Shown piece by piece: positions 1 through 64,000 of a stretch of DNA of 64,000 bases. The notes below the pieces were generated by a model. The model saw only the letters and a program-made list of their open reading frames with translations, made no database searches and had not been told where the DNA came from. Position numbers and translations under genes: made by a program. The number at the start of each line of letters is the position of its first letter. The stretch's first letter is position 1. The stretch is from Tunturibacter psychrotolerans (GTDB lineage: Bacteria; Acidobacteriota; Terriglobia; Terriglobales; Acidobacteriaceae), in NCBI RefSeq assembly GCF_040359615.1, contig NZ_CP132942.1, forward strand, positions 2,604,001 to 2,668,000, given 5' to 3'.

Positions 1-563
1 AGGTTACAGGTGATCGCGGCGGTCTTTGCTCCGCGAGCGCGGGCGTACTCCACAGCACCGACCACGTAGGGCGTGCGACCGCTGGCAGAGACTCCGATGA
101 CGATGTCCTTGCGGGTTGGGCGTCGGCGGGCGATATCGCGCTGGCCGATTTCTGGCGAGTCCTCGTTGACGTCGGAGGCAGAGGCGAGAGCCTTTGGGCC
201 GCCAGCCATGATGTACTGGACCTGTGAGGGGGCGGTGGAGTAAGTTGGCGGGCACTCCGAGGCGTCGAGGGAGGCAATGCGGCCGCTGGAACCAGCGCCA
301 ACGTAGATGAGTCGGCCACCATCGCGCAGGGAGCGGGCGACGGTATCGATGACGATTGCGATTTCAGGCAGCGCTTTTTTGACTGCGGCTGCGATCTTGG
401 CGTCTTCGTGATTGATGATGCGGGCGATCTCGAGAGCGGATTTGGTGTCCAGTCCCTCCGAGGCGGTGTTGGCGGTCTCCGTGGTGAGATCGTTGAAGTC
501 TGCTGCGCCACGGTTGACGGGTTTTGGTGTCGGGGCCTGCTCGAGCATGGTAAGGGTTGCCAT
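1..563 (-). CDS. murQ: N-acetylmuramic acid 6-phosphate etherase, N-terminal part (runs off the window)
   Basis: MurQ cleaves the lactyl ether of MurNAc-6-phosphate to give GlcNAc-6-phosphate and D-lactate, a cytoplasmic step of peptidoglycan recycling. The frame is open from the ATG at 563 to the window edge, giving about 187 residues, roughly the first 60% of a usual 300-residue protein. Family features visible are the N-terminal sequence around FNDLTTETAN, the SIS-fold motif YVGAGSSGR followed by ASECPPTYS, and VSASGRTPYVVGA. No stop is seen, so it is partial because of the window and not broken. It is relevant to the peptidoglycan-degrading genes at 44.7-52.5 kb, but is not adjacent to them. 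Confidence 0.93.
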   Translation of the reverse strand, partial: MATLTMLEQAPTPKPVNRGAADFNDLTTETANTASEGLDTKSALEIARIINHEDAKIAAAVKKALPEIAIVIDTVARSLRDGGRLIYVGAGSSGRIASLDASECPPTYSTAPSQVQYIMAGGPKALASASDVNEDSPEIGQRDIARRRPTRKDIVIGVSASGRTPYVVGAVEYARARGAKTAAITCN

Positions 564-887
564 AAGTATCCTACTGTTCTGCTGGGGCAATTCTAGTCCT
601 AACCTTCTTAAATGCGGCAAGAAAGGTTTGCCCGATGCGAGTTATCATAAAGGGTCGGGGTTTACGCCGAGTAGCGATTGGGTTGGCGAGAGTGTTCGAC
701 CTGTGCTAAGCAGAGAATTCTGCTTCAACTGGAGAGTTCTCATATGCTTCACGAGGCTGAATTCAAGCCTCTGCTGGATATATGAGATGCATCTCCGCTT
801 AATTGGGTTTACCCGCGCTGAGCGGTTGCGTGCTGGCTCAGTCGGCGGTCAGACCACGGATTGCAACACCGAAGTTGGTGCGTCTAA
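564..887. other. Divergent intergenic region murQ/lepB, no gene seen
   Basis: These 324 bases separate the divergent murQ and lepB starts and should hold both promoters. A 159-codon open frame crosses the region but overlaps the murQ N-terminus on the other strand and has no recognisable domain. No clear terminator, riboswitch or repeat was found. Confidence 0.5.
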
Positions 888-1499
888 ATGATAGAGGATT
901 CGGAAGATCGCGTGGAGATAGACGGAAACATTCGGCCTGAGCCGGAAGATCAGCAGGTGATTGAGCCGACGGATCAGATGGATCAGCGCAAGGGAGTGAT
1001 GCACTCCTGGCTGCGCGATCTGGTGATCTCGGTTGTGGTGTCGGCGTTCATCATCATCTTTTTGTACCAACCGGTTCGGGTGGAAGGAACCAGCATGCTG
1101 CCGATGCTGGAAGACCAGGACAGGCTATTCATTAACAAAGTGGCCTATCGGGTTGGTGAGATACACCGTGGGGACGTGGTCGTATTTCTGTACCCGCACG
1201 ACCATGAAAAGAGTTACATCAAGCGGGTGATCGCGCTGCCTGGCGATACTTTGCGGATCGATCATGGACAGGTGATCGTGAACGGCGAACGCGTGAAGGA
1301 ACGCTACGTCCCAACGCGATTTGCCGATGACAGATCGCAGCCGGAGATGACGGTACCGGGGCATGAGTATTTTGTGATGGGCGATCACCGGTCGATCTCA
1401 AGCGACAGCCGCGACTTTGGGCCTGTCGACCGGGATCTGATCTACGGCAAGGCGGCCTTTGTGTACTGGCCGATGGATCAGGCTGGCGTGGTTCGGTAG
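888..1499 (+). CDS. lepB: Signal peptidase I
   Basis: Type I signal peptidase, which removes signal peptides from exported proteins at the outer face of the inner membrane. The 203-residue protein has an acidic N-terminal cytoplasmic stretch (about 1-42), one membrane segment (about 43-60) and the S26 catalytic core. The catalytic serine is Ser69 in GTSMLPML and the general-base lysine is Lys112 in YIKRVIALPGD. The late motif GDHRSISSDSR is the family's box E. The length is typical of a short, single-anchor enzyme. It is transcribed away from murQ and converges on tpiA. It is a single gene and not part of an obvious operon. Confidence 0.95.
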   Translation: MIEDSEDRVEIDGNIRPEPEDQQVIEPTDQMDQRKGVMHSWLRDLVISVVVSAFIIIFLYQPVRVEGTSMLPMLEDQDRLFINKVAYRVGEIHRGDVVVFLYPHDHEKSYIKRVIALPGDTLRIDHGQVIVNGERVKERYVPTRFADDRSQPEMTVPGHEYFVMGDHRSISSDSRDFGPVDRDLIYGKAAFVYWPMDQAGVVR

Positions 1500-1554
1500 C
1501 GAGAGAAGCAGCAATCGGCATGATGCCCGCACTGGGGTTGTCTCAGTCGAATCT

Positions 1555-2316
1555 TTACGCGCCCGTCGCGTTGCAGATGATCTCGTGGAAGGATTTTGCG
1601 TGCAGGCTGGCTCCTCCGACCAGCGCGCCGTCGATTTCAGGCTGGTTCATCAGGCTGGCGACGTTGTCCGGTTTAACGGAGCCGCCGTAGAGTATGCGCA
1701 TGCCGCTCGCACAGGGAAGGCCAAGGTGCTTGGCCACTTCGCGGCGGATGATGGCGTGGGCTTCGTTGGCCTGCTCGGGGGTTGCGACGCTGCCGGTGCC
1801 GATGGCCCAGACGGGCTCGTAGGCGATGACCACCTGGCCGCAAGAGGTGCCCTTGACTCCGTTGAGCGCGCAAGCAACCTGCCAACAGAGAACTGCTTCA
1901 GTAAGTCCGGATTGACGCTTGTCGAGGGTTTCGCCGACGCAGACAACGGGAATGAGGTCGTGTTCGAGCGCCGCCTTTAGCTTCAGGTTGACCATTTCGT
2001 CTGTCTCGTGAGCGTAGATGCGGCGCTCGGAGTGGCCGAGCAGCACGCGGGTGCAACCGATGCTTTCGAGCATGGTCGGTGAGGTCTGGCCCGTATAGGG
2101 GCCTTCGTTGAGCCAGTGCATCGTCTGGGCGCCGGCGGTCACGTTGGTGCCTTTGGTCGCCTCGATGACATAGCCAAGCGAAGACATGGTGGGGAAGATT
2201 GCGATCTCGCTGGAGGTGTGGTCCTTGACCAGAGGAAGGAACTCGCTAAGGAAGGCCAAAGACTCTTTGGGCGTCTTATACATCTTCCAGTTGGCTGCGA
2301 TCAGTGGCTTTCTCAT
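1555..2316 (-). CDS. tpiA: Triosephosphate isomerase
   Basis: Interconverts dihydroxyacetone phosphate and glyceraldehyde 3-phosphate in the cytoplasm. The 253-residue length is normal for this TIM barrel. Catalytic residues are visible: Lys11 in NWKMYK, His95 in LLGHSERR and Glu167 in YEPVWAIGTG, plus the phosphate-binding ILYGGSVKP and GALVGGASL loops. It is the last gene of a minus-strand series containing gapA and pgk, a common clustering of lower-glycolysis genes. It lies 109 bp downstream of a small secreted-protein gene. Confidence 0.97.
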   Translation of the reverse strand: MRKPLIAANWKMYKTPKESLAFLSEFLPLVKDHTSSEIAIFPTMSSLGYVIEATKGTNVTAGAQTMHWLNEGPYTGQTSPTMLESIGCTRVLLGHSERRIYAHETDEMVNLKLKAALEHDLIPVVCVGETLDKRQSGLTEAVLCWQVACALNGVKGTSCGQVVIAYEPVWAIGTGSVATPEQANEAHAIIRREVAKHLGLPCASGMRILYGGSVKPDNVASLMNQPEIDGALVGGASLHAKSFHEIICNATGA

Positions 2317-2425
2317 GTGCGAATCAGTATTCCATCTTCAAGTCGTTCAGGGAAGGGGAGAAAGAAAAACGGTTTCCATCGATCGAAACACAAAGAGAGG
2401 ATGATTCTTCGTCGTGCAACTTGTT

Positions 2426-3076
2426 TTAACTTTCCCCAGCTCTGCGGGTTAATTCGATGTCTGTATCTGTGTTAAACCAGAGTGTGGTTTCCTTGCCGTC
2501 TTCTCCCACTACCGCCATCCTGTCCAGTGAGTGCGTTCCGTTCTTGACCAGCGCCTGAGATTTCGGTTTCAGTCCTAGAATGCGGATGATGAAATATTCT
2601 TCCGAGGTGCTTACCGTAAACCAAGCCGTGTCAGCAGTCTTGCCATCCCCGGAACTCATTATGGATTGCACGATTTGATCGACGATTAGTTTTTCCTTCG
2701 CGGTCTCCTCTTGTTTTCCAAGATGCTTCAGCGAAACCATCGCAAGAAAGTGTCCGTCCCCGTTTGCGATGTTGTGTTGAATGATCTCCTGTCCCTTGCG
2801 GAGCGCCCCCTCGTAATCACCCGCGTTGAATGCGGCCACGCCAGCTGTGTTCGCTTGATGCCAATCGAATTCGCCGTCGACATCTGCAACGACTGCATCC
2901 AGCCGTAGTTCTCGCCAATCGACGTTGATGTCGCCGCTCTGTACCTTTGCCTTGAGCCCATCATATTTCGCCTGAGCGACCTTGGCACTGTCGAGACCAA
3001 ATGCGGTAGAGACGAATACGTATCCAAGCAAACACAAAGTAAAGCGCGGCAATTGATGGTGACGAAGTCTCATCAT
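2426..3076 (-). CDS. Exported DUF4919-like protein of unknown function
   Basis: A 216-residue protein with an N-terminal signal sequence (hydrophobic run around residues 12-27) followed by a soluble domain resembling DUF4919 proteins. That domain has the early block KYDGLKAKVQSGD, a TPR-like middle (AFNAGDYEGAL, LKHLGKQEE) and a C-terminal beta-rich part ending in TLWFNTDTDIE. The start was set at the double ATG at 3076/3073, just after the pgk stop. A longer in-frame extension would run backwards through pgk and is not credible. The gap to pgk is only 7 bp, so the two are probably cotranscribed. The molecular function is unknown. Confidence 0.75.
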   Translation of the reverse strand: MMRLRHHQLPRFTLCLLGYVFVSTAFGLDSAKVAQAKYDGLKAKVQSGDINVDWRELRLDAVVADVDGEFDWHQANTAGVAAFNAGDYEGALRKGQEIIQHNIANGDGHFLAMVSLKHLGKQEETAKEKLIVDQIVQSIMSSGDGKTADTAWFTVSTSEEYFIIRILGLKPKSQALVKNGTHSLDRMAVVGEDGKETTLWFNTDTDIELTRRAGES

Positions 3077-3083
3077 TCCGGCC

Positions 3084-4304
3084 TTACTTAAACCTCTGGT
3101 TCTCGGTAAGCGCGGCGACTCCGGGAAGGGTTTTGCCTTCGAGGAATTCGAGGCTGGCGCCGCCGCCGGTGGAGATGTGGGTGATGCGGTTGGCAAAGCC
3201 GGACTGCTGGATGGCAGCGACCGAGTCTCCGCCGCCGACGATGGTCGTCGCGTCGTGGTTGCGCGCGACGGCTGCGGCGATCTCGTTGGTGCCACGAGCG
3301 AAGGCAGGCATCTCGAAGACGCCCATGGGGCCGTTCCAGATGATGGTGCGAGCCTCGGCGATCTCCTCTTCAAAGAGCGCAATGGATTTGGGACCGATGT
3401 CGAGGGCCATCAAATCTTCGGGGAAGGGTGCGTCACCGGAAAAGACCTGCGTTTTGGCGTTGGGGGCGAACTTGTCGGCAAGGATATGGTCGATCGGCAG
3501 GAGGAAGCGGACGCCCATGGCCTTGGCCTTTTGGAGCGCCGCTTTGGCCACGTCGATCTTGTCGATCTCGACGAGAGACTTGCCGGTGCTCTGTCCCTGT
3601 GCATTGAGGAAGGTGTAAGCCATGCCGCCGCCGACAATGATGGCGTCGGCTTTTTCCAGCAGGTTGTCGATGACGTCGATCTTGTCTGAGACCTTCGCTC
3701 CGCCAATGATCGCGACGAATGGCTTGTCAGGCTCAGTGAGTGCCTTGCCGAGGTAGGTCAGCTCTTTTTCCATGAGCAGGCCCGCGGCGGATTGTTTTAC
3801 GAAGTGGGTGACGCCTTCTGTGGAGGCGTGAGCGCGATGAGCGCTGCCAAACGCGTCGTTGACATATATGTCGCAGAGCGAAGCGAGTTTCTTTGCGAAG
3901 ACAGGATCGTTGGCTTCTTCTTCGGGATGGAAGCGGAGGTTCTCGAGCAAGAGCGGCTGGCCGGATTCAAGGTTGAGCGCCATCTCGCTGGCGACCACGC
4001 CGATACAGTCAGGGGAGAAGGCTACGTTTTCGTCATCACCGAGGATGTGGTCGAGCCGCGTGCGGAGATGATCGACCAGGGGACGAAGACTCATGGTCGC
4101 GACGGGCTTGCCCTTGGGACGGCCAAGATGTGAGCAGAGGATGACCTTGGCTTTGTGGCGCAGCGCGTACTCGATGGTGGGAAGCGTTTCGCGGATGCGA
4201 GTGTCGTCGGTGATGATGCCGTCTTTGAGCGGCACGTTGAAGTCGACGCGAATGAGGACGCGCTTGTCGGTTAGGTCGAGGTCGCGGATCGATAGCTTGG
4301 CCAT
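3084..4304 (-). CDS. pgk: Phosphoglycerate kinase
   Basis: Transfers phosphate from 1,3-bisphosphoglycerate to ADP in glycolysis (cytoplasm). The start is the ATG at 4304 ([11 protein letters not shown]), giving 406 residues, the usual bacterial length. Family motifs are [35 protein letters not shown], the [13 protein letters not shown] loop, [11 protein letters not shown] and the C-terminal nucleotide-binding GGGDSVAAI followed by [14 protein letters not shown]. One base separates the ATG from the stop of the upstream membrane-protein gene, and 7 bp separate its stop from the DUF4919-like gene. The frame is open for about 105 codons upstream, but that part is the neighbouring gene read out of frame. 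Confidence 0.97.
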
Positions 4305-4305
4305 G

Positions 4306-4794
4306 TCAGTTAGAGGATACCCGAGAAGACGGCGCGAAGCGTTGATTCGCCAAAGATATGGGCAGCCCGACCAAAAAAACCATGGCCGCGATGCTGTTGA
4401 GCCGTACCACAGGAGATGGGTCGATCCTGGGGTAAAGGTTCGTGTGCGGAAGCACCAGGTAGTACATGACGACGTAGATAAACGCCCCGTAAACGAGACC
4501 CGAGACGACTGCGTGGTGCTCAAGAAAAGGCAGAAAGCGGGCCGCGAGAACGAAGATCGTTGCCCAAACCAGCGCGATGAAGAGATGAGCCGCCAGGCCG
4601 AGCAGGACGCTTGGGACACCGTCGGAATATGCCGCGCGGCCTAAAATACCGCTTGCAATCGACTGCGGGATTTTTATGGGAGCGACACCTCGCAACCCGT
4701 AGAAGATGATCGGATCGAGCATGTCGAGGAGAGCGGCGACGATCCCACCGATCAGGATCGCCTTCGGGACGGAGCGGTTAGGGTCGCTGGGCAT
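4306..4794 (-). CDS. Conserved four-helix membrane protein of unknown function
   Basis: A 162-residue integral membrane protein with about four hydrophobic segments (around residues 12-33, 62-87, 95-116 and 132-149). Polar loops carry short motifs such as DPIIFYG near helix 1 and [13 protein letters not shown] in the last helix. No catalytic motif is visible and I cannot assign a family. Its stop lies one base before the pgk start, so it is probably translated from the same transcript. Function is unknown, and the neighbourhood does not indicate one beyond cotranscription with glycolytic genes. Confidence 0.7.
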
Positions 4795-4833
4795 GGGAAA
4801 TTTTAGAGCATGCCCAGCGAAGTCGATTCGTGT

Positions 4834-5208
4834 TTATTCGGGGATCCACGCATCGGCTTCGATCTCGATCCGCCAGGCCGGGTTGAGCAGCGCGGCGACG
4901 ACGACCATCGTTGCGGCTGGGCGAATCTGTCCGAAAAACTTGCCGTGAACATGACCGACAGCCTCCCAGTCTGCGGCGTGGGTGAGGTACATGCGGGTGC
5001 GGTACACGTGCTCCACAGAGCTGCCTGCATTCTTGAGGGCCGTGGCTATGAGGTCCAGGCATCGGTTGGTCTGCTCGGATACATCCACCGCATCCGCGCC
5101 AACGGGGCCTGTGCCCGAGACATGAACCTGGTTGCCGATGCGAACGGCGCGGGAGAAGCCGATGATCGGTTCGAAGGGAGAAGTGCCGGGAATGTTTTTG
5201 CGGATCAT
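4834..5208 (-). CDS. RidA/YjgF-like protein lacking the catalytic arginine
   Basis: A 124-residue protein of the RidA (YjgF/YER057c/UK114) superfamily, recognised from GNQVHVSGTGPVG near the N-terminus and the C-terminal block NPAWRIEIEADAW. Archetypal RidA deaminates reactive enamine/imine intermediates using an arginine in a PARS-type motif. Here the equivalent stretch reads RPAATMVV, with alanine in place of that arginine. It therefore probably belongs to one of the Rid subfamilies without imine deaminase activity. It lies upstream of the membrane-protein/pgk pair on the same strand, 39 bp from the nearest gene. Confidence 0.85.
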   Translation of the reverse strand: MIRKNIPGTSPFEPIIGFSRAVRIGNQVHVSGTGPVGADAVDVSEQTNRCLDLIATALKNAGSSVEHVYRTRMYLTHAADWEAVGHVHGKFFGQIRPAATMVVVAALLNPAWRIEIEADAWIPE

Positions 5209-5314
5209 ATCTGTGCCTGTGTGCCCTTCGAAGTTAGTCTGCTAGTGGCTCACGCCCTTGCGAACGAGCGGATCGACATTGCGGTCGGCTACTCATTATG
5301 TACTGCCGACTCGT

Positions 5315-5941
5315 CTATTTCAGACTGCGAAGCTTCTCGCGCAGTTTTGCATTCTCTTCATCGAGCTTCGCGAGCTTTTGAGTGAGAGGCGCAAGGGCTT
5401 CCTGAAACTCTTCTACCGTGTAGCGAGGAGTGATGTGCTGCGGGCAGTTCCAGTCGAAGCCTTCGACGTGAACGAGGATGACCCTTTCGACGACCGAAGA
5501 TTTGTCCGCTGGCCGGAAGGATTCGATCAGCGCCGGGGCTTTTGAGTCGTGCTCGTGAACCTCGACGCGGCCGAGAATCTTCAGGCGTGTCTGATTGGGA
5601 TAATCCATGAAGAAGAGAGCGACGCGAGGGTCGTGATCAAAGTTTCCCAGGCTGATGTACTGCTTGTTTCCGCGCAAGTCTGCGAAGCCGATCAGACTGG
5701 AATCGATGGGGTGAACGAAGCCCTTCGGACCGCCGCGGTGCTGCACATAAGGCCAGCCGGTCTCGCTGACCGAAGCCATATAAAAACTGTCGCGAAGGCC
5801 TATGAAAGTCTGCTCATCCGGACCGAGAGTACTCCCTGATGGTGAGTGCTCTGCCATGCGCTCGTATTGGCGCCGGCTGCCATGCTCCTGCTGATGTTGT
5901 TTGACGAGTGGTGTAAAGGCGAGTTCCTGAAAGCGACTCAT
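5315..5941 (-). CDS. Pyridoxamine 5'-phosphate oxidase-like FMN-binding protein
   Basis: A 208-residue protein of the PNPOx-like split-barrel family, which binds FMN or related flavins in the cytoplasm. The start was set at ATG 5941 (MSRFQELAFTP), because the extra 16 residues upstream are not conserved-looking. The core shows DSFYMASVSETGWPYVQHRGGPKGF and later SLGNFDHDPRVALFFMDYP, typical of this subgroup. The last 30 residues form a heptad-like coiled coil (QKLAKLDEENAKLREKLRSL), an addition that suggests self-association. The exact reaction is unknown; canonical PNP oxidation is less likely than a general flavin reductase or stress role. Confidence 0.85.
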   Translation of the reverse strand: MSRFQELAFTPLVKQHQQEHGSRRQYERMAEHSPSGSTLGPDEQTFIGLRDSFYMASVSETGWPYVQHRGGPKGFVHPIDSSLIGFADLRGNKQYISLGNFDHDPRVALFFMDYPNQTRLKILGRVEVHEHDSKAPALIESFRPADKSSVVERVILVHVEGFDWNCPQHITPRYTVEEFQEALAPLTQKLAKLDEENAKLREKLRSLK

Positions 5942-6019
5942 AGCGCTCGATCCGGGCAAGCGGATTCGCTGCCTTAACAGTAGATTCACGAGACTAGATT
6001 GCGACGCTGGATGAAATTA

Positions 6020-6184
6020 CTATTTCAACTGATCGAGAGCTTTTTGGATCACCAGCAAAGCGGTTCGGTACTCTTCACGAGTTGAGCCGGTTCGTGTTTG
6101 AAATTCGAAATCTTCGACGCCATTCAAGGTTTCATTGAGGGCATTGTTCAAGAGAATTAGATCACTCTTGGAGAGCGAAAGCAT
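6020..6184 (-). CDS. Small hypothetical protein (54 aa)
   Basis: A possible small gene downstream of gapA on the same strand. The predicted peptide MLSLSKSDLILLNNALNE...EFQTRTGSTREEYRTAL is amphipathic, well composed and ends cleanly. It resembles small conserved cytoplasmic proteins of unknown function that carry a SLSNALNE-type start and a TRxG...REE segment. No good ribosome binding site is visible. The ATG sits exactly at the foot of a 12-bp inverted repeat, which would hinder initiation. Coding status is therefore uncertain. Confidence 0.45.
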   Translation of the reverse strand: MLSLSKSDLILLNNALNETLNGVEDFEFQTRTGSTREEYRTALLVIQKALDQLK

Positions 6185-6225
6185 AGCGGTATTGCCTGAT
6201 ATGGAAGAAAGATGCAATACCGCTA
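6184..6225 (-). terminator. 12-bp inverted repeat after gapA
   Basis: A perfect 12-bp inverted repeat (arms 6184-6195 and 6214-6225, 18-nt loop, arm TAGCGGTATTGC) lies 22 bp downstream of the gapA stop. It is not followed by a T-run on the minus strand, so it is more likely an mRNA 3'-end stabiliser or weak terminator than a strong intrinsic terminator. It ends on the start codon of the small downstream frame. Confidence 0.5.
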
Positions 6226-6246
6226 GCCTTTCTAGTATTACGTGTT

Positions 6247-7257
<1,011 letters not shown>

Positions 7258-7448
7258 GATTTTTGGTTGCTCCTGTCGTGTTTGCTGCGTTTGTTGATCC
7301 GTTCAACCATTGTAGAGCGCGGCGAACCGCTCCGCACGCCATCAGAGCGGATGCTATCACTGGCGCAAGAACGGCGCAAAATCCACAGAACTTTTCACGT
7401 CACGTAATCGCGACGGTTACGTGGCAACCAGCTTGCCCGGCCGCGTTG

Positions 7449-7682
7449 TTAGAAGTTGAAGAACTTCTCTCGGAGGGCGTCTTCGTAGTTCTTCTTCGCC
7501 TCTTTGGCCTTCCCGCGAGCGTCTTCTTCGCGGAAGTCCGCTGCCTCCCAGGCATCGATCTCTGCCTCGGAGTGGTTGGCCGAGGCGAGCGCTTCTTCTT
7601 TGCGGATGGCAACAACCCACTGATCAACCGCTTCTTTGTACGCGGCCTGCATCTGATCCAGATCGGAGATTTCGACGGACAT
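7449..7682 (-). CDS. Small acidic hypothetical protein (77 aa)
   Basis: A 77-residue, highly charged, probably all-helical protein (MSVEISDLDQMQAAY...DALREKFFNF). It has many Glu/Lys/Ala residues and no signal or membrane segment, and looks like a soluble coiled-coil-type protein. The start is preceded on the minus strand by GGTAAAAGAGGTGAGCG, a plausible Shine-Dalgarno (GAGGTGA) at good spacing, which supports coding. It lies upstream of gapA in the same orientation. No function can be assigned. Confidence 0.65.
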   Translation of the reverse strand: MSVEISDLDQMQAAYKEAVDQWVVAIRKEEALASANHSEAEIDAWEAADFREEDARGKAKEAKKNYEDALREKFFNF

Positions 7683-7855
7683 CGCTCACCTCTTTTACCC
7701 GCGACAGTACGGAAGAAATGTGAAAGGACGATGTAAACCGCTGAGAAAAGACGAGATGAAGGCGTGCGAACTTTGGGAATCGAAGAAGCGACCGGGGTGT
7801 CGCAGAAGGTGCGAGCGATTTGCGGGAGGCTTCCGCGCTGTGTTACAAGCGTCGT

Positions 7856-8707
7856 ATGCGCGATTTGCGCGAATGGATAAGCGAAAAGATGAGACGACGC
7901 CCTAGACGTGGACCGAATGATTCGGAGTCCACGGGGAAAAGTGGGCAGGAGTTGCCCTCGAACCAACCAGCTCCCCTGAGACCAAGCTACCCGGAGGCTG
8001 CGCCGGTACGCGCCGCAGAGCCAACGCCAGTAACGGTCAAACATGTTGCAGAACCAGCTGCTGAAGCTGCCTCTGCCGAGACGTTTAGCGGCACAACCGC
8101 ACCGGTAGCAGAGAACGCAGCGCCAGAACCAAAGATTGTGGTGGAGACCCAGCCAGAGTCACTTGCAACGCCGCCCGCCGAGCTGACTGCGACCAAGTCG
8201 CCAAAAGGTTATGTCGTGCTCGCGATTGGCCTGCCTGGGTCGGGCAAGACGACCTGGTACAAGCGTCGCGGCGTGACCCCGTTGTCGAGCGATCTGCTGC
8301 GGACGTTGCTCTTTGACGACATCACCGAGCAGCGCTACCAGGGGCTGGTGTTTTCGACGCTCCGCAGCCTACTGCGCGCCAGGCTTATCGCCAAGATGCC
8401 GTGGAATTACGTCGATGCGACGAACCTGTCTCCCCATGAGCGCAGGCAATGGATCAAGATGGCCAAGAGCTTCGGTTACGAGGTACAGGCGGTATTCTTC
8501 GACGTGCCCCTGGCCGTATGCATGGAACGCAACTCGAAGCGCGATCGCCAGGTAACTGACGAGGTGATGCAGAAGATGGCCGAACGCTTGAAGCCCCCCA
8601 CCTTCAAAGAAGGCTTCGAAAAGATCACAGTGGTGCGCGTAAAAGGCCAGCCCGGCACAGCAGGAGAGCCGGCCCCTGTGGATTCGGTTCCGGACACCGC
8701 AGAGTAA
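7856..8707 (+). CDS. P-loop kinase with a Pro/Ala-rich N-terminal extension
   Basis: A protein of about 283 residues with two parts. The first ~115 residues start basic (MRDLREWISEKMRRRPRR) and continue as a low-complexity Pro/Ala/Glu-rich segment, probably a disordered linker. The second part is a P-loop domain of the AAA_33/polynucleotide-kinase-like type with Walker A GLPGSGKT about 8 residues into the domain, a SSDLLR motif after it, DATNLSP, and a basic ERNSKRDRQV lid. Such domains phosphorylate small substrates or nucleic-acid ends. The start is uncertain: a TTG at 7820 is in frame, but ATG 7856 is preferred. It is separate from the following ABC operon by 34 bp. Confidence 0.8.
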   Translation: MRDLREWISEKMRRRPRRGPNDSESTGKSGQELPSNQPAPLRPSYPEAAPVRAAEPTPVTVKHVAEPAAEAASAETFSGTTAPVAENAAPEPKIVVETQPESLATPPAELTATKSPKGYVVLAIGLPGSGKTTWYKRRGVTPLSSDLLRTLLFDDITEQRYQGLVFSTLRSLLRARLIAKMPWNYVDATNLSPHERRQWIKMAKSFGYEVQAVFFDVPLAVCMERNSKRDRQVTDEVMQKMAERLKPPTFKEGFEKITVVRVKGQPGTAGEPAPVDSVPDTAE

Positions 8708-8741
8708 CGTCGTAAGTCCGCCCGCGGTTTAGAGTAAAGAC

Positions 8742-9491
8742 ATGCCCACGGTTGGCGTTGAGTTCGCGAAGGTGAGCTACACGCTGGCGGATGGGCGTGT
8801 TTTGTTGCGCGACATCTCGTTGGAGCTTGAGGCGGGAACAACGACGGCTCTGTTGGGACGTAGTGGATCCGGTAAAACAACGCTGCTGCGCATGGTGAAT
8901 CGTCTCCTGACGCCTAGTGCGGGTGAAGTGTTGATCGCAGGAAACCAGACAAAAGACGGCGACATGATTGCGCTGCGGCGAAGTATTGGCTACGTCATTC
9001 AGGAGACTGGACTCTTTCCCCACATGACCGTGGAACGCAACGCGGGGATGGCATTGGAACTGGCTGGACGACCCAAACAGGAGACCGCCGAACGAGTTCG
9101 CGAGGTGATGTCGCTCGTGGGACTCGACTATGAAGAGTTTCATCGGCGATATCCATGGCAGCTCTCTGGCGGCCAGCGCCAGCGGGTAGGGCTTGCACGC
9201 GCCCTCGCGACCGACCCCACCGTCCTATTGATGGACGAGCCATTCGGCGCCCTCGATCCTCTCACCCGGGCCGAGATGCAGACTATGTTGCGAGATCTGC
9301 TGAAGAGGGTCGGGAAGACCGTTTTGCTGGTCACACATGATCTGGATGAGGCGCTTTATCTGGCCAAGCGGGTCATCTTTCTTGCCGAGGGTGCTGTAGT
9401 AGCGAACCTTCCCGCTGACGAAGTCTTAGGCTCGGAAAACCCTCATGTAAAAGATTATGTTCGCTCTGTACATCGTTCGGTGCCCGCATGA
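8742..9491 (+). CDS. ABC transporter ATP-binding protein, osmoprotectant (OpuC/ProV-like) type
   Basis: The ATPase of a glycine-betaine/choline-type importer. In its 249 residues the Walker A is GRSGSGKT (39-46), the signature is LSGGQRQR (141-148) and the Walker B is VLLMDEP (Asp165, Glu166), followed by the H-loop VTHDLDEA. It lacks the C-terminal CBS pair of some OpuCA proteins, so osmosensing by CBS domains is absent. It overlaps the permease gene by 4 bp (ATGA), and the permease in turn overlaps the binding protein, so the three are translationally coupled. Substrate is inferred from the whole operon. Confidence 0.9.
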   Translation: MPTVGVEFAKVSYTLADGRVLLRDISLELEAGTTTALLGRSGSGKTTLLRMVNRLLTPSAGEVLIAGNQTKDGDMIALRRSIGYVIQETGLFPHMTVERNAGMALELAGRPKQETAERVREVMSLVGLDYEEFHRRYPWQLSGGQRQRVGLARALATDPTVLLMDEPFGALDPLTRAEMQTMLRDLLKRVGKTVLLVTHDLDEALYLAKRVIFLAEGAVVANLPADEVLGSENPHVKDYVRSVHRSVPA

Positions 9492-10120
9492 TCGGATTTC
9501 TAAGACAAAACGGGTACGACATTGGACGGCTGACATTCGAGCACCTATGGCTAACGCTCTCCGCCATGCTTTTGGCTGCGGCGATCGGATTGCCATTGGG
9601 GATTTTATTGACCCGAAGGCAGGCGCTGGCGAAACCCGTCATCGGGGTTGCGAATGTATTGCAAACCATACCCAGCCTCGCGCTCTTCGGTCTGTTGTTG
9701 CCGGTGCCATGGCTGGGAGAAAATGCTGCGCGCCTCGCAATACTGGCTTTAACGGGCTACGCTCTGCTACCAATTTTGCGCAATACCTACGCTGGAATCG
9801 GCAGCGTCGACCCCGCGCTGGTAGACGTCGCCAATGCGATCGGGATGACCTCCTGGCAGCGGCTGGTAAAGGTTGAGCTTCCTATGGCCGCGAGCGTGAT
9901 TCTGGCTGGCCTGCGAACCGCGACTGTGACATGTGTCGGTGTGGCGACCATCGCAGCGGCAATCGGCGCTGGCGGATTGGGTGAGCTGATCTTTCGCGGG
10001 GTAGCAAGCGTGGACAACGGGCTGGTGCTGGCAGGCGCGATTCCGGCCGCGTTGCTGGCCCTTATTGCCGATGCAGGTCTGGGGTTGCTGGAGAAGCGGT
10101 TCGCCGTGAGGCGAGTCTGA
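9488..10120 (+). CDS. ABC transporter permease, osmoprotectant (OpuCB/ProW-like) type
   Basis: A 210-residue inner-membrane permease with about five or six hydrophobic segments. The family motifs are NVLQTIPSLALFGLLLP, which is typical of betaine/choline permeases, and the EAA-like loop DVANAIGMTSWQRLVKVELPMA that contacts the ATPase. The start ATG at 9488 overlaps the upstream gene's stop. Its TGA shares bases with the ATG of the substrate-binding gene at 10120. Only one permease gene is present, so a homodimer is expected. Confidence 0.92.
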   Translation: MIGFLRQNGYDIGRLTFEHLWLTLSAMLLAAAIGLPLGILLTRRQALAKPVIGVANVLQTIPSLALFGLLLPVPWLGENAARLAILALTGYALLPILRNTYAGIGSVDPALVDVANAIGMTSWQRLVKVELPMAASVILAGLRTATVTCVGVATIAAAIGAGGLGELIFRGVASVDNGLVLAGAIPAALLALIADAGLGLLEKRFAVRRV

Positions 10121-11040
10121 TGCGGGTTGAGCGCCGACTGCGTGGGTTGAACTGGATACTATCGTCGGTACTTCTTGCGTGGCTAACAGCATGCGCTCCG
10201 CCACGGTCTTCGCGAATCACCATCGGCGCGAAGAACTTCACCGAGCAGGTGGTGCTGGGAGAGATGTTTGCGCAGGAGATCGAGGCCGTGACCGGGGAGC
10301 AGGTAGATCGTCGCTTCTATCTGGCCGGAAGCTATCTCTGTCAGCAGGCGATGGTGAGCGGGCGTATCGATGGATACGTGGAGTACACCGGCACAGCGTT
10401 GACTGCGATCCTCAAGCAACCGCTTCCCGCGATTGGTCAACGAAACGAGGCGACCGTGTTTCGTGAGGTGAGCGCTCTGTACGCCTCAAAGTACAAAATA
10501 AAGGTGGGCCCTGGGCTCGGGTTCGAGGACACCTTCGCCATGGTGGTGCGTGGTGACGATGCGAAGCGTTTAGGCGTGACGACGATCTCGGATGCTGTAA
10601 AGACCTCACCAACGCCGGAAGGATGGAGGTTAGGTGTGGGGTATGAGTTTCAATCACGCCCCGACGGATTGCGAGGCCTTGAAGCAACTTACGGACTGAA
10701 GTTCGCTGGCGAACCCCGGACGATGGACCTCGGTCTGCTCTACCGCGCACTGTCGAGCAACCAGGTGGACATGGTAGCGGGCAACTCGACCGACGGACCA
10801 ATTCGCGCGCTCGGATTTGTGGTGCTCGAGGATGACAAACACTACTTCCCGCCATACGAGGCCGTTCCGCTGGCCCGCGAAGATTCGTTGCAGAGGCATC
10901 CTGGAATACAGGTTGCGATGGATCGGCTGGCGGGAAAGGTGAGCGCGGACGAGGTGCGCGCAATGAACTACGCGGTCGACTCCGAGCACAAGGATGTAGC
11001 CGACGTGGTGAGGGAGTTTCGCCGATCGAAGGGGCTTTGA
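10120..11040 (+). CDS. Osmoprotectant-type substrate-binding lipoprotein
   Basis: Solute-binding component of the preceding ABC importer. The 306-residue protein has a lipoprotein signal with lipobox LTAC (Cys25). The OpuAC-type domain then begins ITIGAKNFTEQVVLGEMFAQ and contains DGYVEYTGTAL, both hallmarks of glycine betaine/choline/carnitine binding proteins. It is probably tethered to the outer leaflet of the inner membrane and delivers a quaternary amine. The start overlaps the permease stop. Without ligand-pocket comparison the exact substrate cannot be named. Confidence 0.92.
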   Translation: MRVERRLRGLNWILSSVLLAWLTACAPPRSSRITIGAKNFTEQVVLGEMFAQEIEAVTGEQVDRRFYLAGSYLCQQAMVSGRIDGYVEYTGTALTAILKQPLPAIGQRNEATVFREVSALYASKYKIKVGPGLGFEDTFAMVVRGDDAKRLGVTTISDAVKTSPTPEGWRLGVGYEFQSRPDGLRGLEATYGLKFAGEPRTMDLGLLYRALSSNQVDMVAGNSTDGPIRALGFVVLEDDKHYFPPYEAVPLAREDSLQRHPGIQVAMDRLAGKVSADEVRAMNYAVDSEHKDVADVVREFRRSKGL

Positions 11041-11065
11041 GCTTGATAAAGCAGGAGGGTTGCTA

Positions 11066-11566
11066 ATGGTTGAGCCATGGTTGCGGGGAACGCTGACCGA
11101 GGTCGATGCGCTGCGGAGACAGGTGATGCACGCCTTGGAACTGGCCGCCGAGGACGTCGAGCGATGGTGCGCAGGCTTAAGCGATGCCGAAATGAATGCG
11201 CGACCATTCGGAATCGCACCTGTAGCGTTTCATCTCAGGCATATCGCGCGAAGCCTCGATCGCCTGCTGACCTATGCGGAGGCAGGCACGTTGAACGGGG
11301 CCCAGATGGACGCGCTCGCCAGTGAGATGGAGAACGGCGCTTTTGCCGAGGTAGTCTTGGCCGAGGTCCGGGCAGGATTGAGCGAGGCGCGACGGAGAGT
11401 GCTGATGATCTCGCAGCGAAGTTACGAAGAGCCGCGCGGTGTGGGCCGCGCGCTGATACCGAGTACAGTGGGTGGCCTGCTCGTTCACTGCGCAGAGCAT
11501 ACGCAGCGGCACATCGGGCAGGCTGTCACCACGGCGAAGGTCGTAATGGCGTTGCGGAAAGAATGA
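11066..11566 (+). CDS. DinB-family protein (putative metal-dependent hydrolase/transferase)
   Basis: A 166-residue four-helix-bundle protein of the DinB/YfiT type. The metal-binding histidines are in FHLRHIARSLDRL and in the C-terminal HCAEHTQRHIGQ. Members include thiol-dependent transferases, and bacillithiol S-transferases belong to this fold. The presence of bshA 4 kb away makes a bacillithiol-linked role possible, though unproven. The start is ATG 11066, preceded by a strong GGAGGG at 11053-11058; an in-frame TTG six bases earlier is less likely. It is 25 bp after the ABC operon. Confidence 0.85.
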   Translation: MVEPWLRGTLTEVDALRRQVMHALELAAEDVERWCAGLSDAEMNARPFGIAPVAFHLRHIARSLDRLLTYAEAGTLNGAQMDALASEMENGAFAEVVLAEVRAGLSEARRRVLMISQRSYEEPRGVGRALIPSTVGGLLVHCAEHTQRHIGQAVTTAKVVMALRKE

Positions 11567-11683
11567 TCCCCAGGTTATTTCCCAGAGGAAAATCGAGCTC
11601 ATCCTATAGGTTGAGCAAAAGACCCTCCATTTGCATGGTTGACTCGCCCTACCTGGTCGCGTTGAATCGCTGCGAGGAAGAAC

Positions 11684-12910
11684 ATGCCAGAGACGCAGAA
11701 GATTCAAGCTGTAGCAAGCAAAACCGGATATTTTCTCGCTTTGGCGTCGATGTTCGCGGCCATTTCGGCGGCCTGCGTGATAATCCCGATGTTCGTCATT
11801 CGCCCCTTCCGTCCGCAGGGTGTGCGAGAGTTGGAGATCGCTCTGACCGTTCGTCATGCAGGCCCGTGGCTGGCCGCCTTGTGTGCTGCGGCAGTTCTGC
11901 TGGTGATGTTGAGAGTGTGGAAGACGGCGAAGATGGGAGCTCGAGTTGCGATGGCTGGTCTGTTGCTGGTGGCCTTCGCCGGTGCGATTCTCACGCATGT
12001 CAATGTCTTCGAAAAGATGTTCCATCCCTACGATTCACCATCTTTCGAGAACGCGGCAAAATCGCCGGTCGATTCGGACGACAAGGTGCTGGCGGTCAAG
12101 GTGGGAACCGAAGCGCGAGCTTATCCGATACGGACCATGGGTTATCACCACATCGTGAATGACACGGTAGGCGGCATCCCGATTGCCGTGACCTATTGCA
12201 CGTTGTGTCACACGGGGCTGGTGTGGAGTCGCATTGTCGAAGGAAAGCTGTTGCACTTTCGCCTGGCGGGAATTAACAACGGAAATGCTTTGTTGAGAGA
12301 TGAACAGACAAACAGCATTTGGCAACAGAGCACCGGTGAGGCTATCTTTGGCCCGTTGAAGGGGCAGCAACTGAAGCCGATTCGGAGTGACGAGTTGAGT
12401 TTCGCTCTATGGAAGAGCGAGCAGCCAAACGGGCAGGTGTTGAAGTCGGACCCGCTCTATGCGGCTGAGTACGATCCCAAAGACTGGGAGAAACATGTCG
12501 CGAGGACACCAACGGTGGTGGACACGACAAAGTCTGGAATAGGACCGCATGAGCTGATGCTGGGGGTCGTTGTCGCGGGTGCGAGCAAAGCCTATCCCAT
12601 TGAAGCAATCCTCCGGACAAAACTGATTCAGGACCGGGTCGGAGGCCAGCCGCTTCTAGTAGTGGTCGGGCCTGATCAGGCATCGATCAGGGTCTTCGAA
12701 GGAAGGCTTGAGAATGCGCCTCTGACCTTTGCCAGAGGCGTAGCCGATCAGGGAATGAGCGACGTCGAGACGGGCAGCGTCTGGAACTTCCAGGGATGCG
12801 CGGTAGAGGGAAAACTCGCAGGACGGTGCTTAACGGAGATCGACGCTCACAAAGACTACTGGTTCGACTGGATGAATCATCATCCTGAATCAGCGGTGTT
12901 CCGGGGTTGA
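11684..12910 (+). CDS. DUF3179-domain membrane protein
   Basis: A 408-residue protein with an N-terminal membrane part (three hydrophobic segments at about 15-40, 60-76 and 88-104) and a large DUF3179 domain. The domain has KVGTEARAYPIRTMGYHHIVNDTVGG, then VTYCTLCHTG, then STGEAIFGPLKG and a second half with VVAGASKAYPI. In this family the cysteine pair sits in a CxLC motif of unknown role. Here it reads CTLCH, which matches the CxxCH c-type heme-binding pattern. The domain would lie outside the cytoplasm. Function is unknown. The gene converges on ribA with only two bases between stops. Confidence 0.85.
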   Translation: MPETQKIQAVASKTGYFLALASMFAAISAACVIIPMFVIRPFRPQGVRELEIALTVRHAGPWLAALCAAAVLLVMLRVWKTAKMGARVAMAGLLLVAFAGAILTHVNVFEKMFHPYDSPSFENAAKSPVDSDDKVLAVKVGTEARAYPIRTMGYHHIVNDTVGGIPIAVTYCTLCHTGLVWSRIVEGKLLHFRLAGINNGNALLRDEQTNSIWQQSTGEAIFGPLKGQQLKPIRSDELSFALWKSEQPNGQVLKSDPLYAAEYDPKDWEKHVARTPTVVDTTKSGIGPHELMLGVVVAGASKAYPIEAILRTKLIQDRVGGQPLLVVVGPDQASIRVFEGRLENAPLTFARGVADQGMSDVETGSVWNFQGCAVEGKLAGRCLTEIDAHKDYWFDWMNHHPESAVFRG

Positions 12911-12912
12911 AG

Positions 12913-13578
12913 CTAGTTGACGAGGTGGCCCATCTTCTCGCGCTTGGTTTGCAGGTAGCGCTCGTTGGTCGGTTCGCTTGGCACCTCGGCGGAGATGCGT
13001 TCTACCACCTTGATGCCGGCAAGTTCCAGTGCTTCCACCTTCTCCGGATTGTTCGTGATGAGCCGGACCTCAGTAACGCCCATCTGCTTGAGGATCTCCG
13101 CAGGCAACTCGAAGTGTCGGCAATCGGCTTCGTAACCAAGTTCGAGATTCGCTTCGATGGTGTCGAGACCTTTGTCCTGCAGCTCATACGCGCGCAGTTT
13201 GGCCATCAGACCGATACCGCGCCCTTCCTGCTGTTCATAGAGCAGAATGCCGTTGCCTTCGTCGGTGATCAGGGCCATCGCAAGTTCGAGCTGTTGCCTG
13301 CAATCGCAGCGCAGGGAGTGGAAGACGTCGCCGGTGAGGCACTGCGAGTGAATCCGTACTAGCGGAGGTCCGGCGTGAACGTCGCCCATCACCAGAGCTA
13401 CCGCCCCTTCCACTCGCACAGCAGGTGGCGGAATGTTGTCGTTGCACGCGGCTGGGTTTTCGATGACACCTTCGAAGCCGAGGATACGGAACTGCCCCCA
13501 GCGGGTAGGAAAATCGGCGTCGGCTACTTTGGTCACACTTGCAAACGGCATTTCTCGATTATACGTTTCCTGCTTCAT
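12913..13578 (-). CDS. ribA: GTP cyclohydrolase II
   Basis: First committed enzyme of riboflavin synthesis, opening GTP to a diaminopyrimidine. This is the stand-alone RibA form (221 residues), not the RibBA fusion. The zinc ligands are Cys80, Cys91 and Cys93 in SQCLTGDVFHSLRCDC, followed by EQQEGRGIGLMAKLRAYELQ and NLELGYEADCR. The C-terminus with LITNNPEKVEALE is typical. An alternative start at 13551 (MPFASVTKV) is possible. It is divergently arranged from the LytS-type kinase and has no other rib gene beside it. Confidence 0.95.
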   Translation of the reverse strand: MKQETYNREMPFASVTKVADADFPTRWGQFRILGFEGVIENPAACNDNIPPPAVRVEGAVALVMGDVHAGPPLVRIHSQCLTGDVFHSLRCDCRQQLELAMALITDEGNGILLYEQQEGRGIGLMAKLRAYELQDKGLDTIEANLELGYEADCRHFELPAEILKQMGVTEVRLITNNPEKVEALELAGIKVVERISAEVPSEPTNERYLQTKREKMGHLVN

Positions 13579-13642
13579 GGAAATTAGATTGCGCTAACAG
13601 CCAGTTGGATGCGAAGTTGCGCGACCGGCGTAAAGTAGTTGT

Positions 13643-15046
13643 GTGACCCAGCCCGATCCCAAGCTGATTCTGATTACTTTGCTGATAGAACTCGGCGTCG
13701 CGGCGGCGGTTTCGAGTTCGTTGGCGCGGTCCAGAAGCTTCAAGAATCTTCTCCTTTTGGAGCGCCGGACTCCCCGACAGACAATGTGGCTGGTCATCAT
13801 CATCTGCGCGCCGCTCACTTTGGGGGTTTTGGTTCGGACAATGGTGCCCAACTTCTTAGCGGCCGACTTGTCCTTCGAAACCACAATTCTTCTTGGAATT
13901 CTGGTGGGACCCCTGGCGGCGATGGCTGGTGGGGCGACCCTGGCGATTCCGGCGTTGCTTCACCATGAGTATTGGGCGCTCCCGGTCAATCTCGCGATTG
14001 CCGCGATCTTTGGAGCGTTTGGCCGCTTCGCCGACCCGGAGGACGTCTGGTCGTTCTCGCCGATGATCGACCTGAGCATCTACCGCTGGGTGACCCGAAA
14101 TCTGCGGCGGCCGCAGTTCGATCGCCAGATTCTCCTGCTGCTGCTGGTGGCTGGCATGCAACTCGCAACCAGCGCGCTGTCGCATTACTTCCCCAGATAC
14201 TTCTTCGAACTCAGCTCCAGAGAGTGGTGGGTGCAGTTGCTGATCTGCGCCACAGCGCCGATTGTCGTTGGGATTCCGCTCAAGATCTGGAATGCAGTTC
14301 GAGTCGAAAGAAAACTGGAAGAGCAGGGAAGGCTATTGCTCGAGGCACGACTGGACGCCCTGCAACGTCAGATCAATCCGCACTTTCTATTCAACACGCT
14401 CAACTCCATCACCTCGCTCGTTCGTTCGCAGCCTGAACTCGCACGAGAGATGATCGTCAAGCTCGCCAACATCCTGCGCGTGCTGCTGAAGGACCGGGAG
14501 GCCTTCCTTCCACTTCGTGAAGAGCTGCGTTTTACCGACGATTATCTGGATATTGAGGTGGTGAGGTTTGGAGAAAAGCTTAAGGTCGTCAAAGAGATTG
14601 CCGACAACACTCTCGACATTGTGGTGCCGGGGATGCTTCTGCAGCCGCTGATTGAAAACAGCATCAAGCATGGTCTCGAGCCGCGAATCAGTGGCGGTAC
14701 GGTCACCCTGCGCAGCCGCATCACAGATCAAGGGCGGTTGCTGGTCGAGGTAGAGGACGACGGTGTAGGCATGGCTCCGGAGCGCGTTGACGTCTCTTCG
14801 ACGAGCGGACTGGTTCGTACAGGCAACGGAATCGGAGTTCGGAATGTCCGGGAGCGCATGCAGGTGCTATACGGCGATCTCGCGACGGTGGAGATCAACA
14901 GCCGTCCGGGCCGGGGGACGAAAGTCACGCTGTTGATGCCGATTCTCGACGCCGGAGCAGAGACCTGGGGACCCCTCGGCGTCGCAGCCGGTCAGGCTAT
15001 CAGTCACATGGTCGATGATGCAGTTCGTGCGATGACTCGGTCGTAG
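13643..15046 (+). CDS. LytS-type sensor histidine kinase
   Basis: A 467-residue membrane kinase that starts with GTG. Residues 1-215 form a 5TMR-LYT-like multi-helix sensor with about six hydrophobic segments. A short coiled linker (220-240) leads to the His_kinase domain with phospho-acceptor His247 in QINPHFLFNTLNSI. The HATPase_c part contains PLIENSIKHGLEPR, VEDDGVGM and GIGVRNVRERM. Such kinases normally pair with a LytTR-type regulator, but none is next to it, so it is an orphan here. The last 43 bases overlap the 3' end of bshA on the opposite strand. Confidence 0.92.
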   Translation: MTQPDPKLILITLLIELGVAAAVSSSLARSRSFKNLLLLERRTPRQTMWLVIIICAPLTLGVLVRTMVPNFLAADLSFETTILLGILVGPLAAMAGGATLAIPALLHHEYWALPVNLAIAAIFGAFGRFADPEDVWSFSPMIDLSIYRWVTRNLRRPQFDRQILLLLLVAGMQLATSALSHYFPRYFFELSSREWWVQLLICATAPIVVGIPLKIWNAVRVERKLEEQGRLLLEARLDALQRQINPHFLFNTLNSITSLVRSQPELAREMIVKLANILRVLLKDREAFLPLREELRFTDDYLDIEVVRFGEKLKVVKEIADNTLDIVVPGMLLQPLIENSIKHGLEPRISGGTVTLRSRITDQGRLLVEVEDDGVGMAPERVDVSSTSGLVRTGNGIGVRNVRERMQVLYGDLATVEINSRPGRGTKVTLLMPILDAGAETWGPLGVAAGQAISHMVDDAVRAMTRS

Positions 15047-16155
15047 TACTCCTCATAGAGCGGAATGACTCGTGAGGCGCAGAAGTGATCCTGCGCCGTT
15101 TTACGGCCTGCTCGCGCCATGGCTTCAAGACGTTGCTGATCGCCCAGCAGCGCGATCGCAGCGGTGGACATGGATTCAATATCGCCCACGTTGAAGAGAA
15201 GGCCGTTGTGGCCATCCTGGATAAGCTCTGCCACGCCTCCAACGCGTGTACCGATCGTCGGAACACTGCATGCCATCGCTTCGAGTGCGGCCAGCCCGAA
15301 CGACTCCATCTCACTCGGCATCAGCATCAGGTCGGCCAGCGGCAGCAGCTCGTTGACGTTATCCTGTTTGCCGATAAAATGAACACGGTCTTGCACGTCG
15401 TGCTCTCGCGCCAGATACTCGGCAACGCTGCGGTCAGGGCCGTCCCCAATCAGCATCAGGCGTGCCGGCATTGCCTTGGCGACCCGCGCAAATACCTTCA
15501 CAACGTCCTGAATGCGTTTAACCGGCCGAAAATTAGATAGGTGAACCAGCAGCCGTTCGTTCGGTTCTGCGAAGCGTGGACGCATCTCGGCCACCAGTTT
15601 CGGATCGCGAAAATAAACATCGCAGTTGACGAAGTTGCGGATCACTTCAATCTCCGAGGTGATGGAGAAGGCCTCGCGAGTGCGGTCGCGGAGATAGCTC
15701 GAGATGCTCGTGACGCCGTCGGACTCCTCGATACCGAACTTCGTAATCGGTAGATACGACCGGTCAAGACCGACCAGCGTGATGTCGGTGCCATGAAGCG
15801 TCGTGATAAAGGGAAGATGAATTCCACGCGTCGCCAGCATCTGGCGGGCCAGCAGAGCACTGACAGAATGAGGAATTGCATAGTGAACGTGCAGGAGGTT
15901 CAGCGAATAGAACTCGGCCACCTCGGCCATGCGAGTGGCGAGTGCAAGGTCGTATGGTGGGTGTTCAAACAGTGGATAGTTCGAAACCGCAACCTCGTGG
16001 AAGTGAATATTCGACTCGCGGCCGCTAAGACGAAAAGGCTGGGAGTACGTAATGAAGTGAATCTCGTGGCCACGAGCAGCAAGCTCAATGCCAAGCTCGG
16101 TAGCGACGACACCGCTGCCGCCGTAGGTGGGATAACAGGTGATGCCGATCTTCAT
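15004..16155 (-). CDS. bshA: N-acetyl-alpha-D-glucosaminyl L-malate synthase
   Basis: First enzyme of bacillithiol synthesis, which joins GlcNAc from UDP-GlcNAc to L-malate in the cytoplasm. It is a GT4, GT-B-fold protein. The start was set at ATG 16155 (MKIGITCYPTYGGSGVVATE), giving 383 residues. The glycine-rich donor-side loop YGGSGVVATELG, FITTLHGTDITLVG, the SNFRPVKRI segment and the ESFGLAALEAMACSVP motif are characteristic of BshA rather than of generic GT4 enzymes. Transcription comes from the deacetylase gene upstream, with a gap of 104 bp. BshB and BshC are not in this window under recognisable sequences. Confidence 0.9.
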   Translation of the reverse strand: MKIGITCYPTYGGSGVVATELGIELAARGHEIHFITYSQPFRLSGRESNIHFHEVAVSNYPLFEHPPYDLALATRMAEVAEFYSLNLLHVHYAIPHSVSALLARQMLATRGIHLPFITTLHGTDITLVGLDRSYLPITKFGIEESDGVTSISSYLRDRTREAFSITSEIEVIRNFVNCDVYFRDPKLVAEMRPRFAEPNERLLVHLSNFRPVKRIQDVVKVFARVAKAMPARLMLIGDGPDRSVAEYLAREHDVQDRVHFIGKQDNVNELLPLADLMLMPSEMESFGLAALEAMACSVPTIGTRVGGVAELIQDGHNGLLFNVGDIESMSTAAIALLGDQQRLEAMARAGRKTAQDHFCASRVIPLYEEYYDRVIARTASSTM

Positions 16156-16259
16156 AGTCTTCCCATACTTTGGAGTCGCGTGCGTTGCTTCAGGTATTGG
16201 ACGAAACAAACTTCCTGTAAGACTCCTTCGTCTCGTCCTCGTTGCTACACAAGGCGCTG

Positions 16260-17129
16260 CTAAGCGCCAAGGTCCCCATAGTTGATGAGTTGCGGCGCGT
16301 TTGGTTGCAAAGACCGTGCAGGAAGTTCGGTGAGCAGCGCGTTACGTTCGATATCGCGATGGGTTCGGAGTCGGGTGATGACGCGGTCCAGATCGCCGTC
16401 GTTGTAACCAGGGTGACAGCAAAGCTCGAAGGTCCCCTCCGCTGGCAGCGCATGGAGAAGTTGGCGCAGAGTTGGCGCGTCCAGATGGCCGGTCGCGGAG
16501 ATGCCAATCGTCCCGTCCGTGGTGAGCACCCGCGCATCGCGAATTTGAAGTTGGCGTTCGAATCTGTGCTGAAGATTGCCGAGCAGCTTCACCTGAAGGC
16601 GGCGAAGCCGGTTCCCGTGCCCTAGAGCGAGACTCCATGGTCGCTCGAACGGATTGCGAATCGCACCGATCGAACAGCGCTCAGCCACACGCAAAAGCGG
16701 CCGCGTTACAGCAGGGAAGAGGTGGGTGTGTTTGTGCGTGTCCAGATGAGTGACGTGAATGCCGGCGCTCCGCAACTTCTCGACCTGCGCAAATGCTTCA
16801 CGTTCAATCTCGTCTTCGCTGATCTTGCCACGGAGGAGCATCTGTACAAAGCCGCTCAGCGAGGGGCGAAAGGTTTTGCCATCGGCGCCCAGCAGTGTAG
16901 GGATATTTTGCGGTGACGAAACAGGAATGCCGTCGGTGAGCGTGACGTGGCAGCCGACGCCAAGAGCAGGGTTAGCTTGAGCAAGCGCAACAGCGTTGTC
17001 GAACGCAGCACCGGTCGCCATCAGCGTGGCAGAAGTGAGGGCTTTGGCCTGGTGAAGCTCTGCGATGGCGCGGTTGACTCCCTGGGTGAGGCCGAAGTCG
17101 TCCGCATTAATGATGAGTCGAGCAGGCAT
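16260..17129 (-). CDS. ChbG/YdjC/HpnK-type carbohydrate deacetylase
   Basis: A 289-residue protein of the YdjC fold, metal-dependent deacetylases that remove acetyl groups from N-acetylated sugars such as diacetylchitobiose or hopanoid-linked GlcNAc. The N-terminal LIINADDFGLTQGVNRAI carries the Asp10/Asp11 pair. GCHVTLTDG (His61), HVTHLDTHKHTH and the late CHPGYND give the metal and catalytic sites. It lies directly upstream of bshA on the same strand. The bacillithiol pathway needs a GlcNAc-malate deacetylase, usually a LmbE-type BshB, so this neighbour is notable though not the usual enzyme. Another cell-envelope substrate is equally possible. Confidence 0.85.
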   Translation of the reverse strand: MPARLIINADDFGLTQGVNRAIAELHQAKALTSATLMATGAAFDNAVALAQANPALGVGCHVTLTDGIPVSSPQNIPTLLGADGKTFRPSLSGFVQMLLRGKISEDEIEREAFAQVEKLRSAGIHVTHLDTHKHTHLFPAVTRPLLRVAERCSIGAIRNPFERPWSLALGHGNRLRRLQVKLLGNLQHRFERQLQIRDARVLTTDGTIGISATGHLDAPTLRQLLHALPAEGTFELCCHPGYNDGDLDRVITRLRTHRDIERNALLTELPARSLQPNAPQLINYGDLGA

Positions 17130-17160
17130 AGATCTCAGTAAAGTTTACTCGGATCAGTTA

Positions 17161-17192
17161 GCCCCTGAGCTGCGATCAACAGACTCAGGGGC
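17161..17192 (-). terminator. Hairpin after the GH3 gene
   Basis: A perfect 9-bp inverted repeat (GCCCCTGAG at 17161-17169 with CTCAGGGGC at 17184-17192, 14-nt loop) lies 8 bp beyond the GH3 stop on the minus strand. There is no clear T-run after it, so it is a weak terminator or 3'-end hairpin. Confidence 0.45.
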
Positions 17193-17199
17193 CCGATGC

Positions 17200-19428
17200 C
17201 TACTGAACGTGCAGCGTCGCCTTGAGCGGAGTATCGCTGGAAGACGGCCCGGCTGTTACGTTGTACTCGCCAGGAAGCAGCTGCCAACCATTCTGATCCG
17301 TGTTGAAGACCGTAAGGGACAGTGGATGCAGCGGCAGTGTGACTTCCTTCGACTCACCGGGGGCAAGCTTCACACGCTGCCATGCTGCCAGCCTCTTATA
17401 GTTTTCCTTTGCAGCAGCAGGCAACGCGACGTAGACCTGGGCAATCTCGGTGCCCTCCTGCTTACCGGTGTTACGAACGGTAAAGTGAACCGTTCGTTTG
17501 GCGTCATCTACAGCAAGGCCGGAGTAAGCATAGGTGGTGTACGACAGACCAAAGCCAAATGGAAACAGAGGCTGCTTATTTGTCGACTCGAACCACTTGT
17601 AACCGACCCGCGCGCCTTCGCTGTTGTAGTTCCCGTCGAACGGATCGACCTTGTGCTCCTGAAGCGGACCCGGCGGCACGCCTTGAAGTCCCGGTACAAC
17701 CGGGTTAGGTAGCTGCGATTCGTCCTTCGCAAACGTGACCGGAAGCTTGCCCGAAGGATTCACGTCGCCAAAGAGAATATTGGCCAGTGCCTGCGCACCT
17801 CCGATGCCGGGGTACCACATCTCGACCACGCTCTTCACGTGATCAACCCACGGCATACTTACCGGGCCACCGTTCTCAATCACAACGATGGTATTTGGGT
17901 TCGCTTTGGCGACCGCCTCGACAAGAGCGTCCTGGTTATCGGGCAGCGACAAGGTCACTGCATCCATGCCCTCCTGCATTGGCTGGTTCACAAAGACAAT
18001 TGCTACTGCAGAAGACTTCGCGAGCTGTGCGGCAGCGGCCACATCGGTACCATTGGCATACCGAACCGACGCGTGTGGCGAATGAGCTTGAACATTTATG
18101 AGCGGGGAAGAGGGGAAGTATATATGCTCGGTCCAGCCGGAGCCACCAGCTTTCGGATCCGCAGCGTTACCCCCCGGTGCATCAACTTGCGCTGATCCGC
18201 CGCCCGAGAGAACGCCAACATCCGCATGCGAACCGATAATCGCAATCGAATTCGAAGCCGTGGCCTTCAGCGGAAGAATATGGTCGGAGTTTTTCAGCAA
18301 AACAATGCTCTCTTCAGCGATATGTTGGGCATCATCGCGTCCGCGAAAAGGATCGACCACAGTTCGTACCGGAGGATCATCGACCACTCCCGCTGCAAAC
18401 ATGCTCCGCAGAATCCGATGAACCATGTCATCGAGCCGCGCCGTAGGAACCTGTCCCCCTTCGACTGCCTTCTTCAGCGGTGCGTTGAAGTAGTTTTCAT
18501 CGCCAGGCATCTCCTGATCAAGTCCATTGAGCGCAGACTTCACGGTGCTGTGAGTCGCGCCCCAGTCCGACACTACCCAGCCCTTGAACTTGAAGTCTTT
18601 CTTCAAAACTTCATTAAGCAGGTAGTCGTTCTCGCAGGCATGGTCGCCCTCGTAAAGATTGTAGGAACACATCACCGCCGATGGCTCGGCAATCGCAATG
18701 GACACCTCGAAGGCGAGCATGTCCGATTCGCGCAAGGCCTTCTTGTCGAGCAAAGCATTGACGACGGTTCGCCCCGTCTCCTGATCGTTCAACGCGTAGT
18801 GCTTGATATCGCTCATCACATGCTGTGAGAAGACGCCCTTCTCGAGATTGCCGGTCAACGTACCAGCGAGAATCGGGTCTTCACCGGCGTACTCGAAGTT
18901 GCGGCCGTTGCGCGGCTCTCGCGTGATATTCACGCCGCCTCCGATCGACATGTTCGTGCCCCACGCGCGAAGCTCGCGGCCAATCACAGAACCGTAAAGA
19001 AAAGCCGAGTCGGGATCCCAACTCGAGGCCGCGCCAAGAGTCGAAGGCAGCAGCGTCGCATAGCGCGATTGATAAGCCGCCATGCGAGCACCGACAGCCG
19101 AGTCCGCAAGATCGATTCCAGGAATGCCGAGCCGCTCGATCCCTTCCATGTAACCTGCGGCAAAGTTCGATTTGGCTGGAACCGGATCTGGCGGACGCAG
19201 AACCCCCCAGCCCGTTCCGTGTACCATCTGAATCTTTTCATCAAGGGTCATCTGGCCGAGCACCAGATCAGCGCGCTTATCGGGTGAGAGAGCCTTGTTC
19301 ATCCACGGCATCTTCGAGGTATCCGGTTTAGCCTGGGCGCGTGCTGGCAAAGAACTCAAGGACACCACAGCAAATCCAACCACAATCGACAAGGCACTGA
19401 AACTTTTAAACTGCTGCGAAAATGACAT
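17200..19428 (-). CDS. Secreted beta-glucosidase, glycoside hydrolase family 3
   Basis: A 742-residue exported enzyme that removes terminal beta-linked glucose from oligosaccharides. The signal peptide covers about residues 1-31 (ends LPARAQA). The GH3 N-terminal barrel follows, with KHYALNDQE and the nucleophile Asp288 in GWVVSDWGATHS. The GH3 C-terminal domain is around 370-590, and a C-terminal fibronectin-III-like domain is around 640-740 (KRTVHFTVRNTGKQEGTEIAQVYVA). The ATG is preceded by TTAAGGAGCATGG, a good ribosome binding site. It stands alone between a VOC gene and the ChbG/bshA pair. Plant or fungal cell-wall degradation is the likely use. Confidence 0.93.
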   Translation of the reverse strand: MSFSQQFKSFSALSIVVGFAVVSLSSLPARAQAKPDTSKMPWMNKALSPDKRADLVLGQMTLDEKIQMVHGTGWGVLRPPDPVPAKSNFAAGYMEGIERLGIPGIDLADSAVGARMAAYQSRYATLLPSTLGAASSWDPDSAFLYGSVIGRELRAWGTNMSIGGGVNITREPRNGRNFEYAGEDPILAGTLTGNLEKGVFSQHVMSDIKHYALNDQETGRTVVNALLDKKALRESDMLAFEVSIAIAEPSAVMCSYNLYEGDHACENDYLLNEVLKKDFKFKGWVVSDWGATHSTVKSALNGLDQEMPGDENYFNAPLKKAVEGGQVPTARLDDMVHRILRSMFAAGVVDDPPVRTVVDPFRGRDDAQHIAEESIVLLKNSDHILPLKATASNSIAIIGSHADVGVLSGGGSAQVDAPGGNAADPKAGGSGWTEHIYFPSSPLINVQAHSPHASVRYANGTDVAAAAQLAKSSAVAIVFVNQPMQEGMDAVTLSLPDNQDALVEAVAKANPNTIVVIENGGPVSMPWVDHVKSVVEMWYPGIGGAQALANILFGDVNPSGKLPVTFAKDESQLPNPVVPGLQGVPPGPLQEHKVDPFDGNYNSEGARVGYKWFESTNKQPLFPFGFGLSYTTYAYSGLAVDDAKRTVHFTVRNTGKQEGTEIAQVYVALPAAAKENYKRLAAWQRVKLAPGESKEVTLPLHPLSLTVFNTDQNGWQLLPGEYNVTAGPSSSDTPLKATLHVQ

Positions 19429-19600
19429 CCATGCTCCTTAAAGTTAACTTCGACCGGCCCCGAAACGATAAATTGCCTGCTTACGAGTCACTGGAAGTCT
19501 ATACGAACTAAAACGATATAGGTAAGGGTTTTTGAGCATTTAAGGGGAAGGCGCAGCCAGTTCCCGCTGCTTATATTTTGCTATGCGCTGGCCGGGACAA

Positions 19601-20038
19601 TCACTTCGCAAAAAGCTGGCCAATGTCAGCAAACGCCTTGAACTCAAGGGCATTCCCCGCGGGGTCGAGGAAGAACATCGTTGCCTGCTCGCCTACCTCG
19701 CCCTTAAAGCGGATGTATGGCGCGATCACAAACTCAACGGCAGCACTTCGAAGCCGCTCAGCCAGTGCCAACCAGGTCTCCATGGGAAGCACCACGCCGA
19801 AGTGAGGAACCGGAACGTCGTGTCCGTCGACAGCATTATGGTGAGCCTTACCGTTCGAAGAGCCGGGCTTCAGGTGCGCCACGATCTGGTGGCCGAAGAG
19901 ATCGAAGTCGATCCACTGTGACGAGCTGCGGCCCTCCGGGCAACCGAGGGTCGTTCCATAGAAGGCACGAGCGGCTTCAAGGTCGTCGACTGGAAAGGCA
20001 ATGTGAAAAGGCGTCAGTGTCACGGTGGTCTCCTGCAT
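19601..20038 (-). CDS. VOC (glyoxalase/dioxygenase-fold) protein
   Basis: A 145-residue single-unit VOC-superfamily protein. It begins [29 protein letters not shown], the first beta-alpha-beta module, with a metal-position His in FHIAFPV. It ends [16 protein letters not shown], where the Glu of NALEFK is the second metal position. Such proteins include glyoxalases, thiol transferases and small-molecule resistance proteins. The substrate cannot be deduced. It is 36 bp downstream of a lipoprotein gene on the same strand. Confidence 0.85.
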
Positions 20039-20074
20039 CGATCATACGACGCAGAGGACCACCGCCGAGCGCGT

Positions 20075-20416
20075 CTAGCCGCGACGAAATCCCTGATCGT
20101 AGCCGCGCAGATACGCTCTTCTGAACTCATCGCGGTATGGCCCATAAGGCCCCAGAACGGCATCGTAGCCGGGTGTGCCATGAAACTTACGATCGTGCTG
20201 GGGGTGGTAGCCGAAGCCGTTGTACAAGTCGCGTGCGCCGTCTTCGGTCCCGGCGCGAAATCCTTCATGATCGGCCCTTGCGATCAATGGAGGAACGCTG
20301 TTGTAGCCAGCAGGAGGAGGTGGTGGTGGAGCATAGTAGGCGGTGTGTGACGCACATCCGGCCGTGAAAAGACAAGCCGCGGCAGCAACAGGCAATGCAA
20401 GATAAGAGAGCTTCAT
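20075..20416 (-). CDS. Small putative lipoprotein
   Basis: A 113-residue protein with a lipoprotein signal (hydrophobic 5-19, lipobox FTAGC with Cys at about 21). A Pro-rich spacer (APPPPPPAGY) follows, then a soluble domain rich in Arg, Gly, Tyr and His. Two similar short segments, HEGFRAGTEDGARDLYNGFG and FRRAYLRGYDQGFRRG, resemble the GY..G...G repeats of small envelope lipoproteins. No enzymatic motif is present and its function is unknown. Confidence 0.75.
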   Translation of the reverse strand: MKLSYLALPVAAAACLFTAGCASHTAYYAPPPPPPAGYNSVPPLIARADHEGFRAGTEDGARDLYNGFGYHPQHDRKFHGTPGYDAVLGPYGPYRDEFRRAYLRGYDQGFRRG

Positions 20417-20531
20417 AGCGTCCTCACAATTCCATTCGCGCCCTCAAAATCGGATGCGATTGAAGGAGTAAACGCTACTCGACGAAAAATGTTGTCGTCG
20501 TCGACAGTCTTGCGCCGCTCGATCTTTCTTA

Positions 20532-21995
20532 TTAGCTATCGCTGGGCAGGCGCACGACAAACTCCGTACTTCCGGGTTCGGAAGTGAACCGGATGACGCC
20601 GTTGTACTGATCAACGATGCGCTGCACGATGCCGAGACCTATTCCGGTACCGACTCCAACAGGCTTCGTTGTATAGAACGGATCGAAGATGTGTTCCTGG
20701 CTCTCCAACGGAATGCCGGTACCGTTATCGCTCACGCTGATGCAGAGATCCTTGTGCGGATTTTTCGTGTCGGTCTTCGAATCTTCCGCCCAGGTATGCA
20801 CGCTGATGCGTCCGTGTTGCGGCACAGCATCGATCGCGTTATCCAACAGATTGGTCCAGATCTGGTTCAGCCCAGTGCACTCGCTATGCAGGGGAGGAAG
20901 ATCTGGCGCAAAGTTCTTTTCAAGCACAATCTCCTTCTCGCGCAGTTTGTGCCCGAGAATGATCAGCGTCGCATGAATGCTGTTGTTGATGTCGATCGTC
21001 TGCTTCTGCCCTTTGCCTTCGTAGGCGTACGACTTGACCGCATACACCAGATCCGTCACTCGCCCGATGCTCTCCTCGATGGTGCCGACCAGCTGCATAC
21101 TCGACGCCATCGCCTCCAGCCAATTCAGCGCCTCGCCCAGCGACGCACCCTCGAAATCGTTCTTCACACGTTCAAGCCCCGCTGCGGTCATGCCGATTGA
21201 AACCAGCGTCGGAGCCATCTTCCACGCATTTTCGATGTTCGCCGACTCCATCCACTCGGCCAGTGCCTCCTCGGCATCGCTCTGGTCGAGAGAGTTCATC
21301 ATCAGAGGCTGCTTAGGCGCAAGGGCCTGTTTCTGCATGTCGAACATGCACTCCTTCTGATCTTTGGTGAAGTCACGCTCTTTGAACTTCAGCGAGATCT
21401 CATGCAACCGCATAAGATTCTCTCGCAGCTGCGAAGCCGCGCGACGGGCCGCAGCACCGGGATTATTGAGTTCATGCATCAGACCGGCAGCGAGCGTGCC
21501 CAGCGAAGCCATCTTCTCCTGTTGCACCGTGGTGCTCTGCAACTTTTGAAAGCGATATGCCATATTGCCAAGAATCGCTTTGCGGACCTGGGGGCAACTG
21601 GTCATCAAATTCCAGAACTGGTCTTCGTTAAGCTCAAGCAAATGACTCGGCGCCATCGCCTCAACGCTCCCGGAGTTTGGAACGTTGCTCAAGAGCGCCA
21701 TCTCACCAAAAGTGCTTCCCTTTTCAATCTTGGCAAGGGTGAATTCGTTCTGTTCGGCAGTCCTTTGATGGACCCGAAGCTCGCCGTCAAGCAATATCCA
21801 AAAAGAGTGCGCCAGTTCGCCCTGTTGCGTAACAACCTCGCCCCTGTCGACATGGAAGTCCCGCACTCCATCCAGACAATGCAGTTCCTCATCCCGCAAC
21901 GACGACAGAATGGGAACCTTACGCAGCAGCGTAAGCAGTTCGTCATTTAGGTTTTCCACGACATGACTTTGGACGATTTGGGTTTGTTCGCTCAT
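20532..21995 (-). CDS. Soluble sensor histidine kinase with a cyclic-nucleotide-binding-like domain
   Basis: A 487-residue kinase without membrane segments. Residues about 25-150 form a cNMP-binding-like beta-roll (LLDGELRVHQ, then GSTFGEMALLSNVPNSGSVEA), the input domain. The dimerisation domain follows with phospho-acceptor His174 in LAAGLMHELNNPG. The HATPase_c domain has NQIWTNLLDNAIDAVP, VSDNGTGIP, IFDPFYTTKPVGVGTGIGLGI. Start ATG 21995 was chosen because the longer frame runs into the upstream gene. The gap to the upstream response-regulator/oxidoreductase gene is 23 bp, so the two form an operon and a likely signalling pair. Confidence 0.9.
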   Translation of the reverse strand: MSEQTQIVQSHVVENLNDELLTLLRKVPILSSLRDEELHCLDGVRDFHVDRGEVVTQQGELAHSFWILLDGELRVHQRTAEQNEFTLAKIEKGSTFGEMALLSNVPNSGSVEAMAPSHLLELNEDQFWNLMTSCPQVRKAILGNMAYRFQKLQSTTVQQEKMASLGTLAAGLMHELNNPGAAARRAASQLRENLMRLHEISLKFKERDFTKDQKECMFDMQKQALAPKQPLMMNSLDQSDAEEALAEWMESANIENAWKMAPTLVSIGMTAAGLERVKNDFEGASLGEALNWLEAMASSMQLVGTIEESIGRVTDLVYAVKSYAYEGKGQKQTIDINNSIHATLIILGHKLREKEIVLEKNFAPDLPPLHSECTGLNQIWTNLLDNAIDAVPQHGRISVHTWAEDSKTDTKNPHKDLCISVSDNGTGIPLESQEHIFDPFYTTKPVGVGTGIGLGIVQRIVDQYNGVIRFTSEPGSTEFVVRLPSDS

Positions 21996-22018
21996 CGGGT
22001 TATTGGTTAGGTTGCCTT

Positions 22019-23665
22019 TCAAAGTGTTGCCAGATATTGGTGCACAAACTGAATTGCGATGGAACCTTCGCCAACGGCGGAGGCGCATCGTTTGACCGAG
22101 TTGAATCGTACATCGCCGGCGACAAAGATGCCGGGAACGCTTGTCTCGAGCAGGTAGGGATCGCGCTCCAGCTTCCATGACTTGGGCGACTGCGTCTTCA
22201 GATCCGGACCGGCGAGGATAAATCCCTTGCTATCGCGGCAAAGCTCCGCCGGCATCCAGTCCGTCTTTGGAGCCGCGCCGATAAAGATGAACAGGGAACT
22301 GGCCTGACGGGCCTCTTCACCACGTGGCGTCCTCAAGGTCAGGCACTCCAGGTGGCTATCTCCGCCCATCCCGATAACCTCGGTTCCAGTCTCGACCGTG
22401 ATGTTCGGTGTCGCCTCAATCTGGTCGATCAGATATTTGGACATACTGCTTTCGAGCGACTTCCCGCGCACCAGCATGTGAACATGATCGGCATAACGGG
22501 AGAAATGCATAGCCGCCTGGCCTGCCGAGTTTGCCCCGCCGACGATGTAGACAATCTCTTCCTTGCACGACATCGCCTCGGTCAGCGCCGCGCCATAGTA
22601 AACGCCGGCCCCGCTCAGCTTATCGGCTCCTGGCACATCCAGCTTGCAGTAGTCGACCCCGGTCGCCAGCAGGCAGACGTGACACGTGACCTCCTGCCCG
22701 TCCGCCATCGTAACAACGCGGTACTGGTTCTCCGAGCGAATACAGGAGACCGTCTGGGTCAGAAACTCCGCTCCCAGCCGATTGGCCTGGAGATAAGCTC
22801 GTTTCGCCAGCTCCGCCCCGCTCAATCCCTCCGGAAAGCCAAGATAGTTCTCAATCTTCGAGCTCGAGCCAGCCTGCCCACCCGGAGCCGCAGCCTCGAT
22901 CACCAGTGTCCGAAGCCCCTCAGATGCCCCGTAGACGCCCGCAGCGAGTCCCGCAGGCCCCGCGCCTACCACGACCACGTCGTAGAACTCCTGCTGCGCC
23001 TGAGTCCGTAGACCCACCTTATTGGCCATCTCGGTCGAAGTGGGCTGCACCAGCGCGGTGCCGTCTCCAAACAGGATGACCGGCAGCTTGGTATCGTCGA
23101 TGCCTTTGTCCTTCAGCAACGCCAGCGCATCTGGATTTGTCTCTGGGTTCATCCACTGGTAAGGAATGCGGTTGCGCGAAAGAAAGTCTCGAACGGCGTG
23201 GTCCATCGCCGACCACCGGACGCCGACCACCCGAATTCCTTCAAACGGAGGTCTGTACCCCTCCTTCCAGCTCTCCAGCAGGTCGTCCAGCACGGGATAA
23301 AGCTTCTCTTCCGGCGGATCCCAGGGCTTGTTCAGGTAGTAGTGAATCTTGGCCGAATTGATGGCGCGAATAGCCGCTTCGGTATCCGCATACGCAGTCA
23401 GCAAAACACGCTTGGCATTCGGATAGATGCACAGAGCTTGTTGCAGAAAGTCGACCCCGGTCATTCCCGGCATACGCTGGTCAGAAAGAAAAAGCGCAAC
23501 GATATCTTTCCGCTCCTGCAGCTGGCGGCAGATATCCAGGGCAGCACCGCCGGACGCAGCACGGACGATGCGGTAGTCCTGGCCGTAGTGCCGACGCAGG
23601 TCCTGGACCACCGCTTCCAGTACGCTGGTGTCGTCGTCGATAGCTAGCAAAATTGGCTTAGGCAT
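22019..23665 (-). CDS. Response regulator fused to a thioredoxin-reductase-like flavoprotein
   Basis: A 548-residue three-part protein. Residues 1-135 are a receiver domain with Asp11/Asp12, phospho-acceptor Asp62 in FLSDQRMPGMTG and Lys113 in YLNKPW. Residues about 140-205 look like a thioredoxin/glutaredoxin fold whose active-site position reads RWSAMD, without cysteines. Residues about 225-548 are a pyridine-nucleotide flavoprotein with GAGPAG (234-239), a second nucleotide motif IVGGANSAGQAA and the FAD-binding GIFVAGDVR. The redox CxxC of real thioredoxin reductases is missing; the aligned stretch is VYYGAALTEA. It is the first gene of an operon with the cNMP-type kinase. The output is thus a flavin enzyme, not DNA binding. 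Confidence 0.92.
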   Translation of the reverse strand: MPKPILLAIDDDTSVLEAVVQDLRRHYGQDYRIVRAASGGAALDICRQLQERKDIVALFLSDQRMPGMTGVDFLQQALCIYPNAKRVLLTAYADTEAAIRAINSAKIHYYLNKPWDPPEEKLYPVLDDLLESWKEGYRPPFEGIRVVGVRWSAMDHAVRDFLSRNRIPYQWMNPETNPDALALLKDKGIDDTKLPVILFGDGTALVQPTSTEMANKVGLRTQAQQEFYDVVVVGAGPAGLAAGVYGASEGLRTLVIEAAAPGGQAGSSSKIENYLGFPEGLSGAELAKRAYLQANRLGAEFLTQTVSCIRSENQYRVVTMADGQEVTCHVCLLATGVDYCKLDVPGADKLSGAGVYYGAALTEAMSCKEEIVYIVGGANSAGQAAMHFSRYADHVHMLVRGKSLESSMSKYLIDQIEATPNITVETGTEVIGMGGDSHLECLTLRTPRGEEARQASSLFIFIGAAPKTDWMPAELCRDSKGFILAGPDLKTQSPKSWKLERDPYLLETSVPGIFVAGDVRFNSVKRCASAVGEGSIAIQFVHQYLATL

Positions 23666-23904
23666 ATCCCTTTATACTTCGAAGACGTGGTTCGAGACAC
23701 CCCACGTACAATTCGATTAGCTCAAATGCCCGCAAGGTTCAGAAAGTTATGGCCGGTAAGGCTCGATTCATGCCGCAAAAGTGGCATCGACGGTCCAAAA
23801 GCTGTCCGAATTGCAGACAATGCCTCGTCTCCGCTGCAGTCCACCGATAAGGGAATAGCCAGGGCGATTGCGACGTTTGCTCCCGGCAGGAGACCACGAC
23901 ACTT

Positions 23905-24561
23905 ATGAACCGAATTATTCTCGCTGATAATCAGGCGATCTTCCGTGCAGGCGCGGCCAGAACGCTGTCGCTCGAGGAAGACATGCGGATCGTTGCCCAG
24001 TGTGAGGACGTGCCGAAGCTCTTTGTCGCCATCGACGGCCTGCGCGGCTCGGTCGTGCTGCTCTCCTCCAGTCTGCGCCTCGAACTGAAGGATCTCTTCG
24101 CCCGCACCCAGGCCGCAGGTAGTCGCACCGTTCTGGTCGCCGAAAACTCCGAACTTGTGCCCGAGGAGGTAGCTGCGCTCTTCGACGGAATCCTCCATCG
24201 CAACGTCGGCGGAAGCGTCTTGATCGACTGCATCCGCCGCGTCGCTCGTGGCCAGCGTTTTGTGCAGCGCGCCAACGTCACCACTATGCAATCCTCCGAC
24301 AGCGTCGGCACCCGCGTCCGCGACCGCTTGACCCCCAAGGAGATGCAGATCGTCGCGCTGATCGTTCAGGGCTGTAAAAACAAGGACATCGCCCAGCAGC
24401 TCGGTACCAAGGAGCAGGTCATCAAGAACTATCTCCGCAGCATCTACGACAAGTCGGGCGTCTCCGACCGGCTCGAGCTGGCTCTCTTCACCATCCACCA
24501 TCGTGTCCTGGCCGAAGCAGCCGCCAAGGCCGGACATCTTATTCAGATGAAATCTGCCTGA
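23905..24561 (+). CDS. NarL/LuxR-type regulator with a degenerate receiver domain
   Basis: A 218-residue DNA-binding protein. The N-terminal domain has a receiver fold (RIILADNQAIFRAGAARTL), but the phospho-acceptor aspartate position is serine (Ser54 in VVLLSSSLRLE) and the conserved lysine position reads LHRN. It cannot be phosphorylated in the normal way. The C-terminal LuxR/GerE helix-turn-helix is intact: LTPKEMQIVALIVQGCKNKDIAQQLG, then EQVIKNYLRSIYDKSGVSDRLELALF. It is divergent from the response-regulator/flavoprotein gene, sharing a 239-bp promoter region with it. A close paralogue lies at 33812. Confidence 0.9.
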   Translation: MNRIILADNQAIFRAGAARTLSLEEDMRIVAQCEDVPKLFVAIDGLRGSVVLLSSSLRLELKDLFARTQAAGSRTVLVAENSELVPEEVAALFDGILHRNVGGSVLIDCIRRVARGQRFVQRANVTTMQSSDSVGTRVRDRLTPKEMQIVALIVQGCKNKDIAQQLGTKEQVIKNYLRSIYDKSGVSDRLELALFTIHHRVLAEAAAKAGHLIQMKSA

Positions 24562-24569
24562 AAAGAAAA

Positions 24570-24758
24570 GTCCTGCCGGACGGGCCCGCTACGCGCGGGG
24601 CGGTCACTTCGTGACATGTCTACCTTAAAAAAAAGTCCTCCCGTTGGTCGGAAAGATAACGCCGACCAACGGGAGGCCCTATGCCGCTCATCTGCCAAGA
24701 CCGGTACACAAGTCACGAAGTGACCGCCCTCCGCGCAGGAGGCCCCGTCTGGCAGGAC
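24570..24758. repeat. Nested long inverted repeat around a terminator hairpin
   Basis: A 46-nt arm (24570-24615) and a 47-nt arm (24712-24758) form a near-complete inverted repeat. They share the ends GTCCTGCC and GGCGGTCACTTCGTGAC and differ in a few internal bases. Between them lies a separate perfect 15-bp hairpin (24637-24651 with 24662-24676). The whole structure fills the space between the convergent regulator and P5C dehydrogenase genes. Confidence 0.8.
24625..24676 (-). terminator. Intrinsic terminator of the P5C dehydrogenase gene
   Basis: Read on the minus strand, a perfect 15-bp GC-rich stem (CCTCCCGTTGGTCGG and its complement, 10-nt loop) is followed by a run of eight T residues (24627-24634 on the plus strand are all A). 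This is a textbook rho-independent terminator downstream of the dehydrogenase stop. Confidence 0.85.
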
Positions 24759-24766
24759 ACCATCTC

Positions 24767-26407
24767 TTACATCCCCATCTGCTCCGATTGCTTTTCAGCC
24801 GCCGGGCTAGCATGACCAATCTTCTCCGCGATGCTCTTGGCCTGCGTAAACAGCAGCAGATAATCCGGTCCGCCCGCCTTCGAATCGGTGCCGCTCATAT
24901 TGAACCCACCGAACGGGTGAGCCCCCACCATCGCGCCCGTGCACTTCCGGTTGAAGTACAAATTGCCGACATTGAACTCCTCACGCGCCCGATCCAGCTT
25001 CTCCCTTGAACCCGTGTAGATAGCCCCGGTAAGTCCATACTCCGTGTTATTCGCAATCGCCAGCGCATCGTCGAAGCTCTTCGACTTGATCACTGCCAGC
25101 ACCGGCCCAAAGATCTCTTCGAGCGCAATCCGCGCCGTAGGAGCCACATCCGCAATCACCGTCGGCGCAATGTAGTAGCCACCCTCCGGCGTCTCAATCG
25201 CGTGGCCACCGTTCAACACGGTGCCTTCCTTCTTACCGATCTCGATGTAATCGAGCGTCTTCCGGTATGCCTTCTCGCTGATCACCGGCCCGGTGTAAAC
25301 ATTCTCCGCGGGGTCACCCGTCTTGATCTTCGCCACGCGCTCCTGCAACCGGTCGCAAAACACATCGTAGATGTCCGCTGCAACAATCGCCCGCGAACAA
25401 GCCGAACACTTCTGCCCATTGAAGCCAAAGGCACTCGCCACAACTCCATCCACGGCAGCATCCAGATCGCTGTCCGCCTCAACGATGATCGAGTCCTTCC
25501 CGCCCATCTCGAGGATCGTCCGCTTGATAAATACCTGCCCTGGCATTGTCTTCGCGGCACGCTCATGAATCTCCAGCCCCACTGCCTTCGACCCGGTAAA
25601 TGCAATAAACCGAGTCTGCGGATGCGCGACAACCTCGCTCCCAAACTCAGGTCCTTCACCGGGACAGAGGTTCACAACACCGTCAGGCAGCCCCACTTCT
25701 TCGAGCAGTTCAAAAAACTTCGCTGCAATCGTAGGTGCATCGACAGACGGCTTCAAAATCACGGTATTGCCAGTCACAATCGACGCCGCCGTCATCCCCG
25801 CCATAATCGCAAAAGGGAAGTTCCACGGCGGAATTACCGCCCCCACGCCCAGCGGAATATAGCGCAACTGGTTCCGCTCACCGGGAAACTGAATCGGCGT
25901 CTTCGCCTCAGCCAACCGCAGCGCCTCGCGTCCGTAAAACTCCAGGAAGTCGATGGTCTCGCCCACATCGGCATCCGCCTCGCCCCAGTTCTTGCCCACC
26001 TCGAGCGTCAACCACGCGCAAAACTCAAAGCTGCGCTCGCGAATCAACGCCGCCGCACGAAACAGCAGCGCAGCGCGCTCTTCCACCGGCACTCTGCTCC
26101 AACTCAGAAACGCCGTCTGCGCGGCCTTCATCGCGCTTGGAACATGCGCAGCAGCTGCCCGCTGATGAACCCCAATCACCTGCGCCGGGCGTGCCGGGTT
26201 CTTCGAGACGATCTTGCCCTCGGTCTTGAACCGCGTGCCACCGATGACAATTTCGTACTCGCGACCGAGTTCGCTCTCAACCCGAGCCAGCGCCTCCTGC
26301 ATCTTTCGCTTGTTTTCAGCCGTCGAAAAGTCAACAAACGGCTCGTTGGAAAATGGTGTCTTCGGCAAGGTTGCCGGGGCAGAGTGCGTGAGATTCATGG
26401 TAGCCAT
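24767..26407 (-). CDS. L-glutamate gamma-semialdehyde (P5C) dehydrogenase
   Basis: Oxidises glutamate gamma-semialdehyde to glutamate with NAD in proline/arginine breakdown. The 546-residue length fits the monofunctional RocA/PruA type, without a proline dehydrogenase domain. Catalytic residues are Cys334 in FNGQKCSACSR and Glu300 in LEMGGKDS. The cofactor region has PPWNFPFAIMAGM and ILKPS. The C-terminal NLYFNRKCTGAMVGAHPFGGFNMSGTDSKAGG is diagnostic of P5CDH. The start may be the second Met (26398). It is a single gene ending in a strong terminator. No putA-type gene is in the window. Confidence 0.93.
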   Translation of the reverse strand: MATMNLTHSAPATLPKTPFSNEPFVDFSTAENKRKMQEALARVESELGREYEIVIGGTRFKTEGKIVSKNPARPAQVIGVHQRAAAAHVPSAMKAAQTAFLSWSRVPVEERAALLFRAAALIRERSFEFCAWLTLEVGKNWGEADADVGETIDFLEFYGREALRLAEAKTPIQFPGERNQLRYIPLGVGAVIPPWNFPFAIMAGMTAASIVTGNTVILKPSVDAPTIAAKFFELLEEVGLPDGVVNLCPGEGPEFGSEVVAHPQTRFIAFTGSKAVGLEIHERAAKTMPGQVFIKRTILEMGGKDSIIVEADSDLDAAVDGVVASAFGFNGQKCSACSRAIVAADIYDVFCDRLQERVAKIKTGDPAENVYTGPVISEKAYRKTLDYIEIGKKEGTVLNGGHAIETPEGGYYIAPTVIADVAPTARIALEEIFGPVLAVIKSKSFDDALAIANNTEYGLTGAIYTGSREKLDRAREEFNVGNLYFNRKCTGAMVGAHPFGGFNMSGTDSKAGGPDYLLLFTQAKSIAEKIGHASPAAEKQSEQMGM

Positions 26408-26476
26408 AACGCGTCGATTCTAGCGCGAGAGGTGGACTCTCGTCGCTCTTGAGATAGGTAATTCCTGATTCGGGTA

Positions 26477-26884
26477 TTAGCGCTTGCTGTTGAGGTTTAC
26501 TAATGTCTCCCAGGCCGCACGTTCGACACGGTTGTGTAGCAACTTTCCGTCTTCGCGAACGCTCCAGATCGCAGTCCCGGTCAAGCTGATTGGCTGTTGG
26601 TCTGGAGCGGTTCCCATCATGCCGTTGTTCTTGCCCGTGACACGCCACAGTGATGCCACGCGGCTCCCGTCTTCATTTTGGAAGGTCTCCAGGACCTCAA
26701 AGCCAAAGTCATTGATCTTCGATAGAAAGTCCCAGGCCCAGGCGATGAACTTGTCCCTTCCCTTTATCTCAACGCCTCCGGTGGTGATGATCGCATCCTC
26801 CACGACGAAATTTGCGATAGCGTCCGGGTTTCTAGACTTCCATACCGCTGACCAAAAGTCCTCAACGATCTTGACTGAATTCAT
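26477..26884 (-). CDS. SnoaL/NTF2-like small protein
   Basis: A 135-residue protein with the NTF2-like cone fold. It starts with a helix pair NSVKIVEDFWSAVWKSRNPDAIANFVVEDA, followed by GRDKFIAWAWDFLSKI and a curved sheet ending in VERAAWETLVNL. This matches SnoaL-like proteins, which act as small hydrolases/isomerases or ligand-binding proteins. ATG 26884 (MNSVKIV) was taken as start; an in-frame ATG five codons upstream exists. No pathway is suggested by the neighbours. Confidence 0.75.
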   Translation of the reverse strand: MNSVKIVEDFWSAVWKSRNPDAIANFVVEDAIITTGGVEIKGRDKFIAWAWDFLSKINDFGFEVLETFQNEDGSRVASLWRVTGKNNGMMGTAPDQQPISLTGTAIWSVREDGKLLHNRVERAAWETLVNLNSKR

Positions 26885-26988
26885 TCTGTTTCCTTGCATG
26901 TGGCTTCTTGACCCAAGCTGACAGATCTCTCTTTCGCACTCTATTGGATGCTTCCGAACGTATGTTCGATGTGTGTAACGTCCCGCAG

Positions 26989-29900
26989 CTAAGCGCCCTC
27001 AGTAAGCTTCTCCGTCGACTTCGACATCTGCGCGGTCCGCTCCAGCTTGTCCCAGTTGAACGGTTTGCCGTCGATCGCGCGCTTCACCGTCTTGAACAAC
27101 ACAACCGAAAACAGCTGCCGATAGGTAAATCGCTGAATCCAGATGTGGAACAGCAGCCAACCGTCGCCTTTGCTCGCCGGGTGCTTCCTTTCCAAGGCAA
27201 ACGCCAGCGCCGAAGCCGCAAAATCGATCACCAGAAACGCTGCAAAGAAAGCGAGAAGCTTGTAGAAGCTATCTGACGATGCCGTCTCCGGATGAAAGTG
27301 CTTGTCGATAATGTAGTGAAAGATCCCAAGCACGAACATCAGGTCGATCAACGGCGATACCAGCGGCAGAATGATCTGGAAGATCAAAATATTCGGCAAT
27401 GCAAACAGCCCCATCGCGCGGTGTTTGCTGATCGCGCCCTTGTGCTTATAAATGGCTTGCAGAATCCCGAATGACCATCGGAACCTCTGCCGAATCAAAC
27501 CATCCGCATTCACAGGTGCCTCGGTAAATGCAAGCGCCTGGTCCTCGTAGATCACGCAGTACCCCTGCTCCAGCAGGTTCATGGTCAGGTCGGCATCCTC
27601 GGCCACCGTATTCGAGTGGTATCCTCCCCCAGCCTTCACCGGCGCCGTCCGCCACGCGCCGATCGCCCCAGGAACTACCATGACAACATCGAACAAATCC
27701 AGCGCGCGCCGCTCGAAGTTCTGGCTCGTGATGTACTCGAGCGCCTGCCACCGAGTCCACAGGTTTACCCGGTTGCCGACCTTCGCATTACCCGCCACCG
27801 CGCCGATCTTCGGATTCGCAAAGTGCGGCACCAGTCGCGCAATCGCATCATGCGCAATCACCCCATCCGCATCGATGCCGACATACAGCTCTTCATCGAT
27901 CCGCTCCAGCGCATAGTTCAGAGCATCCGCCTTGCCACCGTTCGGCTTGCTCATCACCGTCAGCCGGCCCGATGCAATGTCCGCCGGATACGCCTCGCGC
28001 GCCACATCAAACGTGTTGTCTTTCGAACCATCATCGATCACAATGATGCGAATGTTTTTGTACGTCGACATCATCACCGAGCGAATCGTCCGGACAATGA
28101 CCTTCTCTTCGTTATACGCAGGGATCAGCACTGCAACCCTCGGCTGATACTCCGGCGTCGCAAAGTTCTTCCTCTTGCGGAATCGGTCGATGATCGCAAA
28201 GACGCCGATGATGATCAGCCGCGCACTCATCAAAACATCGCCAACGAAGAACACACCCACCACAAAATAGTGGAAGAAGCTATAGAAGAAGAACGTCAGC
28301 GAATCCGCGCGCGCCTGCCACCGTTGGTGCGGCGTCAACTCTGGCATCACCTCGGCGCGCGTCTTGCCCACCAGCTCCGACACCGGAACGATCTCATAAC
28401 CCCGCGCCTTCAACGCTTCGATCAGCACTGGCAGCGCCGCAATGGTAGCCGAGCGGTCCCCACCACCATCGTGCAACAGAATCACCGAGCCGCGGTTCCA
28501 CGGCTTCGTCTTCATATCCTCAATCTGTTGAAAGACGCTCTCGGTAATCTCCTGCGGAGACTTGCGCGGATGCTCATCCCAATCGTTGGTATCGATCTTG
28601 TTGCCGACGATCACATAACCCAGCCCCTGAATCCGTTCCACTGGGGCAGCCTGGTCGTTCGTATCCGGTTCCTGGTCGATCGAGTACGGCGGCCGAAAAT
28701 AAAGCGGCTGGACTCCGAGCTTCGACGCAAATAGCCGCTCGGTCAGATTCAACTCCAGATCCACCTGCCGGTTCGAGATTTCGCTGATGTCCGGGTGCGA
28801 CCAAGTGTGATTGCCGATCTCATGGCCTTCGCGAAAGACCCGCTGCATCACGCCGACGTAGTCCTCGGCGACTTCGCCGATCATGAAGAACGTACCCTTC
28901 ACGTTGTATTTCTTCAGGATGTCCAGAATCTTCGGCGTCCACTCCGGATCAGGTCCATCGTCGAAGCTTAGCGCCACCTTCTTGTCGTTATAACCATACT
29001 GCTCGACCGTATACGAGAGCGGATACGAGGACATCGACTCCTGCGTTACCATCCGATACTCCATCGGCACCGAGTCGTCGTCGTCCAACGTCACCACGCG
29101 CTCGCCCGTTTGTGGCTTACGCGTGACCCGAAGAATGTCACCCTGACCCTCCGTATCGACGTCGTATCCAGGCTCAACCTGCGCCAACTCCTTCACCGGA
29201 TCCGACTGCAGCGGATGATCCCAGATCTTCCACATCGAGTTGTCTTCCTGCCCAAGCCGCCACAACGCGTACGTCTGTATTCCTAGCGAACGAGCTGCAC
29301 GCATCTGGTTCAAAATTGTTGCGGCATCCAGAAACCAAATCTGATGGCGAACACGAGCATCTTCGTCGTCGTAGGCGAAGTGAACATTCATCGAGTCGTC
29401 GTCGAGATCGATCTGTGATCCGGAGTCCTCCGCAGCCTGCCACGCATCCTGCGTCGAAAGATCGTGGGCGGCGATTACTTTTTCAGGATCCGCCTTCTTC
29501 GCAATCGATTTTTTCGCGCCCTTCCTAACCGCCCGCTCTTCTGGAGGCAACGCCGTAATCCAGTCGTAGCCATAATTGCCCAAGGCACAGATAATCTTTT
29601 CCTTCGGAACGATCTTCAACACGTTCTTCAGGTTGTCGATAAACCAATCCTGCGAGGCGATCGGTCCCGGCGCGCTGTCGGTCTCGTGCTCGTCGTAGTT
29701 CATTAACAGCAGACCATCGGAGTGGTCCGCCATGAACTTCAGATCCCAATCGTCATCCCCCACCGGCGTATTCACGTAGAGTCTAAGATTGCGAGGATGA
29801 AAGTCGTCATACAACGCCGCAATCAACGACCTGAACCCAGGCTGCGCGCTTGTTGGAATCTCTTCAAAGTCCAGCGACAGCCCGCGGTAGGTCGGATTTC

Positions 29901-30552
29901 CTGCCAGGAAGTTGTGAATCTGCTCCACGAAGGCGGCCCGCGCCGCATCGCTTGATAGAAATCCTGCAACCTCCGGCGCCCAAATCTGTCGCCTCGGATC
30001 GTAGTTGTTCACGAGCGGAAAGATATCCAGGTTCACGTGGTTGGCCGTGACCGTTCGCGCAACCTTCCCCTCGCGATCCACCTGGTGTACTCCGGCCTTA
30101 TCCACCACGTCGTACGGACGATTATCCTGCGTGTAGGACACTACCTCACCGGTCGTGCCCACCACATGCAGCCACTCCGGAAACAGCAGGTCGACCTGCG
30201 CAATATGCTGTTTTAGCGAGGAGTAGCTCGCCGGATCGTCTTCCACGTAATAAGCCGCGCGCAGACCTTCGCCCGAGTTCAGGGGAACGTCTCCCGGCTT
30301 CACGTCCGTCTTACGGTGGGCAGATCGATGCAGCTTCTGTCCCGGCTTCAACTGCGGCGTCGTCTGGTTCGCAAGCGCCCGGTAGTTTCGTTTCTGCGTC
30401 CGCAGAAACAGCTCAGGCAACGGCTTCATCCGCATCAGACCAATGACAAAGACAGTCCCTAGCACTAGTCCCAGAAGGGCGAGCACGTCAAAAATTCTGC
30501 GCAGCCGCTTCCAGCGCTTGCGTTGTGGATCGTAGAAGACCTGTCTATTCAT
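26989..30552 (-). CDS. GH18-like / NodB deacetylase / GT2 synthase fusion for an extracellular polysaccharide
   Basis: A 1187-residue membrane protein with three enzymatic modules. After an N-terminal membrane anchor (about 21-40), residues ~95-455 form a GH18-type barrel with the motif RGLSLDFEEIP (Asp228, Glu230). Residues ~520-730 are a NodB polysaccharide deacetylase: SFDDGPDP (Asp531, Asp532), NHTWSHPD (His582, His586) and RPPY (620-623). Two membrane segments (~753-790) lead to a cytoplasmic GT2 processive synthase (~803-1030) with DDGSKDNT, DADG, EDADLT and QRFRW, then further membrane helices. The arrangement joins PgaB-like and PgaC-like activities in one chain, suggesting synthesis, partial de-N-acetylation and trimming of a beta-linked GlcNAc-type polymer. 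The polymer identity is inferred. Confidence 0.9.
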   Translation of the reverse strand: MNRQVFYDPQRKRWKRLRRIFDVLALLGLVLGTVFVIGLMRMKPLPELFLRTQKRNYRALANQTTPQLKPGQKLHRSAHRKTDVKPGDVPLNSGEGLRAAYYVEDDPASYSSLKQHIAQVDLLFPEWLHVVGTTGEVVSYTQDNRPYDVVDKAGVHQVDREGKVARTVTANHVNLDIFPLVNNYDPRRQIWAPEVAGFLSSDAARAAFVEQIHNFLAGNPTYRGLSLDFEEIPTSAQPGFRSLIAALYDDFHPRNLRLYVNTPVGDDDWDLKFMADHSDGLLLMNYDEHETDSAPGPIASQDWFIDNLKNVLKIVPKEKIICALGNYGYDWITALPPEERAVRKGAKKSIAKKADPEKVIAAHDLSTQDAWQAAEDSGSQIDLDDDSMNVHFAYDDEDARVRHQIWFLDAATILNQMRAARSLGIQTYALWRLGQEDNSMWKIWDHPLQSDPVKELAQVEPGYDVDTEGQGDILRVTRKPQTGERVVTLDDDDSVPMEYRMVTQESMSSYPLSYTVEQYGYNDKKVALSFDDGPDPEWTPKILDILKKYNVKGTFFMIGEVAEDYVGVMQRVFREGHEIGNHTWSHPDISEISNRQVDLELNLTERLFASKLGVQPLYFRPPYSIDQEPDTNDQAAPVERIQGLGYVIVGNKIDTNDWDEHPRKSPQEITESVFQQIEDMKTKPWNRGSVILLHDGGGDRSATIAALPVLIEALKARGYEIVPVSELVGKTRAEVMPELTPHQRWQARADSLTFFFYSFFHYFVVGVFFVGDVLMSARLIIIGVFAIIDRFRKRKNFATPEYQPRVAVLIPAYNEEKVIVRTIRSVMMSTYKNIRIIVIDDGSKDNTFDVAREAYPADIASGRLTVMSKPNGGKADALNYALERIDEELYVGIDADGVIAHDAIARLVPHFANPKIGAVAGNAKVGNRVNLWTRWQALEYITSQNFERRALDLFDVVMVVPGAIGAWRTAPVKAGGGYHSNTVAEDADLTMNLLEQGYCVIYEDQALAFTEAPVNADGLIRQRFRWSFGILQAIYKHKGAISKHRAMGLFALPNILIFQIILPLVSPLIDLMFVLGIFHYIIDKHFHPETASSDSFYKLLAFFAAFLVIDFAASALAFALERKHPASKGDGWLLFHIWIQRFTYRQLFSVVLFKTVKRAIDGKPFNWDKLERTAQMSKSTEKLTEGA

Positions 30553-30666
30553 TGAGGAGTAATGGCGACTCTGCGCATGCGGTATCTCTCATCGTATGCA
30601 GGCGAAACCTCCGAGTCAACGCGACAAGCCGATATCTGCGCGCTCCAGCAGTATGATGCAAAAGAC

Positions 30667-32091
30667 ATGACCAAGGGAAAGCTGAGGACAGCTCTGTGGG
30701 TTGCACTCCCCCTCGCGGCAGGGCTCCTCCTGCGCCTCTGGTACGTGGCCCACGCTGGCCGCATCGAAGGCGACACCCTCATCTATGGAGGCATCGCCCG
30801 AAACTGGTTGAAATTCGATGTTTACGGCTTCAGTCTCGGCCCAAACGGCCCCCGCCCAACCCTGATTCGCCTCCCCGGCTACCCGATGTTTCTCGCGGTC
30901 TGCTTTCGTATCTTAGGCTTCGACCGCTACCACCCCATCATGTATCTGCAATCGGCAATCGACCTCTTCACCTGCATATTGCTCTCGGCACTCTCAGGCA
31001 GGCTCTTCGGACGACGAGCCGCACTGGCCGCGCTATGGCTCTCCGCCATATGTCCTTTCACCGCGATCTACGCCGCAGCGCCACTCACCGAGACCCCCAC
31101 GCTGTTTACCATCGCCCTCACCTTCTATAGCCTCGAACGCTGGCGAAGCGCAGGCGCCTGCTACAACCGATGGCTCTGGACGATCACCGCCGCCATGGCC
31201 TACTCCGTTTTATTGCGACCCGAGCAAGGCCTCCTTCCCGCAGCCGTTGTTCCAGCGATGATTTGGATCGTCTGGCAACAACCGAGATACCTCGCACACC
31301 CTTTCCTACCCAAACTCCGCCCTGTCATCGTCGCCGCAATCTGTATCCTCCTTCCGCTCGTGCCCTGGACCATCAGGAACTATCGCACCTTCCACGTATT
31401 TCAGCCTCTGGCTCCACGCAGCGCAACTGACCCCGGCGAGCCCATCCCTAAAGGATTTCAGCTCTGGTATCGCACCTGGGCGATCGACTTCGCCGACACC
31501 GAGCAGGTCTACTGGAACTACGACAGCACCGATCTCGGCATCAGCGATCTCCCCACGCGAGCCTTCGACTTCGAAGATCAATACACCGAAACTGCCGCGC
31601 TCCTCTCCGACTACAACCAGAAAGACAACGCCACTCCGGCCTTCGATCAACGCTTCGAAGCCCTCGCCCAACAGCGCATTCAAGCCCATCCCCTGCGCTA
31701 CTACCTCGTCCTCCCCGCAGCCCGGCTTGCGAACATGTTGTTCCGGCCGCGCCCCGAGATGATGCAGATCGGCCTTGACTGGTGGAACTGGCACGAATAC
31801 CGCGCCAAGACTCTCCTCGCCTACGCCTCCGCGGCCCTCAACCTCGCCTACTTCCTCCTTGGTGGCATCGGCCTCTGGCTCTGGCGAAGACACGGTTGGA
31901 GCCCACACGACGCGCTCGCGGCCGCCATGGTGGGTTTTGTTGTTCTACGCTGCGCGCTCCTGTTCACCCTCGACAACTCCGAACCCCGCTACACCCTCGA
32001 ACTCTTCCCGCTGCTCATCGTTTGGGGAAGCTTCCTCTTTCGCTCCCACTCCGAACAGCCAACAGAGATCAAGCGGAAATCCGCCGCATAG
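30667..32091 (+). CDS. GT39/ArnT-like membrane glycosyltransferase
   Basis: A protein of about 474 residues with ten or more membrane segments, belonging to the dolichyl/polyprenyl-phosphate sugar transferase superfamily (GT-C fold). The first extracellular loop carries the acidic motif GRIEGDTLIYGGIARN, then RLPGYPMFLA, as in this family. A periplasmic loop of about 130 residues follows the central helices. It would move a sugar from a lipid-phosphate carrier to an envelope acceptor. ATG 30667 (MTKGKLRTALW) is preferred over an in-frame ATG 35 codons upstream because the extra region is not hydrophobic or conserved-looking. It is divergent from the GH18/NodB/GT2 gene. Confidence 0.8.
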   Translation: MTKGKLRTALWVALPLAAGLLLRLWYVAHAGRIEGDTLIYGGIARNWLKFDVYGFSLGPNGPRPTLIRLPGYPMFLAVCFRILGFDRYHPIMYLQSAIDLFTCILLSALSGRLFGRRAALAALWLSAICPFTAIYAAAPLTETPTLFTIALTFYSLERWRSAGACYNRWLWTITAAMAYSVLLRPEQGLLPAAVVPAMIWIVWQQPRYLAHPFLPKLRPVIVAAICILLPLVPWTIRNYRTFHVFQPLAPRSATDPGEPIPKGFQLWYRTWAIDFADTEQVYWNYDSTDLGISDLPTRAFDFEDQYTETAALLSDYNQKDNATPAFDQRFEALAQQRIQAHPLRYYLVLPAARLANMLFRPRPEMMQIGLDWWNWHEYRAKTLLAYASAALNLAYFLLGGIGLWLWRRHGWSPHDALAAAMVGFVVLRCALLFTLDNSEPRYTLELFPLLIVWGSFLFRSHSEQPTEIKRKSAA

Positions 32092-32145
32092 CCCAGCACG
32101 CAATCAACGCGTCCGCCAACCGCAACAGCGGCTACACTAGCTCCC

Positions 32146-33360
32146 ATGCTGCAGCCCTATCGCGATCTGTTCAACGCCCGCTTCACCTCAGCCGGATACG
32201 AAGACCTCCTCGCTCGTCTCAGCCGCCGCGCCCGCACCAACATCGAATTCCGCGTCGCCGAAACACCCTGCTTCTTCCCCAAATCCCTCATCGACGAGCT
32301 CGCCCAAACCGGTGCCGCTCTCACCCACCAGCTTCTCGACAACCCCGCCTACATGCAGGCCTCCGAACAGTGTGTCCCCGCGCAGTACCGCATGCCCAAC
32401 CAGAACCCTCATCCCAATTTCATGACCGTAGACTTCGGCCTCGTCCGCAACCCAGACGGCTCTCTGAGCCCGAAGCTCGTCGAACTCCAGGCCTTCCCCT
32501 CCATCTTCGGCTATCAGGACATGCTCGCCCCCCAGTACATCGAAACCTACAATCTCGATCCCACGCTGACCTGGCACCTCGGCGGCCTCAACGAGCAAAC
32601 CTACTGGCAACTCCTCGCCAAAGTCATCCTCAACGACCACGCCCCCGAGAACGTAATCCTCCTCGAGATCGATCCCGCCCACCAGAAGACTCTCCCCGAC
32701 TTCAACATCTACGAGGACAAGCTAGGCATCGCCACCGTCGACATCACCAGCCTCATCAAACACGGCAATCGCCTCTTCTACCTCCGTGATGGCCGCGAGA
32801 TCCCCATCCACCGCATCTACAACCGCGCCATCGTCGACGAGCTCGAGCGCAGAAACATCCAGCTACCCTTTGACTATCGCGACGAGCTCGCCGTCGAATG
32901 GGCCGGCCATCCCAACTGGTACTTCCGCATCAGCAAGTTCTCCCTCCCTTACCTCGACCATCCCTCCGTCCCCAAGGCCGTCTTCCTCGACGACTGGTAC
33001 GCCAACCGCAACCTCTCCGGCCTCCCCGAAGACCGCGAAAAGCTCCTCCTCAAACCCCTCTATTCCTTTGCAGGGAAGGGAATTCACTTCGCTCCCACGG
33101 ACGACGACCTCAACGCCATCCCCGTTGCAGACCGTCACCTCTACCTCCTCCAGCAGCGCGTCTCCTTCGAGCCCGTCATCGACACTCCCCATGGCCCGAC
33201 CCAGGCCGAAATCCGCATCATGTACCTCTGGCCCGACGGCGAAGCCCTCCAGCCGGCCATCGCCCTGGTCCGCCTCGGACGCGGTTTGATGATGGGGGTC
33301 GACCATAACCGCAACCAGCTCTGGGTAGGTAGTTCCGCCGCGCTGTGCCCATTGGAGTAA
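32146..33360 (+). CDS. Unrecognised conserved protein with ATP-grasp-like features
   Basis: A 404-residue soluble protein I cannot place in a named family. The N-terminal half includes CFFPKSLIDELAQTGAAL, MTVDFGLVRNPDGSLSPKLVELQAFPS and LPDFNIYEDKLGI. The C-terminal half has KLLLKPLYSFAGKGIHFAP, which resembles an ATP-grasp glycine loop, then QAEIRIMYLW and RLGRGLMMGVDHN, where ATP-grasp enzymes place metal-binding acidic residues. That suggests an ATP-dependent carboxylate-amine/thiol ligase, but this is inference from short motifs only. It starts 54 bp after the GT39-type gene on the same strand. Codon use is extremely C-rich in third positions. Confidence 0.7.
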   Translation: MLQPYRDLFNARFTSAGYEDLLARLSRRARTNIEFRVAETPCFFPKSLIDELAQTGAALTHQLLDNPAYMQASEQCVPAQYRMPNQNPHPNFMTVDFGLVRNPDGSLSPKLVELQAFPSIFGYQDMLAPQYIETYNLDPTLTWHLGGLNEQTYWQLLAKVILNDHAPENVILLEIDPAHQKTLPDFNIYEDKLGIATVDITSLIKHGNRLFYLRDGREIPIHRIYNRAIVDELERRNIQLPFDYRDELAVEWAGHPNWYFRISKFSLPYLDHPSVPKAVFLDDWYANRNLSGLPEDREKLLLKPLYSFAGKGIHFAPTDDDLNAIPVADRHLYLLQQRVSFEPVIDTPHGPTQAEIRIMYLWPDGEALQPAIALVRLGRGLMMGVDHNRNQLWVGSSAALCPLE

Positions 33361-33445
33361 CCTTGCATTCATAAAAATACTGTCGCAGAGGGAAAGGTGG
33401 GGTAAACTCCACAGTGTCAGTCATTGGCAGTTTTTCGGGTGTTTT

Positions 33446-33808
33446 ATGTCATATCCGCAGTTCAGGCACGGAGGAGGACGAGTGGCTCAGTGGCAAATGC
33501 CAAATGGGGAGAATCCAGTTCGCACGGCGGTACGTTTTCCAATGAGGCTCCCTATTCGGATTCAAACCGAGCAGGGTGAATTGGAAGCGATGACCGAGAA
33601 CATCTCCGCCAATGGGCTCCTCTTTGTGAGTGACCACTTGCCGCGGGTAGACAGCAGAATTGAGTTCACGATAGCGATGCCAGCAGCAGTCATGGGAACC
33701 ACGAACGACGTCACCATACACTGCATTGGCCGTGTCGTACGCCACTATCTGCAGAATGGAACGAAAAAAGCCGCTGCAGTGATCGACGAATATTCCCTAA
33801 AGGCTTGA
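33446..33808 (+). CDS. PilZ-domain protein
   Basis: A small protein (up to 120 residues) composed almost entirely of a PilZ domain, which usually binds cyclic di-GMP. The arginine motif appears as RTAVRFPMRLPIRI and the second motif as ENISANGLLF, matching the (D/N)xSxxG pattern. A GTG at 33482, preceded by GAGGAGG at 33471-33477, may be the true start, giving about 108 residues; the annotated ATG has a poor ribosome binding site. Its stop is 3 bp before the atypical NarL-type regulator, so the two are cotranscribed. Confidence 0.85.
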   Translation: MSYPQFRHGGGRVAQWQMPNGENPVRTAVRFPMRLPIRIQTEQGELEAMTENISANGLLFVSDHLPRVDSRIEFTIAMPAAVMGTTNDVTIHCIGRVVRHYLQNGTKKAAAVIDEYSLKA

Positions 33809-33811
33809 TCT

Positions 33812-34597
33812 ATGACAGTAGTCAATTTTGACCCAATCCGTAGCAACGAAGAGACCCCGGAAGAGGACACGACTCATGCTGCCGGAGTTCGTGTAATCCT
33901 CGCGGATTCGCAGGCGATCTATCGCGTCGGCATGAAGAAGGTCTTTGCGCTCGAAGATGACATCCGCGTCGTCGCCCAGGTGGAAACGCTCCAGAATCTC
34001 TACGCCGCCCTGCAGCGCTACCCCACCGACGTCGTCCTGCTCGAGGGCCAACTCATCTCCGGCACCATCGATGCCGTGCCCGAGCTCGTCCGCCAGGCGC
34101 CCGAAGCCAAGCTCATCGTCCAGGTCACCGAGACCGACGAAGCCAACACCGTCGAGCTCTACCGCCGCGGCGTTCGCGGAGTCGTGCCCCGCTCCATCTC
34201 CCCCGACCTCCTTGTCAAATGCGTCCGCAAGATTGCCGAAGGCGAGACCTGGATCGACAACCAGTCCATCAGCTGGGTCATCGAGGCCTACCGTTCCCAG
34301 GCCACCAACCTCACCGATCCCAAGGTCCAGCCCAAGCTCTCCAAAAAAGAGCTGGCCATCATCAGCTGCATCACCCGCGGCATGCGCAACAAAGAGATCG
34401 CCTACCAGATTGGCACCACCGAACAGGTCATCAAGAACTACCTGCGCAAGGTCTACGACAAGCTCGGCGTCTCCGATCGTCTCGAACTGGCTCTCTACTG
34501 TCTCCACCATGAGCTGCTCAAGAAGTATCTCGTCGATGGCGACCCAGCGATGGCGCCCCACACGGAGCCTTCGCAGCCTCTCCGCGCAAAAATGTAG
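33812..34597 (+). CDS. NarL/LuxR-type regulator with a degenerate receiver domain (paralogue)
   Basis: A 261-residue DNA-binding protein closely related to the one at 23905. The receiver-like domain (GVRVILADSQAIYRVGMKKVF) has glutamate at the phospho-acceptor position (Glu78 in DVVLLEGQL) and VVPRS where the conserved lysine motif should be. A Glu at this place can mimic phosphorylation, so constitutive or protein-regulated activity is likely. The LuxR helix-turn-helix is intact: LSKKELAIISCITRGMRNKEIAYQIG, EQVIKNYLRKVYDKLGVSDRLELALY. It has an acidic N-terminal and a Pro-containing C-terminal extension. The start lies 3 bp after a PilZ gene, which suggests coupling to cyclic di-GMP. Confidence 0.9.
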   Translation: MTVVNFDPIRSNEETPEEDTTHAAGVRVILADSQAIYRVGMKKVFALEDDIRVVAQVETLQNLYAALQRYPTDVVLLEGQLISGTIDAVPELVRQAPEAKLIVQVTETDEANTVELYRRGVRGVVPRSISPDLLVKCVRKIAEGETWIDNQSISWVIEAYRSQATNLTDPKVQPKLSKKELAIISCITRGMRNKEIAYQIGTTEQVIKNYLRKVYDKLGVSDRLELALYCLHHELLKKYLVDGDPAMAPHTEPSQPLRAKM

Positions 34598-34729
34598 TTG
34601 ACCCCAGCGACCCGGTTCTTCTACCTCTTTACTCCCAACCCCAAAAACGCATCACCTGAGCAGGCCTAAAGGGGTCTTGCGTTTCCCATGGGGCTCGCCT
34701 GAATGCTCCCTCGGCTCCTGGCAAAGTAA

Positions 34730-35290
34730 CTATTGATGTGTTGCACCATGTTCGGCGGGCTCCCACAACTCTATCGGATTCTGCTCCGGGTCATGAATCC
34801 TGGCAAACCGCCCATAGGGATACGTTTGTGGGTCAATAGCGACTTCGATGCCTGCGGAGCGAAGCTGCGCCGCCATCTTGTCGAGGTCTCGGACGCGAAA
34901 ATTGAACATCCACATCTGATGTTCATCACCGAAGTATTTACTCGTCATAGAAAACGGTTGAAAGGCAGTAGGACCTGCTTCCGTGTGCCACCCGGAGTTG
35001 GCAGAGTCGCCAGAAACCAATCCCACTCCCAGGTGGCTCCGATACCATTCCGCAAGCGCCTTCGGATCGCGAGCGCGAAAGAACAACCCACCGATTCCGA
35101 GGACTCGCTCCGCAGGCAAGCTCTCGCCTGAAGTCTTTTCACCATGCGAAGGCGCCTGTGCGCCGTCCAAAATCGGTTCCCCAGTGAAATGTTTCTCTGC
35201 CGCTTCAGCCGACGCAGTGCTGCCCTTTACAACCGGCCACCCGCTCGCGCACGCGAGAAAGTAGAGTACCTCACGTCTCCTGATCCCCAT
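34730..35290 (-). CDS. Exported VOC-family protein
   Basis: A protein of about 186 residues with an N-terminal export signal beginning MGIRRREVLYFLACASG, in which an arginine cluster precedes a hydrophobic run. A linker and a VOC domain follow: VLGIGGLFFRARDPKALAEWYRSHLG at the start and ARIHDPEQNPIELWEP at the end, the latter carrying a metal-position Glu. Export of a VOC protein is uncommon, and the twin-arginine-like start might allow folded export. ATG 35290 is taken over an in-frame ATG 12 codons upstream. The substrate is unknown. Confidence 0.75.
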   Translation of the reverse strand: MGIRRREVLYFLACASGWPVVKGSTASAEAAEKHFTGEPILDGAQAPSHGEKTSGESLPAERVLGIGGLFFRARDPKALAEWYRSHLGVGLVSGDSANSGWHTEAGPTAFQPFSMTSKYFGDEHQMWMFNFRVRDLDKMAAQLRSAGIEVAIDPQTYPYGRFARIHDPEQNPIELWEPAEHGATHQ

Positions 35291-35434
35291 CCATAGCTCC
35301 CAGTAGCAAGTCTTTTGTATGAACACAGGCTAGTGGCGTGGATCATGTATTGCAACCTTTATCCCGTCGTATGACAAAGCAAACGCCGCTCTGAAGTCGA
35401 CCCGCCGTCGCGGAAAAGTCTTCAAGACGCGGTC

Positions 35435-35998
35435 TTACTTCTGTCCCTGGTTAGCCTGTTTTTCGCTGCTTGGGGGGACGATGCCCTTCAAACGTAAATA
35501 GGTGACCATGTTCCCGTAGTGTTCATCGGTGTGTGCTGTGTTGATGGAAAGCACAGAAAGCTTGGCCACATCGAAGTTCATCATCTTCACGATCTGGCCG
35601 CCCTGCGCGTCAGTCATACCGGCAAACGCCTTGTTGCAATAGGCCACGCCATCCTTCAGCGCTGCCACAAGGTCTGCCTTCGAGGTCTTGGTTTTCTCGA
35701 TCGCCTTCACGGGATCCGGTTCGCCGAGAGCCGTCGAGCAAAAAAGGTACTGCGCATCCGCCAGGTGGCCGACCAATTGGCCAAAACTGCGAACATCCGG
35801 CGTTGGCTTGAAAGAGTAGTTTTCTTCCGGCATCTTCTCGGCACCAGCAATTACTTCACCGCTGACCAGACCGTAGAAACCTTTTTCGCTGGCTGTGATC
35901 GGATTAGGCGGTGCGGTTGCCGGCGTTTGCGCGAGTACAGCAACGCAGGTGGCCATCGATGCGACGAACACACAACAGAGTCTCTTATTCAGATTCAT
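35435..35998 (-). CDS. Secreted DinB-family protein
   Basis: A 187-residue protein with a clear signal peptide (hydrophobic 7-22, ends VLAQTPA) and a DinB-type four-helix bundle. The metal-site histidines are in FGQLVGHLADAQYLF and NTAHTDEHYGNMVTYLR. Export places it in the periplasm, unlike the cytoplasmic DinB protein at 11066. The ATG is preceded by AGGGAGGTCCAA, a strong ribosome binding site, which lies right after a pair of direct repeats. Function is unknown. Confidence 0.82.
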   Translation of the reverse strand: MNLNKRLCCVFVASMATCVAVLAQTPATAPPNPITASEKGFYGLVSGEVIAGAEKMPEENYSFKPTPDVRSFGQLVGHLADAQYLFCSTALGEPDPVKAIEKTKTSKADLVAALKDGVAYCNKAFAGMTDAQGGQIVKMMNFDVAKLSVLSINTAHTDEHYGNMVTYLRLKGIVPPSSEKQANQGQK

Positions 35999-36011
35999 TT
36001 GGACCTCCCTA

Positions 36012-36039
36012 ATTTTGCAGATCCCTCATTTTGCAGATC
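36012..36039. repeat. Pair of direct repeats upstream of the secreted DinB gene
   Basis: The 12-mer ATTTTGCAGATC occurs at 36012-36023 and again at 36028-36039, a 16-base period. It lies just upstream of the ribosome binding site of the minus-strand DinB gene, so it is either a small tandem duplication or a regulatory site. Confidence 0.6.
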
Positions 36040-36237
36040 TCAAACCGGCTGAGATGATAACCCCATCCAACCGGAACATCCATAGCCAATGAGTGATTCC
36101 GGATAGCCTGCTGTCGCGGGAATTGAAATCAAAAACCAGCTCTGCTGTCGATTTTCCCCACGCCCGACGACTATAGGGTGAACAATCCAGCATGCAAGGA
36201 TCAGCCGCTGGCCAATAACAACAAGAGGAGAGGTCCA

Positions 36238-36639
36238 ATGAAATACGTCTTTCTGGGGTACTACGAGCCAGCAATCCACGCGAGCATGACCGAGGACGAC
36301 AGAAACGCGATGTTCGACGCAGCTTTTGAGTACGACGAGCATCTGCGCGCCAGCGGGCACTTTGTTGCTGGAGAAGCTATTCAGCCTTCTGAAACTGCGT
36401 TGACCGTGTATTGGAAGAACGGGAAAGTCGCGACGACCGACGGTCCCTATGCGGAAACCAAGGAACAACTCGGCGGCATTGGCGTGCTTGAAGCGCGGGA
36501 CATGAATCATGCCATTCAGCTCATCTCGCAGCATCCGACCCTGAAACATGGAGCCTCGTTCGAAGTACGTCCAGCTTTCGATATGAGTGAAATGATGCAG
36601 AAGAGCGAGCAGCGAAGGCGAAAGCTCGCCGCGCGATGA
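36238..36639 (+). CDS. YciI-family (DGPF-type) protein
   Basis: A 133-residue protein with the YCII-related fold. It begins MKYVFLGYYEPAIHASM and carries the characteristic TTDGPYAETKEQLGG segment, known from proteins once called DGPF-domain and often encoded beside ECF sigma factors. No sigma-factor gene is present here. ATG 36238 is preceded by AGAGGAGAGGTCC, an excellent ribosome binding site, and rejects the longer upstream extension. A role in small-molecule detoxification or signalling is suspected for the family but not established. Confidence 0.88.
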   Translation: MKYVFLGYYEPAIHASMTEDDRNAMFDAAFEYDEHLRASGHFVAGEAIQPSETALTVYWKNGKVATTDGPYAETKEQLGGIGVLEARDMNHAIQLISQHPTLKHGASFEVRPAFDMSEMMQKSEQRRRKLAAR

Positions 36640-36829
36640 GGAAGGATTGACACCGTGCGATCGGCTCACGAAACGGAAATCTATGCACACTTAGCTCCGG
36701 GGAACGCCGAACTCAATGCGCCTCTGGCTATCGGTCACACCGACCATGCGGCGCGCGGATCGTGTCCAATCTCATCTCTGCGGAACGTCGGCTCAAACTA
36801 TTCTGAAGAACTTCGTGGAGGTTTGTACC

Positions 36830-37363
36830 ATGGCAAAGCTCGTTTATGGATTGAACCAGTCCTTGGATGGCTACGTCGACCATCTTGCTCTTCCTAGGCC
36901 AAACGCGGCGCTCTCTCGCCACTTCATGAAGCTTATGCTCGACCTGACAGGCAGCGTGTACGGCCGCCGCATGTACGAGATAATGCGTTATTGGGACGAA
37001 GACGATGCGGACTGGGACAGGCAGGATCACGACTTCGCGGCGGCGTGGCGGAGCAAGCCGAAGTGGGTTGTGTCACGCACGCTGAAGTCGGTCGGGCCCA
37101 ACGCCACGCTTATCCAAAATGACATCGAGACGGCAATACGCGGACTGAAGGCACAGCAAGTCGGGGAGATTGAAGTTGCCGGACCAGACTTGGCAGGAAG
37201 CCTAGGCGACCTTGGTCTTATTGATGAGTATCGGCTTTACCTTCAACCCGTCGTACTTGGTCGAGGCAAGCCATTCTTCTCTGGCCCACGGCCGCCGCTT
37301 CGACTTGTTGCCAACGATCTAATTGGCGAGGACGTGATCAGCTTGACGTACGTTCCCGCTTAG
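36830..37363 (+). CDS. Dihydrofolate-reductase-like (RibD C-terminal-type) protein
   Basis: A 177-residue protein of the DHFR/RibD reductase superfamily: MAKLVYGLNQSLDGYVD at the N-terminus, the TGSVYGRRMYEIMRYW segment, and QVGEIEVAGPDLAGSLGDLGLIDEYRL then PVVLGRGKPFF, which form the NADPH-binding part. Such proteins are common in soil bacteria and their substrates are unknown; a true folate enzyme is unlikely. The start ATG 36830 follows GTGGAGG, and earlier in-frame ATGs lack a ribosome binding site. It is 190 bp after the YciI gene. Confidence 0.85.
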   Translation: MAKLVYGLNQSLDGYVDHLALPRPNAALSRHFMKLMLDLTGSVYGRRMYEIMRYWDEDDADWDRQDHDFAAAWRSKPKWVVSRTLKSVGPNATLIQNDIETAIRGLKAQQVGEIEVAGPDLAGSLGDLGLIDEYRLYLQPVVLGRGKPFFSGPRPPLRLVANDLIGEDVISLTYVPA

Positions 37364-37543
37364 TCGCGCGACTCGCCCGACGGATTCCGCCGGGGCATCA
37401 GGTCCGCTTTGGGTTAGGACACCCGCCTGGACGTGCGTAATTTGATCTGTCAACCCCCAAAACCTCGTAACTCTATAACAGACAACCAGATACACATGGC
37501 GCATTAGTTCTGCTCCCCCAGCTATACTCAAAGAAGTAAAGAG

Positions 37544-37569
37544 AAGCCCGGCTCACGTCGGGCTTTTTT
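37544..37569 (+). terminator. Intrinsic terminator
   Basis: A 7-bp stem AAGCCCG/CGGGCTT with an 8-nt loop is followed by TTTT on the plus strand. It is 180 bp downstream of the DHFR-like gene and could end that transcript or a short unannotated RNA in between. Confidence 0.7.
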
Positions 37570-37599
37570 CACGAAAGTACGAAGTGGAGAATGCTGCCA

Positions 37600-37735
37600 A
37601 CTCGCTGAAAACAAGTATTTTAGCCGCAAGCCATTTAGAATGAATATCTTGCCCGGACATACTCGCTGTAAATTACTGAAAGTAAGTAATTTGCGCCCAA
37701 AATACCCCACCCCCCGGGGGGTACCCCGGCACCCA
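37600..37735 (-). repeat. Dispersed ~120-bp repeat, copy 1 (inverted relative to copy 2)
   Basis: On the minus strand this stretch runs from a C/G-rich block through GGGGTATTTTG to a 34-nt core at 37613-37646 that differs at only one position from a core at 61674-61707. Flanking sequence is also alignable, with gaps. It lies in a gene-free space of 438 bp between the DHFR-like gene and phhA. The rest of that space holds only a terminator and presumably the phhA promoter. Confidence 0.75.
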
Positions 37736-37801
37736 AACTGACACAATCATCGTCATAAAGATGTATCCTTCTGCTGGCACAAGGAGCCGAGTACACAACC
37801 C

Positions 37802-38569
37802 ATGGGAATCGCAACCTCACCGCTGAATCTGGCACAGGGCAAGCTCAACGTGGCCGCACCCTACCTCATCGAACAAACCTGGGCGGACTACACCCCGGAG
37901 CAGCACGCCATCTGGAGCGAACTCGTCACCCGCCGCATGCCCCAGCTCCGCGAGCACGCCTGCAGGGAGTATCTCGACGGCTTCCAGCAGATCGGCCTCC
38001 GCGAAGACCAGCTGCCCAACCTCTCCGAGGTCAGCGCTCTCCTTCAGCCTCGCACCGGCTGGCAGTCTACTCCCGTCAGTGGCTTCCTCCCCGCCGACGC
38101 CTTCTTCGAGATGCTCGCCGCCCGCATGTTCCCCACCACCACCTGGCTCCGCTCGCGCGACTCCATGGAGTACACCCCGGAACCCGACATCTTCCACGAC
38201 GTCTTCGGTCACGTCCCCATGCACGCCCACCCGGTCTTCGCCGATTTCCTCGAAAGCTACGGAAAGATCTGCGCCCGCCTTACCGATCCGGTGGCGCTCG
38301 AGCGCATGGGCCGCCTCTTCTGGTTCACCGTCGAGTTCGGTCTCATCCGCCAGAACGGTGAGATCAAGGTCTACGGCAGCGGCCTCATCTCCTCCCATGG
38401 AGAATGCACCCGGGTCCTAGCAGGCGGCTGCGAAGTGAAGGACTTCAACCTCAACGCTGTCTTGAACCAGGAGTTCCAGACCAGCGAGATGCAACCCGTG
38501 CTCTACGCCGTCGAGTCATTCGACCAGATCTACGAAGCCACCAAGCAGGCCGAAAGCCAACTGGCCTAG
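37802..38569 (+). CDS. phhA: Phenylalanine 4-monooxygenase
   Basis: Hydroxylates phenylalanine to tyrosine using tetrahydropterin, iron and oxygen. The 255-residue length matches the single-domain bacterial form without the regulatory ACT domain. The iron site is His132 and His137 in EPDIFHDVFGHVPMH and Glu178 in WFTVEFGL. GSGLISSHGE and the C-terminal TSEMQPVLYAVESFDQIYEA are typical. It is preceded by AAGGAG but spaced widely from the ATG. It stands alone and ends before a strong hairpin. No pterin dehydratase gene is adjacent. Confidence 0.95.
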   Translation: MGIATSPLNLAQGKLNVAAPYLIEQTWADYTPEQHAIWSELVTRRMPQLREHACREYLDGFQQIGLREDQLPNLSEVSALLQPRTGWQSTPVSGFLPADAFFEMLAARMFPTTTWLRSRDSMEYTPEPDIFHDVFGHVPMHAHPVFADFLESYGKICARLTDPVALERMGRLFWFTVEFGLIRQNGEIKVYGSGLISSHGECTRVLAGGCEVKDFNLNAVLNQEFQTSEMQPVLYAVESFDQIYEATKQAESQLA

Positions 38570-38614
38570 GAAGGCTCAAGTTCTCGGTCTCGGGGATACC
38601 GCATTAAAGAAAAG

Positions 38615-38641
38615 CGGCTGCTGGCACAAAGCCAGCAGCCG
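38615..38641. terminator. Bidirectional terminator between phhA and the Gly-rich gene
   Basis: A perfect 11-bp stem (CGGCTGCTGGC at 38615-38625 with its complement at 38631-38641, 5-nt loop). On the minus strand the stem is followed by CTTTTCTTT, so termination is stronger for the Gly-rich gene than for phhA. Confidence 0.75.
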
Positions 38642-38666
38642 TCTTCATAATTCAACCGACGAACGG

Positions 38667-39212
38667 TTATCGGTGTCCGCCACCACCGTGACCGCCGCCA
38701 CCACCGTGGAATCCACCACCGCCACCACCACCGTGGAATCCGCCACCACCGCCACCATGAAATCCACCGCTGCTTCCGCCGTGGAATCCGCTGCTAACAG
38801 ATGCTCCGCGGTATCCGCCGCCATAGCCGCCACGGTATCCCCCGCTGTAGCCGCCACGGTACCCGTACCCACCCCGGTAGCCATAGCCTACGCCGCCACG
38901 GTAGCCGTACCCGCCACGATATCCATAGCCCCAGCCGCCGCGGTAACCATAGTAGCCGCCACGGTACCAGGGGCCAGCACCGATAAAGAAACCGCCGCTA
39001 AACCAGGAAGGTCCGTAATAACCGTAAGGTGCACAGGCATAAGGGGCATAGCCGTAGTATCCGTAAGCGCATATGGGAGCAGCATAGCCGTAGCCACCGT
39101 AGACGGGGCCACCAATGCCGACGCCCACCGACACCTGGGCATGAGAATAAGCTGCCGCCGGAACGATCAAGATGGCGAGTAAAGCGAGATAGCGTAAAAA
39201 GCGCATTTTCAA
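38667..39212 (-). CDS. Secreted Gly/Tyr/His-rich repetitive protein
   Basis: A 181-residue exported protein. The signal peptide covers about residues 1-25 (ends AYSHAQ). A Tyr/Gly/Ala-rich region follows, then GYRGG-type repeats (around 88-135), then a C-terminal tail of GGFHGGGGG repeats ending HGGGGHR. The low-complexity composition indicates an unfolded or fibrous extracellular or outer-surface protein. The His-rich tail could bind metals. No enzymatic domain is present. Repetitive DNA makes the opposite strand open over the same span, but that reading is a shadow. Confidence 0.8.
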   Translation of the reverse strand: MKMRFLRYLALLAILIVPAAAYSHAQVSVGVGIGGPVYGGYGYAAPICAYGYYGYAPYACAPYGYYGPSWFSGGFFIGAGPWYRGGYYGYRGGWGYGYRGGYGYRGGVGYGYRGGYGYRGGYSGGYRGGYGGGYRGASVSSGFHGGSSGGFHGGGGGGFHGGGGGGGFHGGGGGHGGGGHR

Positions 39213-39675
39213 ATCTCCTGAGCAAAGCCCAGTACGCCGTCAGGCGTCAGTGGCTCTACGGATTCCGTTCCTCGGATGGGCCCGGCTTCCTGATTAGTAA
39301 GAACGCAGAACTGAAGAAAATGTTGTGTTGAGTCTCAATTTGGCTGTAGGCGTGCAAAGTATTGCGCAAGATAACTTGCCCCAATCTGCTCCATCGTTGC
39401 CGGCCAACTCGCAGTCTAAATCCACTAGGGCACCTCTCAACCCCGCCACGCTAGATGCGGAAATCATCGAGATTCCCACATTGGTAAACAAAACGAGAGA
39501 AAAAGGGAAAACAATTCGCCAATGCAGGGTAATATATTCCCAATCGTGCAAAGGTTTTACTCGAATACTGCAATGTTTGGCAGGTTCAGGTGCAATCGGG
39601 TTTGGTCCACTGATTGCATCAACGTTAACGTTCGTCCAGTGATTATTAGAAGGACGAAATCTCCTAAGGTGAATT
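39213..39675. other. 463-bp intergenic region without a convincing gene
   Basis: The region lies between two divergent genes for surface proteins. It is visibly more A/T-rich than its surroundings. Open frames on both strands here (105 and 147 codons) have no recognisable domain and atypical composition. Promoters for the flanking genes are expected, but none could be defined. Confidence 0.5.
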
Positions 39676-40476
39676 ATGCGTCGCTTTGTGTATCTTCTGC
39701 TCTTGGTGATCTTTGTAGGCGCATCGGCATCGTGCATTAGCGCGTCGACCGATTGCGAGCGATGGTTTGTCGCGTACCGCCGTGAGTTGGCGCACTCCCG
39801 CCAGGTTCAGCGAATCGCTGCCGCGAAGCGCCGCGCAAAGCTCTACGCTCAACACAAGATCGCCCCTGCTAAACCGAAGCTGATGCCCGCTGTCGCAAGG
39901 GGCCCTCGCATGACCCGCCCGCAAACGCTCCACCACATCAACTTGGCTTGCGGCGTTCTGCCTGATGGAGGCGGCGATGAGCCTCTCGTTGCAGAGGAGA
40001 CCCCCGGTCCGTTCCACTCCGCACTCCCTCTTGAGGATGGTCTGGATCTCCTGCCGGTCGATCTAGGCGAAATGGTCGCCTCAAACGACGTACCACCACC
40101 TCCTTCCTATGGGGGCGTCTCACCCGAGACTCCGGGTGGCCCATCTGTCTACAATCCGGGCTTCGGTGGTGGCGGTGGCGTGCCCCCCGGTGGACCAGGA
40201 AAAGGAGTGACCGCCCCTCCTGGCAACCCCGGTTCTCCCAGTGGCCCAGGATCCCCCGGCGGCCCAGGATCCCCCGGCGGCCCAGGATCCCCCAGCGGCC
40301 CAGGATCCCCCAGCGGACCAGGATCTCCCAGTGGCCCAGGATCCCCCAGCGGACCAGGATCTCCCAGTGGACCTCCGCCAACGATCCCAGTTGTCCCAGA
40401 GCCTTCCAGCTATGTTCTCGTGCTTACCGGAGTGGTAGGTGCCGCAGGTGCCATTCGCCGTAGATTCAAAGCTTAA
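39676..40476 (+). CDS. PEP-CTERM protein with collagen-like repeats
   Basis: A 266-residue exported protein. The signal peptide covers about 1-23. A basic/neutral N-terminal domain (24-130) is followed by a Gly/Pro-rich stalk with collagen-like [12 protein letters not shown] repeats (about 180-235). The PEP-CTERM sorting signal is [19 protein letters not shown] followed by the basic end RRRFKA. Such tails are cut by an exosortase and anchor the protein to the cell surface or biofilm matrix. No exosortase gene is in the window. The last 11 bases overlap the 3' end of cobA on the opposite strand. Confidence 0.9.
40243..40368 (+). repeat. Seven 18-bp tandem repeats inside the PEP-CTERM gene
   Basis: Seven consecutive 18-bp units of the type GGCCCAGGATCCCCCAGC. 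Two are GGC-ended, three AGC-ended, and two are a diverged GGACCAGGATCTCCCAGT form. Each unit encodes six residues of Gly-Pro-rich collagen-like sequence. The alternation of diverged units at positions 5 and 7 suggests copying by unequal exchange. Confidence 0.9.
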
Positions 40477-41230
40477 GCGCCTCTGAGAGACTTGTAACCT
40501 GCTCTGGCACTTGGATGGCATGTCCGATCAACAGAATCACAGGAGCAGGACCAACAGCTTCATCGTCGAGTTCGTCTAGAGTCGAAATATAAACGTGCTC
40601 ATCAGCGGCGGTCGCTTTGCTAATCGCGACACACGGCGTCTCGCCGGAGATCCCGGAAGAAATAAGGTCTTGGGCGAGTGCACGAAATTTACGGCCCGGC
40701 ATGTAGATCACCAGCGTGGCGTCCTCAGGGAGGGCTCCCGTCCACTTCGGCTTCAGATCCACCTTCTCCGCCGCATGATGCGCTGTCGCGAGAATCAGCT
40801 TCGAAGCTGCGCTGCGATCTGTTAACGGAGTCCTCAGTCTTGCTGCCGCAGCAAACGCCGTCGTGATACCTGGGACGATCTCGAACGGGATCTTGGCCGA
40901 TCGCAAGGCCCCTATCTCCTCGCCAGCCCGCCCAAAGATCAGCGGATCGCCGGACTTCAGCCGAAGCACCGACCTACCTGCCCGTGCGGCCTCCAGCATA
41001 AGAACATGGATCTCGGCCTGCGTAATACGCGGCTGCCCACAGCGCTTCCCGACCGGAATTATCTCTGCACCGGCGTGGGAGAGCGAGAGAATTTCAGCGG
41101 AGACCAGATCATCCGGCAGGATCAAATCCGCGGTCTCAAGCAACCGAAGTGCGCGGAGCGTAAGCAGGTTAGGATCGCCGGGACCTGCACCTGCTAAGTA
41201 GACGGTTCCAGGCTGGGCGGCAGCGTTCAC
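40466..41230 (-). CDS. cobA: Uroporphyrinogen-III C-methyltransferase
   Basis: Methylates uroporphyrinogen III twice with SAM to precorrin-2, the branch step toward siroheme. The 254-residue SUMT has [22 protein letters not shown], the second SAM loop [36 protein letters not shown] and a C-terminal VILLIGHAI. The start overlaps the preceding dehydrogenase stop by 4 bp (ATGA). It is the third gene of the reductase operon and supplies the siroheme precursor for the enzyme encoded first. Confidence 0.94.
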
Positions 41231-41868
41231 GATTTCTTCTCAGGGAGTGGATTCTTCAAAGCATGTTCGCGGGCAAGCAGGCGTGAAGGACAGGACTCGT
41301 ACCCGCACACTTCCCGTTGTGCCAGTTGATGAAGCAGCCACTTCCGCTCCTCATTGAGCGGCTCGATCTGCGTTACCTCGCGCCGCAGGTTGCCTAGGTC
41401 CGTTAGCCAATCGCCAACGTCGAGCGGCAGTTGCGCATTGATCTCTTTGCGCAGCCGCTGGGCGAGCGCCGGACTTGCTCCCGCAGTCGAAATGGCGATT
41501 TGGAGATCTCCGCGCCGCACTATTGAAGGAAAGTAAAAATCGCAAAACGGCGGGTCGTCTACCGCATTGCAGAGGATGTTTGTCTCGGTTGCCTCTTTGA
41601 AAATGGCTCGGTTCACCACAGGATTATCGGTCGCCGCAACCACCAGGAACTGCCCCGTCAAGTCGCCCGCAGCATACTCCCTCTTCAGCCACTCGATCTC
41701 GCCTTCAGCGGCCATGTCCGCAACGCGAGGACGCGCTTCCGGTGCAATGACCGTCACCTTAGCGTGAGCTGCCAACAGCGAATCGATCTTCGCTTCGGCC
41801 AGATTCCCGGCTCCAACGACAACGCATGGCCGCGCCGCAATTTTAAGAAAGATAGGAAAAAGATCCAT
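41227..41868 (-). CDS. Precorrin-2 dehydrogenase / sirohydrochlorin ferrochelatase
   Basis: Oxidises precorrin-2 with NAD and inserts iron to give siroheme; it corresponds to the CysG N-terminal half, Met8 or SirC. In 213 residues the Rossmann part shows CVVVGAGNLAEAKIDSLL, then FLVVAATDNPVVNRAIF and NAVDDPPFCDFYFPSIVRRGDLQIAISTAGASPALAQRLR. It lies between nirA (9 bp) and cobA (4-bp overlap), so the siroheme pathway is split over two genes rather than a CysG fusion. Whether this copy also chelates iron cannot be told from sequence alone. Confidence 0.92.
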   Translation of the reverse strand: MDLFPIFLKIAARPCVVVGAGNLAEAKIDSLLAAHAKVTVIAPEARPRVADMAAEGEIEWLKREYAAGDLTGQFLVVAATDNPVVNRAIFKEATETNILCNAVDDPPFCDFYFPSIVRRGDLQIAISTAGASPALAQRLRKEINAQLPLDVGDWLTDLGNLRREVTQIEPLNEERKWLLHQLAQREVCGYESCPSRLLAREHALKNPLPEKKS

Positions 41869-41877
41869 GGAGCTAGG

Positions 41878-43602
41878 TTACTCTCCCGGGGCATAGCGGC
41901 CCGCGCCAACCGGCGGAGCATCGCGGTCAACGGGATCAACAACTGTACCTGCAAGCTGAGCGCGAAGACTGTCGTCATCCACGCGGGCGAAATAAGCACG
42001 GAGGTCTTCTTCCGGTTGACGCGCTGCAAGATAGCCGCGCAACAGCCGCTCAATAGCATTCGGAACATCGTCGGCTGCAGCTCGATATCCCAACGGACGG
42101 GCGGTTCGTGCAAACCTGCCCACCGCGCCCCCCACACAAAAATAGAAGGCATCTACGGACTTCCCGTCCTTCTTGATCTTCTTGCCTTCTAATCCGATGT
42201 CAGCGATCCAATGCTGTCCGCAGCTATTAGTGCAACCTGTTACGTGTAACTTGATCTGTTGATCGAAGGCCGGGAGCCGCTCTTCCATTTCACTGACGAG
42301 CCACTTCGAGAAGCTCTTCGTCTCTGCAATCGCCAGCTTGCAAAACTCCGTGCCGGTGCAGGCGATCGCTCCGCGCCAGAAAGCTGAAACATCCACCTGC
42401 AGTCCCATCCCATTCAGCGCAACAACCAAATCCGAGGCCTTTGCGTTCGGGACATTCGCGATGAGGATGTTCTGCATGATCGTGGTTCGCAGCTCTCCGT
42501 TGCCATACTGTTCCGCTAGTTCGGCCAATTTATGAAGTTGTTCGCCCGAGATACGTCCACGTAGAACACTGGCACCCACCGAAGACAATCCAAGCTGTTT
42601 CTGCGGCGCGACCCCAATGTGATCCCGGTAGATGTCGTCAGGAACGACGTCGTCACTGACAGGACTGGGATCCAACTTGTACCCGAGTTTGGTTTCCAAC
42701 GCTTCGAGAAAGGACTCCGCAGTCCAGCCGTGCCGCATAAAGAGATACTTGATACGAGCTCGGGTGCGATTTTCACGAAGCTCCTGCTGCTCACGAAAGA
42801 TCTCTGCAGTGGCGTGAACAGCCGCATATGCCTGATCCTGACGGAGGAATGCGGGGATACGCACTGCAAGATGAGGTTCGGTCGAAAGACCGCCACCTAC
42901 ACGCAATGTATAGCCGATCTCCTCCTTACCATCGGCAACCCGCTTGATCGCCGTCAAAGCAACATCATTGATCTCGGGGTACGTGCACCACAAAGGACAA
43001 CCGGTGACAGAGATCTTGAACTTTCTCGGCAGGTTATAAAACTCAGGATTCGCCGTCAGCTTGTGTGCAATCTCAACTGCCAGCGGAGAAGCGTCAAGGA
43101 GCTCATGACCATCAATTCCCGCCAGCGGGCAGCCCGTTACGTTCCGAACTACATCGCCACATGCGCCCTTGGGGCTCAGTCCCACAGCGGTCAATGCATC
43201 GACTACCTTAGGCAACGCATCAATCGTCAGCCAGTGAAGCTGTATATTTTGGCGCGTCGTGATGTCTGCAAGATTTCGAGCATACGTTTTTGTAAGATCG
43301 GCTATGACGCGCAGCTGAGAGCTGTTTAGGATGCCGTTTGGAAGACCGATACGCATCATAAAGTATTCGGTGGCCTTGCCTTCACCGCCGACACCGCCAG
43401 TCGCTCCCACACCGTCTCCCTGCGTGTAAATCCCCCACCATTTGAAGTAGAGTCCAGCCCACTCGGGAAGCACGGAATCGCGGCCGTCCCGGGCAAACTG
43501 CCGAACCTCCTCCCAGGCATCCCACGGATTCTTTGCCAGTTTCAGACGCTCGGACTTTTGTGCTTTGGTCTCTTTGACAGGTGGTGCGCCGGGGGTTCCC
43601 AT
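41878..43602 (-). CDS. Siroheme-dependent nitrite/sulfite reductase (ferredoxin type)
   Basis: Six-electron reduction of nitrite to ammonium or sulfite to sulfide. The 574-residue protein has the two-fold repeated nitrite/sulfite reductase layout. The [4Fe-4S]-siroheme ligands are Cys415 and Cys421 in ACTGTEFCKLA and Cys457 and Cys461 in VTGCTNSCGQHW. The earlier RQNIQLHWL and NVTGCPLAG are also family motifs. Cotranscription with siroheme genes fits either substrate, and no nitrate reductase or cysDNC genes are nearby to decide. A hairpin with a T-rich tail sits upstream in the leader. Confidence 0.93.
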   Translation of the reverse strand: MGTPGAPPVKETKAQKSERLKLAKNPWDAWEEVRQFARDGRDSVLPEWAGLYFKWWGIYTQGDGVGATGGVGGEGKATEYFMMRIGLPNGILNSSQLRVIADLTKTYARNLADITTRQNIQLHWLTIDALPKVVDALTAVGLSPKGACGDVVRNVTGCPLAGIDGHELLDASPLAVEIAHKLTANPEFYNLPRKFKISVTGCPLWCTYPEINDVALTAIKRVADGKEEIGYTLRVGGGLSTEPHLAVRIPAFLRQDQAYAAVHATAEIFREQQELRENRTRARIKYLFMRHGWTAESFLEALETKLGYKLDPSPVSDDVVPDDIYRDHIGVAPQKQLGLSSVGASVLRGRISGEQLHKLAELAEQYGNGELRTTIMQNILIANVPNAKASDLVVALNGMGLQVDVSAFWRGAIACTGTEFCKLAIAETKSFSKWLVSEMEERLPAFDQQIKLHVTGCTNSCGQHWIADIGLEGKKIKKDGKSVDAFYFCVGGAVGRFARTARPLGYRAAADDVPNAIERLLRGYLAARQPEEDLRAYFARVDDDSLRAQLAGTVVDPVDRDAPPVGAGRYAPGE

Positions 43603-43624
43603 GATGAGTATCCTTTTGTCTGCT

Positions 43625-43656
43625 GTAAAACAAGAAAGCCCACCGAATCAGTGGGC
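43625..43656 (-). promoter_or_regulatory. Terminator-like hairpin in the leader of the reductase operon
   Basis: On the minus strand GCCCAC-TGATTCG-GTGGGC (43638-43656) is followed by TTTCTTGTTTTAC, and the reductase ATG at 43602 comes about 22 bp after the T-rich stretch. A hairpin of this form inside the leader suggests transcription attenuation. A short upstream frame (43648-43755) ends with its stop codon inside the loop. Confidence 0.5.
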
Positions 43657-43882
43657 GCTTGTGACTTTGCTGGAATGTCGAGACTTATTGGGTAAGTCCA
43701 CGAAACGGGCAAAGGCAACAGCGCACAGAGATGTAACAACATGTGCGACAGGCATTTGACATTCGTGGAGACGTGCTCACCATCATCTAAGGTTAGTTGG
43801 CAGAGAACCACACGTCAAGGCTGACGGCATTTTTAGGCACATTGGAAACGTGACTCGAACTCAAGCCACGGACAGCACTGAT

Positions 43883-44557
43883 TTAGTCTGCTTCTGCCAG
43901 CGAGAGCTTGTGCCGCACATCCGAGCCGCGAACCCAGAAGATCACGTCCTCTGCGATATTGGTGGCGTGGTCCGCTGCGCGCTCCAGGTTACGCGAGATG
44001 ATGATCGCATTCAGCGCCTGCCCGCTGACCACCGGGTGTTGCTGCATTACCTCAATCAGCTCGTTCTGAACGTCGCGATTCATGTCGTCGATCTCATCGT
44101 CCATCGCGAGTACAGACTCTGCCAGCTTGGCGTCGGCCTCCAGCAACGATTGAATCGCGCGCCGGATCATGACCCCAACCTTCTCGCCCATATCCGGAAT
44201 ATCGATTGGCAGAGAAATCTTCGGCGATTCATGCAGGAATTGGGTCCGCGAGGCAATGTTAGTAGCTTGATCCCCAATTCGTTCCAGATCCCCGTTGATC
44301 TTGATCACCGACAGGATGAAGCGGAGATCGATCGCCATCGGCTGTTCTTTGGCGAGCAGGTCGTATGCCATCTCATCAACGTCACGTTCCGCCGTATTGA
44401 TCGCCGCTTCAATCTCCTTCACGTGGTCGCAAAGACTCATATCCCCAGTCAGGTAAGCCTCCAACGACAAGGAAAGAGCCTGTTGCGAGAGTGCCGCCAT
44501 GGCGAGAAGCTTGTCTTTGAGAGCTGCAAGTTGCATTTGAAAGTTAATGCGCGGCAT
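43883..44557 (-). CDS. phoU: Phosphate-transport regulator PhoU
   Basis: PhoU links the Pst phosphate importer to the PhoR kinase and represses the Pho regulon when phosphate is ample. With the start at 44557 (MPRINFQMQLAALKDKL) it has 224 residues in two similar three-helix units. The metal-binding motifs are INGDLERIGDQATNIA in the first half and SRNLERAADHATNIAEDVIFWV in the second. The C-terminus DVRHKLSLAEAD is typical. It appears alone here; pst and pho genes are not in the window. Confidence 0.95.
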   Translation of the reverse strand: MPRINFQMQLAALKDKLLAMAALSQQALSLSLEAYLTGDMSLCDHVKEIEAAINTAERDVDEMAYDLLAKEQPMAIDLRFILSVIKINGDLERIGDQATNIASRTQFLHESPKISLPIDIPDMGEKVGVMIRRAIQSLLEADAKLAESVLAMDDEIDDMNRDVQNELIEVMQQHPVVSGQALNAIIISRNLERAADHATNIAEDVIFWVRGSDVRHKLSLAEAD

Positions 44558-44670
44558 CGGCGAATCCTTCTTTACACTTCGTTCCACTATTGTGACGGAA
44601 ATAAAGAGAAGAAACCATAAATATCGCTTCCTCGAGTTGCGGGAATGTACACAATTCGGGCCACGTGCGG

Positions 44671-47600
44671 CTACTTGTAGAGCAAGTACGCTTCGCGTTG
44701 GCGCTCAAAGACGGTTAAGTCCTTCTCCCATCCAGCCGCGATCTTACGTGGATCGTCCATGTTTGTCAGCGCCTGCATCGTATCCACGTTCGTAACCAGA
44801 TATGCGGCTTTGGCCAATTGAAACTCAGGATAAAGATGGTGGAGCGCGCTGATCAGTTCGATTCCCATCTCGGGAGAATTGAATGCGCCTCGGTCGGTCA
44901 CTGTGAACGCAACTCCAGGGATCGTCTTCCCATGAGAAGGGTAGTGGTTCACATCCTCCGCAACCGCAAAATTCGTCGGCGCAAAGCTCACGCCGGGAAC
45001 TTTGCGCGCAGTAAGGTATGCAGCTAGCTCCGGCGCATTAATGTAGGGTGCTCCAATATGCTCGTACGGCTTGTCTGTTCCGCGACCGACAGAGATATTA
45101 GTCATTTCAGTCAGGCCCACCGCAGGGTAAAGAGTGGCGGCGGCCGGGGTCCGAAGATTCGGGCTTGGATTTGTCCACTTCAACCCCGTCTCATCAAAAT
45201 ATTGCCCTCGAGACCAGTTTTGCATCGGCACGACGGTAAGTTGGGCATGAATCGGGACCAAAATATTGCTCGAAGTTGCACTGGGAATTCGCCGTTCGCT
45301 GTTGAAGTAGAGGGCCAGCTCTCCGAGAGTCATTCCATTGCGAACGGGCATCGGCATGTAGTTGTTATAAGACTCCGCTCCAGCGTCGGACACGGGCCCC
45401 TGCACAGCTATACCACCGTTAGGATTCGGCCGATCGAGCAAGATAATCTCGATATGCGTCTGTGTCGCGGCTTCGAGAAAGTATCCAACGAGTGCCTCAT
45501 AGGTGTAGAACCGAACTCCGACATCTTGCAGGTCGATCACCACAGCATCGAGATCCTTCAGGGACTCTATGCTCGGATGGCGCTGTTCAGGCTTTGCGCC
45601 ATAGAGGCTCCGGATAGGAAGATTCGTAGCAGGGTCTACATCGTTACCGATCTTGACTGTATCTTTTGTCCCCAAAAGGCCGTGTTCCGGAGAGAACAGC
45701 GTCTTCAATTCAACTCCAGGAAGACTATGCTGCAGGACGTCGATAGTTCTTCGGCCCTCGCGATCAAGGCCCGTTTGGTTCGTCAGCAGGCCCAGCCGCA
45801 AGTGATTATCATGGCGTTTTGCAGCCTGCGCAAGCACGTCGAAGTGAGTGGCTTCAAGCACATCGATTCCGGTAAGGACGTTACCACCAGAGACGGCGGC
45901 TTCAGAATTGCAGACGCTGTCCGCCGGACACTTTTGATAAAGATGAAGCGCAATGGCTGCAGCCGAAGCAACTTGTCCCCGCAGGGGCGAGATAGGAGCT
46001 GCTCCGCGGGGATGAATCGCATTCGACAAAATAACGACGAAGCTGTCGCTCCTGGAATCCATCCATAAGGAAGTGCCGGTAAATCCCGTATGCCCAAAGC
46101 TTCCAATTGGAAAGACCTCACCGCGGGGGCGCGAAAACGCAGAATTAATATCCCACCCGAATCCCCGTGCTGCCACTCCGGTCGTCGTCTTACCATCTGC
46201 AGTAAAGATCGTCGCCCCTGAAACCGCGCTGGTAGGTTGCTCCGGCTCCGTCATCAACTTCAGCGTCGCCTGCTCCAACGGAAAACTGCTTTGCCTTCCC
46301 GCCAGCCGATCGAGAAGGGCCTGAGCAAACAACGCAATATCTCCCGCCGTGGAAAACACTCCCGCATGTCCGGCGACCCCACCCATTCGTCGCGTAGTCG
46401 GGTCATGAACTGTTCCACGAAGCATTCTGTCGTAGTCCGGATTCGTGAGTGCCGATCCCTCATTGTCGTATGCGGTTGGCGCGATATTGGGAATCCAAAC
46501 ACCAGGAACCCACCCACCTCGACTCCCCGGAGAGCCATCAAACGTGCAGGAGACATTCGTCGCGACCGGCAACGGAGAGGGAACAGACACGGCTGATCCG
46601 TGAACATCCTTGACCCCGCACGCGCTCAGAAACGGCAGATAACGAGTGTGTGTCATCCCCAATGGATTGAATATCTTTTCCTGCGCATACTCGTTCAAAG
46701 CTTGTCCGCTGATCCTTTCCACCAGCACGCCAAGCGTAATGTAGTTGATATCCGAATATTTGAAATGCGTACCAGGTTGCGTCTCCAACGTGGCATTCAT
46801 TGCCCGCCGTACACCCTCCGCTTTATCAGGAGCGGCAAGTCCCCAGGGGTCCTTTAGGTCGATATCCTCCGGCAAACCTGAGTAGTGTGTCAGCAACTCC
46901 CGAATCGTAACCGCCTGCTTCCCGTTCACCGCGAATTCCGGCAGATACTTCGCCACCGCATCGTCGAACTGAAGCTTATGCGCCTCATAAAGCTGCATCA
47001 CCGCCGTAGCCGTAACCAGACACTTCGTCAGCGAAGCCATATCGAAGACGGTATCGGTTGTCATCGGTTCCACCGCAGGTTCCAGCGCACGATTCCCGTA
47101 CGCCTTTTCAAAGATCGTCTTTCCATCGTGGCCCACAAGCACCACCGCACCCGGTATCTTCTTCGCGCTTATCGCCTCATCGAACAGCGTAGAAACAGCG
47201 CTGAAATCGTAGTTCTCATGAGAGGCCGCTTGAGTCTCCGCAGCAATGTCGCGTGATGAGAGAAAAAAAGGAGCAGCGAACAACAAAAGAGCGACCTTCG
47301 CAGCAGTCTTTTGTGGCAACTTATCAGCTCGATTCCCACGGAACAAAAGACTGCCGAGGGACCCCACCACAAACGTAACGATCGAGCCGATCAGGACGTA
47401 CCAGGTGAACGCAATATGTGGAATCGTGATCGGTCCAACCTTGATCACACCAGGAGAGAGCCAAAGCAAAAGGTTCAGCCCAAATCCACAGATCATTCCA
47501 AGAATCGCCCCCGTCTGCGTAGCGTAGCGGGTCAGCGTTCCGAGCAGAAATACGCCGAGCAAAGCACCATAGGCCACCGAAGCAATTGACAACCCCACCT

Positions 47601-48828
47601 CCACCACGTGGCCCTTACCCCCGGCGAATACGCTATATACAGCTACTCCAAACAGCACCAGCGCCCACACCACCGTGCTCGACCGCGAGATCAACATGCG
47701 CTCCCTGTCATCTGCCTCCGGCCTCCAGTGCATATAAAAATCCACCACAGTCGTCGACGAGAGGGAATTCAAAGCCGCGCTCAAATTCGACATCGCCGCA
47801 GCGAGAATGGCAGCCACCAGCAGCCCGGCAATCCCGATCGGCATCTCTCGCACAATAAACGTTGGGAAGATTCGATCCGCCGAAGCGAAGACCGCCGGAT
47901 GTAGTCCGTAGAAAACATAAAGCCCGACGCCGATCAGCAGAAAAAGCGTGAACTGAAGAAAGATTACGGCCCCGCTCGAAAGCAACGCTAGTCTCGACTC
48001 ACGCAGGTTCCGCGCGGCCAGCATTCGCTGGACCATTAGCTGGTCCGTCCCATGCGAGGCCATCGTCAGGAACGTTCCCCCCAGCACTCCCGACCAAAAG
48101 GTGTAGCTCTGTGTCAAGTTCAGCGCGAAATGGAACAGCCGAAACTTTCCCGCGGCCGCTGCGACTTCGTGAATATGCGACCACCCCCCGGGCACATGTG
48201 TCCCCAGAGTAAAAATCGCAACCATCGTACCGCCGATATAAATTGCCATCTGAACCACATCAGTCCAGATCACCGCCGCCATTCCGCCTTCAAACGTATA
48301 GAGCAGCGTAAGAGCCGAAATGATCCCGATAGACAGCACATCGCGCGTCCCGATCGCGATCCCCACCACGATGCTCACCGCGAACACCCGCACCCCTTCC
48401 GCCGCCGCCCGGGTCAACAGGAACAATCCTGCCGTCACCTTGTGCAATGTATGTCCGAAGCGCTGATCGATCAACTGATACGCCGTTAGCATCCGTCCCT
48501 CAAAGTATTTCGGCAGAAAGATGAGTGCCACTACCACGCGGCCCAGCATATAGCCGATCACGATCTGCAGGAACCCAAAGTCTCCAGCAAACGCCACACC
48601 GGGAATGCTGATGATCGTGAGCGTGCTGGTCTCCGCCGAAACGATAGACAGCGCAATCGCCCACCACGGAATTGTTTGATCCGCGAGAAAGTAGCTTCGG
48701 AGTGATCTCGCGTTCGGATCTTTGCCACTCCGAAAGCGCAGACCAAACAGCGTGATTCCGACCAGGTAGACGACGATCAGTGCAAGATCGAAGGGGTGAA
48801 GGCGCGTTGGAACTGCGGCAGCATACAT
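44671..48828 (-). CDS. Symporter / AmiE-like serine hydrolase / NamZ muramidase three-domain fusion
   Basis: A 1385-residue protein with three complete modules. Residues ~10-500 are a sodium/solute symporter with about 13 membrane helices (FLADQTIPWWAIALSIVSAETST; MASHGTDQLMVQRMLAARN). A further hydrophobic segment (~510-525) leads out of the membrane. Residues ~540-965 form a class-C-beta-lactamase-like hydrolase with Ser599 and Lys602 in MASLTKC, Tyr691 in YSDINY and His913 in GHTGFTGTS, as in the amidase AmiE/YbbE. Residues ~985-1385 are a DUF1343/NamZ domain: LTNQTGLDREGRRTIDVL, LFSPEHG, DLQDVGVRFYTY and LDRPNPNGG. NamZ releases terminal MurNAc from peptidoglycan, so the protein probably degrades wall fragments outside and imports the product. 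The reading frame is continuous. It follows GH20 and Hsp70-like genes on the same strand. Confidence 0.93.
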   Translation of the reverse strand: MYAAAVPTRLHPFDLALIVVYLVGITLFGLRFRSGKDPNARSLRSYFLADQTIPWWAIALSIVSAETSTLTIISIPGVAFAGDFGFLQIVIGYMLGRVVVALIFLPKYFEGRMLTAYQLIDQRFGHTLHKVTAGLFLLTRAAAEGVRVFAVSIVVGIAIGTRDVLSIGIISALTLLYTFEGGMAAVIWTDVVQMAIYIGGTMVAIFTLGTHVPGGWSHIHEVAAAAGKFRLFHFALNLTQSYTFWSGVLGGTFLTMASHGTDQLMVQRMLAARNLRESRLALLSSGAVIFLQFTLFLLIGVGLYVFYGLHPAVFASADRIFPTFIVREMPIGIAGLLVAAILAAAMSNLSAALNSLSSTTVVDFYMHWRPEADDRERMLISRSSTVVWALVLFGVAVYSVFAGGKGHVVEVGLSIASVAYGALLGVFLLGTLTRYATQTGAILGMICGFGLNLLLWLSPGVIKVGPITIPHIAFTWYVLIGSIVTFVVGSLGSLLFRGNRADKLPQKTAAKVALLLFAAPFFLSSRDIAAETQAASHENYDFSAVSTLFDEAISAKKIPGAVVLVGHDGKTIFEKAYGNRALEPAVEPMTTDTVFDMASLTKCLVTATAVMQLYEAHKLQFDDAVAKYLPEFAVNGKQAVTIRELLTHYSGLPEDIDLKDPWGLAAPDKAEGVRRAMNATLETQPGTHFKYSDINYITLGVLVERISGQALNEYAQEKIFNPLGMTHTRYLPFLSACGVKDVHGSAVSVPSPLPVATNVSCTFDGSPGSRGGWVPGVWIPNIAPTAYDNEGSALTNPDYDRMLRGTVHDPTTRRMGGVAGHAGVFSTAGDIALFAQALLDRLAGRQSSFPLEQATLKLMTEPEQPTSAVSGATIFTADGKTTTGVAARGFGWDINSAFSRPRGEVFPIGSFGHTGFTGTSLWMDSRSDSFVVILSNAIHPRGAAPISPLRGQVASAAAIALHLYQKCPADSVCNSEAAVSGGNVLTGIDVLEATHFDVLAQAAKRHDNHLRLGLLTNQTGLDREGRRTIDVLQHSLPGVELKTLFSPEHGLLGTKDTVKIGNDVDPATNLPIRSLYGAKPEQRHPSIESLKDLDAVVIDLQDVGVRFYTYEALVGYFLEAATQTHIEIILLDRPNPNGGIAVQGPVSDAGAESYNNYMPMPVRNGMTLGELALYFNSERRIPSATSSNILVPIHAQLTVVPMQNWSRGQYFDETGLKWTNPSPNLRTPAAATLYPAVGLTEMTNISVGRGTDKPYEHIGAPYINAPELAAYLTARKVPGVSFAPTNFAVAEDVNHYPSHGKTIPGVAFTVTDRGAFNSPEMGIELISALHHLYPEFQLAKAAYLVTNVDTMQALTNMDDPRKIAAGWEKDLTVFERQREAYLLYK

Positions 48829-48899
48829 TCGTGCCAGTGTATAGCGACAGCGTCCCTACACGCAGCAGACGCGAGCTATCATCCAATTCCGTAACATCG

Positions 48900-50243
48900 T
48901 TAGTATCCCCCTACGCCGGCCTCTTCGGCTCGCAGAGCAAGCCCTCGCGCAACTGACGTAAATTCATTGCCAGTGCGAACTCGCGACGAGGTAAATCTTG
49001 ACTCGAAGATGCGTCGAACTGCCGGTACGAAGCTAGTCCCTCCAGTCAGGAATACGCGGTCCACCTCTCGTGTAGAGATGTTGCTGGTAGCGAGCAGAGT
49101 GTCCACGCATCTCTCGATCGATTGCAGGTCTTCGGCGATCCAGCCTTCAAACTCCGTGCGCTCAACGGTCGCAACAAGATCCATGCTGCCGTCGCGGAAA
49201 CGGAACTTGGCCGTTTCATGATTCGACAGGTCCACTTTCAAACGCTGCACAGCCTGGTGTAGCTGATATCCAAGATCCTCTTCGATCAAGTTAATAAGTG
49301 CTTCGATCTTCTCCGGCTCCTGCGCCCGTGCTCGAGCGCTCTTCAGTATCTCAGCCACATTCCGTGTCTTTAGAAAAGAAAGATAGTGCCAGCGTTCGAG
49401 ATTGGCGTAAATCCAGGCCGGAGCCGCCGGGATAATGCTTGCCGGACGGTCTGGTGCCTGCGCGTAAGAACGTTCGAAACTGTCCGAGCCCAGCGCCGGA
49501 GAGACCAGCTTGCGGACGATCCTTGCATCGAAGCTATCGCCCGCAAGCCCCAATCCGCTGTTGCCCAAAAGATCCTTTGCCGTCCGTCCGCGCGCGCGGA
49601 CACCAGGACCGACATGCAGCAGCGAAAAGTCGCTGGTACCCCCACCGAAGTCCCCAATCAGGATCAATTCGTCGTGATCGAGGGTTGACTCGTACGCATA
49701 AGCCGCGGCAATTGGCTCCATCTCGAATTCGACCGACTCGAAACCTGCATGAAGAAACGCCTGCCGCAACCGCTGCACTGCGAAGTCATCGTCCTCAACG
49801 CTGTCGGCTCCCACAAATCGAACCGGACGCCCCACCGTAGCCTGTCGAACAGGATGCCCAAACTGCCGTTCTGCAGACAACCGCAGATCGCTAAGGATGC
49901 GCGAGATCAAATCCTCAATCGTGTACCGTCGTCCAAACACCTCTGTGCCAGTCAGTGTCCTGCTGGTGAGGTAAGACTTCAATGACTGAATCAGACGACC
50001 TTTGTGTTCGGCATGAAGATAATGCTCGATCGCTTGTGGTCCCGTGAATCCCTTAATCTGCGTGCGACCCGAATGCTTATGCTGTTCCAGGTAAAGCACA
50101 GAACGAAACGACTCCGTGGCTGCTGCCGCAGTAGGGAAGGAGGCCAGCTCAACCATCCCGTCTCCGCGAGCAGAAGCGATTGAGCTGTTCGTAGTGCCGA
50201 AATCAATTCCGAGTGCGTGGCCGATGGAGTGCGTCGAAAGCAT
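48900..50243 (-). CDS. Hsp70-family protein (YegD-like)
   Basis: A 447-residue actin/Hsp70-fold ATPase of the YegD type, shorter than DnaK and without the DnaK substrate-binding lid. The phosphate-1 motif is LGIDFGTTNSS, phosphate-2 is LIGDFGGGTSDFS, and the adenosine motif is DRVFLTGGTSFVPAVRRI. EMEPIAAAYAYE matches the family connector. YegD-like proteins are presumed chaperones with unknown clients. It lies between the GH20 gene (57 bp) and the three-domain fusion (71 bp) on one strand, so it may assist production of the large membrane fusion; this is conjecture. Confidence 0.9.
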   Translation of the reverse strand: MLSTHSIGHALGIDFGTTNSSIASARGDGMVELASFPTAAAATESFRSVLYLEQHKHSGRTQIKGFTGPQAIEHYLHAEHKGRLIQSLKSYLTSRTLTGTEVFGRRYTIEDLISRILSDLRLSAERQFGHPVRQATVGRPVRFVGADSVEDDDFAVQRLRQAFLHAGFESVEFEMEPIAAAYAYESTLDHDELILIGDFGGGTSDFSLLHVGPGVRARGRTAKDLLGNSGLGLAGDSFDARIVRKLVSPALGSDSFERSYAQAPDRPASIIPAAPAWIYANLERWHYLSFLKTRNVAEILKSARARAQEPEKIEALINLIEEDLGYQLHQAVQRLKVDLSNHETAKFRFRDGSMDLVATVERTEFEGWIAEDLQSIERCVDTLLATSNISTREVDRVFLTGGTSFVPAVRRIFESRFTSSRVRTGNEFTSVARGLALRAEEAGVGGY

Positions 50244-50300
50244 GGTCTTCTAGATTGCCAGATATTCCGACCTAAGCGCTACTCGCTCTCCGGTACGAAC

Positions 50301-52469
50301 TTACTTCGGAGCGGGAGCCGGAGCCGGCGGCGGTATGCCCAGATCGGCTGCCGGCGGAAGCGTATGGGTATCGGACCACTGACGCTGCGCGCTGCGAAGT
50401 CTGTCGCTACGGGCCTCCCATATCCCCATCGTGTAATCGTAGTGTTCGAGCACTGGCCGCAGCCCATACGCACGGTTGGAGCGGTACCACGCCTGCTCGT
50501 ACAGATCACGCAGCAGGGAATAAGCGTCGATGTAATCCTGAATTCGTCCATTCGCCCCATTTATGTCCGAAAGCTCACGGCCTACATTCATGCGCTGTTT
50601 CTTGTCCGTCGTGTTCTGCATCGCGTAGGCGCGTTGATAACCCTCCGCAATCTCCTCGGCCAGCTGAAACTTCAGCCCGATCAGATCCATCCTCCGCGCT
50701 CCCAACTCCAGTGCGTCGATCGCTGCAGTCTCACGCAGCGTCGTAGGCGCACTCGGATAAGAGTCCGCCGGATCATAAGCCTTAGGCTCCGTCGAAACTG
50801 GTGCTGGCGCCGGCGCAGCAGCCCTCGCCTGCGCGATCAAAGTCAGCGCTCGCTCCGCATGCAGCCGCAACTCATGTGCATACGGAAGCACCTGCGCCCC
50901 AATCCTCAACCCATCCTTCGACATCGGGTCCAGCCAGAAGATGCTGTTCGTTCCATCGCCTTCCTTCGCCTGATCTTTCAGCACCGAATGAGCCAGCATC
51001 ATCTCCTTCTGCGCTTCATTTAGATCGCCCGTCGCGTCACCATGAAACACCTGCGCATAAGAATCCTGGAAGTTCGGAATCGACGACTCCCCCTTCTGCC
51101 AGGCCGCCGCAGCACCAAACAGAATTCCATACCAATCCTGGTTGAAGAGCCCTTCGCCGTCATCGTTCCATATCGTGTTCAGCTGTCCCGTCGACCCCAG
51201 CCGCTGCCCATCCGCAGTAAAGCGTTGAATATTGGAAAGCGCATAGTTATTGTTCGGATAGACCCTGCGGAAGTTGTTGACGCTCGGTGCCACCCAGGTC
51301 TCCATTCCCGCGTTTGTAAACGGTGTTAAAAAGCGGTCATACCCGCGAGGCTCCGGGTTATAGACCCACGCAATGGCGATCGTGGAATCTTTAAACGATT
51401 GGGGCAGACCCTTCAGCAGATCCGGTGAATCCTGAGCGATATCTCCCCAGAAAAGGAACCGGCGATTGAGCGGCTTCAACTCCGCGACAATCTTCTGCAG
51501 AAAATCCAGATAGACCGCCCCCAGCCCGCGAGCATCCACATCTTCCTTGGTCTGCCCCAAACCCAGATCGACCGTCTCGTCTGCTCCAATATGCAGAAAT
51601 GGTCCTGGATAGAGTGCCGCAAGCTCAGTAAACATCTGTTTGATCAGCGCAATCGACCCCGGCTGTGCCGGCGCCAGCACAGCCCCATGTGGAGTCTCCG
51701 CCAGCGGCTGATACTGCTCCCACGTCAAATTGTGGTGGAGGTGACCAAACGCCTCCTGCTCAGGCACCACATCAATATGGTAGAGCCGCGCATATGCAAC
51801 CAGCTCTCTGGCCTCATCAGCCGTAACGCCCCCCCCTGGCGGCGCCATCAAAGGGTTCGACGCATACTGCTGCGTATGTTCGAAGTAAGGAGAATATTGA
51901 TTGACCTTATAAGCAGCCAGCGTCCGAATCAGATGCTTCTGAAACTCCAGCGTAGTCACCGGTCCTCGCGACAGGTCATCATCGAGCCCGCGGTACTTCA
52001 TCGCCGGCCAGTCCCTGATATTTGCCCCATGGAGCACCGCCCGAGCGCCGTCCCCTTCAATCAGCTGCTTGACGGTTTGCGCTCCGTAGAACACTCCGGC
52101 AGCCGTATCCCCAATGACCGTCAGTCCGTCCCCACTCGCGGCGATCACATAGCCTTCCGCCTTCATCTCATCGGTAAACCGAGCCTCCGGGTGTCCAGCG
52201 AGTCGCGTCAGTTGGATCTGAATCCCAGTTGCCGAAGCAGCTTGAATACCCCGCGTCTGTAGCGTCATCGCCAGATCGTCGGCGGCAAACTGATCTTCGG
52301 CAGCGCAAGGGGCTGCACAGACGATGCGAACGCCATGCGGCAACGGCTGGTCGGTCGTCGCACGAATCTCGCGCGGGATCGGAATCAACTTAGTAGAGGG
52401 TTGTGCCGAAGCAGAGGAGACAAGCACACCAAAGCCAACCAGCAGGGTTCCGAAGCGAAAAAAATACAT
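50301..52469 (-). CDS. Secreted beta-N-acetylhexosaminidase, glycoside hydrolase family 20
   Basis: Removes terminal beta-linked GlcNAc (or GalNAc) by substrate-assisted catalysis. The 722-residue enzyme has a signal peptide (1-22, ends SASAQ) and a GH20b-like N-terminal domain (25-145, with GYVIAASGDGLTVIG and GVFYGAQTVKQL). The catalytic barrel has Asp297/Glu298 in HIGADETVDLG, and a long helical C-terminal region follows, ending in a Pro/Ala tail. It is first in a probable operon ahead of the NamZ-containing fusion. GlcNAc removal by this enzyme and MurNAc removal by NamZ could alternate on glycan chains. Chitin is an alternative substrate. Confidence 0.9.
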   Translation of the reverse strand: MYFFRFGTLLVGFGVLVSSASAQPSTKLIPIPREIRATTDQPLPHGVRIVCAAPCAAEDQFAADDLAMTLQTRGIQAASATGIQIQLTRLAGHPEARFTDEMKAEGYVIAASGDGLTVIGDTAAGVFYGAQTVKQLIEGDGARAVLHGANIRDWPAMKYRGLDDDLSRGPVTTLEFQKHLIRTLAAYKVNQYSPYFEHTQQYASNPLMAPPGGGVTADEARELVAYARLYHIDVVPEQEAFGHLHHNLTWEQYQPLAETPHGAVLAPAQPGSIALIKQMFTELAALYPGPFLHIGADETVDLGLGQTKEDVDARGLGAVYLDFLQKIVAELKPLNRRFLFWGDIAQDSPDLLKGLPQSFKDSTIAIAWVYNPEPRGYDRFLTPFTNAGMETWVAPSVNNFRRVYPNNNYALSNIQRFTADGQRLGSTGQLNTIWNDDGEGLFNQDWYGILFGAAAAWQKGESSIPNFQDSYAQVFHGDATGDLNEAQKEMMLAHSVLKDQAKEGDGTNSIFWLDPMSKDGLRIGAQVLPYAHELRLHAERALTLIAQARAAAPAPAPVSTEPKAYDPADSYPSAPTTLRETAAIDALELGARRMDLIGLKFQLAEEIAEGYQRAYAMQNTTDKKQRMNVGRELSDINGANGRIQDYIDAYSLLRDLYEQAWYRSNRAYGLRPVLEHYDYTMGIWEARSDRLRSAQRQWSDTHTLPPAADLGIPPPAPAPAPK

Positions 52470-52723
52470 GAGGACAAAGGTAAATTAGTTCTGCGACCTT
52501 TGCAGTCACCTATTCAGTTCCCGCCAAAATCTCAAAAAATGTCAGCCTTTCGTAAAATTTCCACAGAGCAACGTATTTTCTCCATGAATACAGCACAAAT
52601 TATTCCTCTGTTCACACGACTTTGTGAGCATGGTTCAAAGAGCAAAGGAAGAAAGTTGGAGAGGCCAGAAGGCCTTCCCGCTCTCTTGTTGTCCTTGTGC
52701 CTTTCATCTTTCTGCGAGGTTCC

Positions 52724-54562
52724 ATGACGAAGCAACTACGAGCGACCATGGCGGCGATATTGGTTATCAGTTCAATATCTCTCCAGGCGCAAACGAGCAC
52801 GGCAACACAGAAGACCGGTACGGCGACCGCTCACAAAAAGGCGCCGAAAGAGAGCCCGGTGGAGCGCCAAATCCGCGAACTGCGCGAGCAGATGCAGAAC
52901 CAGCAGGCCCAGATCGACGCTCTCAAACAGCAGAACGCCGATAAGGACGCGAAGCTTGCTGCCGCTCAGCAGGCGGCTCAGACTGCTGAAGCTGCTGCTG
53001 CCAGTGCATCGGCTAAGGCGGATAGCCTCAGCTCGTCCGTCTCGACCAACGCTGATGCCGTCTCCAGTCTGAACAGCACTGTGACCGACCTCAAGACCAC
53101 CAACGTCGGCCTCGCCCAGACCATCAGCGATACAAAGAAGCAGCTTACCGACGAACTCGAGTCGCCTCTCGCCATCCACTACAAAGGCGTCACCCTCACA
53201 CCAGTTGGCTTCTTCGCGGGTGAATCTGTTTACCGGCAGCGCGCGATGAACGCCGACGTCAATACGCCGTTCAACGCGACCCCTTACGACGGCGCAGGCC
53301 AGGCCCACACCAGCGAGTTCAACCTCTCTGGTCGCCAGAGCAGAATCGGCGCACTCTTCCAGGCCAACCCCGGACCGTACCACTTCGCAGGCTACGTCGA
53401 AGCTGACTTCCTCGGCGCCGGCGCCAGCAGCAACGAAAATCAAAGCAACAGCTACGTTCTTCGCCAGCGTCAGATCTTCGGTCAGTTCGGAACCAACAGC
53501 GGGTTCACTGTAACCGGCGGTCAGATGTGGTCACTCGTCACCGAGACCAAGAAGAGCACAGACAACCGCACCGAGAACCTGCCCGCTGTCATCGACGCTC
53601 AGTACAACGTCGGTTTTAGCTGGGAGCGTCAGCCCGGTGTAAGGTTCCAGCAGAAGATCGGTGGATTCACCGCTGCGGCCTCACTCGAGGAAGCCGAAAT
53701 CATCTACTCGGCAACCAATGCGAACGCCAACTTCTTCATCGGCAACGCAGGTGCGGGCGGTGGTCTCTATAACCTCACTGCCAACTACTCCAACAACATC
53801 GCCCCAGACGTGATCGTAAAGACTACCTACGATATGGGAGCTGCCCACTTCGAGGCCGGCGGCCTGGTTCGCTTTTTCCGCGACCGGTACTATCCCAACC
53901 AGACCCTCACTGTTCCATCCGCTGTGGGTGGCACCAACAACACCAAGGTCGGCGGCGGCTTCTTCGCCAACGCCCGGACGCCTATCACTCACTATGCTGA
54001 CTTTGGCCTCCACTTCCTTGGCGGCACTGGCGTAGGCCGTTATGGCACCTCGACCTTGCCCGACACTACCGTGCATCCCGATGGAACGCTCGCGCCCATC
54101 AAGAACTACCAGTTCCTGGGCTCGCTCGAACTTCACCCGCAGAAGAAGCTCGATCTCGATATGTACTACGGTACGGAATACGCGCAGCGCACCACCTACC
54201 TCAGCACCGTTGGTGCAGATGCCGGCAAAATCGTCGGTTATGCTCCAATCACCAGTGCCAACACTGGTTGCGGTATCGAGACTCTGCCTACGACCCCAAC
54301 CTCCGGTCTTGGCAGCATCGGTGTTGCCGGAAACCCGCCTTACAGCCCCGGTACTCCTGCGAATTGCTTGGGTGCAACCCGGGCAGTCTCCGAGCTCACC
54401 GGCGAGTTCGTCTATCGCTTCTACAACAACCCCAAATTCGGCCGTCTGCAGTATGCCATGCAGTACAGCTACCTGCAGCGGGTCGGCTGGGCCGGTGTTG
54501 GTGGCGCGCCGAAGGCCAACAACAACATGGTCTTCACCAGCCTCCGTTACTACCTCCCGTAG
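52724..54562 (+). CDS. Outer-membrane porin-like protein with an N-terminal coiled coil
   Basis: A 612-residue exported protein. The signal peptide (~1-22) is followed by a Lys/Ala-rich stretch and a coiled coil at about 47-145 (VERQIRELREQMQNQQAQIDALKQQ), then an Ala/Ser-rich connector. The remaining ~450 residues are rich in alternating aromatic/polar strands, as in a beta-barrel (GRQSRIGALFQANPGPYHFAGYVEADFLG, VYRFYNN, final FTSLRYYLP). It resembles DcaP-like porins, in which the coiled coil forms periplasmic trimer stems. ATG 52724 follows GCGAGG. It ends with a strong terminator and is a stand-alone gene divergent from the GH20 operon. Confidence 0.85.
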   Translation: MTKQLRATMAAILVISSISLQAQTSTATQKTGTATAHKKAPKESPVERQIRELREQMQNQQAQIDALKQQNADKDAKLAAAQQAAQTAEAAAASASAKADSLSSSVSTNADAVSSLNSTVTDLKTTNVGLAQTISDTKKQLTDELESPLAIHYKGVTLTPVGFFAGESVYRQRAMNADVNTPFNATPYDGAGQAHTSEFNLSGRQSRIGALFQANPGPYHFAGYVEADFLGAGASSNENQSNSYVLRQRQIFGQFGTNSGFTVTGGQMWSLVTETKKSTDNRTENLPAVIDAQYNVGFSWERQPGVRFQQKIGGFTAAASLEEAEIIYSATNANANFFIGNAGAGGGLYNLTANYSNNIAPDVIVKTTYDMGAAHFEAGGLVRFFRDRYYPNQTLTVPSAVGGTNNTKVGGGFFANARTPITHYADFGLHFLGGTGVGRYGTSTLPDTTVHPDGTLAPIKNYQFLGSLELHPQKKLDLDMYYGTEYAQRTTYLSTVGADAGKIVGYAPITSANTGCGIETLPTTPTSGLGSIGVAGNPPYSPGTPANCLGATRAVSELTGEFVYRFYNNPKFGRLQYAMQYSYLQRVGWAGVGGAPKANNNMVFTSLRYYLP

Positions 54563-54580
54563 TAGCTTTCGCACCACATA

Positions 54581-54609
54581 AAAAAGGCACCCTTCGGGGT
54601 GCTTTTTTT
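54581..54609 (+). terminator. Intrinsic terminator of the porin-like gene
   Basis: Stem GCACCC/GGGTGC closed by a UUCG tetraloop with an A-run before and a run of seven T residues after, 19 bp past the porin stop. Confidence 0.92.
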
Positions 54610-54706
54610 ATTCTCCATACTGAGACGCCGAACCAAATTGAAACACCGACGATCCAGCAATAGTCCACTGAATCCGCACTCCTGAACTTCTTCTAAAATA
54701 ATCGAC

Positions 54707-56881
54707 TCACTTGGTCGCTAACGTCGGCTGAAATCCGGACACACCGAATTGCCAAAATAGAAAAGCCATTTCATCCGCCCGCTCTTCGTCCCGTTGCGTC
54801 TTGGTCGAACCCATTCCGTGTCCCGCGTCATAGTCGACGCGCAGTAAAATTGGCTTCCCGCTACTAGTAGAAGCCTGCAAGCGCGCCGTCATCTTTGCTG
54901 CCTGCCACGGCGCAACGCGTGGGTCGTTGGCTCCAGTAGTCAGCAGTATCGCTGGATACGCCGTGTCTGGTTTTACATGTTGATATGCATCCATCGCATA
55001 CAGCGCCTTAAAGCCATCTGGCTCCTTGACCGTTCCAAACTCCGGAATATTTGCTGGCCCACTGGCCATCAGTTCGGAGCGAAGCGAATCGGAGTCCCCG
55101 ACTCGAATCAAAGCCGCGCCAAATAAATCTGGACGCTGCGTAATGGCGCCTCCAATTGTGATTCCGCCGGCGCTGGTGCCTTCGCCGGCCAGGTGCGCCG
55201 GAGAGCTATATTTGTGCTCGATCAGGTATTCAGCCGCCGCCACCATGTCATCAATCGTGTGCTGCTTGGTCAACTTCTGCCCCGCCAGATGCCAATCCTC
55301 GCCATATTCGCCGCCGCCGCGGACGTGAGCCACCGCGGATATGCCTCCGCGTTCAAAAAATGCCAGCAGTATAGGACTGAACTGCGGATCGAGTGTGATC
55401 CCATAGGCCCCATAGCCGTCCAGCCAGGTCGGATGCGATCCATCAAGCACTAGTCCACGCTTGTGAATAATCGACAGCGGCACCATCGTTCCGTCCGCGC
55501 TCTTTACCTTCACCTCTTCTGACTCGACCTGCGAGTAGTCGACCGGCGACTGAGCCACGAGCCCCGTGTCTGTCAGCTTCTGTGACCGCGAATCCAGCGC
55601 ATACCACAGTGGCGACTTCGTCCACGACGTCAGTTCCAGCCAGGCCCCGGCTTCCGTTGGATTCGTGACCAGCGTCTGAATCGCTCCATCAAACGGCAGC
55701 TTCACCGGCTCAATAGCCCCGTCGCGATAAGACAACCGCCGCAGTCGTCCGATCCCTCCGTCCAGGTCCTGCACATAAAGCGCATCGCTCGCAGCTGCAA
55801 TACCGACAACAACCACATTGCTCGGCGCAACAATCACCGTCGCATGATCGAGGTCTGGCTTGTCGAGAGCGGTTCGTAAAACCTTAAAGCGAGACGCCTG
55901 ATTATGAGACACCAGGAAGAGACTGTCCTCACGCACGTCAAACCCTGTAATCGCATCCGATTGATCGGCAACCTTCTTCCAGATCATCTTTGCATTCGCG
56001 TCCGCCTGGAATGGAGCAACATACAAATCCTTCTCGTGCTTCACCCCGTGAAATATCACTCCGACAAGATACTTGGGGGCGCCTGGAGAAAATGCGACGA
56101 GAGGGAAGTCGTCCTCAGTCACCTTTACGTCAGCAGACACCTGGTATCCGAAGACGGCATCTTCTTTGTCCGGGTTGGCGCCCAGAACATGATGATAGGT
56201 ACGTAGTTTCTGGTACTTCGCTGTCGGTGCTGAATCCGCCGTCAATTTCTGGGTTCGAGTATAGAAAAATGAATGATCAGGCAGCCAATTGGGCTGCCCA
56301 AATTGAGCGCGATCGATCGTGTCAGGAAGCACTTTCCCGCTGGCACTTTCGATCACATGCAGTATGCTCTCTTCCGATCCGCCAACCGAGATGCCATAGG
56401 CCACATACTTCCCGTCAAGCGACGGCTGAAAGTAGTCAATCGAAAAATGCTTTCCATCTGCCTGGGTCAACTTTTCAGGATCTACGAGCAGACGCTCCGG
56501 TGCATTCAATTTATCCCGCACATAAAGCTTCCGGTTATCAGATCCGGGCTGGGTCTTGAAGTAAAAATATCGTCCACCCCACACCTGCAGCGCCGAGACA
56601 ACATCGCCCGCGTTGTCCAGCGCCTTGATACGATCCAGCAACGGGCCTCGCCCCGGTATGCTTGCCAGCACACTGCGCGTGTAATCGTTCTGAGCTTTCA
56701 TCCAGGCCACGACGTCGGGAGCAGTCGTATCCTCAAGCCATCGGTAGGGATCGGCCACTTTCGTGCCGAAGTAGTCGTCTGTCACGGCTCGCACTGGCGT
56801 GTTAGGCAGTTTGGATTGGGCAATGGCCAAATGGGTGCTGACCATGGAGAAAACCAGCAGAAACCTTATGAGACCGCGCAT
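54707..56881 (-). CDS. Secreted prolyl oligopeptidase-family peptidase
   Basis: A 724-residue serine peptidase (S9A) cutting short peptides after proline or related residues. The signal peptide is about 1-21 (ends LAIAQ). The N-terminal seven-bladed propeller spans ~75-445, starting after YRWLEDTTAPDVVAWMKAQN. The alpha/beta-hydrolase domain carries Ser570 in GEGTSAGG, Asp653 in TGANDPRV and His688 in DAGHGMG. The active serine lies in GTSAGG instead of the common GGSNGG, still with the required spacing. Export suggests peptide scavenging. It is divergent from uxaC. Confidence 0.92.
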   Translation of the reverse strand: MRGLIRFLLVFSMVSTHLAIAQSKLPNTPVRAVTDDYFGTKVADPYRWLEDTTAPDVVAWMKAQNDYTRSVLASIPGRGPLLDRIKALDNAGDVVSALQVWGGRYFYFKTQPGSDNRKLYVRDKLNAPERLLVDPEKLTQADGKHFSIDYFQPSLDGKYVAYGISVGGSEESILHVIESASGKVLPDTIDRAQFGQPNWLPDHSFFYTRTQKLTADSAPTAKYQKLRTYHHVLGANPDKEDAVFGYQVSADVKVTEDDFPLVAFSPGAPKYLVGVIFHGVKHEKDLYVAPFQADANAKMIWKKVADQSDAITGFDVREDSLFLVSHNQASRFKVLRTALDKPDLDHATVIVAPSNVVVVGIAAASDALYVQDLDGGIGRLRRLSYRDGAIEPVKLPFDGAIQTLVTNPTEAGAWLELTSWTKSPLWYALDSRSQKLTDTGLVAQSPVDYSQVESEEVKVKSADGTMVPLSIIHKRGLVLDGSHPTWLDGYGAYGITLDPQFSPILLAFFERGGISAVAHVRGGGEYGEDWHLAGQKLTKQHTIDDMVAAAEYLIEHKYSSPAHLAGEGTSAGGITIGGAITQRPDLFGAALIRVGDSDSLRSELMASGPANIPEFGTVKEPDGFKALYAMDAYQHVKPDTAYPAILLTTGANDPRVAPWQAAKMTARLQASTSSGKPILLRVDYDAGHGMGSTKTQRDEERADEMAFLFWQFGVSGFQPTLATK

Positions 56882-57140
56882 GACAGTTCCTATCCTTTTG
56901 AGGATTTAAGTCGAATCTGATGCTGGACCGGTTACTGTTAGGCAGTGTACTTCCATTTCACACGCTTGCGCTTCGTGAAATCGCTCTTTCCTCCACGCAC
57001 CTGTTGAACCAGCATCCCACCCCGCTAAGGCAGAGGAATCGACCCCTGACAACCTTTTGTTCGAGGTACGGTCAAATCTTTGGTACGCTTCTGGTGCGAC
57101 GTTTTTTGACGCATGCACGTTGCTCAAGAGGTGATGAAGG

Positions 57141-58544
57141 ATGATTCTCGATCCAAAACGGCTCTTTCCTGCGGAGAGCAAAGCACGGTCAATCGCCGCA
57201 AAACTCTACGAAACAGTCCGGAATCTGCCGATCATCTCGCCACACGGGCACACCGACCCGCGCTGGTTTGCCGAAAACGAGCCCTTTGCCAATCCTACCG
57301 CCCTCCTCATTCAGCCTGATCACTACATCTTTCGAATGCTCTACTCCCAGGGAATCTCTCTGGAGTCGCTTGGCATCTCTCCGCTCCACGGCACAGCCGC
57401 TTCAGTCGACCCGAAAGAAGTCTGGCGCATCTTTGCAAAAAACTACTATCTCTTCCGCGGCACCCCCACACGTCTATGGCTCGACTACTCCTTAGAAAAT
57501 CAGTTCGGCCTGACCAAACGTCTCAGCTCTGAGAATGCGGACGAATACTACGAAGTCATCGCGAAAAAACTACAGACCGCCGAGTTCCGGCCCCGTTCGC
57601 TCTACGAGCAGTTCAACATCGAGGTCCTCTCCACCACCGACTCCCCCCTCGACACCCTCGAATACCACAAAGCCACTCGCGAGTCGGGTTGGCGAGGTCG
57701 CATTTTGCCGACCTTCCGGCCAGACTCGCTGGTCGACGCCGACTACATCGGTTTCCTCGACAACATCCAGAAGCTAGGCCAGATTACCGGCGAAGACATC
57801 GGCACCTGGAAGGGCTACCTCAATGCTCTGCGCAACCGCCGTGCCTTCTTCAAGTCCATGGGAGCGACTGCAACCGATCAGGGCCACCCAACGGCCCTGA
57901 CCGCCGATCTCGACCCAAACGCTGCAGCCTCTCTCTACACTCGAATTCTCTCGGGTCGCTCCGTACCAGAAGAGCAGGAGCTCTTCCGCGCTCAAATGCT
58001 TACCGAGATGGCCGGCATGAGCGTAGAAGACGGCCTCACGATGCAGCTTCACCCCGGTTCTGTCCGCAACCACAACCGGCAGTTGTACGAGAGGTTCGGA
58101 CGCGACAAGGGAGCCGACATACCCTCGCCAACCGAGTATGTCCGCGCCCTTCAGCCTCTGCTGAATCGTTACGGAAACGACCAGCGGTTGACCTTCATCC
58201 TCTTCACCCTCGACGAGACCACCTTCTCCCGCGAACTGGCTCCTCTCGCCGGCCACTATCCCGCGCTCAAACTTGGTCCTCCCTGGTGGTTCCACGACTC
58301 CCCAGAGGGCATGATGCGCTTCCGCGAGCAGGCCACCGAGACGGCCGGCTTCTACAACACGGTGGGCTTCAACGACGACACCCGCGCTCTCCTCTCCATC
58401 CCATCCCGCCACGACGTAGCACGCCGCATCGACTGCGCCTTCCTCGCCCGCCTGGTCTCAGAACATCGCCTCGATGAAGAGGAAGCCTTCGAAGTAATCC
58501 AGGACCTCACCGTCAACCTCGTCAGGAAGGCCTACAAGCTGTGA
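57141..58544 (+). CDS. uxaC: Glucuronate (uronate) isomerase
   Basis: Isomerises D-glucuronate to D-fructuronate and D-galacturonate to D-tagaturonate, the entry step of hexuronate use. The 467-residue length is typical of this amidohydrolase-like enzyme. The metal-site motif is LPIISPHGHTDPRWFAEN. EVLSTTDSPLDTLEYH, GLTMQLHPGSVRNHN and the late FNDDTRALLSIPSRHDVARR are also characteristic. The ATG follows GAGGTGATGAAGG, a very strong ribosome binding site. It heads a plus-strand series with a LarA-like gene, gntK and an SDR gene. The usual partners uxuA, uxuB, uxaA and uxaB are not seen. Confidence 0.95.
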   Translation: MILDPKRLFPAESKARSIAAKLYETVRNLPIISPHGHTDPRWFAENEPFANPTALLIQPDHYIFRMLYSQGISLESLGISPLHGTAASVDPKEVWRIFAKNYYLFRGTPTRLWLDYSLENQFGLTKRLSSENADEYYEVIAKKLQTAEFRPRSLYEQFNIEVLSTTDSPLDTLEYHKATRESGWRGRILPTFRPDSLVDADYIGFLDNIQKLGQITGEDIGTWKGYLNALRNRRAFFKSMGATATDQGHPTALTADLDPNAAASLYTRILSGRSVPEEQELFRAQMLTEMAGMSVEDGLTMQLHPGSVRNHNRQLYERFGRDKGADIPSPTEYVRALQPLLNRYGNDQRLTFILFTLDETTFSRELAPLAGHYPALKLGPPWWFHDSPEGMMRFREQATETAGFYNTVGFNDDTRALLSIPSRHDVARRIDCAFLARLVSEHRLDEEEAFEVIQDLTVNLVRKAYKL

Positions 58545-58897
58545 TGCGTCCATGAATTATCAGACAAAGAGGGAGGATTACGACCTATCGGCGCACTGAG
58601 CAACCGTGGCCAACGTTCAAAAAAAATAATTGAAAATCGTGGCGTATTTTTCTCGATCCAAGTCAACGCGGTTCCTGATCCACGTTAGCCACACATTTCA
58701 CCACGTTCTCACCACCAAAACACCATCGCAAACTCACCCATTTTCGGCCGCCCCCCCCTCAAAAACACAGCAAAATGGATGAAGAGCGGTACCACACACC
58801 ACCAGATTTTTTTTGCGCAAGCCACAATTTTTTCCAACTGGCCATCGCCTCCACTCAACGCACCCCACCACGAGTACCGGGAGTAAGATCAAAACCC
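58545..58897. other. 353-bp intergenic region between uxaC and the LarA-like gene
   Basis: No gene is supported here; an in-frame upward extension of the LarA-like frame (41 codons) lacks conserved features. The region contains low-complexity CACCA-rich stretches and a C-run (around 58751-58758). A promoter for the LarA-like gene could lie here, so uxaC and the following genes may not share one transcript. Confidence 0.5.
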
Positions 58898-60172
58898 ATG
58901 AGCCTCTTTTTCGCTGCCGGAAGTCCAACAACAGAGATGTCGCCCACAGAAGTGCGATCAAACCTGTTCCAGGCTCTGGACAAACTAGGTCAGCGCAATA
59001 AGGTCGTTGCGGTTCCTCCTGATTTCACGCGAATGCACTCTCAAAGCGGCGTCCTTACCGAACTAGTCTGGCAATACTACGGAGACAAACTCGTCGACAT
59101 CCTCCCCGCACTGGGGACTCACAAGCCCATGACCGATCAGGAAATTGCGACGATGTACGGCGCAACTCCGCGAACTCTCTTCCGCAACCATGACTGGCGA
59201 AAGGACGTCGTTACGCTGGGAGAAGTTCCAGGCGAATTCATGTACGAAGTGAGCGAAGGAAAGCTCGACTACACCTGGCCAGCCCAAGTGAACAAATTGC
59301 TACGAGACGGTGGCCACGATCTCATCCTCTCTATAGGCCAGGTCGTTCCCCATGAAGTCGTCGGCATGGCCAACTACAATAAAAACATCTTCATAGGCAC
59401 AGGCGGTGCTATCGGAATTCATCGCAGCCACTTCCTCGGCGCGGTGTACGGTATGGAACGCATGATGGGCCGTGCCGATACACCTGTTCGTCGTGTACTC
59501 AACTACGCTAGCGAACACTTTGCTGGCGGGATGCCGATCGTCTATGTGCAGACGGTCGTAGGCAAGAACGTCGATGGAAAGCTCGTCATTCGCGGTCTAT
59601 ACATCGGTGACGATTCAGAATGTTTCGAACTCGCCGCAGATCTCAGCCTCAAGGTCAACTTCAAGATGATGGATCGGGAGATCAAGAAGGCGGTTGTTTT
59701 TCTCGATCCCCTTGAGTTCAAAAGCACGTGGCTGGGGAACAAGAGCATCTATCGCACTCGCATGGCCCTCGCAGATCACGCCGAACTAATCGTCCTGGCT
59801 CCGGGGGTCCACGAATTCGGGGAAGATTCCACCATTGATGCGCTGATTAGGAAGTACGGCTATTGTGGAACCCCCCGGACCCTTGAAGCTGCCAAAGAGG
59901 ATCCTCAGCTGGCTGGGAACCTGAGCGCGGCGGCCCACCTCATCCATGGTTCCAGCGAAGGCCGTTTCACGATCCGATATTGCCCGGGACATTTGACCCG
60001 CGAGGAGATCGAGGGCGTTCACTTCGAGTATGGAGACCTGACGGAGATGACGTCAAAGTACAACCCCGCAACGCTCGCAGACGGTTGGAACACAGTAGAT
60101 GGGGAAGAGATCTTCTATATCTCTAATCCTGGTCTTGGGCTCTGGGCTTATCAGGGTCGCTTCCAGAGCTAG
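58898..60172 (+). CDS. LarA-family nickel-pincer (NPN) racemase/epimerase, probable sugar-acid epimerase
   Basis: A 424-residue member of the lactate racemase superfamily (DUF2088). LarA carries a nickel-pincer nucleotide on a lysine and inverts alpha-hydroxy acids by hydride transfer. Key residues are in place: DFTRMH (Arg45), ALGTHKPMTDQE (His75), VVPHEVVGM (His152), NK (Lys162) and IHRSH (His178). The His152-Lys162-His178 spacing (10 and 16) equals that of LarA His174-Lys184-His200. C2 inversion of an aldonate, such as mannonate to gluconate, is suggested by the neighbours uxaC and gntK; lactate is less likely. ATG 58898 is preferred. larB lies 2.2 kb downstream on the other strand. Confidence 0.9.
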   Translation: MSLFFAAGSPTTEMSPTEVRSNLFQALDKLGQRNKVVAVPPDFTRMHSQSGVLTELVWQYYGDKLVDILPALGTHKPMTDQEIATMYGATPRTLFRNHDWRKDVVTLGEVPGEFMYEVSEGKLDYTWPAQVNKLLRDGGHDLILSIGQVVPHEVVGMANYNKNIFIGTGGAIGIHRSHFLGAVYGMERMMGRADTPVRRVLNYASEHFAGGMPIVYVQTVVGKNVDGKLVIRGLYIGDDSECFELAADLSLKVNFKMMDREIKKAVVFLDPLEFKSTWLGNKSIYRTRMALADHAELIVLAPGVHEFGEDSTIDALIRKYGYCGTPRTLEAAKEDPQLAGNLSAAAHLIHGSSEGRFTIRYCPGHLTREEIEGVHFEYGDLTEMTSKYNPATLADGWNTVDGEEIFYISNPGLGLWAYQGRFQS

Positions 60173-60220
60173 ATTCTGCATGGTTGCCGTTAATGATGAT
60201 GATCGAGAGGATGCTGTTGG

Positions 60221-60721
60221 ATGATTGTTGTGTTGATGGGTGTAAGCGGATCTGGCAAGACTACTATCGGGACGCTGCTGGCTAAGCGTGCGGGCGCCGT
60301 GTTTGCCGATGGAGACGATTATCATCCTGTGGCGAACAAGCAGAAGATGGCAGCAGGCCATCCGCTCAACGATGAGGATCGTCAGCCGTGGCTCGAGGTG
60401 CTGAATCAGCTCTTGCGAGAGTGGTTTGCAGAAGGGAAGAGCGGTGTTCTGGCCTGCTCTGCATTGAAGGCGAGTTATCGGGTTACGCTGCAAGCGGGTA
60501 TGCCGAACGGTGCGGTAAGCTTTGTTGTGCTTGAGGCGTCAAAGGAGATGCTTGCGGCTCGTCTGGCAGAGCGAAAACATGAGTTCATGAGTGCGAAGCT
60601 CTTGGAGAGTCAGCTTGCGACCCTCGAGATACCGAGCGATGCTGTTCGGGTTGTGAATGATCGGTCCCCAGATGAGGTCGTCAGTCAGATTCTTACGCAG
60701 GTCTTGTCGGGAAAGAACTGA
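60221..60721 (+). CDS. gntK: Gluconokinase
   Basis: Phosphorylates D-gluconate to 6-phosphogluconate. The 166-residue length is typical of the GntK/IdnK P-loop type. Walker A is GVSGSGKT (7-14), then FADGDDYHPVANKQKMAAGHPLNDEDRQPWL, the gluconate-binding block, ACSALKASYR and FMSAKLLESQLATLE. It starts 48 bp after the LarA-like gene and 41 bp before the SDR gene, so these three are probably one transcript. Its presence directly after a putative C2 epimerase indicates that gluconate is a product of the local pathway. Confidence 0.95.
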   Translation: MIVVLMGVSGSGKTTIGTLLAKRAGAVFADGDDYHPVANKQKMAAGHPLNDEDRQPWLEVLNQLLREWFAEGKSGVLACSALKASYRVTLQAGMPNGAVSFVVLEASKEMLAARLAERKHEFMSAKLLESQLATLEIPSDAVRVVNDRSPDEVVSQILTQVLSGKN

Positions 60722-60762
60722 GTTTTTTGAGAATAATTTGAGGTAAGAAGAGGCAATTTTCT

Positions 60763-61539
60763 ATGGGGCATCCGTTGTTTGATTTGAGTGGCAAGTCGGT
60801 GGTGGTGGTGGGGGGGACGTCGGGTATCGGGTTGGCGATGGCGGTCGGTCTGGCGGAGGCAGGCGCGGATGTGGTGGCGACCTCGCGGCGGATGGAGCAG
60901 GTGGATGAGGCGGCGAAGGCGATTGAGGCGACGGGGCGGCGGTCGCTGCGGCTGACCTCGGATGTGGCAGATCGGCAGAGTCTGCAGGCTCTGCTGGATG
61001 GGACAGTGAAGGCGTTCGGCAAGGTGGATATCCTGGTCAACTGCGCGGGCAGGATCAAGAGGGAGCCGACGCTGACGGTCTCGGAGGAGACCTGGGACGG
61101 CATCATGGATACGAATGTGACGGGGACGCTTCGGGCATGTCAGATCTTCGGCAGGCACATGCTGGAGCGCGGCTATGGGCGCATCGTCAACATCGCTTCG
61201 CTGAATACCTTCGTTAGCCTGAGAGAGGTGACGGCATACGCGGCGAGCAAGGCTGCGGTTGGGGCGTTGACCAAGTCTCTGGCGGTGGAGTGGAGCGCGC
61301 AGGGTGTGACCGTGAACGCGATCGCTCCAGGCGTCTTTCGGACCGCGTTGAATCAAAAGCTGCTGGACGAGAGCGAACGGGGTAAAGAGTTGTTAATGCG
61401 CACCCCCATGGGGCGCTTCGGAAAGACTGTTGAATTGGTGGGTGCGGCGATCTTTCTTGCGAGTGATGCCTCGGCGTTTATCACAGGAGAAATTCTTGTC
61501 GTCGATGGCGGTTTTCTTGCCAGCGGAGTGAACCAGTAG
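60763..61539 (+). CDS. SDR oxidoreductase (gluconate 5-dehydrogenase/KduD-like)
   Basis: A 258-residue classical short-chain dehydrogenase. The cofactor motif is VVGGTSGIGLA, the structural NCAGR follows at 93-97, and the catalytic residues are Ser146, Tyr159 and Lys163 (YAASK). The C-terminal FITGEILVVDGGFLASGVNQ is typical. Similarity in overall pattern is to gluconate 5-dehydrogenase and 2-deoxy-gluconate/KduD enzymes acting on sugar acids. In this setting it could be a fructuronate/mannonate oxidoreductase that replaces UxuB, but the substrate is inferred from neighbours only. It is the last gene before a repeat and terminator. Confidence 0.9.
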   Translation: MGHPLFDLSGKSVVVVGGTSGIGLAMAVGLAEAGADVVATSRRMEQVDEAAKAIEATGRRSLRLTSDVADRQSLQALLDGTVKAFGKVDILVNCAGRIKREPTLTVSEETWDGIMDTNVTGTLRACQIFGRHMLERGYGRIVNIASLNTFVSLREVTAYAASKAAVGALTKSLAVEWSAQGVTVNAIAPGVFRTALNQKLLDESERGKELLMRTPMGRFGKTVELVGAAIFLASDASAFITGEILVVDGGFLASGVNQ

Positions 61540-61599
61540 GGCCTGTCTGCCACTGATGGATTGATTGAGCCGCTTCTCTTCGTTCGGTGGTGCCCTCCC

Positions 61600-61720
61600 C
61601 CTCCCCCTTGGGGGTTATTTTGCGCGTAAGCTGCGTATTTTCTGTGGCTTACAGGGAGGTGCTGCTCGTAACCTATTCATTCTAAATGGCTTACGGCTAA
61701 AATACTTTAAATGTGTGACT
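61600..61720 (+). repeat. Dispersed ~120-bp repeat, copy 2
   Basis: Plus-strand copy of the element found inverted at 37600-37735. It starts in a C/G-rich block, continues GGGGTTATTTTGCGCG and ends with the 34-nt core at 61674-61707, which has one mismatch to copy 1. It lies between the SDR gene and its terminator. Open frames across both copies share the peptide ILNGLRLKY only because the DNA is repeated. Confidence 0.75.
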
Positions 61721-61741
61721 TGCGGTGCAATTCTCTGGTTA

Positions 61742-61786
61742 AAGCAATGAAAGCCGCGGGTGTCCGCGGCTTCATTGCTTGCTCGT
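61742..61786 (+). terminator. Intrinsic terminator of the uronate/gluconate gene series
   Basis: A long stem (AAGCAATGA-AAGCCGCGG with CCGCGGCTT-CATTGCTT, one bulged base, 4-nt loop) spans 61742-61780 and is followed by GCTCGTTTTC. The remaining space to 62022 shows no gene. Confidence 0.8.
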
Positions 61787-62022
61787 TTTCTTCGGTATTT
61801 CCAGTATAGCTGTTTGGCTATAACTCATGCGCAAGGGATATCTTATTGTTTCAAATGGGGTTGATGGCGATGAGGGGTTGACAGGTTTCTGGCATGTCGA
61901 CAAAGACAATAAAGCACAACGGGAAAGGCGAAGGTGTGAAGAGCAAAGTGGAGACGCAGGATCAATCTTCCACAGCATGGCTCAGGATGGGTGAGAACGG
62001 ATAGAGGACAAACGACGGATGC

Positions 62023-62274
62023 CTATCGAACCGTGGATTTAGTGATCTGGTTGTTACCGTTTTTGTGTTGGGTGGGAAGGATCCAGGGATAGAGAACCGC
62101 AAGGTTTGGTGGAACGATGGTGAGGAAGAGCAGGAAGACGCCGACCATCTCTGGGATGTGAAACATGTTTCGGCTCTCAAGAAAGAGCGATAGGCCGATC
62201 AGCGCAACAATCGTCACGCAGATAACGGTGCGTGCAAGGGTCTTTGCCCAGGGTTTGTCGTCATTGGGAAGCAT
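62023..62274 (-). CDS. Small two-helix membrane protein (83 aa)
   Basis: An 83-residue protein with two hydrophobic segments (about 15-34 and 42-63) separated by ESRNMFHIPEM and a polar C-terminus. The start was set at ATG 62274 (MLPNDDK) because AAAGGCGG lies 7 bases upstream; an ATG seven codons earlier is in frame. No family is recognised. It is 58 bp downstream of larB on the same strand and may be cotranscribed with it. Function is unknown. Confidence 0.6.
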   Translation of the reverse strand: MLPNDDKPWAKTLARTVICVTIVALIGLSLFLESRNMFHIPEMVGVFLLFLTIVPPNLAVLYPWILPTQHKNGNNQITKSTVR

Positions 62275-62332
62275 TTTCGAACCGCCTTTCGTCATGCGTC
62301 GATAGCGATTTCTGCTAACAATGCCCGTTCTT

Positions 62333-63094
62333 TCAGCTACGACGGACAGACGCACGAGCGATTAATACGGCAGTGTAGGCCGCTCCGAAGCCGTTGTCTA
62401 TATTTACTACGGTAACGTTGGGGGAGCAGGAGTTGAGCATTCCCAAAAGTGCAGCGGCGCCGTCGAAGCTGGCTCCGTAACCGACTGAGGTGGGGACGGC
62501 GATGACGGGGACGCCGACCAATCCGCCTACGACCGACGGGAGGGCGCCTTCCATTCCGGCACAGACGATGACGACGTCTGCGTGGACGAGTTGGTCGCGG
62601 ACGGAGAGGAGTCGGTGGAGTCCGGCTACGCCTACGTCGTAGAGGCGGGTGACCTTGGCGTTGAAGAGTTCGGCGGTGACGGCAGCCTCTTCGGCGGTCG
62701 GCTGGTCGCTGGTTCCGGCGCTGAGGATGGCGATGTGGCCCTTTGGATCTTCGGGAGGAGATTGTTTGAGGGTGATGGCGCGGGCTGAGGGGTGGTGGGC
62801 GGCTGCTGGGAAGGATGCGAGGACGAGGGCGGCGGTTTCGGCGTCGGCGCGGGTGGCGAGGACGTCGGTTCCGGCGGCGGCCATGCGGGTGAAGATGTCC
62901 GTGGTTTGCTGTGGGGATTTTCCCTGGGCGTAGATGACCTCGGGGAGACCGATGCGGAGGGTGCGGTGGTGGTCGATGCGGGCGTGGCCGATGTCCTCGT
63001 AGGGCATGTCGGCGAGGCGCTGGGTGGCGGCGGTGGGGGTGATGGTTCCGGACTGGACGGCGGCGAGGAGTTCAAGGAGGGAGGCTTTGTTCAT
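62333..63094 (-). CDS. larB: Nickel-pincer cofactor biosynthesis protein LarB
   Basis: LarB carboxylates and hydrolyses nicotinic acid adenine dinucleotide to a pyridinium dicarboxylate, the first step to the nickel-pincer nucleotide used by LarA enzymes. The start at 63094 (MNKASLLELLAAVQSG) gives 253 residues. The AIR-carboxylase-like C-terminal domain shows ILSAGTSDQPTAEEAAVTAE, LYDVGVAGLHRLL, VVGGLVGVPVIAVPTSVGYG and VNIDNGFGAAYTA. larC and larE, needed for sulfur and nickel insertion, are not in the window. The nearness of a LarA-like gene indicates that they belong to the same enzyme system. Confidence 0.94.
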   Translation of the reverse strand: MNKASLLELLAAVQSGTITPTAATQRLADMPYEDIGHARIDHHRTLRIGLPEVIYAQGKSPQQTTDIFTRMAAAGTDVLATRADAETAALVLASFPAAAHHPSARAITLKQSPPEDPKGHIAILSAGTSDQPTAEEAAVTAELFNAKVTRLYDVGVAGLHRLLSVRDQLVHADVVIVCAGMEGALPSVVGGLVGVPVIAVPTSVGYGASFDGAAALLGMLNSCSPNVTVVNIDNGFGAAYTAVLIARASVRRS

Positions 63095-63171
63095 GATTGT
63101 TGCTTGAGACCTTCGTGATGTCGGTTGTGACGGCAATTCGTCATGTTAGTCGTGAGAGGGGCAATCTGACG

Positions 63172-63921
63172 CTACGCTGAAATGCCGCCGTCGGATTTTA
63201 TAAGTTGGCCGTTGATCCATGAGCCTTCAGGTGAGAGTAAGAATGCAATCAGATTCGCGGCGTCTGCAGCGGTCCCTAAACGGCCAGTTGGTTGTCGCTG
63301 CGTCAAGGAGATGCGAGTCTGGTCATCCATCCAACCCGTATCAATTGGTCCTGGGTTCACTGCATTTGACGTGATGTTCAGATGGGCAAGTTCGCGTGCT
63401 GCTGCCAACACGATTCGATCGAGCGCACCTTTGCTCGCGCCGTAGGGCAAGTTGCCGACAGTATCGTCACTCGTCAGAGCCACAATGCGGCCGCCGCTTT
63501 CTGGCGTTTGAACTGCTAGTTGTTGTATCAATTGCCAGCTTGCTCGCACGTTGACGGCGAAGTGTCGTTCGAAACTTTCAAGAGTTGTATCCATGATGCT
63601 CGATCCCACCGATTCGCAATGAGAGAGCACAAGAGCTGAGACAGGTCCTAGTTCGGCCGTGACTTTTCCGAAAAGCCCGGAAGCAGAATGTGATTGCTCC
63701 AAGTCCGAAGCGATGAATACCACGCGGGAACCTGTTGACAGGAGTTCCACCTTCAAGTTCTCCAAGTCCTCGGGATGGGCTCCCCAAGGCATACGCTCGT
63801 CGCAGGGCGCCCAGTAGGTAAGCGCGAGATCCCATCCGCCAGTCGCAAGTTTCCTGGCGACGGCAGCTCCGATACTCGCGGTGCGGCTCACGCCTGAGAT
63901 CAAAGCTACCGGTCTGACCAT
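63172..63921 (-). CDS. SDR-family oxidoreductase
   Basis: A 249-residue short-chain dehydrogenase. The N-terminal ALISGVSRTASIGAAVARKLA is a variant glycine motif. LVLSHCESVG replaces the usual NNAG stretch. The catalytic Tyr160 and Lys164 lie in YGASKGALDR, followed by NAVNPGPIDTGWM and a typical INGQLIKSDGG end. A classical 3-oxoacyl-ACP reductase-like fold is clear, but the substrate is unknown. It is 77 bp upstream of larB on the same strand. Confidence 0.9.
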   Translation of the reverse strand: MVRPVALISGVSRTASIGAAVARKLATGGWDLALTYWAPCDERMPWGAHPEDLENLKVELLSTGSRVVFIASDLEQSHSASGLFGKVTAELGPVSALVLSHCESVGSSIMDTTLESFERHFAVNVRASWQLIQQLAVQTPESGGRIVALTSDDTVGNLPYGASKGALDRIVLAAARELAHLNITSNAVNPGPIDTGWMDDQTRISLTQRQPTGRLGTAADAANLIAFLLSPEGSWINGQLIKSDGGISA

Positions 63922-63937
63922 GCCTCTAGTTTATCGG

Positions 63938-64000
63938 TTATCCCAGCCACTTTGGGTTGGCAGCGGTCCCGTCGTAGTGGTTGGTGGTTTTGAAGAGTTC
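63938..64000 (-). CDS. C-terminal end of an unidentified protein (runs off the window)
   Basis: Reading the minus strand from the window end gives ELFKTTNHYDGTAANPKWLG followed by a stop at 63938-63940. The composition is protein-like, and the stop lies 16 bp before the SDR start, as expected for an operon. Too little is present to name the protein. Confidence 0.4.
   Translation of the reverse strand, partial: ELFKTTNHYDGTAANPKWLG

Follow-up and report, generated by a model that had tools for sequence, protein, structure and literature searches.

Four consecutive genes on the plus strand, at 57141-61539 of the window (the whole analysed stretch of 64,000 nucleotides), were identified from the ORF list and profile searches as uxaC, a LarA-family gene, gntK, and an SDR gene. 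The question is which route of sugar acid degradation they encode. Glucuronate is a plant sugar acid, and Acidobacteriota are common soil bacteria. We consider it probable (roughly 75%) that the four genes form an operon for hexuronate catabolism in a member of Edaphobacter (Acidobacteriota), of the same type as the gntE operon of Thermotoga. An earlier note had read the genes as a possible new pathway from glucuronate to 6-phosphogluconate. This chemistry is still the best reading and is backed by neighboring genes in several phyla, but the pathway is not new, because the same route, with conversion of mannonate to gluconate by the LarA homologue gntE, was already proposed in 2012 for Thermotoga maritima (as recounted in PMC6978723, PMC3750489, PMC7583248, and PMC7953866). 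According to PMC6978723, that work already pointed out homologues in Acidobacterium and Terriglobus. GntE activity is reported to have been demonstrated in vitro in 2020, and epimerase activity is described for three other GntE-type members of the LarA family.

According to this route, UxaC would convert glucuronate to fructuronate, from which the SDR, as the counterpart of Thermotoga uxaD, would produce D-mannonate. The nickel-pincer enzyme LarA-18 (LarA of group 18) would invert C2 of D-mannonate via transient hydride transfer to NPN, yielding D-gluconate. GntK would then form 6-phosphogluconate, and Gnd, encoded elsewhere, would direct this into the pentose phosphate pathway. The NPN cofactor would be supplied by LarB, LarC, and LarE, and UxaE would add galacturonate. 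The sequence analysis shows which genes are present and to which families they belong, the conserved active site, the genes for the cofactor, the conserved neighborhood, and the lack of a uxuA match; all of the reactions, above all the substrates of LarA and the SDR, are inferred.

Gene content of the operon and the genome

All four genes named in the earlier note were confirmed by family models. The uronate isomerase gene uxaC (57141..58544, 467 aa) scores 573.7 bits with NF002794 (cut-off 387) and 285 bits with PF02614; besides the predicted conversion of glucuronate to fructuronate, its product possibly acts on galacturonate, yielding tagaturonate. It is followed by the larA homologue of group 18 (58898..60172, 424 aa; NF052594, PF09861), a predicted D-mannonate/D-gluconate 2-epimerase, and by gntK (60221..60721, 166 aa), a gluconokinase of the GntK/IdnK type with 161 bits for TIGR01313 (cut-off 113.75), which is a subfamily model; GntK scores below both PRK gluconokinase equivalog cut-offs. 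The last gene (60763..61539, 258 aa) codes for a KduD/gluconate-5-DH-like SDR, which is a predicted fructuronate reductase.

The gene for the first enzyme of NPN cofactor synthesis, larB (62333..63136, minus strand; NF033503 289.9 bits, cut-off 175), is located 0.8 kb downstream of the four-gene set, and larC and larE are found within 4 kb past the window end. All three score over their model cut-offs and are encoded on the strand opposite to the operon. A second SDR (63172..63921, minus strand), detected by a profile match, is located within the lar gene cluster; a homologue was seen at none of the relatives' loci examined. A promoter scan returned 2 sites (2.5 expected), and 10 terminator-like sites were seen (5.5 +/- 2.3 expected).

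The canonical isomerase pathway uxaC-uxuB-uxuA-kdgK-kdgA is the Ashwell pathway. The genome shares with it uxaC, kdgA, and a kdgK-like gene, but differs in that genome-wide searches (genome 99% complete) gave no match to PF03786 for uxuA and none to PF08125 for uxuB. The absence of uxuA and uxuB, which the earlier note had reported for the window, thus holds and extends to the whole genome for these two families. The absence of kdgK probably does not: kdgA scores over a subfamily cut-off and is adjoined by a PfkB-type kinase whose best-scoring models include KDG kinases, although it stays under the respective cut-offs, so that a lack of kdgA and kdgK had to be rejected. A complete uxuA/uxuB/kdgK set was therefore not found, and the proposed bypass is plausible in this genome as regards mannonate dehydratases of the PF03786 family; an enolase-superfamily mannonate dehydratase (ManD) could take the place of UxuA. 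The presence of kdgA and the kdgK-like gene counts against the main reading.

These two genes also bear on a different reading, by which LarA-18 acts on another hexonate or an aldarate in a side branch, while mannonate is converted to KDG by a putative enolase-type dehydratase and degraded via the kdgK-like and kdgA products. It would fit that both genes are present, that no assay of group 18 was found in the accessible literature, and that GntE1 has been suggested to favor a different uronic or aldaric acid. However, the kdgK-like gene and kdgA are located 0.8 Mb from the operon, adjoining amidohydrolase-like and 3-hydroxyaspartate-aldolase-like genes. Among the families tested, gnd directly adjoins LarA-18 at 26 of the 80 named loci, whereas kdgA never does. 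We regard the side branch as unlikely and retain the route via gluconate.

For the downstream part of that route, gnd is present at a locus outside the operon. The only genome match to the Edd model reaches 240 bits against a cut-off of 708, so that an Edd is not evident; the matching gene may encode a different dehydratase from this family. At a further locus, uxaE was found (PF16257 159.3 bits, cut-off 27.1), which shares 70% identity with the copy that a relative carries in its operon.

The Thermotoga maritima operon is gnd-uxaR-uxaE-uxaD-gntE-gntK (Rodionova 2012; recounted in PMC3750489, PMC6978723, and PMC7953866). In both organisms, a LarA-family GntE, gluconokinase, and fructuronate reductase (here predicted) are grouped, and gnd is encoded in the genome. 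A further parallel is that uxaE is found beside larA in 13 of 22 genomes from the genus under study. In contrast to T. maritima, the LarA protein belongs to group 18 rather than group 20, uxaC is inside the operon, and uxaE and gnd are outside of it in this species. T. maritima is described as having an additional kdgA-kdgK-uxuB-uxuA operon, unlike this genome.

The LarA protein of group 18 and its predicted substrate

The LarA-like ORF was listed as 58775-60172 and scores 653.6 bits with NF052594 (NPN_18_hexonate, the NCBIfam model for the group 18 "putative hexonate epimerase"; curated cut-off 500) and 44 bits with PF09861. An ATG at 58898 is the more likely start, as judged from the sequence, because the model match does not cover the first 52 residues of the longer ORF, a methionine is found at residue 42, and all 80 named homologues could be read as intact proteins (417-438 aa) when their starts were chosen near that position.

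The NPN-binding residues R, K, and H and the catalytic residues D, H, H, and K are kept (D42, R45, H75, H152, K162, H178, and K282, counted from the start of the 424-aa protein), each being conserved in 60 of 60 sequences. The NPN lysine and the nickel/catalytic histidines recognized in the earlier note are thus borne out. The protein has the LarA fold, with Thermotoga GntE (GntE2, 4nar) as the closest match in fold; sequence identity to the Thermotoga group 20 LarA is 28.6% over 343 aligned residues. The GntE signature consists of E, V, A, and H at LarA positions 175, 176, 358, and 359. Its first half is clear, with the invariant residues E153 and V154 following the catalytic histidine. A346 and H347 are invariant as well, but in the pairwise alignment N348 of GntE2 (W358) pairs with a serine located 2-3 residues before A-H, so that the last two positions reflect our own reading. 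The protein shares the fold, NPN ligands, catalytic residues, and the E after the catalytic histidine with the D-gluconate 2-epimerases LarAH20/GntE2 and LarAH19/GntE1 as described in PMC7583248, but LarA-18 is a separate group, with its function labelled "putative" in NF052594.

In the open-licence literature as far as accessible, we found no activity assay of any group 18 LarA, and the activity of this group figures as a hypothesis in PMC7583248. LarAH15, from an oomycete, is reported to be an active GntE; the passages describing it assign it to no group, and it might itself be a member of group 18. With mannonate as substrate, GntE enzymes have high Km values in the literature (9-120 mM), which counts against the main reading.

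The same Km values would fit a reversed order of steps, in which a kinase makes 6-phospho-D-mannonate and LarA-18 epimerizes this to 6-phosphogluconate. Exactly these two activities, with genes unassigned, make up the galacturonate-phosphoketolase route described for Lactobacillus suebicus extracts (PMC6978723), which resembles the route proposed here in leading from mannonate to 6-phosphogluconate without mannonate dehydratase, but in which phosphorylation comes first. The finding that kinase, LarA, and Gnd adjoin one another in several phyla fits either order. On the other hand, GntE1, GntE2, and LarAH15 are reported to turn over free mannonate, and E. coli GntK reportedly does not use mannonate (Cohen 1950, cited in PMC6978723); an assay of any LarA with a phosphorylated substrate was not found in the accessible open-licence literature. 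We consider phosphorylation before epimerization to be unlikely. Equally doubtful is the extension that group 18 LarA is a 6-phosphomannonate 2-epimerase, the missing L. suebicus gene, with the adjoining PfkB (Bacteroidota and relatives) and GntK (Acidobacteriota) as mannonate kinases; if true, the SDR-PfkB-LarA-Gnd cluster would lead from hexuronates to ribulose 5-phosphate by a route shared across phyla.

Identity of the SDR

The preferred route depends on fructuronate reduction by the SDR (60763-61539). Its best NCBIfam scores are 253.9 and 244.8 bits for KduD, followed by 243.1 bits for gluconate 5-dehydrogenase, all under cut-off, and among 25 families listed it passes only PRK07231, a broad subfamily (226.9 bits, cut-off 215). 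The enzyme might thus be KduD-like or a gluconate 5-dehydrogenase instead of a fructuronate reductase, and the route to mannonate would then be missing or proceed via another gene. PDB matches had to be rejected as a decider, since KduD, gluconate 5-dehydrogenase, and other SDR chains all score alike (1vl8, annotated as "gluconate 5-dehydrogenase", ranks 4th). With the D-mannonate oxidoreductase SDR model, the operon SDR is at the top of 40 genome matches (218 bits, the next having 166) and falls short of the cut-off of 281; this shortfall, and the higher scores for KduD, also count against the main reading. However, clusters from other phyla hold an SDR over the D-mannonate oxidoreductase cut-off in 4 of 4 cases tested, and the Thermotoga operon includes uxaD, described as a fructuronate reductase. 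We therefore consider it rather unlikely that the SDR has a function other than fructuronate reduction.

Co-occurrence across genomes

Among 396 sampled genomes of Acidobacteriota, 68 have uxaC, and 62 of these carry a GntE-like LarA. This suggests that uronate isomerase in the sampled Acidobacteriota is usually accompanied by a step that depends on nickel. A UxuA-family protein is encoded in 24 of the 68 genomes and coexists with a GntE-like LarA in 22, so that the idea of LarA-18 excluding uxuA was rejected. LarA-18 is not always a substitute for uxuA, because a UxuA-family protein is encoded in 16 of the 45 genomes with LarA-18 (in 9 of these with more than 325 bits) and uxuA is found within the LarA-18 cluster at 4 of 80 named loci.

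Neighbor counts at the 80 loci were obtained by tblastn and cover the gene families used as queries. On this basis, gnd is present at 35 loci, including the 26 with direct adjacency. This, together with the co-occurrence with uxaC, points to the step from mannonate to 6-phosphogluconate as the place of group 18. The tested partners are absent at 14 loci, 9 on stretches below 12 kb and 5 on stretches of 12-19 kb. The PfkB protein that adjoins LarA-18 in Bacteroidota and related groups could be a gluconate or mannonate kinase not recognized so far.

New here is this genomic context, consisting of the co-occurrence and the gnd neighborhood of group 18. It provides a concrete predicted substrate for a LarA group still named "putative hexonate epimerase". 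If the prediction is true, hexuronate use by Acidobacteriota would be tied to nickel supply and the pentose phosphate pathway, not to KDG cleavage. Published growth data may count against it: Edaphobacter paludis is described as not growing on glucuronate and growing weakly on gluconate (PMC11354219), and four other new Acidobacteriota as not assimilating gluconate, galacturonate, or glucuronate (PMC13362970).

Because Fisher tests on co-occurrence ignore relatedness, counts by genus were added. Within the genus of this genome, LarA-18 and uxaC are each present in 22 of 22 sampled genomes (own included), with a distance of up to about 1.5 kb in 18 of them as computed from coordinates, so that the four-gene set is not a chance arrangement and the association is clearly conserved. 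Upstream of uxaC, a protein without any Pfam match (52697..54562, plus strand) reads as a porin-like outer-membrane protein. Of 20 other loci with uxaC from the same genus, 15 have a homologue at a distance of up to about 1.3 kb from uxaC, and the protein is a possible uptake partner.

Operon structure and cofactor genes

The host genome is 5.64 Mb in size and 99% complete, and the window covers 2604001-2668000 of its contig 1. The operon consists of four consecutive plus-strand genes: uxaC (57141-58544), a larA homologue, gntK (60221-60721) and an SDR gene (60763-61539). Curated models back the families of the first three, and that of the SDR only broadly. For the larA homologue, which codes for a group 18 LarA (LarA-18; NCBIfam NF052594), the ATG at 58898 is favoured over the listed ORF start at 58775, because the first 52 ORF residues are outside the model match and the resulting length of 424 aa resembles that of homologues. 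The closest relatives among the best named database records are from Edaphobacter lichenicola strains (87-93% LarA identity in the best segment), which makes the host an Edaphobacter-like acidobacterium. The operon SDR ranks first among 40 genome matches to the D-mannonate oxidoreductase SDR model (218 bits, the next one having 166) and is below the cut-off of 281; taken alone, its assignment as fructuronate reductase is weak. Upstream, a porin-like protein without a Pfam match (52697-54562) is separated from uxaC by a prolyl oligopeptidase gene on the opposite strand (54707-56881). In 15 of the 20 other genus loci having uxaC, a homologue of this protein is encoded no more than ca 1.3 kb from that gene.

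The gene larB (62333-63136) is encoded ca 0.8 kb downstream of the operon on the opposite strand and is followed by an SDR gene. Past the window end, the series continues with a gene for an aldo-keto reductase and then with larC and larE. The set for synthesis of the nickel-pincer (NPN) cofactor thus adjoins the operon, and larB, larC and larE are next to larA in 14 of 21 other genomes from the genus. The larE-larC-larB cluster encloses the SDR (63172-63921) and the aldo-keto reductase, which has a Tat signal (L037:1939-2955). Homologues of the latter accompany lar genes in 11 relative loci, and those of the former in none of the relative loci examined.

The proposed route and its precedents

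We infer, as the most likely reading, a five-step chain from glucuronate to ribulose 5-phosphate, each of its reactions included. UxaC would convert glucuronate to fructuronate, which the operon SDR would reduce to mannonate; LarA-18 with NPN would then yield gluconate, GntK 6-phosphogluconate, and Gnd (6-phosphogluconate dehydrogenase) ribulose 5-phosphate. Directly established are the genes, their families, the active-site residues, the cofactor genes and the conserved neighbourhood, as well as the lack of a uxuA match. The earlier note had recognised neither uxuA nor uxuB in the window, and this extends to the whole genome, with zero matches to PF03786 (mannonate dehydratase, UxuA) and to PF08125 (mannitol-dehydrogenase-type UxuB). 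The genome search revealed one full-length 6-phosphogluconate dehydrogenase (451.6 bits) and no Edd above cut-off. The note had recognised no kdgK homologue in the window either. Elsewhere in the genome, kdgA is present at ca 3.48 Mb, exceeding a subfamily cut-off; it adjoins a PfkB-type kinase which has KDG-kinase models among its best matches, all below their cut-offs.

The earlier note considered this pathway possibly new. However, according to the part of PMC6978723 that recounts it, Rodionova et al. (2012) already proposed conversion of mannonate to gluconate by gntE, followed by gluconokinase and 6-phosphogluconate dehydrogenase, and pointed out gntE homologues in Lactobacillus, Acidobacterium and Terriglobus. 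In the excerpts available, the Thermotoga gene order is gnd-uxaRED-gntEK (PMC3750489), and uxaD is termed fructuronate reductase (PMC7953866). Members belonging to groups 19 and 20 have been shown to have GntE (D-mannonate/D-gluconate 2-epimerase) activity; for group 18, a hexonate epimerase function is only hypothesised (PMC7583248, in part). LarAH15 is a third active GntE; the words 'group 18' do not occur in the portion consulted of PMC11770544. Given the 2012 proposal and the activity of these other groups, the pathway cannot be claimed as new. The analysis still lends more support to the function of LarA group 18 and widens the range of the proposed route.

Several points count against the route. 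Edaphobacter paludis is described as showing no growth on glucuronate and weak growth on gluconate (PMC11354219), and four further Acidobacteriota descriptions report no assimilation of gluconate, galacturonate and glucuronate (PMC13362970), both being phenotypes only and taken from parts of these papers. LarA and UxuA coexist often, the SDR assignment is weak by itself, and no assay of a group 18 LarA was found in the searched portion of the open-licence literature.

Conservation in the phylum and genus

Among 396 sampled genomes from the phylum, LarA-18 is found over cut-off in 45, uxaC in 68, a UxuA-family protein in 43 and uxaE in 52; LarA-18 and uxaC occur together in 43. More distant GntE-like LarA proteins (E < 1e-30 with the LarA-18 model) add 30 genomes. 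The survey of co-occurrence, a check suggested in the earlier note, bears out the association: with the distant proteins included, uxaC is accompanied by a GntE-like LarA in 62 of its 68 genomes, and by a UxuA-family protein in 24 (LarA only 40, both 22, UxuA only 2, neither 4). At genus level, LarA is in the same genome for 21 of 27 uxaC genera, compared to 31 LarA genera of 210.

All 22 sampled genomes of the window's own genus have LarA-18 and uxaC (by coordinates within ca 1.5 kb of each other in 18). UxuA-family proteins occur in 7 of these genomes and uxaE in 20. The uxaE gene directly adjoins larA in 13, is elsewhere in 7 and was not found in 2. The window genome is among the seven (uxaE at ca 4.18 Mb), so that its operon represents the form without uxaE; the simplest reading would be loss from the operon. 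At L184:4959-9283, the host uxaE neighbours a 718-aa protein, which resembles a secreted right-handed beta-helix protein and is possibly a pectin enzyme. One relative encodes a 317-aa protein (L059:8295-9248) in the interval from uxaC to larA; it matches no Pfam or NCBIfam family. A more distant group 18 LarA (ca 45% identical; L042:6217-7425, L092:6206-7378, L094:7171-8379) is encoded directly with larE and larB in a different genus of the family, the L092 cluster also having uxaE, an SDR, an MFS transporter, a GntR-type regulator and uxaC.

Loci in other phyla

The best 80 named loci for the window LarA, beyond which more matches exist, include records from Bacteroidota, Ignavibacteria, Calditrichia and Planctomycetota (ca 64-68% LarA identity). 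The partner genes there differ yet point the same way. uxaC or uxaE is present in 45 of the 80, and gnd in 35, being the direct neighbour of LarA in 26. UxuA shares the cluster in 4. None of the tested partner genes is found in 14, of which 9 are on stretches below 12 kb. All four SDRs tested (L131, L135, L136, L163) exceed the D-mannonate oxidoreductase cut-off, and both Gnd proteins tested (L131, L136) are far above the gnd equivalog cut-off. The strongest independent argument is the adjacency of gnd, which suggests 6-phosphogluconate as the end point of the product line and would fit either order of epimerisation and phosphorylation. GntE enzymes turn over free mannonate in vitro with a Km of 9-120 mM (PMC7583248, PMC11770544), and phosphorylation precedes epimerisation in Lactobacillus suebicus (PMC6978723), as stated in the available parts of these sources.

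A PfkB-family kinase of ca 359 aa occurs at L136:7863-8942 and in 23 further named loci, and in 20 of these 24 its gene immediately precedes that of LarA. Because PfkB (24/80) and GntK (21/80) never share a locus, we regard the PfkB-family protein as a candidate for phosphorylating gluconate or mannonate, a role unexpected for its family. In some of the loci, a separate kdgK-like gene stands beside the PfkB kinase.

An Ignavibacteriaceae MAG (L135:1005-11742) has uxaC, a uxaE relative, kdgA, SDR, uxuA, LarA-18 and gnd in a single run, which as judged from gene content represents two routes from mannonate next to each other. The record titled Rhodanobacteraceae (L124) carries uxaC, larA and porin genes with 67%, 76% and 48% identity to those of the window; this contig is possibly mislabelled or mis-binned.
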